Part shown: in pieces, positions 1 to 45,196 of the stretch
Numbering within the stretch: position 1 is the stretch's first letter
Layout: the number at the start of each line of letters is the position of its first letter
Assembly: GCA_015228935.1 (NCBI GenBank)
Contig: JADGCO010000028.1
Coordinates: 1-45,196 of the forward strand
Length of the DNA: 45,196 nucleotides
Direction: 5' to 3'
Origin: Magnetococcales bacterium
GTDB lineage: Bacteria; Pseudomonadota; Magnetococcia; Magnetococcales; DC0425bin3
Notes under the pieces: model-generated
Told to the model about the DNA's origin: nothing
The model's database searches: none
The model's input: the letters and a program-made list of their open reading frames with translations, nothing else
Translations under genes and position numbers: made by a program

Positions 1-326
1 TCAAGCGGCAAGGCCACATTTTCCAGGGCCGTCAAAGAGGGCAGCAAATGAAAGGCCTGAAAAACCATCCCCAATCGTTCGCGCCGAAACCGCGCCAAAC
101 GATCCGGATCCAGGCTTCCCAAATCCAGGCCATCCACCTCCACCCGACCCGAGACCGGTCGTTCCACCCCGGCCAGCAAGGCGAGCAGCGACGATTTGCC
201 ACTGCCCGAGGGTCCCATCAAACCAACCACCTCACCGGGATTGACATGCAGATCAACCCCGCGCAGGATCACAATTGTGTCGGGACCATGGGGAATTGAA
301 TAGGTGACGGAGTCCAAGTGAATCAT
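1..326 (-). CDS. ABC transporter ATP-binding protein, LolD/YbbA type (partial)
   Basis: This is the first 108 codons of an ABC ATPase; the C-terminal half lies beyond the left edge. The start ATG lies at 326-324 and the protein opens MIHLDSVTYSIPHG. A Walker A motif (GPSGSGKSS, about residues 40-48) and a Q-loop (VFQAFHLLPSLTALENV, about residues 88-104) are visible. The ABC signature and Walker B are not in the window. The Q-loop segment with HLLPSLTALENV is characteristic of the MacB/LolD/YbbA group, which power MacB-type permeases for lipoprotein or small-molecule export. Divergence from tesA with start codons overlapping by two bases matches the ybbA-tesA arrangement known in other proteobacteria, so a YbbA orthologue is the best inference. 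The permease partner would lie to the left and cannot be seen. Confidence 0.9.
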   Translation of the reverse strand, partial: MIHLDSVTYSIPHGPDTIVILRGVDLHVNPGEVVGLMGPSGSGKSSLLALLAGVERPVSGRVEVDGLDLGSLDPDRLARFRRERLGMVFQAFHLLPSLTALENVALPL

Positions 327-1038
327 GCAACCATTCTGGCAACGATCTTCTTTATTTTCAAGCTGGATTTCCAGCCGTGTCCCTTCTTTTTCTATCTGGA
401 CTTCCAGATGGATCCCTTCTTTTGTCCTGCTGACCCTGCTGATCCTGCTCGTTGGAACCATCAGGACCGCCGCATCCCAGGACAAGGACCCCCCGACCAT
501 TTTGTGCCTGGGTGACAGCCTGACGGCAGGGCTGGGCGTCTCCCGGGAAGAGAGTTATCCGGCCCTGTTGGAAACACGTCTGCGGGAACGCAGCTTTCCT
601 CATCGGGTGATCAATGCCGGGGTTTCCGGTGATACCACTGCCGGGGCATTACAGCGTCTCGACTGGACGTTGCGCAGCAATCCTGTTCTGGTCATCCTGG
701 TCATTGGTGCCAATGATGGTTTCCGGGGACTGCCCCTGGAACGGATGGAGTACAACATTGACCAGATTCTGACCCGTCTGCGGGAAAAAAACATTCCCGT
801 CCTGCTTGGCGGCATGCAGGTGCCTCCCAACTATGGCGAGACCCATTCCCGGGCTTTTGCCGCCGTCTATCCCCGACTGGCCAGAAAACACGCCACCCCC
901 TTGTTGCCGTTTTTTCTGCTCGGCGTGGCCGGCCAGCCTGATCTGAATCTGGAAGATGGTATCCATCCCAATCCCAAGGGATATCGGCTTGTCCTGGACA
1001 ATGTCTGGCCGGTACTGGAAAAAATGCTGTCCAAATGA
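325..1038 (+). CDS. tesA: Arylesterase / acyl-CoA thioesterase I (SGNH hydrolase)
   Basis: A 237-residue SGNH-family lipase/esterase that hydrolyses thioesters and short acyl esters, expected in the periplasm. Block I is GDSLTAG with nucleophile Ser65. Block II is NAGVSGDTTAG, block III is GAND, and block V is DGIHPNPKGY with the catalytic Asp/His. A hydrophobic stretch at residues 33-47 (FVLLTLLILLVGTI) ending in TAASQ looks like a signal peptide. The roughly 30 residues before it are unusually long, so the true start may be a downstream non-ATG codon. The family is usually about 180-210 residues, which also favours a shorter form. It diverges from the YbbA-like ATPase, a conserved pairing. 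The family call is firm; the exact start is not. Confidence 0.92.
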   Translation: MQPFWQRSSLFSSWISSRVPSFSIWTSRWIPSFVLLTLLILLVGTIRTAASQDKDPPTILCLGDSLTAGLGVSREESYPALLETRLRERSFPHRVINAGVSGDTTAGALQRLDWTLRSNPVLVILVIGANDGFRGLPLERMEYNIDQILTRLREKNIPVLLGGMQVPPNYGETHSRAFAAVYPRLARKHATPLLPFFLLGVAGQPDLNLEDGIHPNPKGYRLVLDNVWPVLEKMLSK

Positions 1039-1099
1039 TCCAATCCCTGAAAAAATGCCGGCTTGAGAGAAATTCCGGGATGCCGAGTACAAGAGAAAA

Positions 1100-1510
1100 A
1101 TGATGCAAACAGGCTATGAAGTAACCGATGACATGCTTCAGGAAATGGTGCAAACCATTGTACAGGAAGTCGATCCGATACGCATCGTGTTGTTTGGATC
1201 ACGGGCCGGCAACACTGCCCGTCCTGATTCCGATGTCGATCTGCTGGTGATTGAGGAAGCCCCCTTCGGCCCAACACGCAGCCGCCGGAAAGAGGCGGTG
1301 CGGCTTTGGTCGGCTTTGAAACAGTTTTATGTTCCCAAAGATATTCTGGTCTTTACCGAAAAGGAAGCACGTCACTATGAAGAAGTGTTTGACCATGTGA
1401 TCTATCATGCCATGCGGGAAGGCAGAATACTCTATGAAAGACCCCGAGCCGACAAAAACCTTGCTCCTGATGGCACGCAAGGATCTCAGATCAGCCAAAA
1501 TTCTTGCTGA
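1100..1510 (+). CDS. MNT-type nucleotidyltransferase (minimal nucleotidyltransferase, antitoxin-like)
   Basis: A small nucleotidyltransferase-fold protein of 136 residues. The signature LFGSRAGNTARPDSDVDLLV is visible, with GSRAG at 33-37 and the metal-binding pair Asp45/Asp47. MNT proteins usually act with a HEPN partner; in characterised MntA/HepT modules the MNT protein AMPylates and neutralises the HEPN RNase. The next gene encodes a HEPN protein and begins inside this one, as expected for such modules. The last 25 or so residues, in the overlap, look like out-of-frame extension rather than conserved domain. Two ATGs, at 1100 and 1103, are possible starts. Whether this pair is a true toxin-antitoxin system is inferred. 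Confidence 0.85.
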   Translation: MMQTGYEVTDDMLQEMVQTIVQEVDPIRIVLFGSRAGNTARPDSDVDLLVIEEAPFGPTRSRRKEAVRLWSALKQFYVPKDILVFTEKEARHYEEVFDHVIYHAMREGRILYERPRADKNLAPDGTQGSQISQNSC

Positions 1511-1832
1511 AGCCGTTGACCCGGAATCAGAAGCTGTCGGATTTCATTTGCAACAAGCTGTAGAGAAGTCTCTGAAAGCATGGTTGAATTGGTGTCAAGT
1601 GATTTCACCCAAGACCCATGATTTGAGATTGTTGCTTTCCGCTTTGGAAAAAGCAGGGGAGGATGTATCCCCGTTTCTTTTCTTGGAAGAATTAAACCCG
1701 TTTGCAGTTCAATTTCGTTATACACTTTACGATGATGAACCTTTTACTTGGTCAGAACTTCAGGAGCAGGTCAACGAACTGGTCACTCATGTGGAAACCA
1801 TGACTGGTCTGCTCGTCGGCAAGTCACCGTAA
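1434..1832 (+). CDS. HEPN domain protein (partner of the MNT nucleotidyltransferase)
   Basis: A 132-residue all-helical HEPN-domain protein (PF05168-like). Family features are KDLRSAKIL near the N-terminus, then GFHLQQAVEKSLKAWL and the downstream THDLRLLLSAL helix. I do not see a clean RxxxxH RNase motif of the toxic HEPN class, so it may be a non-catalytic or differently acting member. The ATG at 1434 overlaps the MNT reading frame by 77 bp in another frame. An in-frame upstream ATG at 1407 would add nine residues but lies deeper in the MNT gene. The overlap implies translational coupling. In characterised pairs the HEPN protein is the RNase toxin and MNT the antitoxin; that role is inferred here. 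Confidence 0.82.
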   Translation: MKDPEPTKTLLLMARKDLRSAKILAEAVDPESEAVGFHLQQAVEKSLKAWLNWCQVISPKTHDLRLLLSALEKAGEDVSPFLFLEELNPFAVQFRYTLYDDEPFTWSELQEQVNELVTHVETMTGLLVGKSP

Positions 1833-1897
1833 CCATGATTGGTTCACATCGACAGATACACGACAACATCAACATCCTGTTTCATGGAGGTCTCATC

Positions 1898-2335
1898 ATG
1901 TCCGCCAAACCAGCCGCCAAACGCTTCATGATCGCCATCGGCCTGGGTGCCGCCTTCGGATATCTCTGCATTCGACTGGCCGCCCAGCACCAGCCCGAAC
2001 TGGCCTCCCTCACCCACCCCATTTTCTGGACCATCATGACGGATCGCATTCTGATCGGCCTGGTCGTGGCCCTGGCCGGGGCCTATACGACCCATCCGGT
2101 GCTGGGCTTTCCTTTTCGTCCATTGGTGCGGGGATCATGCCTGGGCGTCATGGTGTCGCTCCCCCTGGCTGCCGGAGCCTTGGCCGGTCCCGGAAACCCC
2201 ATGGCAAGCCCCTGGATGATATTCGTTCTCACCCTGGTTGCCGGTGGCGTGTATGGCGTCATCATTGACCTTGTGGCCACCCGGATTGGGGGCGAAGGGT
2301 CGGCGTTGCTCCAGAGCAACCGGCCTGTATCCTGA
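1898..2335 (+). CDS. Small integral membrane protein of unknown function
   Basis: I do not recognise a named family. The protein has 145 residues and about four hydrophobic segments: FMIAIGLGAAFGYLCIRLAA near residues 10-29, ILIGLVVALAGAY near 52-64, LGVMVSLPLAAGALA near 82-96, and WMIFVLTLVAGGVYGVIIDLVA near 106-127. It ends in a short polar tail. The ATG at 1898 is preceded by a GGAGG about eight bases upstream, which argues against the longer frame that opens at 1748 inside the HEPN gene. It stands alone between the MNT/HEPN pair and a region poor in genes. A cytoplasmic-membrane location is predicted from sequence only. Confidence 0.7.
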   Translation: MSAKPAAKRFMIAIGLGAAFGYLCIRLAAQHQPELASLTHPIFWTIMTDRILIGLVVALAGAYTTHPVLGFPFRPLVRGSCLGVMVSLPLAAGALAGPGNPMASPWMIFVLTLVAGGVYGVIIDLVATRIGGEGSALLQSNRPVS

Positions 2336-2456
2336 GGACGCGCGTGCCGCAATGCCCAGGGATTCATAATATTGGCCCGTAAATTGCTTGAATTTTCGTG
2401 ACTCTTGTCAGTCGAACCGAAAATTGCCTGCAATGGGCCAAGGACCCTTTAGGAAC

Positions 2457-2768
2457 ATGCCTGATCTCCAGCCGAATGAATCCCTGCATCCCCTCCTGAG
2501 CGCGGAACTACGGAGCCTGCTCCGCTGGTCGGAGAGAAAAGACGACAGCACCTGGGCACATTGGCGTGCTTTGGAAAGCATCGTCGGCCCCTTGCTGGTC
2601 GTCAAGAATGAGGAGCAAACCAACGGCTCAGGCTGCGACCCCCTGGAAAACATTTCTGCCATGCCAGGCATGACCGTTATGGAAACGGTTGATTTTGCGG
2701 GTCAACACCCAGAAATCGCCAGGAGTGCAACATTATTGACAGCGTCAAGATATCAGCGTGTAGCCTGA
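2457..2768 (+). CDS. Doubtful small ORF, hypothetical
   Basis: An open frame of 103 codons from an ATG at 2457, or 126 from 2388. The product starts MPDLQPNESLHPLLSAEL and has no motif I recognise, no signal peptide and no membrane segment. An AGGA lies very close to the ATG, giving poor spacing. The N-terminal half has a plausible amphipathic helical composition, and the C-terminal half is nondescript. It lies just before the tandem hairpin elements at 2791-2931. It may be a real lineage-specific gene or a chance open frame; codon-usage or homology data would decide. Confidence 0.3.
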   Translation: MPDLQPNESLHPLLSAELRSLLRWSERKDDSTWAHWRALESIVGPLLVVKNEEQTNGSGCDPLENISAMPGMTVMETVDFAGQHPEIARSATLLTASRYQRVA

Positions 2769-2790
2769 CACCATACAGCTCTGTCATGAA

Positions 2791-2848
2791 CTGAATCCGG
2801 AAGAGGGTCTCCCCTCCCTGACTCCTCTTGCTCCCTTTTCCGATTCAG
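2791..2848. repeat. Hairpin element, copy A
   Basis: An imperfect inverted repeat: CTGAATCCGGAAGAGGG on the left pairs with CCCTTTTCCGATTCAG on the right. The unpaired interior is pyrimidine-rich and contains TCCCTGACTCCTCTTGCTCC. The same interior recurs in copy B (2872-2931), with the two elements 82 bp apart. The outer stem differs by paired changes (GAATC/GATTC here, GGATC/GATCC in copy B). It lacks a T-run on either strand, so it is not an obvious intrinsic terminator. A diverged third member is at 5120-5170. Confidence 0.6.
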
Positions 2849-2871
2849 GAATTCACGCCTGCGACAGATTG

Positions 2872-2931
2872 ATTGGATCGGGAATGGGACTCCCCCTCCC
2901 TGATTTCCCTTGCTCCCCATCCCGATCCAAT
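2872..2931. repeat. Hairpin element, copy B
   Basis: A perfect 12-bp outer stem (ATTGGATCGGGA with TCCCGATCCAAT) encloses an interior of about 36 bases containing CTCCCTGATTTCCCTTGCTC. Alignment with copy A shows the interior conserved and the stem changed in a compensatory way. It lies in the gap upstream of the HicB-like gene. The function is unknown. REP-type or small structured RNA elements are the usual explanations for such elements, but I recognise no named family. Confidence 0.62.
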
Positions 2932-3023
2932 AGGCCATGAACCCTGTCGTGTTTCAGACACGCCCACGGAATAGAACTGTTCATGGGTGGTCATCGCTGG
3001 ATGCTGAATAGGGACACATTGAA

Positions 3024-3215
3024 ATGATCATGCAACTGACGGCGGTATTCAAAAGAGTACCGGAAGGCTTCATCGGTTTTGTGGAAGAACTGCCTGGGGC
3101 AAATACACAGGGTAAGACCTTGCAGGAAACTCGGGATAACCTCGAAGAGGCCATTCAGATGGTTTTGGAAGCCAACCGCCTGATGGCTGAAGAGCTTCTT
3201 CCTGTTATCCGCTGA
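3024..3215 (+). CDS. HicB-like antitoxin-fold protein, apparently orphan
   Basis: A 63-residue protein with the compact HicB N-terminal fold. It shows a first strand (LTAVFKRVPEGFIGFVEELP), then GANTQGKTLQETRDNLEEAI and QMVLEANRLMAEE, close to the family pattern of GY/FVPELPG..TQG.T..EA..N..EAI. The family includes HicB antitoxins, which bind HicA mRNA interferases, and many orphan single-domain proteins of unknown role. No HicA-like frame is seen immediately up- or downstream, and no DNA-binding C-terminal domain is present. An AGGGA about nine bases upstream supports the ATG at 3024; a second ATG at 3030 is possible. It converges on the Sel1-repeat gene, whose stop lies seven bases away. 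Confidence 0.8.
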   Translation: MIMQLTAVFKRVPEGFIGFVEELPGANTQGKTLQETRDNLEEAIQMVLEANRLMAEELLPVIR

Positions 3216-3221
3216 CCGAGT

Positions 3222-4061
3222 TTACTCCCACATCCTGGGCATGGGTGCCGTGACAGATTCTGTCTTTTCAACCGGCTGTGTGACAGATTCTGGCATGGTA
3301 TTGCCGGGATTGTGACTCTCTCCCCGATCCATTTCGGCCAGGGCCTTGCTGGCCTGGGCGTGACCCTGCCTTGCCGCCAGTTCGAACCATTTACGGGCCG
3401 CGACCGGATCCGGTGGAGATCCCCTGCCCAGGGCGTAATGAAATCCCAGCATGGTTTGTGCGGCGGCAACACCTTGTTCCGCAGCTTTCCGACACCAATC
3501 CATGGACAACTTTTGATTGGCCTGGACAGATTTCCCCTCCGCATAGAGTGAACAAAGGTAGGCCTGGGCCACGGGATGACCACCCTTTTCGGCTGCCGTC
3601 TGAAACCACTTCAAGGATTCGGCATCATCCTGCGGTACCGTTGTGCCGCCCAGATATAAAAATCCCAGACGGGCCTGGGCCTCGACATGATCTTGTTGGG
3701 CGGCCTTGCGATACCATGGGGCGGCCTGCATGGGATCCCTGGCGACCCCCAACCCGTCTTCCAACATGCGTCCGACCAGATACTGGGAACGTGGATCCCC
3801 TTTCTCTGCCAACCGTCGGAAAAGATTGTACGCCATGCTCGGAAAGCCATTTTTGAGGGCCAGCACGGCTTCTTGGAACTCCCTGGCTGGATTGGCCTCT
3901 TTGGGAGAGGGGGATGCACTCCATCCCGTCCCGGACCACAGCGCAAGCACCAGAAAAACGGCCCAGCCGGCCAATGCCAGTTTTCCGACACCAACTCTCC
4001 CTCCCGACCCCTCCGGAGGGGCAATTTGAGCCGATTTCTTGACACCCATCGTGAACACCAT
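3222..4061 (-). CDS. Sel1-like (TPR-type) repeat protein, exported or membrane-anchored
   Basis: A 279-residue protein with one hydrophobic segment near residues 28-48 (LALAGWAVFLVLALW), consistent with a signal peptide or anchor ending around WSASPSP. About five Sel1 repeats follow over residues 70-245. Examples are AEKGDPRSQYLVGRMLEDG, AQQDHVEAQARLGFLYLGG, AEKGGHPVAQAYLCSLYAEG and AEQGVAAAQTMLGFHYALG. Sel1 arrays form protein-protein interaction solenoids, often in envelope or signalling complexes. The C-terminal 30 residues are polar and low in complexity. The start could instead be the ATG four codons in. The specific partner cannot be inferred from context. Confidence 0.85.
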   Translation of the reverse strand: MVFTMGVKKSAQIAPPEGSGGRVGVGKLALAGWAVFLVLALWSGTGWSASPSPKEANPAREFQEAVLALKNGFPSMAYNLFRRLAEKGDPRSQYLVGRMLEDGLGVARDPMQAAPWYRKAAQQDHVEAQARLGFLYLGGTTVPQDDAESLKWFQTAAEKGGHPVAQAYLCSLYAEGKSVQANQKLSMDWCRKAAEQGVAAAQTMLGFHYALGRGSPPDPVAARKWFELAARQGHAQASKALAEMDRGESHNPGNTMPESVTQPVEKTESVTAPMPRMWE

Positions 4062-4173
4062 TTATAAATTGTTGATATTAAAATGATTAATCAAAACCTT
4101 CCACATGGAACAGAAGCTGCATTTACCGGCATTGAACACCCACCAATCCGTTCTGCATGAAAGATGAACAGCG

Positions 4174-4380
4174 ATGGACTTTCACATCATAGCAAAAAAG
4201 AACGATTTCAGAATCTACGACCTGGATGACCGGCAATACGTGGTGGTGGGACTCAAGACATTGGAAGATGCCCAAAGGGTTCATCGCAAGCTCCTCAAAC
4301 TGAGGGAAGCGATTGCCAGGCTGCCGGCCAAACAGCGGGTTCAAAACACTCAGATTTCTCCTCAAGCAGAGAGTGCCTGA
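4174..4380 (+). CDS. Hypothetical small protein
   Basis: I do not recognise this 68-residue protein. It starts MDFHIIAKKNDFRIYDLDDR and has a short beta-rich N-terminus (YVVVGLKTLEDAQRVHRKL) followed by a basic helix. That layout resembles a tiny alpha/beta domain rather than random sequence. The ribosome-binding site is weak. It is followed 22 bases later by a strong symmetric hairpin (4403-4435), as expected at the end of a transcription unit. The next gene converges on it from the other side of the hairpin. Confidence 0.45.
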   Translation: MDFHIIAKKNDFRIYDLDDRQYVVVGLKTLEDAQRVHRKLLKLREAIARLPAKQRVQNTQISPQAESA

Positions 4381-4402
4381 CGAAAAGCTGGGCAAAACGA
4401 CT

Positions 4403-4435
4403 CTCCGGTGGGGTATTCACGGATCCCCACCGGAG
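4403..4435. terminator. Symmetric hairpin between convergent genes
   Basis: A perfect 11-bp stem, CTCCGGTGGGG and CCCCACCGGAG, with an 11-base loop. It lies between the stop of the small plus-strand gene (4380) and the stop of the minus-strand response regulator (4473). There is no long T-run; on the minus strand a TTTT follows within about ten bases. The position suggests a bidirectional terminator. Confidence 0.6.
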
Positions 4436-4472
4436 GAGAAAGAAAGACCTCCTGCCTCTCTTCCTGCCTCTT

Positions 4473-4955
4473 TTACATCTTCCGCAAATCCTGTATTTCC
4501 TCGGGCGTTAAAATCTGTCCCACTGAACCGGAAAAATGGACTGTGGGCGATCCGCTCTGACGGTTGGCTTCCTCCCGGGAGCGAATGACCTTCAGGTTGC
4601 GTTCCCAGGCCCGGAGCTTGGCTTCCAGCAAATTTTGATTGAAAGGTTTGGAAATCAGGTCATCGCCACCCGAATCGAGGCACTGCGCCAGATCGTAGGC
4701 ATCGGTCATGCCCGTCAGAAAAAGGATCGGCACGAAGCGCTGCACGCTGAGCCGTTTGATTTCGCGAGCCACCTGACACCCATCCATGTTGGGCATGTAG
4801 ACGTCCAGGATCACCAGGTCTGGACCGTCGGCCTGAAACCGTTCAATTCCACTTGGACCATCAAAGGCTTGCAAAATTTCATAGCCATCCTCGTGCAATA
4901 TCTCGGCAATCAGCACATTGACAAGATGGTCGTCGTCGATGACCAGAATTTTCAT
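4473..4955 (-). CDS. Stand-alone response regulator receiver protein
   Basis: A 160-residue receiver (REC) domain with no output domain. Acidic pocket residues lie in VIDDDH (7-9), and the phosphoacceptor is Asp51 in LVILDVYMPNMDG. The conserved Thr81 lies in ILFLTGM and Lys103 in LISKPF. About 35 charged residues follow the domain. The ATG at 4955 is chosen because MKILVIDDDH is the canonical opening and an AAAGGGG lies upstream; a longer frame to 5066 adds sequence unlike the family. Single-domain receivers act as phosphorelay intermediates or bind motor and enzyme targets. No histidine kinase is adjacent, so the partner is unknown. Confidence 0.92.
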   Translation of the reverse strand: MKILVIDDDHLVNVLIAEILHEDGYEILQAFDGPSGIERFQADGPDLVILDVYMPNMDGCQVAREIKRLSVQRFVPILFLTGMTDAYDLAQCLDSGGDDLISKPFNQNLLEAKLRAWERNLKVIRSREEANRQSGSPTVHFSGSVGQILTPEEIQDLRKM

Positions 4956-5119
4956 GGCGGCACCCCTTTCTCTCTCCCTCTTGCTGGAACATTTTTTTTC
5001 CGCAAAGGGTTCTCCATGAAAAAACAATAACAAACAAATTTGCCAAAATCCAGGATTGTCCTGCACGCCTGCTCAATTGCAAGAATTTCATTCAAGAAAT
5101 TGTCCGTGCTGGTCGATAG

Positions 5120-5170
5120 ATTGGTCAGGGAGCAAGAGGGAGAACCATCAGGCAGCAGGGAGAGTCCAAT
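5120..5170. repeat. Possible third, diverged hairpin element (copy C)
   Basis: Bounded by ATTGG and CCAAT. On the minus strand its interior contains CTCCCTCTTGCTCCCT and GCCTGATGG, resembling the conserved interior of copies A and B at 2791-2931. It lacks the inner part of their stem. It sits just upstream of, and overlaps, the start codon of the small ORF at 5169. The relationship is by eye and moderate. Confidence 0.35.
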
Positions 5171-5327
5171 GGAACGCATCGACAAACCGGTGATCCGGAA
5201 TCGTGTCTTGAACCAATCGATCAACGAATTTGAGCTGGTCGTGAAAAGCCTGAATGCCCTGTTCAAGGAACTGGGCAAGCAGTATCTCGAATGCGTCCCG
5301 GAACCGCCCCGGAAAAATTACAGTTGA
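5169..5327 (+). CDS. Hypothetical 52-residue protein
   Basis: A small protein of unknown function that starts MERIDKPVIRNRVLNQSI. It is mostly helical and charged (NEFELVVKSLNALFKELGKQ) and ends in a basic PPRKNYS tail. An AGGGAGA about six bases before the ATG at 5169 is a good ribosome-binding site and decides this start over the TTG-initiated longer frame from 5040. No family is recognised. It is convergent with the TatD-radical SAM gene downstream. Confidence 0.5.
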   Translation: MERIDKPVIRNRVLNQSINEFELVVKSLNALFKELGKQYLECVPEPPRKNYS

Positions 5328-5430
5328 GTTGATAACTTTTTTATAGGTCGCCAAGACCTCTCGGTGCGACCTTGCCGCCCTCTCCTGGTCACCTGACCCC
5401 ACGCGGTTGGCCAGGAAGAGGGAACAAAAT

Positions 5431-6843
5431 CTATCCAAGCCTGTCCAGAAAACGGGTGCGAAAATGGACCCCCAGGCCCTCGGCAATCCGCCGACAGGCA
5501 GGAATGTCCACCCCTGCGGCCCCCTCGATGGCCGTGGCGGTGACATGGGGTACGTATGCCCGAACCAGGCGGAGAAAATCAAGCACTCCCTGGTAGGAAC
5601 CGGCCAGTGCGGGTTGACAGAGACGGTCGTAGGTCTCCTGATCCTGTGCGGTCAGGGAGACGGAAACAGCATCGATCAGGCCACGAAATCTGGGGGTCAC
5701 ATCCTGCCGATAGACCAGATTGGCCAGACCATCCGTGTTGAGACGGACCCGCTTGCCACCCCGGCGCTTGATCTCGGCAGCCACTTCGAGAATCACCGCC
5801 AAGCGCAGGGTGGGTTCGCCAAATCCGCAAAAAACCACCTCGTCATAAGAAGCCACATCCTCCCCCAGGGCCGCAATCAACTCCGCCGCCGTCGGGTTGC
5901 GGGTCAGGCTCAGGTCGTAAACGTGAACCTGCGGTTCATCACGCCACTTGGGGCAATATTGACAATGCAACGTGCAACCCCGCGTGACGTTGAGATAGAG
6001 TCCTCGGCCAATGGTATAGGCCAGAGTCTGCGGGGTGGCCGACGGCAGCAACCCTTCTGTCGCCGCAGCGATCCGAAATAATTTTTGGTAATTATGGGTC
6101 GTGGCAGCGGCAATTTCTGCCAGTGGAACCTGCCGCCGCTCGGCCAATGCCCGGGCAACGTGAATCACATGCGCCGGCACATTGCGCTTGCCACGAAACG
6201 GTACGGGAGCCAGATACGGGGAATCGGTTTCGATCAGAATGCGCTCCAGGGGGACTCTGGCCGCAATCGTGCGCAAGGCTTCCGCATTGCGAAAGGTGAG
6301 GACACCCGAAAAAGAGAGATAAAAACCGCGTGCCAAGGCCCAATCGGCCAACTCCTCCGAACCCGTAAAGCAATGAATGACCCCTCCCCGCCCTGGAATC
6401 CCCTCCTCTTCCAGGATCAACCGCGTGGCCGCTTCGGCCTCCCGGGTATGCACAATCAGGGGCAGCGCCGCAATGTGGGCGGCGCGAATGTGTTCGCGAA
6501 AGTTGGCCTCCTGAAGGGAACGCGGACTGTGATCATAATGATAATCCAGACCGGTCTCCCCAATGGCAACCACCTTGGGATGATCAGAATGCTCCAGGAT
6601 TGTCTGGGCCACAACCGTCTCTTCCCGGGCATGATGGGGATGAACCCCGACGCTCGCATACAGATGGGGAAATTTTTCCGCCATGGCACACAGCCGCCCG
6701 GCCTCGGCCAGCCGCGTCCCCACAGACGTGACATACCCCACCCCGGCAGCCTGGGCCGCCAGAAATATCTGCTCCCACTCGCCCTGAAAATCCGGAAAAT
6801 CAAGGTGGGCATGGCTGTCCGCAAAAATCATGGGATCCGACAT
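5431..6843 (-). CDS. TatD-family metal-dependent hydrolase fused to a radical SAM domain
   Basis: A 470-residue two-domain protein. Residues 1-260 form a TatD/YcfH-like DNase domain. It shows DSHAHLDFPDF (metal-binding HxH), GVHPHHA, VAIGETGLDYHYDHS, HTREAEAAT, GVIHCFTGS and ETDSPYLAPVPFRGKRN. After a short linker a radical SAM domain begins with YLNVTRGCTLHCQYC, which holds the CX3CX2C iron-sulfur motif. It continues with VVFCGFGEPTL and VRLNTDGLAN. TatD proteins are 3'-5' exonucleases or deoxyribonucleases. A TatD-linked radical SAM family is known to me, but its substrate is not. The ATG at 6843 lies four bases after the ricT stop, so the genes are coupled. The fusion is in a single open frame with no frameshift. 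Confidence 0.9.
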   Translation of the reverse strand: MSDPMIFADSHAHLDFPDFQGEWEQIFLAAQAAGVGYVTSVGTRLAEAGRLCAMAEKFPHLYASVGVHPHHAREETVVAQTILEHSDHPKVVAIGETGLDYHYDHSPRSLQEANFREHIRAAHIAALPLIVHTREAEAATRLILEEEGIPGRGGVIHCFTGSEELADWALARGFYLSFSGVLTFRNAEALRTIAARVPLERILIETDSPYLAPVPFRGKRNVPAHVIHVARALAERRQVPLAEIAAATTHNYQKLFRIAAATEGLLPSATPQTLAYTIGRGLYLNVTRGCTLHCQYCPKWRDEPQVHVYDLSLTRNPTAAELIAALGEDVASYDEVVFCGFGEPTLRLAVILEVAAEIKRRGGKRVRLNTDGLANLVYRQDVTPRFRGLIDAVSVSLTAQDQETYDRLCQPALAGSYQGVLDFLRLVRAYVPHVTATAIEGAAGVDIPACRRIAEGLGVHFRTRFLDRLG

Positions 6844-6847
6844 TTGC

Positions 6848-8188
6848 TCATTTCCCCCCTGACTCTTTCCCTCCGGTTGCACCGGCAGCCGTTTTGTTGG
6901 AATTGACCTGCTTTTCAGGACCTTTCTTTCTGCGGGTCCGCCGGCGCCGCCGGCGTTTTTCTGTGGCTTCCGCACTCATCCCGGGGGCAGACTCTTCCTT
7001 CTCGGGCACGGCAATCGGGTCATCTTCCTCTGGTTGCCCGGGATTGACTGCTTGAACCGTCGCCGGACAGTCCGGCTCTTCCTCCTGTGCGACAGGATCT
7101 TCTTCGTCTTTTTCCACACCGGGGTTTATCGGGACATCTTCGGGATTGATATAACTCAGTTCAGCAATAGGCAAGACGCCTTTGCCGCCCACTTCGTCGT
7201 GATACTGCACATCCGCCATGCCCCGAATGGGATGCACATTGCGGACCTGCACCTCCCGTCCATCCCGGGTACGCATCAGGCAGTTGACTTTGGGCAGGGT
7301 GCCGCGCAACGTGCGGTACAGATCGTTTTCAAAACCCAGACAACACATCAAACGGCCACACACCCCGGAGATGGCATCCGGATTGAGGGACAGCTCCTGA
7401 TTCTTGGCCATGCGGACCGATACCGGATGAAATTTTTCCAAATGTCCGGCACAACAAAAAATCTGCCCGCACGGTCCCAAACCGCTCAGCAACCGGGTTT
7501 CATCCCGGACACCAATCTGCCGCATCTCCACCCGCACCTGAAAATGCCGGGCCAGGATTCGGACCAACTCCCTGAAATCAACTCGATTTTCCGCCGTAAA
7601 ATAAAAAATGGCCTTGGTGCCGCCCGGCAAAAAAGTGACCTTGGAGAGTTTCATACCCAGACCCAACTCACGAATACTCTCCTTGCAGAGTACCCGTGCC
7701 CGAATTTCCCTCTCCTGCCGCCATTTCTGGAAATCGTGATCCGACCGGTTGAAAACCCGTTTGATATGCAGGACCGGTCCGGGAAACAGGCGCTCTGGAG
7801 GTGGGGCCTCTTCCTGATACGCGGCAAAAATGACCGTACCGTTCTCTTCGCCATGCCGGGTATCAATCACCACCGGGTCTCCAGAACGCAACATTGGCAA
7901 TCGGGCACCGACCCGGTACACCATGCAGGAGTTGGGCAGCCGGAGTCCGACAATCTGCCAGACGTCTCCCTGAACGACAGGCTCTGACGCCTCCCGTTCG
8001 ATTGGCTCCGAAATCATTTCGGTGGAATTTTCAGGAATTGCCTCGGTTTCGCTTTCCACATTCAAGGAGATGTCGGCTGACAGATCTTCCGGCTCATCCA
8101 CATGTTCCACAAGGGCGGCAAACGAAAATTCCGGTGAAGGTACATCCGTTGCAGAGTGCGTGTGAGGCCATGTTTTTGCGTGATTCAT
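6848..8188 (-). CDS. ricT: PSP1-domain protein RicT (YaaT-like)
   Basis: A 446-residue protein with a central PSP1 domain. It carries the paired cysteine motifs of the family: GPCGQIFCC, then GVCGRLMCCLGFE. In Bacillus subtilis RicT, the homologous cysteines contribute to an Fe-S-bearing complex that affects mRNA maturation; the role in proteobacteria is not established. An acidic, low-complexity N-terminal extension (residues 1-75) and a C-terminal tail rich in Glu/Pro and then very basic (RRRRRRTRRKKG) flank the domain and may bind nucleic acid. It sits between holB and tatD-rSAM, a placement found in several bacterial phyla. The ATG at 8188 is the only good start. Confidence 0.9.
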   Translation of the reverse strand: MNHAKTWPHTHSATDVPSPEFSFAALVEHVDEPEDLSADISLNVESETEAIPENSTEMISEPIEREASEPVVQGDVWQIVGLRLPNSCMVYRVGARLPMLRSGDPVVIDTRHGEENGTVIFAAYQEEAPPPERLFPGPVLHIKRVFNRSDHDFQKWRQEREIRARVLCKESIRELGLGMKLSKVTFLPGGTKAIFYFTAENRVDFRELVRILARHFQVRVEMRQIGVRDETRLLSGLGPCGQIFCCAGHLEKFHPVSVRMAKNQELSLNPDAISGVCGRLMCCLGFENDLYRTLRGTLPKVNCLMRTRDGREVQVRNVHPIRGMADVQYHDEVGGKGVLPIAELSYINPEDVPINPGVEKDEEDPVAQEEEPDCPATVQAVNPGQPEEDDPIAVPEKEESAPGMSAEATEKRRRRRRTRRKKGPEKQVNSNKTAAGATGGKESGGK

Positions 8189-8236
8189 CGGGGTGCCGAG
8201 CTTGAATGCGAATGAAATAACGGGATGGGTCTCCGG

Positions 8237-9211
8237 TCAGAAAGATGCGCCCTGCCAGCGAGCCAGATGAATGAACAGTGTCTCCAGAACCATTTGCCGG
8301 TTGAGGTTGAACTCCTCGGCCTGGGCAAACAGGTCCCGGCTTTTGCGGATCAGGTTCAACACCCGGGTCTCCGAACCTTCTGTCCGCCACCCGGAAATCG
8401 TCGCCTGGATTCTATCCCGGAACCAGGCCATGAGAAAGGTCTGGGCAAATGGAAACCGCTCACGATCTCCCCAATAGGCCGCCGTGACACAAAGATCCGC
8501 CAGATGGCGTTGCGGAAGGTTATCCATATCCGTGCGAAACCGTTTGATGTAATCTTTAAGCTCTCCCGTGCATAACTGCAACAGACGGCTGGCACTCCCC
8601 TCGGCAAGGTAAATGGCCTCCTCCAGGGTTTCGCCATCGATTCCGGCCAGGGTTGGCGTCTGCCTCGCCACCTGCAACAGCTCCTCCCGTTGCAGGGGAA
8701 AAAATCGCATCACCTGACACCGCGACCGGATCGTTGGCAACAGGCTGCCCGGGCGGCTGGTACTGAGAATAAGCAGGGTTCCGGCAGAGGGTTCTTCAAG
8801 GGTTTTGAGCAGGGCATTGGCAGCGGCTTCATTCATCAGGGCGGCGTCGTCGATGAGGGCCACCTTCAAGCGGGCCTCAAGGGGGGTCAATGCCAGAAAA
8901 CCGCACACTTCCCGGATTTGATCCACCGAAATACGGGTTTTTTCCGGTAACAATTCAACCTGGACATAATCTGGATGGTGATTTTCCCTGACCTTGAGAC
9001 AGGGACCACAGGTACCACACCCCACGTCATCATCCCGGGTCTGCGACCGGCAAAAGAGCGCCGCCGTCAACGCCCGGGCGACCGTTGCCTTGCCGATCCC
9101 GGAGGGACCACAAAAAATCAAGGCATGCGGCAATCGATCTTCCGCCAGAAAACCACGCAGGCGCGTCATGGCCTCCCGATGCCCGGCAATGGCCACCAAC
9201 CCTGCCGTCAT
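8237..9211 (-). CDS. holB: DNA polymerase III subunit delta'
   Basis: A 324-residue clamp-loader subunit of the AAA+ class. The N-terminus shows GHREAMTRLRGFL and HALIFCGPSGIGKAT (Walker A, about 34-43). A zinc-binding cysteine set follows (Cys54, then Cys65, Cys68 and Cys71 in GCGTCGPC). Further motifs are VALIDDAALMNEAAANALLK (Walker B region), LEEPSAGTLLILSTSRPG and the SRC motif in TIRSRCQ. Delta' helps load the beta sliding clamp with delta and tau/gamma. The start ATGA overlaps the mltG stop by four bases, so the two are translationally coupled. The usual tmk gene between mltG and holB is missing here. Confidence 0.95.
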   Translation of the reverse strand: MTAGLVAIAGHREAMTRLRGFLAEDRLPHALIFCGPSGIGKATVARALTAALFCRSQTRDDDVGCGTCGPCLKVRENHHPDYVQVELLPEKTRISVDQIREVCGFLALTPLEARLKVALIDDAALMNEAAANALLKTLEEPSAGTLLILSTSRPGSLLPTIRSRCQVMRFFPLQREELLQVARQTPTLAGIDGETLEEAIYLAEGSASRLLQLCTGELKDYIKRFRTDMDNLPQRHLADLCVTAAYWGDRERFPFAQTFLMAWFRDRIQATISGWRTEGSETRVLNLIRKSRDLFAQAEEFNLNRQMVLETLFIHLARWQGASF

Positions 9212-10209
9212 CCGCCACCCGGATGCTGGAAACGAGCAACATTTTTATTGTGTTCCGGCAGGGTTTTGGAAAAAACGTGCGTTCCGTCACCTCGGGCAAC
9301 AAAATACAAATCCTCGGTCTCCAGCGGGTGCAGGGCGGCATGGATGGAAGCCTGACCCGGATTGCAGATGGGCGTGGGGGGCAGACCCTGGATTGTGTAG
9401 GTGTTGTAGGGGGTGGGCGTGAGCAGGTGCGTCCGGGTTATGTTGCCGTTGTAATCGGGAATTCCATAGATCACGGTCGGGTCGCTTTGCAGTTTCATCT
9501 TGCGTCGCAACCGGTTGTGAAACACCCCGGAAATGTGCTTCCGTTCTGCGGCGTTGCCGGTCTCTTTTTCAATGATCGAGGCAAAAATCAGGGTTTCATA
9601 AAGTGACAACGCAAACCCGGGCGGGCGGTTCAACCACTCCTGGTCAAGAATTTTTTTGCCGCGGGCGACAATGCGCTGGAGAAGATCATCCTTGGGATCT
9701 TTCATGCGATACTGGTAGGTATTTGGAAACAGATACCCTTCCAGGGAGTGGCTTCCCAGCCCCAGGCGTTGCGGCAGGGTGGCATCGCCCATGCTGGCGG
9801 CGATCTCCTGCAAACCGGCTTTTTTCAGATGTTCGGCAATTTCCCGGACCGTCAACCCCTCGGCAATCACCAATTTTCCCTTGGCGACATCACCCCGCCG
9901 CAGGCGCTCCAGGATTGAGCTGGCCGTTTCACCCGGTTCGATCCGGTAGTAACCCGCCTGGATGAAACCCGCTCCCTGTAACTGCCCCAGCACCATGAAC
10001 CAGAACCGGGACGAAACAACCTGGAGCCGGGCCAGTTCACTGGCAATTTTTTGTATTCCCCACCCTTTCTGGATGGTCACTTCGACCGGCTTCGGCACCT
10101 TGTAGGCCTGAAAACTCTCGAACTCCTTGTAGGCTGCCCCAAAGACGACCGCACCGAGAAGAACCCCTCCCAGGATGACGAATCGCCATTTGTTGAGGAA
10201 TTGTTTCAA
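9208..10209 (-). CDS. mltG: Endolytic murein transglycosylase
   Basis: A 333-residue YceG-family enzyme that cleaves nascent glycan strands and so sets peptidoglycan strand length. It is anchored in the inner membrane by one N-terminal segment (residues 9-27). Family motifs are EGYLFPNTYQ and ASIIEKET, with probable catalytic Glu214. Also present are HNRLRRKMKLQSDPTVIYG and YNTYTIQGLPPTPICNPG. The best in-frame start is a TTG at 10209, only seven bases after the fabF stop and without a clear Shine-Dalgarno, which suggests coupling to fabF. Gene order fabF-mltG-holB resembles the fabF-pabC-yceG-tmk-holB series of enterics with pabC and tmk missing. Confidence 0.95.
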   Translation of the reverse strand: MKQFLNKWRFVILGGVLLGAVVFGAAYKEFESFQAYKVPKPVEVTIQKGWGIQKIASELARLQVVSSRFWFMVLGQLQGAGFIQAGYYRIEPGETASSILERLRRGDVAKGKLVIAEGLTVREIAEHLKKAGLQEIAASMGDATLPQRLGLGSHSLEGYLFPNTYQYRMKDPKDDLLQRIVARGKKILDQEWLNRPPGFALSLYETLIFASIIEKETGNAAERKHISGVFHNRLRRKMKLQSDPTVIYGIPDYNGNITRTHLLTPTPYNTYTIQGLPPTPICNPGQASIHAALHPLETEDLYFVARGDGTHVFSKTLPEHNKNVARFQHPGGG

Positions 10210-10216
10210 GGAAATC

Positions 10217-11458
10217 TCAAGTAAAGCGTTTCAGCACGAGCGACGCATTGGTGCCGCCAAATCCGAAGGAGTTGGAGATGGCATATTCAATATTTTTTTC
10301 TCTGGCGACGTTGGGAACATAATCCAGATCGCACCCTTCACCCGGGTTGTCCAGGTTGATGGTGGGGGGCACGACACCGTTTTGCAGGGCCAGGGCCGTA
10401 AAGATGGCTTCGACCCCTCCGGCAGCTCCCAGGAGATGGCCGGTAATGGATTTGGTGGAGCAGACCAGGATTCGTTTGGCATCTTCCGCGCCAAAGACCC
10501 GTTTGATGGCCAGGGTTTCCACGACATCGCCGAGCGGGGTGGAGGTACCATGAGCATTGATGTGCCCGATTTTATCCGGCGAGACGCGGGCATCGTTCAG
10601 GGCGGATTGCATGCAGCGTGCGGCCCCATCGCCATCTGGATCGGGTGCCGTGATGTGGTGGGCATCACCGGACAGGCCATATCCGCACACTTCGGCATAG
10701 ATCGTGGCTCCCCGTTTTTTGGCGGCTTCCAGTTCTTCGAGGACCACCACACCGGCTCCTTCCGAGGGGACGAACCCGTCCCGATCCCGATCCCAGGGAC
10801 GCGAGGCGGCTTGTGGATTGTCATTGCGGCTGGAGAGGGCCTTGGCTGCGGCAAATCCGCCGACGGCCAGCTCGCAGATGACGGCTTCGGCACCACCGGC
10901 CAGCATGACATCCGCGTCGCCCCGCTTGACGATCCGCATGGCATCACCGATGGCATGACTGCCGGTGGCGCAGGCGGTGGAGACGGCATGGTTCGGGCCT
11001 TTGAGTCCGTATTTGATGGCCACATGCCCGGAGATCAGGTTGGCAAGGGACATGGGTATGAAGAAGGGAGAGATACGGCGCGGACCTTTTTCTTTCAAGG
11101 CCCATGCCTGGTGCTGGATGGAGATCAACCCGCCGATTCCCGAACCGATGGCCACACCAAAGCGAGGGGCACTCTCTTCCCTGACGGTCAAACCACTGTC
11201 TTCCCAGGCGAGCTGCGCGGCGACCAGACCGTAGTGGATGAACAGATCCATTTTTTTGACTTCTTTTTTCGGGATCCAATCTTCAGCGTTGAAATCCCGG
11301 CATTCGCCGGCAATGCGTGTCGAATATTCTTCGGCATTGAAGCGGGTGATGGGACCGATGCCAGATTGCCCGGCCACCAGAGCGGACCAGGTTTTTTCTT
11401 TTCCGAAGCCACATGGGGTGATGAGACCCACGCCGGTAATGACCACTCTCCGATCCAC
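10217..11458 (-). CDS. fabF: Beta-ketoacyl-ACP synthase II
   Basis: Condensing enzyme of fatty-acid elongation. The GTG at 11458 is chosen because GGGAG sits eight bases upstream. It yields 413 residues, and the catalytic triad then falls at Cys163 (VSTACATGS), His303 (INAHGTSTPLGD) and His341 (SITGHLLGAAGG), close to the Escherichia coli enzyme numbering. A GTG at 11467 would add three residues. The C-terminal NSFGFGGTNASLVL motif is intact. The enzyme uses acyl-ACP and malonyl-ACP and so depends on the acpP product immediately upstream. It belongs to the fabD-fabG-acpP-fabF run. Confidence 0.97.
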   Translation of the reverse strand: MDRRVVITGVGLITPCGFGKEKTWSALVAGQSGIGPITRFNAEEYSTRIAGECRDFNAEDWIPKKEVKKMDLFIHYGLVAAQLAWEDSGLTVREESAPRFGVAIGSGIGGLISIQHQAWALKEKGPRRISPFFIPMSLANLISGHVAIKYGLKGPNHAVSTACATGSHAIGDAMRIVKRGDADVMLAGGAEAVICELAVGGFAAAKALSSRNDNPQAASRPWDRDRDGFVPSEGAGVVVLEELEAAKKRGATIYAEVCGYGLSGDAHHITAPDPDGDGAARCMQSALNDARVSPDKIGHINAHGTSTPLGDVVETLAIKRVFGAEDAKRILVCSTKSITGHLLGAAGGVEAIFTALALQNGVVPPTINLDNPGEGCDLDYVPNVAREKNIEYAISNSFGFGGTNASLVLKRFT

Positions 11459-11539
11459 AGGAAGCACTCCCAGAAAAAGAGCGTCGGCTCACACTGGATG
11501 AAAAGCGGAACCGACGCTGCAAATATTGATTGGTTTATT

Positions 11540-11779
11540 TCAGGAATTGATATGGGCCTTGATGTATTCAATGGCCTGTTTGACGGTCGTGATTTTTTCG
11601 GCATCCTCGTCGGGAATTTCGCAGCCGAACTCTTCTTCCAGGGCCATCACCAGTTCAACCGTATCCAACGAGTCTGCGCCGAGGTCATCCACGAAATTGG
11701 ACTCTTCGGTTACCTGATTTGCATCCACACCCAACTGGTCAATCACGGTCTTGATGACACGTTGTGCAATATCGCTCAT
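11540..11779 (-). CDS. acpP: Acyl carrier protein
   Basis: A 79-residue acidic four-helix carrier protein. The phosphopantetheine attachment site is Ser37 within [20 protein letters not shown]. The typical C-terminal helix ([17 protein letters not shown]) is present. A GAAGGG lies upstream of the ATG at 11779. It carries growing acyl chains for FabD, FabF and FabG, whose genes flank it. Gaps of about 80-110 bases on both sides leave room for separate regulation, as acpP is often expressed more highly than its neighbours; no clear internal promoter was identified. Confidence 0.97.
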
Positions 11780-11888
11780 GAGATTTTTTCCCTTCTATTT
11801 CCATCTTTTGGATAATGAAAACCAAGGTGCCATCACGGGGAAACCGGTCAATTACCGCACTCAATCGTGTTTTAATATTACTGTTTCT

Positions 11889-12629
11889 TCAGGTCATGTA
11901 CATTCCGCCATTGACATGAATCGTTTCCCCTGTGATGTAACTGGCCTCATCCGAGGCCAGGAAGACAATGGCATGGGCCACATCCTCTGGCCGCCCCATG
12001 GCACCCAGTGGAATTTGCGCCAGCATGGCTTCCTTTGCTGCGGCATTCAAAACATCGGTCATGCGTGTCTGGATGAAACCGGGAGCCACACAATTGGCTG
12101 TGATACCGCGTGACGCCACTTCCCGGGCCAGACTTTTGGTAAACCCCATCAATCCTGCCTTGCTGGCTGCATAGTTGGCCTGGCCAGCATTTCCGGATGC
12201 CCCGACCACCGAGGCAACGCTGACGATGCGTCCGTAGCGGGCTTTCATCATGCCGCGCAGGATCAGACGGGTCAGATAGAAGGCGCTGGAGAGGTTGATT
12301 TTCAACACATCTTCCCACTCGGCGTCTTTCATGCGGATCAGCAGATTATCGCGGGTGATACCCGCGTTGTTCACGAGAATGTCAATCCGTCCGAAGCGTT
12401 CCGTGGCCAGTTTCACCACCTCTTCGAGACGGGCGTGAGAGGCGATATCCGCTTCATACCCTTCCGAGTCGGGGGAGAGGGCGCGAACCTGTTCCAGGAC
12501 TTCCGGAATCCGTTGGCCTTCGTTGCTGGTGATGATGATTTTTGCCCCGCGTCGGGCAAGTTCCAACGCCGTCACCAGGCCAATTCCGCTGGTTGATCCG
12601 GTGACAAGGGCAACGCGATTGTCGAGCAT
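11889..12629 (-). CDS. fabG: 3-oxoacyl-ACP reductase
   Basis: A 246-residue short-chain dehydrogenase/reductase. The NADPH-binding motif GSTSGIG lies at 11-17 and NNAG at 87-90. The catalytic residues are Ser140, Tyr153 and Lys157 within NYAASKAG. The C-terminus ETIHVNGGMYMT is typical of FabG. It reduces 3-oxoacyl-ACP in each elongation cycle. An AGGAAG precedes the ATG at 12629. Its position between fabD and acpP supports the FabG assignment over other short-chain dehydrogenases. Confidence 0.96.
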   Translation of the reverse strand: MLDNRVALVTGSTSGIGLVTALELARRGAKIIITSNEGQRIPEVLEQVRALSPDSEGYEADIASHARLEEVVKLATERFGRIDILVNNAGITRDNLLIRMKDAEWEDVLKINLSSAFYLTRLILRGMMKARYGRIVSVASVVGASGNAGQANYAASKAGLMGFTKSLAREVASRGITANCVAPGFIQTRMTDVLNAAAKEAMLAQIPLGAMGRPEDVAHAIVFLASDEASYITGETIHVNGGMYMT

Positions 12630-12666
12630 GAGACTTCCTGTTCAAGTCCGCCAGGGTGAAAAGGGA

Positions 12667-13602
12667 TCAGGCAGCCGGCAGATTTGCCAAATCTTCCGGA
12701 CCGGACACATTGTAGACGACCAGACTTTTGTCGATGCGTTTCAGCATGCCGCTCAGGACTTTTCCGGTTCCCACCTCGATGAACATATCCACGCCCAGGG
12801 CGAGCATGCGGCGGATGACCGCTTCCCACATGACCGGGGCGGTAATGGACTGCACGAGGAGTTTGCGGACCTCGGTACCGGAGGTCACTTCCTGACCTGT
12901 TGCGATGGAAACCAGGGGAACGGAAAGATTCTGGAAAGAGATTTTTTCCATGGCCGTGGCCATTTGCCGAGCGGCAGGTTCCATGAGCGGGCAGTGGAAG
13001 GGGGCGGACACGGCGAGCATGACAGACTTTCTGGCTCCCTGGCTTTTGGCCATTTCCACGGCCTTCTTCACGGCGTATTCATGTCCAGAGATGACGATTT
13101 GCACGGGGGTGTTATAATTGGCTGTCACGCAGATGCCACCGGTTTCTTTCTGGACCTGTTGGCAGATGGCATCCACCTGGGCGGCGGGCATGTTGAGGAC
13201 GGCGGCCATGGCACCTTCACCGACTGGAACCGCTTTCTGCATGGCCTGGCCTCGCAGCCTGACCAGGGCGATGGCTTCGGCGAAGGCGAATCCGCCTGTG
13301 GCACAGACAGCAGCATATTCACCCAGGGAGTGGCCGGCCACATAATCCGGGCGCCAATTGGTCCTGGAAACGATCAACCGAAACGCGGCCATGGCGGTCG
13401 TCACCAGGGCCGGCTGGGTATTTTCCGTCAGGGTCAACTGATCTTCCGGGCCTTCCTGCATCAACCGGCTCAGGGAAAAACCCAGCACCTGATCGGCTTC
13501 TGCGAAGCAATCTCCGACTGGTCCACCGCAGGCCAGCAACTCATTCCCCATACCCACGGCCTGGGCACCCTGCCCCGGAAACAGGAAGGCTCTCTTTCCC
13601 AT
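12667..13602 (-). CDS. fabD: Malonyl-CoA:ACP transacylase
   Basis: A 311-residue acyltransferase that moves malonyl from CoA to ACP. The N-terminal FPGQGAQAVGMG motif is intact, with nucleophile Ser92 in GHSLGEYAA and His203 in SAPFHCPLM. The C-terminal EVGTGKVLSGMLKRI is typical. It is the first gene of the fabD-fabG-acpP-fabF series. The plsX-fabH genes often found upstream are not here; a NYN-domain gene lies upstream instead, about 240 bases away. The ribosome-binding site is weak (AAAGGATTGGAACC). Confidence 0.96.
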   Translation of the reverse strand: MGKRAFLFPGQGAQAVGMGNELLACGGPVGDCFAEADQVLGFSLSRLMQEGPEDQLTLTENTQPALVTTAMAAFRLIVSRTNWRPDYVAGHSLGEYAAVCATGGFAFAEAIALVRLRGQAMQKAVPVGEGAMAAVLNMPAAQVDAICQQVQKETGGICVTANYNTPVQIVISGHEYAVKKAVEMAKSQGARKSVMLAVSAPFHCPLMEPAARQMATAMEKISFQNLSVPLVSIATGQEVTSGTEVRKLLVQSITAPVMWEAVIRRMLALGVDMFIEVGTGKVLSGMLKRIDKSLVVYNVSGPEDLANLPAA

Positions 13603-13634
13603 GGTTCCAATCCTTTCAAAATGCTCCCGCCAGG

Positions 13635-13662
13635 CGGATATAATCCATTATTGAATCGTCAA
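13635..13662 (-). promoter_or_regulatory. Tentative promoter upstream of fabD
   Basis: On the minus strand a -35-like TTGACG (13662-13657) and a -10-like TATCCG (13640-13635) are separated by 16 bases, about 33 bases before the fabD ATG. The -10 match is weak. It is the only candidate I see in the 13603-13846 gap. Confidence 0.25.
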
Positions 13663-13846
13663 GGCCGGCAACCGCTGATTCCGGGATCGCGACCCTGCCA
13701 GGAAAGCAAAGCCCTTTGACATGGGTTTGGTTTCGCAAAAGTACATATAGGAATTTAATCCCGATATGCAAGGGGTCACGGGAGAAAAACTCGATTTTTT
13801 CCCAATGACCATACCATGCGAGCCTGTCTGTTGGCCGGATACCTGT

Positions 13847-14380
13847 TCAGGCCGGTCGCCGGATCAGACTGTCCTTGATGGAATCCAACTCAATGAATTC
13901 ATCGGCCTGGCGTCGCAGTTCATCGGCGATCATGGGAGGATGGGTCACCAGGGAGCTGACCACGGTGACCTGTTTGCCGAGATTCTGGACGGCCTCGACG
14001 ATGGAGCGAAAATCGCCATCACCTGAAAAAAGTACGGCGTGGTCGTAATAGGGAGACATGCTGATCATGCCGACGGCAATTTCAATATCCATATTGCCTT
14101 TGGTTCTTTTATTTCCGGTCACCGGATCGACATATTCCTTGATGGGTTTGGTAACCACGGTATAGCCATTGTAGGCAAGCCAATCGACCAGGGGGCGGAT
14201 GGGTGAATATTCCTGATCGTCACCGAGGGCCGTGTAGTAGTAGGCGCGCACCAGGCGGCAACGGGCGTGGAAATAGTCGAGCAATTTTTTGTAATCGAAA
14301 TCAAACCCAAGCGAGCGAATGGCGGCATACAGATTTGATCCATCAATGAAAACGGCAACTTTTTCGTCAGGGTAAAACAT
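13847..14380 (-). CDS. NYN-domain (LabA/DUF88-like) putative RNase
   Basis: A 177-residue PIN-like NYN domain protein. Acidic active-site residues can be seen in VFIDGSNLYAAI (Asp13), KGNMDIEIAVGM (Asp98) and LFSGDGDFRSIV (Asp121 and Asp123), which is the full metal-binding set of the family. NYN proteins are predicted or shown to be ribonucleases; LabA-type members affect gene expression in cyanobacteria. The specific substrate is unknown. It is transcribed in the same direction as fabD, but the gap of about 240 bases suggests separate transcription. Confidence 0.9.
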   Translation of the reverse strand: MFYPDEKVAVFIDGSNLYAAIRSLGFDFDYKKLLDYFHARCRLVRAYYYTALGDDQEYSPIRPLVDWLAYNGYTVVTKPIKEYVDPVTGNKRTKGNMDIEIAVGMISMSPYYDHAVLFSGDGDFRSIVEAVQNLGKQVTVVSSLVTHPPMIADELRRQADEFIELDSIKDSLIRRPA

Positions 14381-14594
14381 TCGTGAAATCCTTTAAGCTG
14401 GAGTGAACGGCTTGTTCCGATAATTGTGTCATGACCTCATTTTCCGTCTGGAATCTCTGGTATTTTCTTTATGTCAGAATTGCGCAACCGGGGTATGCCC
14501 GAAAAAAATCCCGTTTTCGGATATGAACAAGCGCCGACGGGGATTTCTGCACGGAGTGGAAGCCGGAACCAACAAGTCAAGACGGCAAGTGGAT

Positions 14595-14669
<75 letters not shown>

Positions 14670-14706
14670 GCACTTTACGGAGGCAAACAGGCATTGCAGA
14701 AGATTT

Positions 14707-14783
14707 TGGAGGCCGGGGTGGGATTTGAACCCACGAATAAAGGTTTTGCAGACCTCAGCGTTAGGCCACTTCGCCACCCGGCC
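14707..14783 (-). tRNA. tRNA-Cys (GCA)
   Basis: The acceptor stem GGCCGGG pairs with CCCGGCC; the anticodon loop CTGCAAA gives GCA; the T-arm is GTGGGTTCAAATCCCAC. CCA is encoded. It lies between two identical tRNA-Gly genes. The Gly-Cys order downstream of pgsA matches many proteobacteria. Confidence 0.96.
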
Positions 14784-14842
14784 ACACTCTCAAAACGTTC
14801 CTCTTGCAGCAGATCCATCCTTGTTCCTCTGGTGGAACAGGA

Positions 14843-14917
<75 letters not shown>

Positions 14918-15096
14918 ACAAAGAACACCCATCCACATCGATCCACGATTGCTGCCTGTATACCACAGAGACTTTCTGCCAAACCGGCGGACCCAAACAT
15001 GCCGTGGCCGAACCAGAACCCGTTCCAGTCTGTCCAATCCAGACCCAACACGCGCACAACGGCCCATTTGGCAATGATCTCCAACGGATCTTCTCA

Positions 15097-15125
15097 GTTA
15101 TAAAAAAATAATTGACTCGCGTCAA
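15097..15125 (-). promoter_or_regulatory. Sigma70-type promoter of the tRNA cluster
   Basis: On the minus strand, TTGACG (15125-15120) is followed after exactly 17 bases by TATAAC (15102-15097), near the sigma70 consensus. It lies in the gap between the pgsA stop (15171) and the first tRNA-Gly, so the tRNAs need not depend on read-through from pgsA. The predicted leader is about 170 bases. Confidence 0.65.
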
Positions 15126-15170
15126 CCCTCCTCGAAACTTTTTCCAACAAGATTTTTTAATCCAAGAAAT

Positions 15171-15722
15171 TCAGATACTGGAGCGGATTTGGGGCCAGGC
15201 CTGGGCCAGATATTGATAGCCGGTTTGCAGGGTCAGGACGGTGCAGATGTAGAGACAGAGGAGTCCCGGCTTGGTCAGGGGGAGTCCCAACAGACCATCC
15301 TGGAGCAACAACATGATGATGGCGGCCATTTGAAAGCCGGTTTTCCATTTGGCCAGGCCGGAAACAGGAACGGATGATCCCAGGCCGGACATGTATTCGC
15401 GCAGGCCGGTGATGGTGATTTCCCGGGCGGTGATCAACAGGACCAGGACCAGCGGGGCACGATTTTCCGCCACCAGCAGGATCAGGGCGGAGATGATCAG
15501 CAGTTTGTCGGCCACCGGATCGAAAAACTTGCCAAACGGCGTGAGCAGGCCCCAGCGCCGGGCGACGTAGCCGTCGGCCCAATCGGTGATGGCCGCCAGG
15601 GAAAAGAAGATGGCTGACAAAACCTTTCCCCAGGTTCCGGGCAGATAGAGGCTTGTCACAAAAAACGGGATCAAGCCGATCCGGATGGCCGTCAAAAAAT
15701 TGGGAAGATGATTCCAGGCCAT
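15171..15722 (-). CDS. pgsA: CDP-diacylglycerol-glycerol-3-phosphate 3-phosphatidyltransferase
   Basis: A 183-residue inner-membrane enzyme that makes phosphatidylglycerophosphate, the precursor of phosphatidylglycerol and cardiolipin. The CDP-alcohol phosphotransferase motif is complete: Asp47, Asp50, Gly51, Ala54 and Arg55, then Gly64, Asp68 and Asp72 (TDWADGYVARR and GKFFDPVADK). Several hydrophobic helices flank it. The ATG at 15722 is preferred over an in-frame TTG at 15734 right after the uvrC stop. It follows uvrC directly, the conserved uvrC-pgsA-tRNA order. Confidence 0.95.
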   Translation of the reverse strand: MAWNHLPNFLTAIRIGLIPFFVTSLYLPGTWGKVLSAIFFSLAAITDWADGYVARRWGLLTPFGKFFDPVADKLLIISALILLVAENRAPLVLVLLITAREITITGLREYMSGLGSSVPVSGLAKWKTGFQMAAIIMLLLQDGLLGLPLTKPGLLCLYICTVLTLQTGYQYLAQAWPQIRSSI

Positions 15723-15734
15723 GGTTGATGCCAA

Positions 15735-17846
15735 TTACCCTTCACTGTGCAAAAATGCATGAATCTGTTCTGCCAGACCCGGGGATATCCCCTTGACGGC
15801 AGCCAACTCGGTCACGGTGGCCTGGCGCAGATTCTTGACAGAGCCAAAGTGACGGACCAGTGTCTGTTTGCGTTTACTGCCGACACCGGGAATGGCATCC
15901 AGCCCTGAACGAATCTGCTCACGCCCCCGCTTGTGCCGATGATAGCCGACGGCAAAACGGTGGGCCTCATCCCGAATGTTTTGCAACAGGAACAGAACCG
16001 GTGACTCTGGAGGCAGTATAAGGGGCAACTCCTTTCCCGGCAAGAAGAGCCGCTCTTTTCCTGCATTCCGCTCCACACCCTTGGCCATGGCACAGATGGC
16101 CACCTGTTCCATCTGCATCTCCCGGGCCACAGCCATGACGGCATGCAACTGCCCCAGGCCACCATCCAGAATGAGCAGATCGGGCCAGGTTTCCGGCGGT
16201 GCCTTTTGCAGGGCGGCAAACCGACGACGCAGCATGGCGGCCATACGAGCGGTATCGTCACACAGGCGGGGATCGGTCAGGGCATATCGGCGATAACTGT
16301 TTTTGTTGAATCCAGACGGACCAAACACCACCAGAGATCCGACGACATGGCGATCCTGGAAATGGGACACATCACAGGCCTCGATCCGTTCCAGGGGTCC
16401 GTCCAGGTCAAGGATTTCGGCCAGCTCGTCCAGGCGGCGGCGATTTTCGGCGGCACCGCTCAGACGGCGGGTCAGGGCCTCTTCCGCATTGGCAATGGCC
16501 ATTTCCAGGATGCGACGTTTTCCCCCGCGTTGCGGCAAACGAATCGTTGTCCCCAGCGCATGGGCAAGCCATTCCGGGTCGGGTGTTGCAAGGTTGACCA
16601 GGATTTCCGTGGGAGGTTTTTTGTCGGCATAGAACTGGATCAAAAAGGCCTCCAGCACCTCGGCATCCGGAACACCGGTGGTATTTTCCGGAAAAAAGCC
16701 CCGGTTGCCCAGATTGATTCCGGCACGAATGAAAAACACCTGCACGGCGTGGATACCTTCACGTTCCCTGTGACACACCACATCCAGGTCGTCATCCGGT
16801 TCCAGATCGAGACGCCTTTGTTCCTGGACATGCCGGATGGCCCGCACGCGGTCCCGCAGAAGAATGGCCGTTTCAAAATCATGTTTGCAGGAGGCTTCCC
16901 ACATGGTTTTTTCCAGTTCCTGGACCAATTGCCGATCCCGCCCTTCCAGGAAGAGGACCACTTCCCGAATCCAGTTGGCATACGCTTCCGGGGCAACCCG
17001 GGCGCAACAGGGGGCCGCACAGCGACGAATCTGGTATTGCAGACAGGGACGTTTGCGGCTCTGGAACTGCCCGTCTTCGCACTGGCGTATGGGAAATATT
17101 TTTTGCATATATTTCAAGGTTTCCCGCACCGACTGTACCGACGGATAAGGACCAAAATATTTGCCGGCCTCCTGACGTCCGCCGCGATAGAGGGTCAGGC
17201 GGGGAAAGACCTGTTGCGTGGTGAGATGCAGGTAGGGATAGGACTTGCTGTCCTTGAGGAGGACATTGTAGCGGGGTTGCAACTGTCTGATCAGATTGGC
17301 TTCAAGGACCAGGGCATCGTTTTCCGATGCGGTCACGGTGATTTCCAGTCCACGGGCCTGCTGGATCATCACCTGGATGCGCAGTTGGGCATGGGTGCGG
17401 ACAAAGTAGGAGGCTACCCGGCGCTTCAGCACTTTGGCCTTGCCGACGTAGAGAACTTCGCCACCGGCGTTCAAAAACCGATAGACGCCGGGCAACTCCG
17501 GCAACCCTTCCAGGGAGGCTTGTAGCGGATGTACATCCGGGCCGGATGAAGCTTGCGGCGCATCATCTCCTGCCAAGTCGGATGAAGCTTGCGGCGCATC
17601 ATCTCCAGCCAGGTTGGATGAAACTTGCGGCGCATCCCCTGCCAGGTCGGAAGAAGCTTGCGGTGCATCCCCTGCCAAGTCGGAAGAAGCTTGCGGCGCA
17701 TCTCCTGCCAGGTCGGATGAAGCTTGCGGCGGACCACTCTCCAGGTCAGATGCGGCTTGCTGGCAATGCACGTTCAAGTCAGGTCCGCCGGGGTGGGTCT
17801 CCGTCCGGGGGGCGACGCAGGGCGTATCCCACCATGCCCAGGCCAA
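15735..17846 (-). CDS. uvrC: Excinuclease ABC subunit C with repeat-bearing N-terminal extension
   Basis: A 703-residue UvrC, the dual-incision nuclease of nucleotide excision repair. The GIY-YIG domain begins near residue 113 (LPELPGVYRFL, LYVGKAKVLKRRVASYF). A cysteine-bearing RPCLQYQIRRCAAPC segment, a UvrB-interacting UVR helix pair, the RNase H-like nuclease domain (EACDVSHFQDRHVVGS, LLILDGGLGQLHAV) and a C-terminal helix-hairpin-helix pair (IPGVGSKRKQTL, VKGISPGLAEQ) follow. The first 110 residues are extra: an 11-12-residue unit like ASSDLAGDAPQ repeated about five times. The ATG at 17846 lies 68 bases inside lgt. An in-frame GTG at 17771, just after the lgt stop, is an alternative start that keeps the repeats. 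The core assignment is certain. Confidence 0.95.
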   Translation of the reverse strand: MAWAWWDTPCVAPRTETHPGGPDLNVHCQQAASDLESGPPQASSDLAGDAPQASSDLAGDAPQASSDLAGDAPQVSSNLAGDDAPQASSDLAGDDAPQASSGPDVHPLQASLEGLPELPGVYRFLNAGGEVLYVGKAKVLKRRVASYFVRTHAQLRIQVMIQQARGLEITVTASENDALVLEANLIRQLQPRYNVLLKDSKSYPYLHLTTQQVFPRLTLYRGGRQEAGKYFGPYPSVQSVRETLKYMQKIFPIRQCEDGQFQSRKRPCLQYQIRRCAAPCCARVAPEAYANWIREVVLFLEGRDRQLVQELEKTMWEASCKHDFETAILLRDRVRAIRHVQEQRRLDLEPDDDLDVVCHREREGIHAVQVFFIRAGINLGNRGFFPENTTGVPDAEVLEAFLIQFYADKKPPTEILVNLATPDPEWLAHALGTTIRLPQRGGKRRILEMAIANAEEALTRRLSGAAENRRRLDELAEILDLDGPLERIEACDVSHFQDRHVVGSLVVFGPSGFNKNSYRRYALTDPRLCDDTARMAAMLRRRFAALQKAPPETWPDLLILDGGLGQLHAVMAVAREMQMEQVAICAMAKGVERNAGKERLFLPGKELPLILPPESPVLFLLQNIRDEAHRFAVGYHRHKRGREQIRSGLDAIPGVGSKRKQTLVRHFGSVKNLRQATVTELAAVKGISPGLAEQIHAFLHSEG
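17545..17750 (+). repeat. Tandem 33/36-bp repeat inside uvrC
   Basis: On the plus strand two 36-bp units (17545-17580, 17581-17616) and three 33-bp units (17617-17649, 17650-17682, 17683-17715) begin GATGAAGCTTGCGGCGCATC or a near variant. A degenerate sixth unit follows. Unit lengths are multiples of three, so copy number can vary without breaking the uvrC frame. Confidence 0.9.
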
Positions 17847-18582
17847 TGACAGCCATGGGAATGGTCAACCATTGGCCCATGGTGAGGCCCAGGCTCAGAT
17901 AACCGAGTTGAATATCGGGTTCCCGGACATACTCCACCAAAAACCGGAACAGGGCATACATGGCCAGGAAGGTACCCAGCATGAACCCCCGGGGTCGGGC
18001 ACGCTGCCCCAGCCACCAGAGGATGACAAACAGGGCGACCCCTTCCAGAGAGGCCTCGTAGAGTTGGCTCGGGTGGCGTGGCAGGGGTCCGGCATCGGGG
18101 AAGACCATGCCCCAGGGGAGGTCGGTGGTCCGGCCCCACAACTCGCCATTGATGAAATTGCCGATGCGTCCCAAAAAAAGACCGAGCGGAAAAATGGGAA
18201 TGGCCATGTCGGCCAGGGCCAGACCGGAAATGCCGCGTCGCCGGGAGAAAATATAACTCAGCAGCAAAACGCCCATGAGACCGCCGTGAAACGACATGCC
18301 CCCTTCCCAGACCTTGAAAAGGGTCAGGGGATGGGACATGAAATGGGAAAACTGGTAAAACAGGACATATCCCAAGCGACCGCCCAGGATCACTCCCAAC
18401 AAAATCCAGACCACCAAATCGCCCAGGGTATCCTGGCTCAAGTCCGGCATGAGGCGGCGGGCGCGGTGTTTCAGGAGCGGCCACCCCAGGATGAAGGCCA
18501 GGGTGTACATGAACCCGTACCACCGGATCCCCAGCGGACCGATTTGCACGATGACCGGATCCAGATGGGGGTAGGCAATCAT
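17779..18582 (-). CDS. lgt: Phosphatidylglycerol-prolipoprotein diacylglyceryl transferase
   Basis: A 267-residue polytopic inner-membrane enzyme that adds diacylglycerol to the lipobox cysteine of prolipoproteins. The signature GRIGNFINGELWGR lies at 138-151 and GGMSFHGGLMG at 94-104 (His99). HPSQLYEASLEG is also present, with several membrane helices. The ATG at 18582 overlaps the pheA stop as ATGA, which decides the start against a longer frame from 18633. Its substrate phosphatidylglycerol is made by the PgsA product of the same gene run. The gene order pheA-lgt-uvrC-pgsA is tight and probably one operon. Confidence 0.96.
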   Translation of the reverse strand: MIAYPHLDPVIVQIGPLGIRWYGFMYTLAFILGWPLLKHRARRLMPDLSQDTLGDLVVWILLGVILGGRLGYVLFYQFSHFMSHPLTLFKVWEGGMSFHGGLMGVLLLSYIFSRRRGISGLALADMAIPIFPLGLFLGRIGNFINGELWGRTTDLPWGMVFPDAGPLPRHPSQLYEASLEGVALFVILWWLGQRARPRGFMLGTFLAMYALFRFLVEYVREPDIQLGYLSLGLTMGQWLTIPMAVIGLGMVGYALRRPPDGDPPRRT

Positions 18583-19439
18583 GCCGGATCGACTCCTTGC
18601 GGGGGTTCGGGCTTTTTCGATTCCAGGTAACAACCGAGCATTTTAATGTTGGTGGTAAAAAATTTCAACTCTTCCAGGGCATTTTTTACCGATGCGTCTT
18701 CCGGGCGTCCCTGAAAGTCCAGATAAAAATGGTAGGCCCAGGGAGTGCCTTGCACGGGCCGGGATTCCAGGCGGGTCAGGTTGACGCCATTGGTGGCGAA
18801 ACCGCCCAGGCATTTGTAAAGAGCGGCAGGAATGTTGCGCACTTCGAACAGCAGGCTTGTCTTGCTGGGAAGATCGGCAGGGGGTGTCACTTCGGTTTTG
18901 GCGATCAGGATGAAGCGGGTGGTGTTCATGCGACAATCCTGGATATCGCGCTTCAGGACCTGCAACCCGTACAAACCGGCGCACAATTCGGAGGCCACGG
19001 CAACCTCGGCGGGATTGCCCCGTGCCACCAGATCGGCAGCGGCTCCGGCGGTATCGTAAACCGAAAACCGCACCCAATCATACCGTTTCAGGAATGCCTG
19101 ACATTGGGCCAGCCCCTGGGGGTGGGAGTAGACGGCCCGGATCCCGTCCAGGGTGGCATTGGGCAGGCCCAGCAGGGAGTGGCGCACCAGGAGGTAGTGT
19201 TCACCGATGATACGCAACTGATTGACGGCCAGCAGGTCATAGCTGTCGCTCACCACGCCGGCCATGCTGTTTTCCACCGGGATCATGCCAACAGCGGCCC
19301 GATCCTCCTCCACAGCCAGAAAGACATCCTCGAAACTCCGGCACGGAAGCAGGTCGTATTCCGGCAATCTTTCCCGGCAGGCCTGTTCGCTGTAGGCCCC
19401 GCGCATACCCTGAAAGGCGATGATTTTTTCGTGTTTCAC
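18579..19439 (-). CDS. pheA: Prephenate dehydratase
   Basis: A 286-residue monofunctional prephenate dehydratase converting prephenate to phenylpyruvate in phenylalanine synthesis. The PDT domain occupies about residues 4-182: IAFQGMRGAYSEQAC, VGMIPVENSMAGVV, VYSHPQGLAQC, and catalytic TTRF at 173-176. A C-terminal ACT domain (SLLFEVRNIPAALYKCL, VNLTRLESRPV) binds phenylalanine for feedback inhibition. No chorismate mutase domain is present. A GTG at 19439 preceded by AAGGAA is favoured; a TTG at 19478 has its GGAGA too close. A possible promoter lies at 19574-19603. Confidence 0.93.
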   Translation of the reverse strand: MKHEKIIAFQGMRGAYSEQACRERLPEYDLLPCRSFEDVFLAVEEDRAAVGMIPVENSMAGVVSDSYDLLAVNQLRIIGEHYLLVRHSLLGLPNATLDGIRAVYSHPQGLAQCQAFLKRYDWVRFSVYDTAGAAADLVARGNPAEVAVASELCAGLYGLQVLKRDIQDCRMNTTRFILIAKTEVTPPADLPSKTSLLFEVRNIPAALYKCLGGFATNGVNLTRLESRPVQGTPWAYHFYLDFQGRPEDASVKNALEELKFFTTNIKMLGCYLESKKPEPPQGVDPA

Positions 19440-19867
19440 AATAATTCCTTGTTGTTTTTTCGTGTTTGAAATCTTCAATCTCCGTATCTCCCCCTGTCAA
19501 GGGAGAATCACAGAATAATCCCCTGGACCGATTTTTTTCAGGTTACCCCTTTGCTTGGGTCCCAACCCGGCAAAATATACCCTCTTGAACGAAATTCAAC
19601 CAAACGGAGGCACGATAGAAAACATCTTGACACGCAGATCGATATGGAGGAGCCTTCTGCCGTCAAGACCTGATTAAACTGATCCGGGACCGAATTGATG
19701 CAATGGGTCGGGTGTGTGCCATCCCCTGGCATGCTGAATCAGTAAATCTCATGGTGCCTGAGAAAACTCCAGCCCCGACACGATCATGACGCCGCAGGTT
19801 GACCAGGCATGGTCCAACCCGCAACGGGAACCTGTCACACTCCACTTTCCAGCCAGAACAATCCTCT
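19440..19867. other. Intergenic region between divergent pheA and the Lcl-domain gene
   Basis: A divergent control region of about 430 bases. Apart from the possible pheA promoter at 19574-19603, I see no gene, strong hairpin or repeat. A TTGACA at about 19628 on the plus strand has no good -10 partner. Open frames crossing it on both strands are extensions of downstream shadows. Confidence 0.6.
19574..19603 (-). promoter_or_regulatory. Possible promoter of the pheA-lgt-uvrC-pgsA run
   Basis: On the minus strand TTGGTT (19603-19598) and TATATT (19579-19574) are 18 bases apart. The -10 is good and the -35 fair. The leader to the pheA GTG would be about 125 bases. No clear attenuator was identified in that leader. 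Confidence 0.35.
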
Positions 19868-21739
19868 ATGAAAATTTTGCCTGCAACATCCGATTCCGGA
19901 CACCCGGCACTTGGTAGCATGCTGTTTTGGGCGTCATTTGCCATGGTAGCAATCGGGTCCATCATCGCCGTGGCGTTACCCCGTGTTCCGGGTCTGGTCA
20001 ATCTGGACAAGGCCACTGCCAATGAACGAACCTTGATGGCCATGCGAGATGCGATTGAAGGGTTTGCCATCGCCAACGGTCGTCTGCCCTGTCCTGACAC
20101 AGACAACGATGGCAATGAAAACTGTCCAGTGGCCAGTCTCGGCAATCCGTCGGGCAATGTGCCTTATCGAACCATCGGACTGGTTTCCGGCAAGGATGGT
20201 TACAACAACACTGTCCGCTATTCCATATACGTGGAAAGTATTGGTGGCTTCATTGACCTGACCAATCCAAACAGTTCTCCGAGCAAAACCAACCTCTGTT
20301 CTGCGGTGGTCAACGCGCAGGCTTCTTCTACCTCATACTTGTACACTGTCGATGCGGACGGCACCAGCAACCCAGCCAACGCCCCTTTTGTTCTGGTCAG
20401 CGGTGGCCCGTCAGATGCCGACAGGGATGGATCCGACGGCAGGTTTGATGGCAACAACGAGAGCGCCACTCTCAAATTTGACAAGGAGACCCGTGTAGTC
20501 TCCGGGTCTTATGACGACCATGTGGTGACCAGCAGCTTCAATCGTTCAAGTGTTTCGGCAAGCACCTACCGCTCGTCGGCATTCGCCGGATTTCAAAACA
20601 GGGTGTGCAGCGTCGTGCCCAAAACGGGTTCGACCACATGTTACAATGCATCGGGCACATCCATATCCTGCTCGGGTACCGGCCAGGATGGGGAACTGCA
20701 AAAAGGAGTAACCTGGCCGACAACCCGCTTCACCAACAACGGTAACGGCACGGTTACCGATAACCTGACCGGTCTGGTTTGGTTGCAAGATCCTGGAACC
20801 TGCTTTTCTGCTTTGAGCAATTGGACAACAGCCTTGAGCAGTGCAAATTCTTTGAGTAATAATGGCTGTAGTGGCGGCCTGACCGACGGCTCGGCAGCAG
20901 GGGAATGGCGTCTGCCAAACCGTTTCGAGTTGCAGAGTTTGATTGACTATAGTCGGGTACCAGTGTACGGTTCACCCCCGACATCAGTCCCACTCCTGCC
21001 GGCATCGCATCCGTTCTCTAACATATATACGAACGCATCCTATATCTCAAGCAGTACATACACAGCTACAAGTTACACAACATATGCCTGGGGGGTTCAC
21101 TTCTTCAATGCAGTCTCATCCTACTACGATAAAGCTTTGACGTCTTACCGTATTTGGCCTGTTCGGAACAAACGCGGGTCGGAAGTTGTTGACAATCAGG
21201 CGATTGTTCAAAGAACCGGGCAGATTATCTGCTATTTGGCCGATGGATCAACGACCCCTTGCACAGGAACAAACCAGGATGGCGCTCTGCAAAAAGGGAT
21301 TGGAAAAACCACAGATGCTGCCCGTTTTACCAACAGTGGCGATGGCACGGTCACCGACAACGTGACCGGTCTGATCTGGCTGAGAAATGCCAATTGCTTT
21401 GGCAGTACAAGCTGGAGTTCCGCTCTCTCTTCAGCCAATACCCTGGCCAGTGGTTCCTGCAATTTGAGCGATAATTCCGTTGCCGGAAATTGGCGCCTGC
21501 CCAACACGGTCGAACTGAACAGCCTGATGAATTTGAGCTATGCGTCTCCCGCCTTGACATCCGGGCACCCGTTCACCAACGTGCAAAGTGGTGGCAGTGA
21601 TTACTACTGGGTCAGTTCCACATTCGCATACACTCCTTCCGATGCCTGGAGATTGAAATTCGATAGCGGCATCGTGGATTATGGTGGAAAGAGTGGCAGC
21701 AGCTTTGTCTGGCCGGTACGGGGCGGCAAGAGCAATTAG
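19868..21739 (+). CDS. Pilin-like protein with two Lcl (DUF1566) domains
   Basis: A 623-residue exported or pilus-associated protein. The N-terminus has a hydrophobic helix (MLFWASFAMVAIGSIIAVALP, about 18-38). After it comes NERTLMAMRDAIEGFAIANG and GRLPCPDTDNDGNENC, which resembles pseudopilin-like proteins although the canonical GFTLIE cleavage site is absent. Two copies of the Lcl C-terminal/DUF1566 module follow, near residues 250-440 and 455-620. Each runs from CSGTGQDGELQKG- or CTGTNQDGALQKG-type starts through RFTNNGNGTVTDNLTGLVWL to GEWRLPN..EL and a final WPVR. Such domains occur in surface adhesins or lectin-like proteins; function here is unknown. The ATG at 19868 is the conservative start; 19799 is possible. 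The 3' end overlaps the rsmJ frame. Confidence 0.8.
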   Translation: MKILPATSDSGHPALGSMLFWASFAMVAIGSIIAVALPRVPGLVNLDKATANERTLMAMRDAIEGFAIANGRLPCPDTDNDGNENCPVASLGNPSGNVPYRTIGLVSGKDGYNNTVRYSIYVESIGGFIDLTNPNSSPSKTNLCSAVVNAQASSTSYLYTVDADGTSNPANAPFVLVSGGPSDADRDGSDGRFDGNNESATLKFDKETRVVSGSYDDHVVTSSFNRSSVSASTYRSSAFAGFQNRVCSVVPKTGSTTCYNASGTSISCSGTGQDGELQKGVTWPTTRFTNNGNGTVTDNLTGLVWLQDPGTCFSALSNWTTALSSANSLSNNGCSGGLTDGSAAGEWRLPNRFELQSLIDYSRVPVYGSPPTSVPLLPASHPFSNIYTNASYISSSTYTATSYTTYAWGVHFFNAVSSYYDKALTSYRIWPVRNKRGSEVVDNQAIVQRTGQIICYLADGSTTPCTGTNQDGALQKGIGKTTDAARFTNSGDGTVTDNVTGLIWLRNANCFGSTSWSSALSSANTLASGSCNLSDNSVAGNWRLPNTVELNSLMNLSYASPALTSGHPFTNVQSGGSDYYWVSSTFAYTPSDAWRLKFDSGIVDYGGKSGSSFVWPVRGGKSN

Positions 21740-22559
21740 TGGTGGCCTGTTGAATACCATCGCCGACCTGCCCCCGGGAGCCATCGCTGTAACCGCCACG
21801 GAGCCATCTTTGATGCCCCTGGCAAAACCCTTGGCCATCGCGTTGCATCTTCCTCTGGTCGCGCCGAAAAGCATGGATGTCGCCTTCCTGTTGACCCGTA
21901 CACCGGATCGCTGGGAATTGCGGGAAACCGGTCCCAAGGCAGATGGACCGGTTTATGTGTTTTTTGACCCGGAGGCCTTGAAAGATCGGCATCGGCCTGG
22001 CCAGGGACGCAAACGGGATCTGGCTGTCGCCATGGGGATGCGCCGCTGCAAAACGGTTCTCAACATACTCGATGCCACTGCCGGACTGGGTCGTGACGCC
22101 TTTGCCCTCGCCCTGCTGGGGTGCAAAGTGACCATGATGGAACGATCGCCCATCATTGCCGCCCTGTTGGAAGATGGCCTGGAGCGGGCACGGCAACATC
22201 CCCTCCTCGCCCCTATCGTCCAGGAAAATTTATTTTATTCCCAGGGAGATTCCCTGCACTGGCTGAACTCCGGCCTGGACGATGCCGCAAGGCCTGATGT
22301 GATCTATCTGGATCCCATGCATCCCCCCCGCACCAAATCAGCCCTGGTGCGTAAAGGCATGCGCCGCCTGCGGGCCATCGTCGGCGAAGATGCCGATGCC
22401 CAGGACCTTTTTTTGGCAGCCCGGCGCTGCGCCCGGCAAAGGGTCGTGGTCAAACGCCCGCGCCGCGCCGAACCCCTCGCCCAACAACGCCCATCCTACG
22501 AAATCGTGGGCCGCACCGTCCGCTATGAAGTCTACCTGACTGACTCCCTGAAAACGTGA
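21681..22559 (+). CDS. rsmJ: 16S rRNA (guanine(1516)-N(2))-methyltransferase
   Basis: A SAM-dependent RsmJ-family methyltransferase of up to 292 residues that modifies G1516 of 16S rRNA. Motifs are NILDATAGLGRDAFALALLG (SAM binding), VTMMERSPIIAALLEDGLER, and the catalytic-site IYLDPMHPPRTKSALVRKGM. RVVVKRPRRAEPLA and a C-terminal YEVYL follow. The family is usually about 250 residues. The ATG at 21681 lies 59 bases inside the preceding gene, so a downstream TTG or CTG near 21745-21750 could be the true start. The overlap suggests coupling to the Lcl-domain gene, although no functional link is evident. Confidence 0.9.
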   Translation: MVERVAAALSGRYGAARAISGGLLNTIADLPPGAIAVTATEPSLMPLAKPLAIALHLPLVAPKSMDVAFLLTRTPDRWELRETGPKADGPVYVFFDPEALKDRHRPGQGRKRDLAVAMGMRRCKTVLNILDATAGLGRDAFALALLGCKVTMMERSPIIAALLEDGLERARQHPLLAPIVQENLFYSQGDSLHWLNSGLDDAARPDVIYLDPMHPPRTKSALVRKGMRRLRAIVGEDADAQDLFLAARRCARQRVVVKRPRRAEPLAQQRPSYEIVGRTVRYEVYLTDSLKT

Positions 22560-22714
22560 AACGTTGTCTTATTCTAGCCGCTCTACCGCTGCCAGACTGC
22601 ATCCTCTTTGGCAATGTGTATTTTTTCGAAAAAACGACTTGAAAAAAACGATCCACTCTTGCCAACGTCTAAACTGCCAGAATACGATACCCCTTGTGCA
22701 AAAAAAACAAAACC

Positions 22715-22757
22715 TTGGGGGATGAATCCCCCAAACCCCCTCTTTTTTTTATTTTTT
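22715..22757 (+). terminator. Intrinsic terminator after rsmJ, resembling half of a repeat element
   Basis: The stem TTGGGGGATGAATCCCCCAA (22715-22734) is followed by ACCCCC and two runs of eight T. It resembles the first hairpin of the double-hairpin repeats at 35487-35704 (TTGGGGC..GCCCCAA then ACCCC), but lacks the second hairpin. It ends the rsmJ unit and lies just upstream of the yhaO-like start. Confidence 0.75.
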
Positions 22758-22769
22758 TTGGCGTTGCGC

Positions 22770-24023
22770 ATGAAATTCATCCACTGTGCCGACATTCATC
22801 TTGACACCCCCTTTTCCGGCCTGGCACCCCGCCCCGAAGCCCCCCATGCCGCCCTGGTCCAATCCACCCGCATCGCCTTTTCCCGATTGGTGGAACGTGC
22901 CCTGGCGGAGCCGGTTGATTTTGTCCTCATTGCCGGGGATTTGTACAATGGGGAGTGGCGGGATTTCAACACCGGTCTCTTTTTTTCCGGCGAGGCCGGA
23001 CGCCTGCATCGCGCCGGTATTCCACTTTATCTCCTGCACGGCAACCACGATGCCGCCAGTCAAATCACCCGTTCCCTGCCCCTCCCCCCGAATGTCCATG
23101 TTTTTTCGCATAAAAAATGCCAGAGTTACCGCCTGGACTCGTTGCGGGTGGTCCTGCACGGCATGAGTTTCGGCACCCGGGCCGTCACGAACAATCTGGT
23201 CCCGGAGTATCCGCCACCCGAACCGGGCTATTTCAATATCGGACTCCTGCATACGGCTGTCTCGGGCCGCGCAGACCACGAACCCTATGCCCCCTGCACC
23301 CCTGCCGATCTGATCGCCAAAGGTTATGACTATTGGGCCTTGGGACATGTCCATACCCGGGAAATTCTCCACACCGATCCGTATATTGTCTTTCCGGGCA
23401 ATCTCCAGGGCCGCCATATTCGCGAAACCGGCCCCAAAGGCTTCAATCTGGTCACGGTTCAGGATGGCCGGGTGCAGGAAATTCGCTTCGAGGCCGTGGA
23501 TCTGTTTCGCTGGGAGCTGGTTCCCGTCGATGTCACTGGGCTTACGGATCCCGAAGCCGCCCTGACCCGCATGGAACAGGCCTGCCGCCAAATCTGGGAA
23601 CACGATCCCGGACACCCCTTGTGTCTGCGCCTGGTGTTCCAGGGCGAGACCCCCCTCCATGGCTATTTGCGCAACGATCCGGTCGCCCTGACCGCCGCCT
23701 GTCAGGCCAAGACCGACATGATCGGCGAAGGCATCTGGATCGAAAAAGTCCAGATTGCCACCCGGCCCCGCCCGATCCAGGATGCCAATCCGGAACGCCG
23801 TGACGAAACCGGTACCCTGTTGAAGATCATGCGCGACCTGGCCCACACCCCCCAGGTGATCGAACCCCTGATTCAGGAGTATCTGGAAATGGCCCAACGC
23901 CTCCCAAGTGCAGCCCGCAGCCTTGAATTTACGGAAGAAATTCTGCAACAGGAAGGGATCCAACCCGTCATCGACGAGGTCATGACCCTGCTCGAACATC
24001 GCCTGCTGGAACCGGGGACCTGA
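22770..24023 (+). CDS. yhaO: Metallophosphoesterase, YhaO/SbcD-like DNA repair exonuclease
   Basis: A 417-residue calcineurin-like phosphoesterase. The five metal-site motifs are visible: HCADIHLDTPF (Asp8/His10), LIAGDLYNG, LLHGNHDA, LLHTAV and GHVHTRE. A C-terminal region of about 190 residues continues beyond the core, as in YhaO/Mre11-like proteins. With the following AAA protein it should form an SbcD-SbcC/Mre11-Rad50-like nuclease complex that acts on DNA ends. The ATG at 22770 fits the canonical opening MKFIHCADIHLDTPF; upstream in-frame codons would translate the terminator hairpin. No ribosome-binding site is obvious. The stop TGA overlaps the ATG of a micro-ORF (24023). Confidence 0.9.
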   Translation: MKFIHCADIHLDTPFSGLAPRPEAPHAALVQSTRIAFSRLVERALAEPVDFVLIAGDLYNGEWRDFNTGLFFSGEAGRLHRAGIPLYLLHGNHDAASQITRSLPLPPNVHVFSHKKCQSYRLDSLRVVLHGMSFGTRAVTNNLVPEYPPPEPGYFNIGLLHTAVSGRADHEPYAPCTPADLIAKGYDYWALGHVHTREILHTDPYIVFPGNLQGRHIRETGPKGFNLVTVQDGRVQEIRFEAVDLFRWELVPVDVTGLTDPEAALTRMEQACRQIWEHDPGHPLCLRLVFQGETPLHGYLRNDPVALTAACQAKTDMIGEGIWIEKVQIATRPRPIQDANPERRDETGTLLKIMRDLAHTPQVIEPLIQEYLEMAQRLPSAARSLEFTEEILQQEGIQPVIDEVMTLLEHRLLEPGT

Positions 24024-24130
24024 TGCACATCCAACGCCTGCTCCTCACCCTCCAGGACCAATTGATTGCCACCGATATTGACTTCCAGGAACCGGGGACC
24101 TGATGCGCATCCAACGCCTGCTCCTCACCC
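24009..24130 (+). repeat. Direct repeat spanning the yhaO/yhaN junction
   Basis: A block of about 42 bases beginning GGAACCGGGGACCTGATG occurs at 24009-24050 and again 80 bases later at 24089-24130, with a single difference (CAC against CGC). The left copy covers the yhaO stop; the right copy covers the yhaN start. The spacer has diverged from the sequence following the right copy. Confidence 0.92.
24023..24103 (+). CDS. 26-codon micro-ORF, vestigial duplicate of the yhaN start
   Basis: It opens MHIQRLLLTLQDQLIATDID and ends EPGT. Its first nine residues match the true YhaN start (MRIQRLLLTRYG...) except for one change before position 10, and TDID resembles TEID of YhaN. Its ATG overlaps the yhaO TGA by one base, and its own TGA overlaps the yhaN ATG in the same TGATG arrangement. 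Ribosomes could therefore pass from yhaO through it to yhaN. No separate function is claimed. Confidence 0.5.
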   Translation: MHIQRLLLTLQDQLIATDIDFQEPGT

Positions 24131-27100
24131 GCTATGGCCATTTTACCGGCACCGAAATTGACCTGACCCAGGAACATCCGGGCCTGGTCATCCTGCTGGG
24201 ACGCAACGAGGCCGGCAAATCGACCCTGCGCGAGGCCATGGGGGATCTCCTGTTTGGCATTCCCGAACGAACCAGCCGCAATTTCATCCACAGCTACGAC
24301 ACCCTGCAAATCGGTGCCCACCTGCTCTCCAGCCGGGGTGAACAACTCGCCTTTCAACGGGTCAAACGCCGGGGCAATACCCTGCAAAACCCTGCCGGCA
24401 ATCCTCTGCCTGATGGCGCTTTGCTCCCCTTTCTGGGAGGGGCGGATCGGGAGTTGTTCAACAATCTGTTCGGACTCAGCCAGGACTCCTTGCGCACCGG
24501 CGGCAACCGGATGCTCGCCGCCGAAGGCCGCCTGGGTGAAATGATTTTTGGCGCAGCCGGCGGCATGCGGGATCTGGTGACCCTCCAGAAGGAACTCGAC
24601 GAGGAAGCCAGATCGATCTACACCAGCCGCAAACGCAGTGCCCTCCCTTTCTATCAGTCCCTGGATGCCTGGAATGATGCCCGCCGCCAGGTCAACCAGT
24701 TGCTGGTCGGAGCCGGCGAGTGGCAAGAGTTGCAGAAGGAACTGACCGCCGCCGAACAGGAACAGGGCCATATTCGCGATTCCTCCCGGCAGCTCACGGA
24801 GGCCAGAAATCGCCTGGAACGAATGCGCCGCATTTTTCCCCTGGCACGGGATCTGGCCCAGGTCCGGGCGGAGCTGCTCCAGGTGGCCACGGCACCTGAT
24901 TTGCCGGAAAGTACCCCGCAACGCCATCAACAAGCCCTGGAGCAGTTGCAACGCAGTCGTGAGCGCTATCGGGAACGGGAAACGGAACTCTCGGCACTTC
25001 AAAAAGAAATCGATGCCTTGCAGATCAACCAACCCCTGCTGGCCCATGCCGATGAAATCAAGGCGATTCATGAAGGGCGTGGCGCGGTTCTCAAAGCTCG
25101 CAAGGATTTACCGGGTCTGCTCGGTCTGCGCCAGCAGAGCGGTGAACGTCTGGAAAAACTGGCCCGCGATCTCAAGCAATCCTGGAGTGCCACAGAGGTG
25201 ATCCAAAAGGCACCCTCCGGGATGGACCTGGAGGAGGTCCAAAGCCTGATTGCCGCCTGGACCCGACTCGATACGGAAGAAAAACGCACCCGGGAACGGG
25301 TCCAGGAGGCCGCTGCCGACCTGCAACGTATCCAGGGAAAACTGGCCAATCTGACAGAACCCGCCGATCCAACTCCCCTGCGGCTGGTGGTGGAAAAAGT
25401 CCAGGCCCAGGGTGACCTGCCGGGACGTTTGCAGCAGGTCGAGGTGACCGTCGCCAACCTGGAACGGCGTCTTCAGGATGGCTTGGCCGGACTCACCTTC
25501 TGGAAGGGGGATGTGGAGCAGTTGGCCCGGATTCCGGTGCCTGTAGCAGCCACGTTGCACCGTTTCGAAAAAGAGTTCACAACCCTGACCCGCCGCATGG
25601 AAAAGGCCGAAGAACGCCTGAAAACCGCATCCCAACAACGCGACAAAGCCATCGATGCCCTGGCCAGACTCCACACCGATGCGACCATTCCCACCCCGGA
25701 AGCCATCGCCGAGGCCCGCCACATGCGGGATCGGTTTTGGCAAAAAATTCAGCGTTATCTGGTTGAAGGTCACTGGTTGGCGGATGATCCGGCCCCGGCC
25801 ATTCTGGCGGAACAGCATGTACGGGCACTGTTGGCTGCCGACCATCTGGCCGACCGGCGCGTCGTGGAGGCCACCCGCCTGGCCCGGCACGCTGCCCTGC
25901 AAGAGGAACTCGCCGTGGCCCAGCGCGACCTCACCCAGGCCGGCACGGAACTTCAGGCCACCCGCCAGGCTTTCGATACCCTGCTGACCCAATGGCGGCA
26001 GCAATGGAATTTTCTGGCTGGCGAGCCGGGTTGGCCCCCGGAAATGACCGCCTGGATGGGGCAACGCGAAGGCCTGCTGCGTCACCTGGAAAGCCTGCTC
26101 ACCGCCCGTGCTGAAGCCACGACCCTGCACCAGGAAATGGAAAAATCCCGGCAGGCGTTGCTGCAGGCGTTGGCCTCTCCGTCCCCCTTGCGCGACCAGT
26201 CTGCCCCTCTGTCCGCCATCCTCCAACACGCCCGGAGTGTGCTGGAAAGCCTGCAACAGGCAAACGCAACCTGGTCGGCTTTACAGACAGAGCAGGCGCG
26301 GTGTACCACCCTGCTGCAACGTGAAACCAGGCGCTTGGATGATGTGACCGAACGCCAGGAAAAATTGCAGGCCAGTTGGATCCTGGCCATGGACAATCTG
26401 GGTCTGGACGAAGGCACCTCGGCTGAAGCCGCCGGCGTGGCCCTGGCCATTTGGCGGGACATTCGCCAGGAGGCGGAAAAATGGCGCGATCTGGGCGAGC
26501 GGATTCAGGCCATTCGCCAGGATGAGGTGGATTACGCCCATTGGGTCGAAACCCTGGCCAGCAGCGTGTTTCCCGTGAGCGATAATGAATCGGCCCCGGA
26601 TAGCGCTAACAAGGATGTGCTTGTTAAGGCCCAAAAATTGTTCGATACCCTGGCATCGGACAGCGAACAAGCACGCCGCAAACAAGATCTGCACCGCCGC
26701 GCCACCAAAACCGCCACCGCCAGCCAGGAAGCCGCCACCGAAATGGCCAAGGCCTCAACCACCCTCCAGGCTTTGCAGGAGCAGGCCGGCGCACCCACCC
26801 TGGATGAACTCGCCGCACGGATCGAACAGGCAGAACGCAAGCGCATTCTGCGCCACCGGGAACAGGAGCTGACCGGGCGGATTGTCAGCGAGGCCGATGG
26901 TGCCACCCTGGAGCAAGCACTGGCGGAAACAGCCGGCATGGATCCAGACCAGATCAGGGCCGAAATCGATCAACTTTCCCAAAGTCTGGAAGCACTCCTT
27001 TCGGCCAGCGCCCAGGCCGGCGAACGAGTCCAGGAGCTGCGTACCCGCCTGGGAGAGCTGACCAAAGGCCGAGGCGCTGCCGTGGCCAATCAGGAAGTCA

Positions 27101-27645
27101 GCAACGCCCAGACCCTGTTGCGCCAACATGCCCAACGCTGGATGGTGTTGCGCACGGCAGCCTTTCTTCTGAAAACAGGCATTGACCACTATCGCCAGGA
27201 ACGCCAGGGTCCGATCCTGGCACGGGCCGGTCACTTGTTTCGCCTGCTCACCTGCAACCGCTTTGCCGGCTTTCGTGCCGAATATGACCAGAAAGAGACC
27301 CCGATCCTCTTCGGTCTGCGCGACGACCACACCACCTGCCCGGTTGCCGGCATGAGCGATGGCACCCAGGATCAACTCTATCTCGCTCTGCGCCTGGCCA
27401 TCATCGAAGAGTATGGCCAACTCAACGAACCCCTGCCCTTCATCGCCGACGATCTGTTTGTCAATTTTGACGATCAACGGTCCCGTGCAGGTTTCGATGT
27501 CCTGCTGCAATTGGCCCGTTCAACACAAATCCTGTTCCTGACTCACCACGACCATCTGGCAGAATTGGCCAAACAACAGGGGGGAGAACAGGTTGCCATC
27601 AGGCAGATAGGATCAACTGGACAGAATCGGGATCAAAATACGTAG
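24103..27645 (+). CDS. yhaN: YhaN-like AAA ATPase (SbcC/Rad50-like)
   Basis: A 1180-residue SMC-like ATPase. Walker A is GRNEAGKST (33-41) in an N-terminal half-domain that continues GMRDLVTLQKELDEEARSIY. About 800 residues of Glu/Gln/Arg-rich coiled coil follow. The C-terminal half holds the signature-like GMSDGTQDQLYLALRLAI, Walker B (PLPFIADDLFVNFDD) and the H-loop region (ILFLTHHDHLAELA). There is no clear CXXC zinc hook, consistent with YhaN rather than SbcC. It should pair with the YhaO-like nuclease encoded just before it. The start at 24103 overlaps the micro-ORF stop. Confidence 0.9.
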   Translation: MRIQRLLLTRYGHFTGTEIDLTQEHPGLVILLGRNEAGKSTLREAMGDLLFGIPERTSRNFIHSYDTLQIGAHLLSSRGEQLAFQRVKRRGNTLQNPAGNPLPDGALLPFLGGADRELFNNLFGLSQDSLRTGGNRMLAAEGRLGEMIFGAAGGMRDLVTLQKELDEEARSIYTSRKRSALPFYQSLDAWNDARRQVNQLLVGAGEWQELQKELTAAEQEQGHIRDSSRQLTEARNRLERMRRIFPLARDLAQVRAELLQVATAPDLPESTPQRHQQALEQLQRSRERYRERETELSALQKEIDALQINQPLLAHADEIKAIHEGRGAVLKARKDLPGLLGLRQQSGERLEKLARDLKQSWSATEVIQKAPSGMDLEEVQSLIAAWTRLDTEEKRTRERVQEAAADLQRIQGKLANLTEPADPTPLRLVVEKVQAQGDLPGRLQQVEVTVANLERRLQDGLAGLTFWKGDVEQLARIPVPVAATLHRFEKEFTTLTRRMEKAEERLKTASQQRDKAIDALARLHTDATIPTPEAIAEARHMRDRFWQKIQRYLVEGHWLADDPAPAILAEQHVRALLAADHLADRRVVEATRLARHAALQEELAVAQRDLTQAGTELQATRQAFDTLLTQWRQQWNFLAGEPGWPPEMTAWMGQREGLLRHLESLLTARAEATTLHQEMEKSRQALLQALASPSPLRDQSAPLSAILQHARSVLESLQQANATWSALQTEQARCTTLLQRETRRLDDVTERQEKLQASWILAMDNLGLDEGTSAEAAGVALAIWRDIRQEAEKWRDLGERIQAIRQDEVDYAHWVETLASSVFPVSDNESAPDSANKDVLVKAQKLFDTLASDSEQARRKQDLHRRATKTATASQEAATEMAKASTTLQALQEQAGAPTLDELAARIEQAERKRILRHREQELTGRIVSEADGATLEQALAETAGMDPDQIRAEIDQLSQSLEALLSASAQAGERVQELRTRLGELTKGRGAAVANQEVSNAQTLLRQHAQRWMVLRTAAFLLKTGIDHYRQERQGPILARAGHLFRLLTCNRFAGFRAEYDQKETPILFGLRDDHTTCPVAGMSDGTQDQLYLALRLAIIEEYGQLNEPLPFIADDLFVNFDDQRSRAGFDVLLQLARSTQILFLTHHDHLAELAKQQGGEQVAIRQIGSTGQNRDQNT

Positions 27646-27748
27646 AAAGTCTCCCGTAATACCACTGATCGACCCATTCCCACACAATCCCAACAGGCCA
27701 ATCTTCAAGATAAATTCGATAGAATTAAACAAAAAATCCACAAGACTG

Positions 27749-29149
27749 TTACTCGAGGGCAAGACATTTGTTGTCAATATTTGATTCATCCTTGTCAGGA
27801 ACAGGTTCTATCACTTGCTTTGTTACGAAATCCAACATAAAGTCGCGAAATTTTGCGTTCCAAATATCGCCATGACCATCGATTATTTTTTTATCGGCTG
27901 TAATAACCAGGTATGGAAAATGATCCCTTCCCTGGGGATTGCCAAGCCATTCAAGAGTGCCACCATAAAATTCGGCTTGCGGCAGTTGTCTGGTCGATAC
28001 ATGTGGTTGCACCTTCAAGTTGGCAACTCTTTTTTGTGCTGCCTCGAACTGTCTCTCATGATGCTTTGATTCGACTTGAGTCTCTTTTGATAAAAGCCTG
28101 TGCGTTTGATAGCGCCCCAGATGGCCGACTGTTTTAAAAACAGTCTCGCGCTCACCCGGGTGAGGTGCCGACTGGGTCAACGTATAAAAACGACCCAGCG
28201 GAAACGCATATTTAGTCGCATAGTCCGTTTCTGAAGTGACTATCGCCAGAATTGGGCGTTGTTTTTCAGAGTAACAACGTGTATTCCCAACCTGCCAGAG
28301 GGGTTCATAGGCAGCACCCTCGAACGCCGGATTCACTAACAAAATGAAGTCACCAAAACTTTTCGCCATTCGATAATGACGATCAGGTCGAATTTGCAAA
28401 GCACGCCCCATCAGCTCGCTGTGAAGCGCATGATACATGATAAGCCCACCAAAACTATGCCCGATCAGCACAAGCTGGGTTTGATCCGGGCCGGCAAGCC
28501 GGTCACTTGAATCCCAATTATTGCAATAGCTCCTGAATTGATTCAGTTCCATCAACAACTGTTTGGCTGATCTGTCCCCGACACGTTCAGCCGCATTTTT
28601 ACGTGTCCAAAACGTTAAATTTTCCAGAATTGGCAGGGAGAGAGATGCCCCTCTCCAACCCAGATACACTCCAACCACCTTGCGAGATTTTCGCCCATCG
28701 ATACTTTTGGCGACTCTCTCGTTCATGTCCAGATCCTTGAGAAGCATGTGAAAATGCTTCACATTATCATCATTTTGATCGGCATTGTGTTTCCATCCGT
28801 GCGCAAATACCACGATCAATAATTCTTCATTTTTCTGTTCATGGTACTTTCGAAGCCTATGGAGCAGATTATCCTTCTGTCGTACATCCTGGAACCATCC
28901 CTGGTCATCAAATTCAACATACCCAACAACATATTCATATTCTTTGCCATCATCCTTATACGTGCAGACCTCAAAGTTTGACTGTTGCACTTCACCCGAC
29001 TGTTGCACTTCACCTGGGTACAAACACCTTTCTTCCTTGGGAAGAGAAGCGTCGGTTACTGGGCGATACGACTTGTCAGAAACACAAGAACTGAAAAGAA
29101 ATGTCAGACCGAACATGAAAAAGCCTCTCACCACCATGTAACCATTCAT
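27749..29149 (-). CDS. Putative lipoprotein with alpha/beta-hydrolase (lipase-like) motif
   Basis: A 466-residue protein not assigned to a named family. The N-terminal hydrophobic segment FMFGLTFLFSSC ends in a plausible but imperfect lipobox with Cys22. FAHGWKHNAD (near 116) could supply the oxyanion hole. LVLIGHSFGGLIMYHAL contains a GxSxG nucleophile elbow at Ser232, and a late histidine around residue 430 might complete a triad. A short duplicated GEVQQS occurs near residue 46. Base composition is visibly lower in GC than the flanking genes, hinting at acquisition by transfer. An AAGGG lies before the ATG at 29149. Esterase or lipase activity at the envelope is inferred only. Confidence 0.65.
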   Translation of the reverse strand: MNGYMVVRGFFMFGLTFLFSSCVSDKSYRPVTDASLPKEERCLYPGEVQQSGEVQQSNFEVCTYKDDGKEYEYVVGYVEFDDQGWFQDVRQKDNLLHRLRKYHEQKNEELLIVVFAHGWKHNADQNDDNVKHFHMLLKDLDMNERVAKSIDGRKSRKVVGVYLGWRGASLSLPILENLTFWTRKNAAERVGDRSAKQLLMELNQFRSYCNNWDSSDRLAGPDQTQLVLIGHSFGGLIMYHALHSELMGRALQIRPDRHYRMAKSFGDFILLVNPAFEGAAYEPLWQVGNTRCYSEKQRPILAIVTSETDYATKYAFPLGRFYTLTQSAPHPGERETVFKTVGHLGRYQTHRLLSKETQVESKHHERQFEAAQKRVANLKVQPHVSTRQLPQAEFYGGTLEWLGNPQGRDHFPYLVITADKKIIDGHGDIWNAKFRDFMLDFVTKQVIEPVPDKDESNIDNKCLALE

Positions 29150-29575
29150 ATAAAACCCTTAACAATGGACGACATAAAAAGGGCAGTATTATTCAAGCAA
29201 TCGCATTGGCTTTCCCTATAACTTTCCTTATAACTGGTGTAGGTACATGGTAATCATTCCCTCCGCCCCCTGTCAAGCCCTTCTGTGCTGCAACAAAAAT
29301 TATTTTCTTCCTGCGTTTTTTCCTGTATAAACTAATAATTTTATTGATAATCTTACGGTTTCCATGCAGATATAAAAATGGCCGAAGGAGCGGCAAGGAA
29401 GCAAATCAGGCAACTATATCAGTTGTCGAATGGAAAAAATGATCCTCGGTGTCCGGCAAGTCCACGAGGGATCGAATGGCTATGAAAACAACGTATCAAT
29501 AATATTCCCTATGGAGAAAAATTTCTGCTATCCTATGATGAAGGAATATCGCTACTTGTTGCCAGGAGGGAATCC
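29150..29575. other. AT-rich intergenic region
   Basis: About 425 bases between divergent genes. It is AT-richer than average; I see no convincing gene, tRNA or strong hairpin. A minus-strand open frame of 67 codons at 29193-29396 has no family features. Promoters for both flanking genes are expected here, but none stands out. Confidence 0.55.
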
Positions 29576-30388
29576 ATGTCTCAATCCCTGACCATCGATG
29601 ATATCTGGAAACTGTTCGAGGAAACCAATCGACTCTTCAAAGAGTCGGAAGCCAAGTTCAAGAAAGAATCAGAAGCCAGAGCCAAGGAAGCAGAAGCCAG
29701 AGCCAAGGAAGCAGAAGCCAGAGCCAAGGAAGCAGAAGCCAAGTTCAAAAAAGAATCAGAAGCCAGAGCCAAGGAAGCAGAAGCCAAGTTCAAAAAAGAA
29801 TCAGAAGCCAGAGCCAAGGAAGCCGAAGCCAGGTCCAGAGAACTGGAGCGTGACCTCCAGGAAACCAGACGAATCCTGAGAGAAAACAGTGCCGAAACTG
29901 AAAGGCAAATGAAGGAAAGCAGTGCCGAAACCGACCGAAAGATCAAGGAGGTTTCAATTCAGATTGGCCGGTTGGGTGGTCGTTGGGGAGAGTTTGTCGA
30001 AGGTCTGGTGGCCCCGGCCTGTGAAACCATGTTCATGGAGCGCGGTATTCCTGTCCATAAAGTACATCCACGCACCAAGGCATCTCTGCCCGGCAATCGC
30101 CACATGGAAATCGACCTGCTTGTGATCAACGACACAGCCATCGTGGCCGTGGAAGTGAAAAGCGAATTGAAGGTGGAAGATGTCCGGCATCATACGGACA
30201 GACTGGTTGAATTCAAGGAATTTTATCCGGAATATGCCAACAGACGCATCATGGGTGCGGTAGCCGGAATCGTGATTGGCCAGGGTGTGGAACAGTTTGC
30301 CATGAAGCAGGGTCTGTTTGTCATCGTCCAATCCGGTGACTCCGTTCGTCTGGCCAACGATGCGGCTTTCCAACCCAGAATCTGGTAA
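29576..30388 (+). CDS. Coiled-coil protein with C-terminal PD-(D/E)XK nuclease-like domain
   Basis: A 270-residue protein. After a short N-terminus (LTIDDIWKLFEETNRLF) residues 22-90 are a long helix built of heptads KEAEARA and KFKKESE repeated about ten times. A further helical part (RELERDLQETRRILREN) follows. From about residue 130 comes a globular domain: GRLGGRWGEFVEGLVAPA, then EIDLLVINDTAIVAVEVKS, which holds the Asp and ExK elements of the PD-(D/E)XK fold. This layout matches uncharacterised DUF3782-like proteins with restriction-endonuclease-type domains. A clear AGGAGG lies upstream of the ATG at 29576. The substrate is unknown; no methyltransferase or other defence gene is adjacent. 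Confidence 0.75.
   Translation: MSQSLTIDDIWKLFEETNRLFKESEAKFKKESEARAKEAEARAKEAEARAKEAEAKFKKESEARAKEAEAKFKKESEARAKEAEARSRELERDLQETRRILRENSAETERQMKESSAETDRKIKEVSIQIGRLGGRWGEFVEGLVAPACETMFMERGIPVHKVHPRTKASLPGNRHMEIDLLVINDTAIVAVEVKSELKVEDVRHHTDRLVEFKEFYPEYANRRIMGAVAGIVIGQGVEQFAMKQGLFVIVQSGDSVRLANDAAFQPRIW
29650..29840 (+). repeat. 21-bp-based heptad repeat tract
   Basis: Units like GCCAAGGAAGCAGAAGCCAG recur every 21 bases. They are interleaved with AAGTTCAAAAAAGAATCAGA blocks, forming 45-bp compound units. The repeat encodes heptads, so copy number can vary in frame and lengthen the coiled coil by whole helical turns. Confidence 0.85.
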
Positions 30389-30413
30389 TTATTATTCGCC
30401 TCGGTACAAACGA

Positions 30414-30450
30414 CAAGGCGGGCTGGATTGAACCAGCCCGCCTTGTTTTT
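30414..30450 (+). terminator. Intrinsic terminator after the PD-(D/E)XK-like gene
   Basis: A perfect 13-bp stem, CAAGGCGGGCTGG and CCAGCCCGCCTTG, with a six-base loop, is followed immediately by TTTTT. It lies 25 bases after the stop codon. Confidence 0.92.
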
Positions 30451-30469
30451 GTGACACATGACGCACCAT

Positions 30470-30508
30470 GACTCCGTGACCCCTCAAGATTCGGGGAGCC
30501 ACGGAGCC
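30470..30508. terminator. Imperfect hairpin downstream of the first OmpA gene
   Basis: The arms GACTCCGTGACCCC and GGGGAGCCACGGAGCC pair imperfectly around a nine-base loop, 23 bases after the stop of the minus-strand OmpA-like gene. No T-run follows on the minus strand; ATTTT follows on the plus strand. A termination role is possible but weak. Confidence 0.35.
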
Positions 30509-30531
30509 ATTTTGCATCCATCTACCGGGAA

Positions 30532-31380
30532 TTACCGAACTTCTTTCAACTCCACGCGGCGATTTTCTGCCTGGCCGGCGGGTTTTTTATTGTCTGCGAG
30601 GGGGTGTGTGGCACCGAACCCCTTGGCCGACAAACGGCCAGCGGGAATGCCGTGTTTCACCAGATAGTCCTGCACGGCCTTGGCCCGTTTTTCGGAGAGG
30701 GGTCCGTTCAGTTTGGGGCCGCCCCGGCTGTCCGTATGTCCCTGGATCTGGAATTTGAGACCCGGGTTTGCCTGCAACACCTTGACCACTTCATTCAGGG
30801 ATGCATGTGCGCTGGCAGGAATGTCCCAACGTGCGGTCTGGAAGTTGACATTCTTGATCACCCAGCACCCTTCTGAAGTGACAGATGCACCCTTGAGTGT
30901 ATCCGGGCACTTGTCAAGTCTGTCCACAACGCCATCACCATCGCTATCGACATCCAATGGACAACCACGACTGTCTACTTTTGTGCCACGCGGCGTATCG
31001 GGACATTGATCCCGTTTGTCGGGGACACCATCACCATCGGAATCACGATCAGGCTCAATCCCGCGGGCAACAGGCGCGGCAGGCTCCGGCTCTCTCACCG
31101 GGCACCCCTTGGCATCCACCTTCGTTCCCTTCGGGGTATCGGGACACTGATCGGTTCCATCGGGAACACCATCGCCATCACTATCTCGCCAGGACTCTTC
31201 ACCGAAGTAGACCTGGGTTCCAACAGTTGACAAGGGACGGGCACCCTTCTGTGGGTGCCACTGCGGCCAACCCTGCGACATCCAGCCCTCTTGCAGCGGA
31301 CCTGCCACGGACAAATCAGACCCCAGAACCAGGGAAAACACGCCCAAGCCGAGGACCGCCGAGTATTTCAACAGTTTCAT
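30532..31380 (-). CDS. OmpA-family protein with thrombospondin type 3 repeats (paralogue 1)
   Basis: A 282-residue predicted outer-membrane or periplasmic protein. The signal peptide MKLLKYSAVLGLGVFSLVL ends near SVAG. An N-terminal motif (EGWMSQGWPQWHPQKG...GTQVYFGEE) precedes three calcium-binding TSP3-like repeats (DSDGDGVPDGTDQCPDTPKG and kin, residues about 60-150). The C-terminal OmpA domain binds peptidoglycan: IQGHTDSRGGPKLNGPLSEK, RAKAVQDYLV and ENRRVEL. It probably links the outer membrane to peptidoglycan. The ATG at 31380 is preceded by GGAGGAGAG, a strong ribosome-binding site. It is paralogous to the next gene and in the same direction. Confidence 0.88.
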   Translation of the reverse strand: MKLLKYSAVLGLGVFSLVLGSDLSVAGPLQEGWMSQGWPQWHPQKGARPLSTVGTQVYFGEESWRDSDGDGVPDGTDQCPDTPKGTKVDAKGCPVREPEPAAPVARGIEPDRDSDGDGVPDKRDQCPDTPRGTKVDSRGCPLDVDSDGDGVVDRLDKCPDTLKGASVTSEGCWVIKNVNFQTARWDIPASAHASLNEVVKVLQANPGLKFQIQGHTDSRGGPKLNGPLSEKRAKAVQDYLVKHGIPAGRLSAKGFGATHPLADNKKPAGQAENRRVELKEVR

Positions 31381-31672
31381 CTCTCCTCCTTCATTTTTTT
31401 TTTGTTGCAAAATTTCATTTTAATTTTCAGAAAGCCGAACCACGCCACCCTGTCAACAAGCCATTCTGGCTTGCTCAGAAAAGCCGAAGCGAGACTTTAT
31501 ACCATTTTTTCAACCGATTTCCATACCAAAAACACACTTTGGCCCGTTTGCAGACAAAGAGATTCGAGTTCTGGCGCAACTGCCTTGGTAAAACCCGGAA
31601 TTCGATGTCTGACGAAAGCCGCATCGGATCGATCCATTGCTTCTCGGACCAATCCGGTGGTGCTTCGTCGTA

Positions 31673-32464
31673 TTACGGAGTCTGTCTCAGTTCCACCCGG
31701 CGATTCATGGCCCGACCGGTTTGGGTGGAATTGTCCGCAATGGGATGGCTGGCACCGTATCCTTTTGTCGTCAGACGATCTTTGGGAATACCGCGCTTGA
31801 CCAGGAAGGCCTTGACTGCCTCGGCCCGTTTATTGGAGAGCCTCCGATTGATCTTGTCCGTGCCCTGACTGTCCGTATGTCCCTGAATTTCAAAATTCAT
31901 CCCGGGATTTTCTTTCAGCACCCGAACGACACTTTGCAGGGAGCTGTAGGCACTGACCGGAATTTCCCAGCGATTGGTCCGGAAATCGACATCCTTGATC
32001 ACCCAACATCCTTCGGAAGTGACGGAGACACCTTTTGGGGTATCCGGACATTTATCCTGGTCGTTATTGACCCCATCGCCATCGGAGTCAAGAATGCATC
32101 CGAAGGAATCCACCTTGACACCCAGCGGGGTATGGGGACATTGGTCCTTGTCGTTCGGGACACCATCCATATCTTCATCCACGGGGCACCCTTTTGCATC
32201 CACGCGCAAGGCTTTCATTGTGTTGGGACATTCATCGTCCTCATCCGGAACCCCGTCGCCGTCACTGTCGATGGGACCTTCCTGGCCAAAAAAGAGTTGG
32301 GTGCCGGTCCTGGCAAAAGGATGTTCGCCCCGCAGAGTATGCCATTGTGCCCACCCTTCAGAGGACCAGCCTTCCGCTTCTTGTTCGCCAGCCTTGGCCG
32401 GGCCGGTTCCGAGGATCAGACACAAGATTCCCAGCCGGATAATGGTCAAATAAATTGATTTCAT
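31673..32464 (-). CDS. OmpA-family protein with thrombospondin type 3 repeats (paralogue 2)
   Basis: A 263-residue paralogue of the preceding protein. After the signal peptide (LTIIRLGILCLILGTGPAKA) comes the same unnamed motif, EGWSSEGWAQWHTLRGEHPF and GTQLFFGQEG. TSP3 repeats (DSDGDGVPDEDDECPN, DEDMDGVPNDKDQCPHTP, DSDGDGVNNDQDKCPDTPKG) follow, and then an OmpA C-terminal domain (FEIQGHTDSQGTDKINRRLS, NRRVEL). A conserved GVSVTSEGCWVIKDVDF-type linker joins the two in both proteins. An AGGAGG precedes the ATG at 32464. The gap to paralogue 1 is about 290 bases without a gene, so they are probably separately transcribed. Confidence 0.88.
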   Translation of the reverse strand: MKSIYLTIIRLGILCLILGTGPAKAGEQEAEGWSSEGWAQWHTLRGEHPFARTGTQLFFGQEGPIDSDGDGVPDEDDECPNTMKALRVDAKGCPVDEDMDGVPNDKDQCPHTPLGVKVDSFGCILDSDGDGVNNDQDKCPDTPKGVSVTSEGCWVIKDVDFRTNRWEIPVSAYSSLQSVVRVLKENPGMNFEIQGHTDSQGTDKINRRLSNKRAEAVKAFLVKRGIPKDRLTTKGYGASHPIADNSTQTGRAMNRRVELRQTP

Positions 32465-32558
32465 CTTGGCCTCCTGATTTTCTTTCCACTTCGCAACTCA
32501 ACCCGATTCCCGGAATCGATATAAATTCCCGGCAATATATGTACACCCATATTGCCAT

Positions 32559-32594
32559 AAAAAAAGGGACTGGACCATGGTCCAATCCCTTTTG
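32559..32594 (-). terminator. Intrinsic terminator of the Gly/Trp-rich gene
   Basis: Read on the minus strand, a stem built around TGGACCATGGTCCA with flanking AAAGGGA and TCCCTTT arms (one mismatch) is followed by a run of T. It lies about 57 bases after the gene's stop. Confidence 0.85.
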
Positions 32595-32650
32595 AAAGCT
32601 ACAGGAGTCACAATTTCTGTCTGTGGCTCATGGCTGTCTGGTCACCCTGG

Positions 32651-32926
32651 TCACCACCAACCCCAGGGACCACCACCCCAACCGTTGCCCCAGCCACCAC
32701 CCCAACCACCATTCCAACCACCATTCCAACCACCCCAACCATGGCCAGGACCGCCACCCCAGTAACCGGGACCACCGCCCCAGTAGCCAGGACCGCCTCC
32801 CCAGCCATAATTACCCCAACCATAGCCTGGACCACCACCCCACCAGGCTTCGCTGGAACCAGGAGTTGCCATTGTTCCCATGGCGAGCATGGCTGCAACA
32901 CCCAGCACGGCAATGGACTTTTTCAT
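32651..32926 (-). CDS. Secreted Gly/Trp-rich protein, possibly sulfur-globule-protein-like
   Basis: A 91-residue protein. The signal peptide MKKSIAVLGVAAMLAMGTMA is followed by EAWWGGGPGYGWGNYGWGG and repeats of GGGPGYWGGG and GGWNGGW up to a WGWW end. The mature part is almost only Gly, Trp, Tyr, Asn and Pro. The composition, with an AWWGG opening, recalls sulfur globule proteins and other structural envelope proteins, but the match is by composition only. An AAGGAGGG precedes the ATG at 32926, and a clear terminator follows. The strong signals suggest high expression. Confidence 0.6.
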   Translation of the reverse strand: MKKSIAVLGVAAMLAMGTMATPGSSEAWWGGGPGYGWGNYGWGGGPGYWGGGPGYWGGGPGHGWGGWNGGWNGGWGGGWGNGWGGGPWGWW

Positions 32927-33079
32927 GATTTCCCTCCTTACGCTGCTGAAGAAAAAAACGCACACGTTTTTTCATATACCCAAGGAGACCCGTCCATGGC
33001 AAGCCATTTTTTTACACTCAATGTTTCCAATCCAAACAACGATGTGCTATGATCTTGCGAACATTCAATGGAGGCTGTC

Positions 33080-33775
33080 ATGTCGCACACCATGATCACT
33101 TTCGATACGCATACCTACGTCAAACGACTGCGGGAGGCCGGTGTCCCGGAAGTCCAGGCCGAGATTCAGGCCGAAGCCCTGTTGACCCTCCTGGAAGACC
33201 GTTTGGCAACCAAACAGGATGTTGCATCGCTTCACCTGAATATTGAGTCCATGCGTGCCGAATTAAAACGCGACCTGGAAGCGATGCGTGGAGACTTGAA
33301 ACGCGATCTGAAGGAAGCGGATGGCAAGATCGAGTCCCTGCGTGCCGATTTGAAACGCGATCTGAAAGAAGCAGATGGCAAAATCGAGTCTCTGCGCGCC
33401 GATTTGACGCGGAATATGGAAATCATGCATGGAGACTTGAAACGCGATCTGAAGGAAGCAGATGGCAAAATCGAGTCCCTGCGTGCCGATTTGGCACGGA
33501 ATATGGAAATCATGCGTGGAGACTTGAAACGCGACATGAAAGAAATGGATGACAAACTTGAAGCCATTCGCGCCGAATTGAAACGCGGTCTGAAGGAAAT
33601 GGATGGCAAAATCGAGTCCCTGCGTAACGATCTGAAACGCGACCTGGAGACCATGCAGGCCAGCCTGCAACGCGACATGGCCAGAATGCAGGCCGAAAAT
33701 CAACGCTGGATGGTCGGCGTTGCTGGTGCCATTGTCATGGCCATCTTCGCCCTGCTCCGTGTCACCGGGGCCTGA
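33080..33775 (+). CDS. Coiled-coil protein, CCDC90/DUF1640-like, with C-terminal membrane anchor
   Basis: A 231-residue protein. The start FDTHTYVKRLREAGVPEVQA followed by EDRLATKQDVASL is typical of DUF1640/CCDC90-like proteins. Residues 55-200 are coiled coil with 18-residue units like KRDLKEADGKIESLRADL and 29-residue units that add ARNMEIMRGD. A single membrane helix near the C-terminus (WMVGVAGAIVMAIFALLRV) anchors it. Mitochondrial relatives regulate the calcium uniporter; the bacterial role is unknown. The ATG at 33080 follows TGGAGG; the upstream in-frame start at 33068 would overlap that site. Confidence 0.8.
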   Translation: MSHTMITFDTHTYVKRLREAGVPEVQAEIQAEALLTLLEDRLATKQDVASLHLNIESMRAELKRDLEAMRGDLKRDLKEADGKIESLRADLKRDLKEADGKIESLRADLTRNMEIMHGDLKRDLKEADGKIESLRADLARNMEIMRGDLKRDMKEMDDKLEAIRAELKRGLKEMDGKIESLRNDLKRDLETMQASLQRDMARMQAENQRWMVGVAGAIVMAIFALLRVTGA

Positions 33776-35435
<1,660 letters not shown>

Positions 35436-35486
35436 TTCTTGCTCAGCATAACCGTCCAATTGCAGACGATAAATCTGGAATGATCA

Positions 35487-35562
35487 TTTTGTTGGGGCTT
35501 CACCCCAAACCCCACCAGGAGGAAGGGCAGAGCCGCTTCCTCCTGGACATCCATCCCAATTT
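35487..35562 (+). repeat. Double-hairpin repeat, copy 1
   Basis: The first stem is TTGGGGC..CACCCCAA, then ACCCCACC. The second stem pairs CCAGGAGGAAG with CTTCCTCCTGG around GGCAGAGCCG. An ACATCCATCCCAATTTT tail follows. It is about 76 bp and shares its architecture with copy 2, 140 bp further on. Confidence 0.9.
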
Positions 35563-35628
35563 TTTATTCGTTTTTTCTTTGTATCTATTCAGAACCCTTG
35601 CAAAAAAAGGATTTGATACAAAAGACTT

Positions 35629-35704
35629 TGTTGGGGCTCCGCCCCAAACCCCGCCAGGGGGAAGGGCACAGCCCTTCCCCCTGGACCCCCATCCCAGTTT
35701 TGCA
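35629..35704 (+). repeat. Double-hairpin repeat, copy 2
   Basis: The first stem is TTGGGGCTCCGCCCCAA. The second stem pairs CCAGGGGGAAGGGC with GCCCTTCCCCCTGG. The tail is ACCCCCATCCCAGTTTT. Differences from copy 1 in the second stem occur on both arms and keep the pairing. It lies between the purA stop and the convergent prfC stop and may also help transcription end. Confidence 0.9.
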
Positions 35705-35745
35705 AACGTTTTGAATGGGGAGGCTGAATAGTTACTTTTCTTTTT

Positions 35746-37344
35746 TTATTTTTCTTGTGATTGTTCTTTGGTTTTCAGAAACCGCACTTTTGGCCACTCA
35801 CGACCGGCATTGTCCAAATGCCAGGCATTGCGGGCCAGGAACACCGGTGCGCCATCATGGTCTTCCGCCATGCTGGAGAGGTTGGCATCCTTGAAGGATT
35901 GCAGCATGGCATGATCGTCGCACTCCACCCAGCGGGCCGTGTGGAGTGAGGTTCCCTCGAAATGGACCTGGATGTTGTATTCGGTACGGATCCGGTCGGC
36001 CAGCACCTCGAATTGCAGGCTGCCCAGGACACCGATGATCCATTCCGACCCCAGATTGGTCTTGAAAACCCGGGCTGCCCCCTCCTCGCCGATCTGACAC
36101 AGGGTCCGCCCCAGATGCTTGGCGCGCATGGGATCATCGGCCCGCACTTTCTGCAACAATTCCGGGGCAAAGCTGGGAATACCCGTAAAATGCAACTCCT
36201 CTCCCTCGGTCAGGGTATCCCCGATGCGCAGATTGCCGTGATTGGGAATGCCAATGATATCCCCCCCCCAGGCATCCTCCACCAGACCACGATCCTGGGC
36301 CAGGAAGAGCAAAGGGTTGTGGATGGTCAGCACCTTCCCTGACCGGACATGCCGCAACTTGCCACCCCGCCGAAAATGCCCGGAACAGATGCGCAGAAAG
36401 GCAATCCGGTCGCGATGTTTGGGATCCATGTTGGCCTGGATTTTAAAGACAAATCCGGTCACTTTTTCCTCGCCCGGATCCACCAGACGTTCCCGGGCCG
36501 GTTGGGGGCGCGGCGGCGGGGCCAGACGCACCACGCTTTCCAGGAGTTCCCGAATGCCGAAATTATACAGGGCGCTGCCAAAAAATACCGGCGTCAGGTG
36601 CCCGTCGCGATAGGAGTTCAGGGAAAATTCCGGACACAAACCGCGCACCATCTCCACGTTGTCCCGCAACCCCTGGGCCGCTTCCGGCGGCAGGAGTTCA
36701 TCCAGGCGTTGATCGGTCAATCCCTGACAGGCAATGGCTTCCGGAACATGATCGTTGCGGCCTCGTTCCATGAAGAGCAACTGGTCATTCACCAGGTCAT
36801 AACAGCCCAGGAATTCGCGTCCCATGCCGATGGGCCAGGTGGCCGGGACCACTTCCAGGGCCAGGTCCTGTTCCACCTCGTCCATCAGGGTGAACGGATC
36901 CCGACCTTCCCGGTCCATCTTGTTGATGAAGGTCATGATGGGCACATTGCGCAAGCGGCACACTTCGAACAATTTGCGGGTTTGTTCTTCGATCCCTTTG
37001 GCCGCATCGATGACCATGATGGCGGAATCGACCGCCGTCAGGGTGCGATAGGTATCCTCGCTGAAATCCTCATGCCCTGGTGTGTCCAGAAGGTTGAAGA
37101 TGCACCCGCCGAATTCAAAGGTCATGACCGAGGCCGAGACGGAGATGCCCCGCTCCCGTTCCACCTTCATCCAGTCGGAGCGCGCCGAGCGGCGTTGCTG
37201 TCCCCGCGCCCGCACCTCTCCGGACAACTGAATGGCCCCCCCGAACAGCAACAATTTTTCAGTCAGGGTGGTTTTTCCGGCATCAGGGTGGGAAATAATG
37301 GCAAAAGTCCGCCGTCGGACAATTTCTTCTGGATCGTGTGTCAT
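35746..37344 (-). CDS. prfC: Peptide chain release factor 3
   Basis: A 532-residue translational GTPase that recycles RF1/RF2 from the ribosome. The G1 motif is ISHPDAGKTTLTEKLL (17-32). Switch II is LLDTPGHEDFSEDT and G4 is TFINKMDREG. The signature SARSDWMKVERERGISVSAS of RF3 is present, followed by the C-terminal domains (GGDIIGIPNHGNLRIGDTL). The ATG at 37344 is preceded by AGGGTGCC. The length fits the family (about 530). The upstream gap to 37630 holds no gene. Confidence 0.97.
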   Translation of the reverse strand: MTHDPEEIVRRRTFAIISHPDAGKTTLTEKLLLFGGAIQLSGEVRARGQQRRSARSDWMKVERERGISVSASVMTFEFGGCIFNLLDTPGHEDFSEDTYRTLTAVDSAIMVIDAAKGIEEQTRKLFEVCRLRNVPIMTFINKMDREGRDPFTLMDEVEQDLALEVVPATWPIGMGREFLGCYDLVNDQLLFMERGRNDHVPEAIACQGLTDQRLDELLPPEAAQGLRDNVEMVRGLCPEFSLNSYRDGHLTPVFFGSALYNFGIRELLESVVRLAPPPRPQPARERLVDPGEEKVTGFVFKIQANMDPKHRDRIAFLRICSGHFRRGGKLRHVRSGKVLTIHNPLLFLAQDRGLVEDAWGGDIIGIPNHGNLRIGDTLTEGEELHFTGIPSFAPELLQKVRADDPMRAKHLGRTLCQIGEEGAARVFKTNLGSEWIIGVLGSLQFEVLADRIRTEYNIQVHFEGTSLHTARWVECDDHAMLQSFKDANLSSMAEDHDGAPVFLARNAWHLDNAGREWPKVRFLKTKEQSQEK

Positions 37345-37630
37345 GGCACCCTATCAGTATGATAAACCCTATTGAAAATCCAAAATAAAACATCTACAAA
37401 TCTTCGTCCCTCATCTCCCGCAACAATTGAACACTTGGCTTGCTCCATGGAGAATATGTGAATTCACCCATGTGTGCTTTGGCCTGCACCACACTGACCG
37501 TCACCATTTAAATTCTCCAGAAGCAGGCAAGTTCTCCAAAAAAGTATTCACTCCATTAGACCACAAAATCCTTCCAGATGCATCCTTTCGGAAAGATGAT
37601 CGTAACCAACTGAATCAAAATCTGCATGGA

Positions 37631-40045
37631 TCATGGCGATTGGACCTGTTGTCGTTTTTCGTCCAGCATGGTGCGAGCGGCGTCGAGACGGTGCTGAAAC
37701 TGGTCGTCCCGGGCCGTGGCCAGTTCCTGCCAGCGTTGGGCGTAGGCAGATTTATTGTCCAGGGCGCGGGTGTGCAGCACCAGATGGGCCGGATTCCAGG
37801 TATCGTTGTCATTCCAGACTGTTTGGACATCTTCCAGGCGCATTTGGGATTTGAGCCACTTCTGAAAAAGATCGTATCCCCGGGCATGGGGGCGAGCCAT
37901 GGCAAATTCCAGCACGGGGCGGTCCAGGGTGTTGAGAGGGATATCCTGTCCAGCGACATAAGCGAACGGTCGGGTCGTCAAGAGGGCATAGGGAATCCAT
38001 GCCGGCAGGGTGACCAGTTTGTCCGTGAAATAACGCGCCAAGACCGCTTCCCGGGTCACGAGGTCCGGGTGATGGACACGCAAGGGTTCCTGGGAGGCCA
38101 GAATGAGAAAATAGCCGGAACGGACCAGGGCCAATCCGGCGTGTTTGAAACGGGATTCCAGGGTTTTCAAGATGATGCGGATACCCTCTTCGCCCACGCG
38201 ATTGTCCACCCAGGTCATGTAGACCCCATCGTTGGCGAGGCAACGCCGGACGGCATCCAGAAAATCAATCGTATAGAGTTTCGAGGAACTAAAGTAGAGC
38301 GGCGAGGTGACGGTATTGACCACCAGATCATAGGTCCGGGAACACCTTTGCGTGAAATGGATGGCGTCATCGAGGATGTAGCGAATGTTGGTCACCTGGC
38401 TGAGATTTTGATTGTAAGGCTCCATGCGCGGCAACTGTTCCAGGACGGCGGGATTGATCTCGACGGCATCCGTGTGCTGGAACAGGCGGGCCACGGCACC
38501 GGCGCTCTTGCCGGATCCCACGCCCAACACCAGGGCATTCCCGGTCCGTGGGGCATGCACGGCAGCATAGGCCCCGACCAGGGTTTCGGAGGCCAGATCC
38601 AGGGGAATGCTGATGTAGCCATTGATGAGAAAATAGGGTCTTTGATCAAGATGGATGATGGCCAGGAGATCCCGGCCATGGGTATAACTGGCCACCTGTT
38701 GGAGGTCGGCACGGGCCTTGCGGAGCTTTTCGGGATTTCCGTAATGGCGATGCCCGACAAAAAGATGATTTTCCTGCCAAAAATATTCCCAGGTCGCCGT
38801 CAGGGTGGCACTGGCAATCAGGATTCCAGCCAGGAGGTGTACCGGGAAAGCATGCCTGGGCAGTCGGGAGGTGTGTTGAATTCCCCAGGCAATAAGCGAC
38901 AGCAGGGCGATGGCGACCAGTATTTCTCCATAGCGCAGATGGACGTGCAGGAAAAACACCATGCCGAGAAACCCGGCAACATTGGCCAGGGAGGAGATGA
39001 AGAGCCAGTGGCCTGCATCCCGTGCCAGGTGGAGATGTTCTTTCAACAGTGCGGGAAGCAGGGCACCATACCCGGTGGCGATCAGGCCCGTAAGCAGGAT
39101 CAGAATGACACTCTTCCAGAAGAGGCCGCCCGCCTGGCCCATGGCGGCAAACAGGGTGACATATTGCGCATAAAGAGCGCTCAGGTCCGAGAAGGTCAAC
39201 AACAACCAGCCCACGCCGACGATGGTCAGCAGCAGGGCCGTGCCATACCGCCACCGCCACCGTTGCACCCCCCAGGCACCCAGGGTCAACCCCAGAAAAA
39301 TGACGGCCAGAACCAGGGCAAAGCTCTCCCGGAAGGGACCGTAGACAAACTCGGTCAGTTTGACCATGAGCAACTGGAAGATGGCCGAGGCCATGCTCGC
39401 CAGGACCAGACTGGCCAGCACATGGGGAGGAACGGTTGCTGGTGCCCTGACGGGCGGGGGATTGTGTCGTTCCCGGGCAAAAAAGAACCACAACAGGATG
39501 GCCGTGAGAATATTGACCCCTGCCAGGGAGAGCAAAGTGATCCGCAGGCCAAACCGGGTGACCAGAAAAAACTCGACCACAAGGACCGTGACCATGGCCC
39601 CCAGATTGTAGAGGGCATAGGCCCGGGCAAACGGATTGTGTCCTCCCAGACGTTGTTCCAAATAACCCGCCATAAGGGGCAGTGTACAGCCGATCAGGAT
39701 GGCGGGCAGGGACAGGAGGAGGATCAAAAACAGAATCGAGGTTTGGAGCGATCTTCCCAACACCAGGGGTGGGGCATAGAGGGCGGCATGGAGTCCGTCG
39801 CCACCCAAGGCAAAGGCGATACCACACAGGCCAATGGCAAGTTCAATGGCCCACAGCCAGCGCCAGAGACGATAGGCCCACACCGCACCAATACCGATAC
39901 CACACAGGAAGGTGATCAAAATGGCAGCACTGACGACAAACTGGTCCCCGGCCTGGTTACCCAGGACGCGCCCGAACAACACTTCGTAGCCAACCCCGCA
40001 ATAACCGGAGAGGATCGGCAGGATGATCATCCAAATGTGCGACAA
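37631..40045 (-). CDS. Polytopic membrane protein with C-terminal spermidine-synthase-like domain
   Basis: An 804-residue protein. Residues 1-400 contain about a dozen hydrophobic helices (MIILPILSGYCGVGYEVLFG, LIGCTLPLMAGYL and others), typical of fused MFS/spermidine-synthase proteins. A Rossmann domain follows: ALVLGVGSGKSAGAVARLF and AVEINPAVL (SAM-binding region), then TYDLVVNTVTSPLYFSSSKL. True polyamine synthases have Asp residues in the position of NTVTS, so aminopropyl transfer is doubtful and the domain may bind another ligand or be a methyltransferase-like fold. The frame opens with TTG at 40045; an ATG at 40030 is an alternative. A WcbI-like gene lies just upstream in the same direction, so a glycan-related role is possible. 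Confidence 0.78.
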   Translation of the reverse strand: MSHIWMIILPILSGYCGVGYEVLFGRVLGNQAGDQFVVSAAILITFLCGIGIGAVWAYRLWRWLWAIELAIGLCGIAFALGGDGLHAALYAPPLVLGRSLQTSILFLILLLSLPAILIGCTLPLMAGYLEQRLGGHNPFARAYALYNLGAMVTVLVVEFFLVTRFGLRITLLSLAGVNILTAILLWFFFARERHNPPPVRAPATVPPHVLASLVLASMASAIFQLLMVKLTEFVYGPFRESFALVLAVIFLGLTLGAWGVQRWRWRYGTALLLTIVGVGWLLLTFSDLSALYAQYVTLFAAMGQAGGLFWKSVILILLTGLIATGYGALLPALLKEHLHLARDAGHWLFISSLANVAGFLGMVFFLHVHLRYGEILVAIALLSLIAWGIQHTSRLPRHAFPVHLLAGILIASATLTATWEYFWQENHLFVGHRHYGNPEKLRKARADLQQVASYTHGRDLLAIIHLDQRPYFLINGYISIPLDLASETLVGAYAAVHAPRTGNALVLGVGSGKSAGAVARLFQHTDAVEINPAVLEQLPRMEPYNQNLSQVTNIRYILDDAIHFTQRCSRTYDLVVNTVTSPLYFSSSKLYTIDFLDAVRRCLANDGVYMTWVDNRVGEEGIRIILKTLESRFKHAGLALVRSGYFLILASQEPLRVHHPDLVTREAVLARYFTDKLVTLPAWIPYALLTTRPFAYVAGQDIPLNTLDRPVLEFAMARPHARGYDLFQKWLKSQMRLEDVQTVWNDNDTWNPAHLVLHTRALDNKSAYAQRWQELATARDDQFQHRLDAARTMLDEKRQQVQSP

Positions 40046-40078
40046 CTCAGTAGCACCCCACAGGCTGCCCGGAAATTT

Positions 40079-41599
40079 TCAGATTGAATCCTTTATATTA
40101 TTTGCCTGATCATCTTTTCCATAAAATGGCTCATAGGACCAGATCATCCCCTGAACACTTTGGCCAACCGGGTCCCCGGATTGGCCCAGACGTTTGGCCA
40201 GGTTTTCCAGAGGCGGCACGATTTGTCTCTCCGCAACCTCCATGATGCGCTTCAGGCAGGCGTTTACCAACGGAATGCTGCGTTGCAGAAACATCGAGCG
40301 ATTCGGATCATTGACTGCCGAGCATTGCTTCGCCAGAGCCTCACAAAACTTGACACAAGAATCCGCCAGAAATAATTTTTCATCATGAGAACAATAATAA
40401 AAATTGGGACCATTGATAAAACCAATCAACAGCGTCAAGGCCTCATCAAAACGATCTTCCCGATCCAGGAACTTCAACAGCGAAGGCAGCAGGGAATGGA
40501 TCGCGGTATTTTGTTCCATGGCTCGTTGATACAAGGCTCTGGCCTGATCCAATTCCCCCGCACGGAGATGATAATCGCCCAGCACTGTCAACAATTCAGC
40601 TTGCCAGGCAGCGATTGTTTTGGCCATGGGTCCTTTTGGCAGGGCATCCCAGAAGGCCACTTCCCCGTGCAGGGAGTGGATCCGCTCAGACCCTCCCTCG
40701 CCGAGACAGAGGGTTGCATCCGGCATTTCCAAATGCCGACGCAGACCTGCCAGATATCCATAATCCCCATCCCAGGTTTGGTATTTTTCGACATAAACGC
40801 TGTTCATGTAGGGCTTGGGTACATGAAAACCATAACGAGTACCATGATTCACCCATTGCAGCCCGTAATGATCAATCACCTGAGGATGGATCGGAAAAGT
40901 GGGAGTGAAACTGAAATGCCCCTCCCAGTTATGATCGATATTTTTTTCCATGAGACCAACATGATGAAAAAGTCTGGCGGCCACGTAATAAAACAGGGGA
41001 GCGGTCGGATGCGTGGCGTCCAGGAACAATTGTCTGGAACAAAAAAGATCCTCGATCAAGCCGGCCACCGGTATATCCACTTCCTTGTCCAGGGCACGCA
41101 GCTTGTCGAAAAAGAGATCACGGGAACGATCCAGATCCAATAATTTTTTGATATCTGTCGTCATGAAACGGGCCAGGGTTTCCAGGGGAGGCAACTTTTT
41201 TTTGATCAGGTTATGTAAATTCCGATCCCCATGGCCACGTCGATTGTCTTCGCGGCCAAAAGGTCGCGGATAGGGGCGATACATGAAAAAGGGCCACAGC
41301 AGCTCAAGGGAGAGCATGGGAAAACTGACCTTGCGACACCGGGACGGCAGCCGGTCCGCGTAGTCGCAGGTATTTTCCCAAAAGCTTTTTTGTTGAAAAA
41401 AATATGCACAGTTCGACAAGAGTTCCCTGGCTGTGGCTGGTTCATTGCTGAGTATTTCAAATTGGCGATCCGGTTCAGGATCATCCGAAACCCGCAGCAA
41501 CGCGATGGTATACTGCTCGACCAGTTCCAGATCCTTGATGGCCATTGCGTAAAAAGCCAATGATTGGCAATTTCCATGAAAAACAATCGTCGGCTTCAT
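40079..41599 (-). CDS. WcbI-like polysaccharide biosynthesis protein
   Basis: A 506-residue protein. It begins MKPTIVFHGNCQSLAFYAM; the GNCQ motif near the N-terminus is characteristic of WcbI-type putative acetyltransferases from capsule loci. The middle (KYVEKYQTW..-like VYVEKYQTWDGDYGYLAGL) is less clear. Residues 350-420 contain TPR-like helices (LRAGELDQARALYQRAMEQN). A WcbI domain with an appended TPR part fits. An GGAGAAGGC before the ATG at 41599 is a good ribosome-binding site and excludes the longer frame to 41719, which runs through a terminator. It is followed by the membrane protein gene after about 30 bases. Confidence 0.7.
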   Translation of the reverse strand: MKPTIVFHGNCQSLAFYAMAIKDLELVEQYTIALLRVSDDPEPDRQFEILSNEPATARELLSNCAYFFQQKSFWENTCDYADRLPSRCRKVSFPMLSLELLWPFFMYRPYPRPFGREDNRRGHGDRNLHNLIKKKLPPLETLARFMTTDIKKLLDLDRSRDLFFDKLRALDKEVDIPVAGLIEDLFCSRQLFLDATHPTAPLFYYVAARLFHHVGLMEKNIDHNWEGHFSFTPTFPIHPQVIDHYGLQWVNHGTRYGFHVPKPYMNSVYVEKYQTWDGDYGYLAGLRRHLEMPDATLCLGEGGSERIHSLHGEVAFWDALPKGPMAKTIAAWQAELLTVLGDYHLRAGELDQARALYQRAMEQNTAIHSLLPSLLKFLDREDRFDEALTLLIGFINGPNFYYCSHDEKLFLADSCVKFCEALAKQCSAVNDPNRSMFLQRSIPLVNACLKRIMEVAERQIVPPLENLAKRLGQSGDPVGQSVQGMIWSYEPFYGKDDQANNIKDSI

Positions 41600-41679
41600 G
41601 CCTTCTCCAGATACGACAGACAAACTTTCATGACCACGAATTCCGCCCTTTGATTGTGCCACCTGACACACCAAAAGCA

Positions 41680-41709
41680 ATCTCCCCGGAAGCATGCTTC
41701 CGGGGAGAT
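41680..41709 (-). terminator. Perfect palindromic terminator of the pilin operon
   Basis: A perfect 15-bp inverted repeat (ATCTCCCCGGAAGCA and its complement) lies 38 bases after the PilX-like stop. On the minus strand it is followed by TTGCTTTT. It separates the pilin operon from the WcbI-like gene. Confidence 0.85.
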
Positions 41710-41747
41710 GTTCACTCATTCATGCGGGGATCGAGTGACCCTGCATC

Positions 41748-43148
41748 TCAAAATTTTTCTTTCCACGACCCGGGGGTGATGGTGCCACCACCACTGCTGC
41801 TGCCGCCCGTGCAGGTGACGCCCGGGGCGAGCGACGCCACCGCTGTCGTCACGGCAGCATCAAAGGTGATCGCGATTTTGTTCAGTGTGACCTCACCTGC
41901 CGAAATGACCGATCCATGCAACTTCACATTGTTGTCAAATTCGGATTTTGCAGTACTGGAAGATGCATAGATCACAGCGTCGATGTCCGCGCCGTTTTTG
42001 GATTTAAACTCGGTATAATAATAGATACCAAGATTGGCAACAGTTCCTCCCTTGTTGATTTCGACATTGTTCTGTATGTCCGCAGTCTGTACGTATATTT
42101 TAACAACACCGTTTGGCGTGACTTTGATTTTTGAATTCTGATTCGCAGTCAGTGTGGAAATATAATATGTCCCAGGGGCCATATTCAGTGTCGCACCATT
42201 GCCAAGAGTCAGAGTCTTGATTTTGTATGTCCCACCTGACACATTGAAAGTGAGGGCTTGGTTATTGTTGATCGTGACTGTTTTATACTCACCGGTTCCC
42301 CTGGATGTATCACTGCTGACGGTCACGTCACCACTGGCCTCAGTGCTGGCCACAAAGGCGGACAAAGCGGGTATAGCGACAGTACCTGATTCCAACTTGC
42401 CGGCTTTGGTCAAGACATTACAACTGGCGCTGGTGCTGCTGCTTTTGTCGCTATCGCCACTCTTGTCGCTACCGCCACTTTTGCCATCGTCTTTATCCTT
42501 GCTCTCGGCAAAGGCGGGTTTTATCACAAGCGACCCAAACCATTTCTTCCACAAGTGATCCGGGAGTTCACTGGACTTCCCGCTATCCTTATCCCCAGAC
42601 TTGCTATCCCCGGATTTGCTATCGTCCTTGTCCGAGGAAGAAGCGTTACATGCCGTAATGGTATTTCCATTGATCGTTGCATTATTCTTATCCACTGACA
42701 ACAGGCTGTTGCCGATAACGCCATAATCGCAGGACCCACTGCTGGAACTGCCACATGACAAGCCAGGAAATTCGGTGACGCGCCGATTGTTGGTGCCAGC
42801 CGAGGTCACGGTCCACTGACTTGGTCCTGTGGATTTGAAGGTTGCCGAGAATTGTCCCTGACCGGCGATGGTCTGCGTCACCACAACGTCGCTGCCACTC
42901 TGGACTGCCCCTGAGAGCTGGGTCGGATCGCAATTTTTATCCTTCAACTGCTTGAGTATCGACTGGGTACCGGCTTCAGCCAGATTCAATGCCTTGTCAC
43001 CCGATACGTTTTCCGCACTGGCTTTGTTGCCCGACACATACATTTTGGACATGACGACCCCGATGACCCCCAACACCGTCATCAGGACGATGGCCACAAT
43101 GACCAACGACCCCTGCTGCCTGTTTTGTATTTTTTTCTTCGTACCCAT
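41748..43148 (-). CDS. PilX-like pilus assembly protein with polymeric beta region
   Basis: A 466-residue protein. The N-terminus RQQGSLVIVAIVLMTVLGVI followed by ALNLAEAG matches PilX-type minor pilins: prepilin-like helix with Gly at -1, then NLAEAG. The body has low-complexity Ser/Asp/Lys stretches (SDKDDSKSGDSKSGDKDSGK around 170-190 and a second around 220-240) that flank a short WKKWFGSLVIKPAFAES segment. The C-terminal half (YKTVTINNNQALTFNVSGG, ATLNMAPGTYYISTL, NVKLHGSVISAGEVTLN) resembles beta-solenoid surface domains often attached to PilX-like proteins. The ATG at 43148 lies two bases after the PilW-like stop. It is the last gene of the pilin operon. Confidence 0.82.
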   Translation of the reverse strand: MGTKKKIQNRQQGSLVIVAIVLMTVLGVIGVVMSKMYVSGNKASAENVSGDKALNLAEAGTQSILKQLKDKNCDPTQLSGAVQSGSDVVVTQTIAGQGQFSATFKSTGPSQWTVTSAGTNNRRVTEFPGLSCGSSSSGSCDYGVIGNSLLSVDKNNATINGNTITACNASSSDKDDSKSGDSKSGDKDSGKSSELPDHLWKKWFGSLVIKPAFAESKDKDDGKSGGSDKSGDSDKSSSTSASCNVLTKAGKLESGTVAIPALSAFVASTEASGDVTVSSDTSRGTGEYKTVTINNNQALTFNVSGGTYKIKTLTLGNGATLNMAPGTYYISTLTANQNSKIKVTPNGVVKIYVQTADIQNNVEINKGGTVANLGIYYYTEFKSKNGADIDAVIYASSSTAKSEFDNNVKLHGSVISAGEVTLNKIAITFDAAVTTAVASLAPGVTCTGGSSSGGGTITPGSWKEKF

Positions 43149-43150
43149 GA

Positions 43151-43648
43151 CTAGTTCCTCACAAAAACGGAGGTCCGAAAAGGGACATCCACAGTGGATC
43201 CACCCAGCCCGCTCAAGGTTTTTTGTATGGTAAAACTGATTGTGACAAGCTTTAACGTGCTGTTCCAGGTAAAACTGAGAGAGTTTTGTTTGATATTTTC
43301 CGCCAGGGCATTTGAGGTACCGCTGAGAATCATATAGATGGTCGTGGCGGATGCACCGCTTTGATTGAAGTTGACCGTGGCGGATTGATCATTGGTAAAC
43401 TGAATACTGCCGGAGCCGCTTGGCTGGGTCACGGTGGATGCCGTGCCGCCCCGCAGCTCCCGGATCATTCTCTCCATGATCGCCTTGGCCTGGGATGGGA
43501 TGGGGGTCAGGTGCATGCTGGAAAGATAGGCACGATAGGCATCGGCCAACATGCTCCCCCCGGCACTCATGAGGATTCCCAAAAGCGTGATGGTGATGAC
43601 CATCTCGATCAAGGTAAATCCAGTCCTTTTTCCCACACGCCGCATCAT
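43151..43648 (-). CDS. PilW-like minor pilin
   Basis: A 165-residue type IV pilin-like protein. The prepilin site is RTGFTLIEMVITITLLG: Gly10 followed by Phe, with Glu5 of the mature form. The mature protein has a C-terminal beta region with many Ser/Thr (TVTQPSGSGSIQFTNDQ). It should be processed by the prepilin peptidase and inserted at the inner membrane as part of the priming complex for pilus assembly. The ATG at 43648 lies ten bases after the preceding stop; the longer frame to 43777 would read through the neighbour. The PilW label is by size and gene order. Confidence 0.82.
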   Translation of the reverse strand: MMRRVGKRTGFTLIEMVITITLLGILMSAGGSMLADAYRAYLSSMHLTPIPSQAKAIMERMIRELRGGTASTVTQPSGSGSIQFTNDQSATVNFNQSGASATTIYMILSGTSNALAENIKQNSLSFTWNSTLKLVTISFTIQKTLSGLGGSTVDVPFRTSVFVRN

Positions 43649-43658
43649 GACGATCCCA

Positions 43659-44114
43659 TCAATAGTTGGTGATGATGGTCTGTGCCGCACCCAACACATT
43701 GGCCGCCGTTGTTCCGGTCCGGTATACCTGTACAAAAATGCACTTGTAATCGCCACTCGTGTAATTGGTCCCATCACACGTCAAGGTACCTCCGGCCAGG
43801 GTTGCACCTTGGATAGCCACTGTCCGATCAAAATTCAGGCTGGCCCCGATATTGATATTCGTCTCATTCGGAAAATTGGTGGTTGTCACACTGGTAAACC
43901 CGCCCCCCTTGGATTTTTCAGCCTCCATTTGCTCGATGCGTTCTTGGGCCAGATATTGTGCCTGAAGCATTTCCCGGGTATTTTTCGATCCCAGGGTCAC
44001 CTGAAGATAGAGTGGTACGATGCCTGCCATCACGACCGCCACGACGACGATGAACACGATCAGTTCGATCAGGGTGAAACCTTTTGTCGATGGTATGGAA
44101 AATCTTCCTTTCAT
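43659..44114 (-). CDS. PilV/GspI-like minor pilin
   Basis: A 151-residue type IV prepilin. The site is STKGFTLIELIVFIVVVAVV, with Gly12 at -1 and Glu5 conserved. The mature part is AQERIEQMEAEKSKGGGFTS and a cysteine-containing tail (LTCDGTNYTSGDYKC). EMLQAQYLAQERIEQ is typical of GspI/PilV. It starts directly at the end of the FimT/GspH-like gene, with a one-base gap after its stop at 44116. Confidence 0.85.
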   Translation of the reverse strand: MKGRFSIPSTKGFTLIELIVFIVVVAVVMAGIVPLYLQVTLGSKNTREMLQAQYLAQERIEQMEAEKSKGGGFTSVTTTNFPNETNINIGASLNFDRTVAIQGATLAGGTLTCDGTNYTSGDYKCIFVQVYRTGTTAANVLGAAQTIITNY

Positions 44115-44115
44115 T

Positions 44116-44532
44116 TCAGCGCACCAGACCTGTAGTGGCCACCACTTCCACCGTGGCGGTACTCGTTCCCATGGTCAATGTGATGGTGGTGGTCCCGGTC
44201 GTTGGCTCACCTCGCCCGCCAAAAGTGACGGTAAAATTGGAGAGGGTTACACCACTCAGAGTCGCTGTGGAAAGAGTAGTTCCCAAAGGATCGCGAATTT
44301 CGTAGGTATCGGTCGCGGTTCGCAGGATGGTATAATCACCGCTGCCGGTATTGGACATGGCCAGGGCCTGGGTCTGGCGGATATCCATGGCCAACTGATC
44401 GGACTTGCTGCGCAATTCCATGATGTTGCCGGGTGACTTGGCTGCGGCATAAACCGCCAGGATGCCAATCATGACGATCACCATGATCAATTCGATCAGG
44501 GTGAAGCCGCATTCTGCACGGATGGATCGCAT
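44116..44532 (-). CDS. FimT/GspH-like minor pilin
   Basis: A 138-residue type IV prepilin. The site is ECGFTLIELIMVIVMIGILA, followed by DQLAMDIRQTQALAMSNTGS, a GspH/FimT-type pattern, and a Thr-rich beta tail (GTTTITLTMGTSTATVEVV). The ATG at 44532 gives the standard short leader; the longer frame to 44736 overlaps the upstream gene. It is the first recognised minor pilin in the transcription order, as FimT often is. Confidence 0.85.
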   Translation of the reverse strand: MRSIRAECGFTLIELIMVIVMIGILAVYAAAKSPGNIMELRSKSDQLAMDIRQTQALAMSNTGSGDYTILRTATDTYEIRDPLGTTLSTATLSGVTLSNFTVTFGGRGEPTTGTTTITLTMGTSTATVEVVATTGLVR

Positions 44533-44573
44533 CGGACCCTCCTGCCCTCTCCGGGACGGGCCACGCTTTCGAC

Positions 44574-44930
44574 TCAATGGGCGCGGGTCCCGGTAATTCT
44601 GACTTTGACGGACATGTCGATCCCGGTATGGGTCAGGGTGCAAGTGGCTGCTTCCCAGGGTGCTATGGGTTTCTCCTCCACCCGATAGCTGCCGGAGATG
44701 CTGCGCGGTGGCAGAAGAATTCGCAATTGGCTGCAATCTTCAATGGCCTGGCACCCATCTTCCCCGGCGATGCAGAGAACGGCATTGGCGGCACTGGCAT
44801 CATGCAGGCGTTTGACCAACCCCAGGAGCGAAGCCTCACCACTGACTTCCACCTGGGATTTGAGAAAGCCCCACATGAACAGGGCAAGTGAACCACCAAA
44901 AAGAAGCCCTACCAGATACTTGCGCAACAT
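44574..44930 (-). CDS. Small membrane-anchored protein of the pilin operon
   Basis: A 118-residue protein I do not recognise. It opens MLRKYLVGLLFGGSLALFMW with one hydrophobic segment, followed by a small domain with four cysteines (VLCIAGEDGCQAIEDC...ATCTL). No GFTLIE site is present, so it is not a canonical prepilin. It precedes the FimT/GspH-like gene by about 40 bases in the same direction and is probably part of the operon. A start ten codons further upstream is possible. Confidence 0.6.
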   Translation of the reverse strand: MLRKYLVGLLFGGSLALFMWGFLKSQVEVSGEASLLGLVKRLHDASAANAVLCIAGEDGCQAIEDCSQLRILLPPRSISGSYRVEEKPIAPWEAATCTLTHTGIDMSVKVRITGTRAH

Positions 44931-45130
44931 CTCTTTGCCACCACCCGCACACCCGGGCATTCAATCAGCCAATATCAACCAAAACCCTTTGCCGCCTGCC
45001 CGAAAAACCCACAGTCAGGTGATGCCATCCTGGCTTCCCATTCCAGCACCACCTGACGCATGACACCTGCCATCGAATACATGAACATCCCTGGACAAAA
45101 CGCCATCAACCGCAAAAGCATGCCAGGAAA

Positions 45131-45196
45131 TCAGGGCATGTAGGTCACAGTAAAGTTGGCTGTAATTGTCGTATCGGTGGTGTCGCTGAGTACACA
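45131..45196 (-). CDS. C-terminus of an exported-looking protein (partial)
   Basis: Only the last 21 codons are in the window: CVLSDTTDTTITANFTVTYM and a final Pro before the TGA. Thr-rich beta sequence fits a pilin or surface protein, but this is too short to identify. It is likely the gene preceding the pilin operon, about 200 bases upstream of the small membrane protein. Confidence 0.5.
   Translation of the reverse strand, partial: CVLSDTTDTTITANFTVTYMP

Follow-up and report, generated by a model that had tools for sequence, protein, structure and literature searches.

The window (the whole stretch of 45,196 nt that was analysed) carries a small open reading frame (ORF) of about 103 aa on the + strand (2457-2768), which is directly followed at its 3' side by two hairpins, A (2791-2848) and B (2872-2931), on the same strand. 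The likely start codon of the small ORF is the ATG at 2457; in the ORF listing the frame opens at 2388. A HicB-like ORF (3024-3215, + strand, PF21748) begins 93 nt downstream of hairpin B, and a gene for a Sel1-repeat protein (3222-4061, minus strand, Pfam PF08238) runs convergently towards the hairpins. For comparison, the present genome (G000), two congeners (G001 and G002) and a family-mate (G003) were used. Orthologs of the small ORF are found in G002 (50% identity) and G001 (41% identity), and its N-terminal part of about 50 aa is conserved. The pairwise differences at codon positions 1/2/3 amount to 17/7/21, 19/10/26 and 19/12/24. Because the differences are fewest at position 2 and most numerous at position 3, the small ORF is, judged by this codon pattern, a real gene. 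No relative was found in Pfam, NCBIfam or PDB, and none outside the genus within the order. One candidate from the search for relatives, L061, was discarded, since this gene is unrelated and its matching frame is interrupted by stops.

Several other features of the region can be mentioned here. Upstream, overlapping ORFs for a nucleotidyltransferase (PF01909) and a HEPN protein (PF05168) are located at 1100-1832 (+ strand) and likely form an MNT-HEPN toxin-antitoxin pair. An ORF at 5431-6975 (minus strand) resembles, by eye, a fusion of a TatD-type metal hydrolase and a radical-SAM domain, and G002 has a counterpart close to its hairpin. A tRNA cluster, Gly-Cys-Gly, was identified at 14595-14917 (minus strand); both tRNA-Gly genes score 67.3 bits and may have arisen by duplication.

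Structure of the hairpin pair

A and B form a 56-nt direct repeat (2792-2847 and 2874-2929) with 73% identity and a start-to-start distance of 82 nt. The earlier note had described two elements 82 bp apart with a shared interior, and they were located as it had said: the interior CTCCCTGANTYCYCTTGCTCCC, with up to three mismatches allowed, occurs twice in the window and in none of 100 shuffles. It had also spoken of three candidate copies, of which the window holds two. On the + strand each element folds into one stem, capped by an open loop of some 25 nt. Hairpin A (-22.5 kcal/mol, z -2.6) consists of the stem CTGAATC[C]GGAAGAGGG / CCCTTTTCCGATTCAG and the open C-rich loop TCTCCCCTCCCTGACTCCTCTTGCT of 25 nt. 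Hairpin B (-25.4 kcal/mol, z -2.4) has a 12-bp stem, ATTGGATCGGGA / TCCCGATCCAAT, with inner GGG/CCC pairs and a loop that contains CTCCCCCTCCCTGATTTCCCTTGC; it was also detected as an inverted repeat (2872-2889 / 2914-2931). When the minus strand is folded, A favours a different structure and B retains the same hairpin with an open loop. The loop cores are located at 2814-2835 (CTCCCTGACTCCTCTTGCTCCC) in A and 2896-2917 (CTCCCTGATTTCCCTTGCTCCC) in B, and the loops are composed of 16-17 C, 9 T, 1-2 A and 2 G. Pairing is also possible between the 3' arm of A (2832-2848) and the 5' arm of B (2873-2889), which would allow the hairpins to swap partners.

Between A and B, 15 of the 56 positions differ, 10 of them in the arms. 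Changes on both sides of a pair are seen at the element positions 3/54 (A-U to G-C), 13/45 (A-U to G-C) and 12/46 (G.U to U-A), and the changes at positions 7 and 48 are jointly offset by a register shift of one base. The paired substitutions had been placed in the outer stems, GAATC/GATTC in A and GGATC/GATCC in B. These were quoted correctly, but in only one of their five pairs have both bases changed (A-U to G-C); the other two double changes and the offset register shift are located deeper in the stem. When the same number of arm bases was substituted at random, hairpins at least as stable as the real one were obtained in 39 of 20,000 cases from A to B and in 726 of 20,000 from B to A. Permutation of the real base changes over the arms gave 159 (A to B) and 557 (B to A) hairpins that were at least as stable. 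The compensation of the stem between A and B is thus moderately supported by the substitution and permutation trials. The column-wise covariation that the earlier note had proposed to check can be computed from four copies only and has no statistical power, as values at least as high as the observed ones arise in 73-196 of 500 shuffles.

Conservation within the genus and search for further copies

A covariance model was built from four copies (A, B and the hairpins of G002 and G001) and run on 48 genomes of the order; four genomes were re-searched under laxer filters. A and B reach 71.3-75.2 bits, the G002 copy 70.5 bits and the G001 copy 48.6 bits. Since these copies are the ones from which the model was built, their own high scores are expected, and the informative result is the gap below them: nothing else exceeds 30 bits in the 48 genomes. 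The matches of up to 30 bits mostly lie in long open frames or in hairpins with short loops. All four copies are located between the same convergent genes, the small-ORF ortholog and the Sel1 gene, whose orthologs adjoin the hairpin in G002 and G001. From the stop codon of the small ORF to the start of the hairpin, the distance is about 22 nt in G000, 40 nt in G001 and 72 nt in G002. Two copies occur in G000 only, with one each in G001 and G002; because the congeners have a single hairpin, the second hairpin of G000 is probably a lineage-specific tandem duplication. In G003 the small ORF is absent and no strong hairpin was found.

Local alignment of the intergenic regions gave a score of 55 for G000-G002 (maximum 37 in 1000 shuffles) and of 39 for G001-G002 (maximum 32 in 1000 shuffles). 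It is weaker for G000-G001, with a score of 28 that was reached by 9 of 1000 shuffles. The core of B shares about 85% identity with the G002 core, against only 50-58% for the flanking proteins, and the hairpin is therefore probably under selection. The loop core of A is common to B and the G002 copy, and the loops of all three contain CCCUCCC. In G001 it is replaced by a pure C/U run in which the otherwise conserved letters TGA and CTTGC are missing. Across the copies the loops contain 52-68% C and 0-2 G, and 75-96% of their bases are unpaired when the + strand is folded. The selection for structure plus loop sequence that had been suggested agrees with these results, since the stem is compensated and orthologous hairpins are located at the same site in both congeners; the element is thus probably a functional RNA.

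Whether the element is present at further loci was analyzed in the own genome and beyond. BLAST and pattern searches of the own genome gave chance matches only. The best of these matches (C33:17666-17687) is located inside a gene for an AAA ATPase (L022 1989-3116), MoxR-like by eye, and was discarded as a copy. At the same place (L022 713-3116) a TIR-like gene adjoins the MoxR-like AAA ATPase gene, also judged by eye, and the two may form a defence pair. Loop B and the mRNA of this AAA gene are complementary along 16 nt, with a duplex energy no better than chance. The exact loop pattern has 0 matches outside the order in 85k genomes, and no source of the pattern was found in phages. In a hairpin census of the present genome, which covered a 1.2-Mb sample, there is no other intergenic hairpin with a long C-rich loop. 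The census also recorded a 20-bp inverted repeat with a 46-nt loop, CCGGATTCGGGAAGGCCGTT (L131 4081-4166), the right arm of which is followed by a repeat of GAAGGCCGTT. In two other genomes of the order, G018 and G039, a hairpin with a C-rich loop is conserved (L074 1501-1548 and L075 1501-1548), at an unrelated position near a gene for a sigma-54-type regulator and an RNase HII-like gene (both by eye). It resembles the loop described here (ACCCCCTCCCCGATTCCC) but its flanking genes are unrelated, and we judged the likeness to be a coincidence.

The model search of the own and related genomes, as it had been suggested, thus recovered copies in relatives, and the lack of further copies, which the earlier note had named first among the results that would refute it, was not observed. 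The element is not a multi-copy one, as the present genome has no second locus. Like REP/BIME and MITE-type dispersed palindromes, the elements are paired imperfect palindromes between genes. Those palindromes, however, occur in many copies at unrelated loci, whereas here a single locus at an orthologous position and no dispersed copies were found. A dispersed palindromic repeat was rejected because the element occurs only at the syntenic locus. Read from the sequences, the hairpin element, with its conserved loop and stem and its fixed position, is genuine, conserved, limited to the genus and confined to a single locus.

Possible roles as transcript end, DNA element or leader

No T-run follows A or B on either strand, no terminator-like site was detected in 2200-3300, and no promoter is recognisable at the locus. 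An intrinsic (Rho-independent) terminator was rejected because no U-tract follows the hairpins, in agreement with the earlier note, which had excluded a simple terminator on the same ground. Canonical terminators also differ in appearance from A and B. In the present genome they are rare, with 7 in 110 convergent gaps in a simple scan. An element at the 3' end of the transcript is the main rival of a regulatory RNA, and we regard it as possible though rather unlikely. The C-rich, G-poor loops would load Rho in the manner of rut sites, the stems would block 3' exonucleases, and the convergent gene would be shielded from read-through. The position between convergent genes just after a stop codon, the rarity of canonical terminators and the composition of the loops all fit such a function. 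The likeness to rut sites and to stabilising 3'-end hairpins is seen in the C-rich, G-poor sequence at a transcript end and in a hairpin without a U-tract. However, a C-rich, G-poor run was seen at 8 of 376 gene ends and, upstream of genes, in 12 of 398 cases. With no excess behind genes, such runs are not a general termination signal in this genome, nor a general feature of its gene ends. Rho prefers long open RNA, whereas A and B each close into a stem that flanks the C-rich part. In addition, the loop core including TGA and CTTGC is kept between G000 and G002 more strictly than the loading of Rho should need.

The earlier note had left open whether the structure acts in RNA or in single-stranded DNA; RNA of the + strand fits better, because the hairpins follow the stop codon of a + strand gene and their loops are open on this strand. 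A DNA element, either a G-quadruplex of the minus strand (with an i-motif of the + strand) in a cruciform-like stem or a protein-bound site, is in our view improbable. In its favour, B and the G002 copy, read on the minus strand, contain four tracts of at least 3 G with loops of up to 7. The + strand loops of all copies have G4Hunter scores between -1.4 and -2.1, and the open-loop fold of B is formed on the minus strand as well. A quadruplex of three tetrads is not conserved, however, as one G-tract is broken in A and G001 has three long tracts only. The conserved letters other than G would also be unexplained, and the site lies after the stop codon of an ORF, not at a promoter or an origin.

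It is still less probable that the palindromes have no RNA function, having been kept or re-made by template switching at quasi-palindromes, with the likeness of A and B due to a recent tandem duplication. Template switching also produces paired stem changes, and A and B have clearly arisen by tandem duplication. This reading leaves unexplained, however, why the loop is conserved across species whose neighbouring proteins are only 50-60% identical, and why each of the three species has retained a hairpin at this site. A leader of the HicB-like ORF (riboswitch, attenuator or thermometer), suggested by tandem hairpins upstream of a + strand ORF and by the possible pairing of A with B, is very improbable, since this ORF is present at the site in G000 only and both congeners keep the hairpin without it.

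A candidate regulatory RNA in the 3' untranslated region

We tentatively favour the reading that A and B are a regulatory RNA element with exposed C-rich loops which acts on other mRNAs, because the alpha-r14/cuckoo RNAs and the CcsR RNAs downstream of ccaF1 show a matching pattern: a stem that drifts but stays paired and a conserved, single-stranded C-rich loop, in tandem copies right behind a short gene. The hairpins would belong to the 3' untranslated region of the small gene 2457-2768 and be transcribed with the + strand, the element being tandem-duplicated in G000 and kept as one copy in the congeners. The stem would serve as a scaffold whose sequence drifts while the pairing is retained, and would present the C/U-rich, G-poor loop of about 25 nt as a single strand. 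Most likely, the loop would base-pair with G-rich purine stretches of other mRNAs, e.g., Shine-Dalgarno regions, and it may act within its own mRNA or as a small RNA cut from the mRNA 3' end. Transcription, processing, targets and the direction of regulation are thereby what we infer. Several points weigh against a regulatory RNA: no promoter or terminator is recognisable, TGA and CTTGC are lost in G001, there are four copies only, and no target is supported by duplex prediction, as shuffled loops are predicted to pair at least as strongly with the mRNAs in the genome sample. An Rfam search revealed no family at the gathering threshold over the hairpins and, up to E 10, only two chance miRNA models, so that the element has no named family; the earlier note had recognised none either.

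The alpha-r14/cuckoo small RNAs are found in Alphaproteobacteria, and their loops base-pair with Shine-Dalgarno-type stretches of mRNAs. In NfeR1, an alpha-r14 RNA, the loop motif pairs with the translation initiation region. The alpha-r14 RNAs have three hairpins, each with an anti-Shine-Dalgarno motif in its unpaired part, and the stems diverge strongly in sequence (PMC10746234). The element described here resembles NfeR1 and its relatives in the constant C-rich motif in an unpaired region, the varying stems and the presence of more than one hairpin per locus. Hairpins with a conserved loop and varying, compensated stems are indeed found, two in G000 and one each in G001 and G002. In contrast to the alpha-r14/cuckoo RNAs, which have the CCUCCUCCC motif unpaired in each hairpin, the loops here lack an exact CCUCCUCCC. 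They are about 25 nt long, occur in one or two copies, are not followed by a terminator hairpin and have no match in Rfam. Membership in this family was rejected because the exact CCUCCUCCC motif, the DUF1127 gene and the terminator are all missing.

A short upstream gene provides the transcript from which RNAs of the CcsR type are processed (PMC10253847). At the CIN1 loci, ccaF1 (DUF1127) is followed by CcsR1-4, and the present locus resembles them in that tandem RNAs, here putative, come immediately after a short protein gene. CIN1 has a DUF1127 gene and a Rho-independent terminator at its 3' end; neither is present here. The locus was not assigned to CIN1, as the small ORF has no Pfam or NCBIfam family and no terminator was found in 2200-3300.

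It is conceivable, if rather doubtful, that A and B represent an undescribed class of 3'-UTR small RNAs of one Magnetococcales genus, in which one or two C-loop hairpins accompany a new small protein and an anti-Shine-Dalgarno design was reached independently of the cuckoo RNAs. In a limited literature search, no paper on small RNAs of this bacterial group was found. The hairpin pair and its own small gene offer a compact test of whether regulatory RNAs with C-rich loops arise repeatedly outside the alphaproteobacterial cuckoo family. If the element acts at the transcript end instead, it would be a non-canonical gene end in a lineage that, by the simple scan, has few classical terminators.
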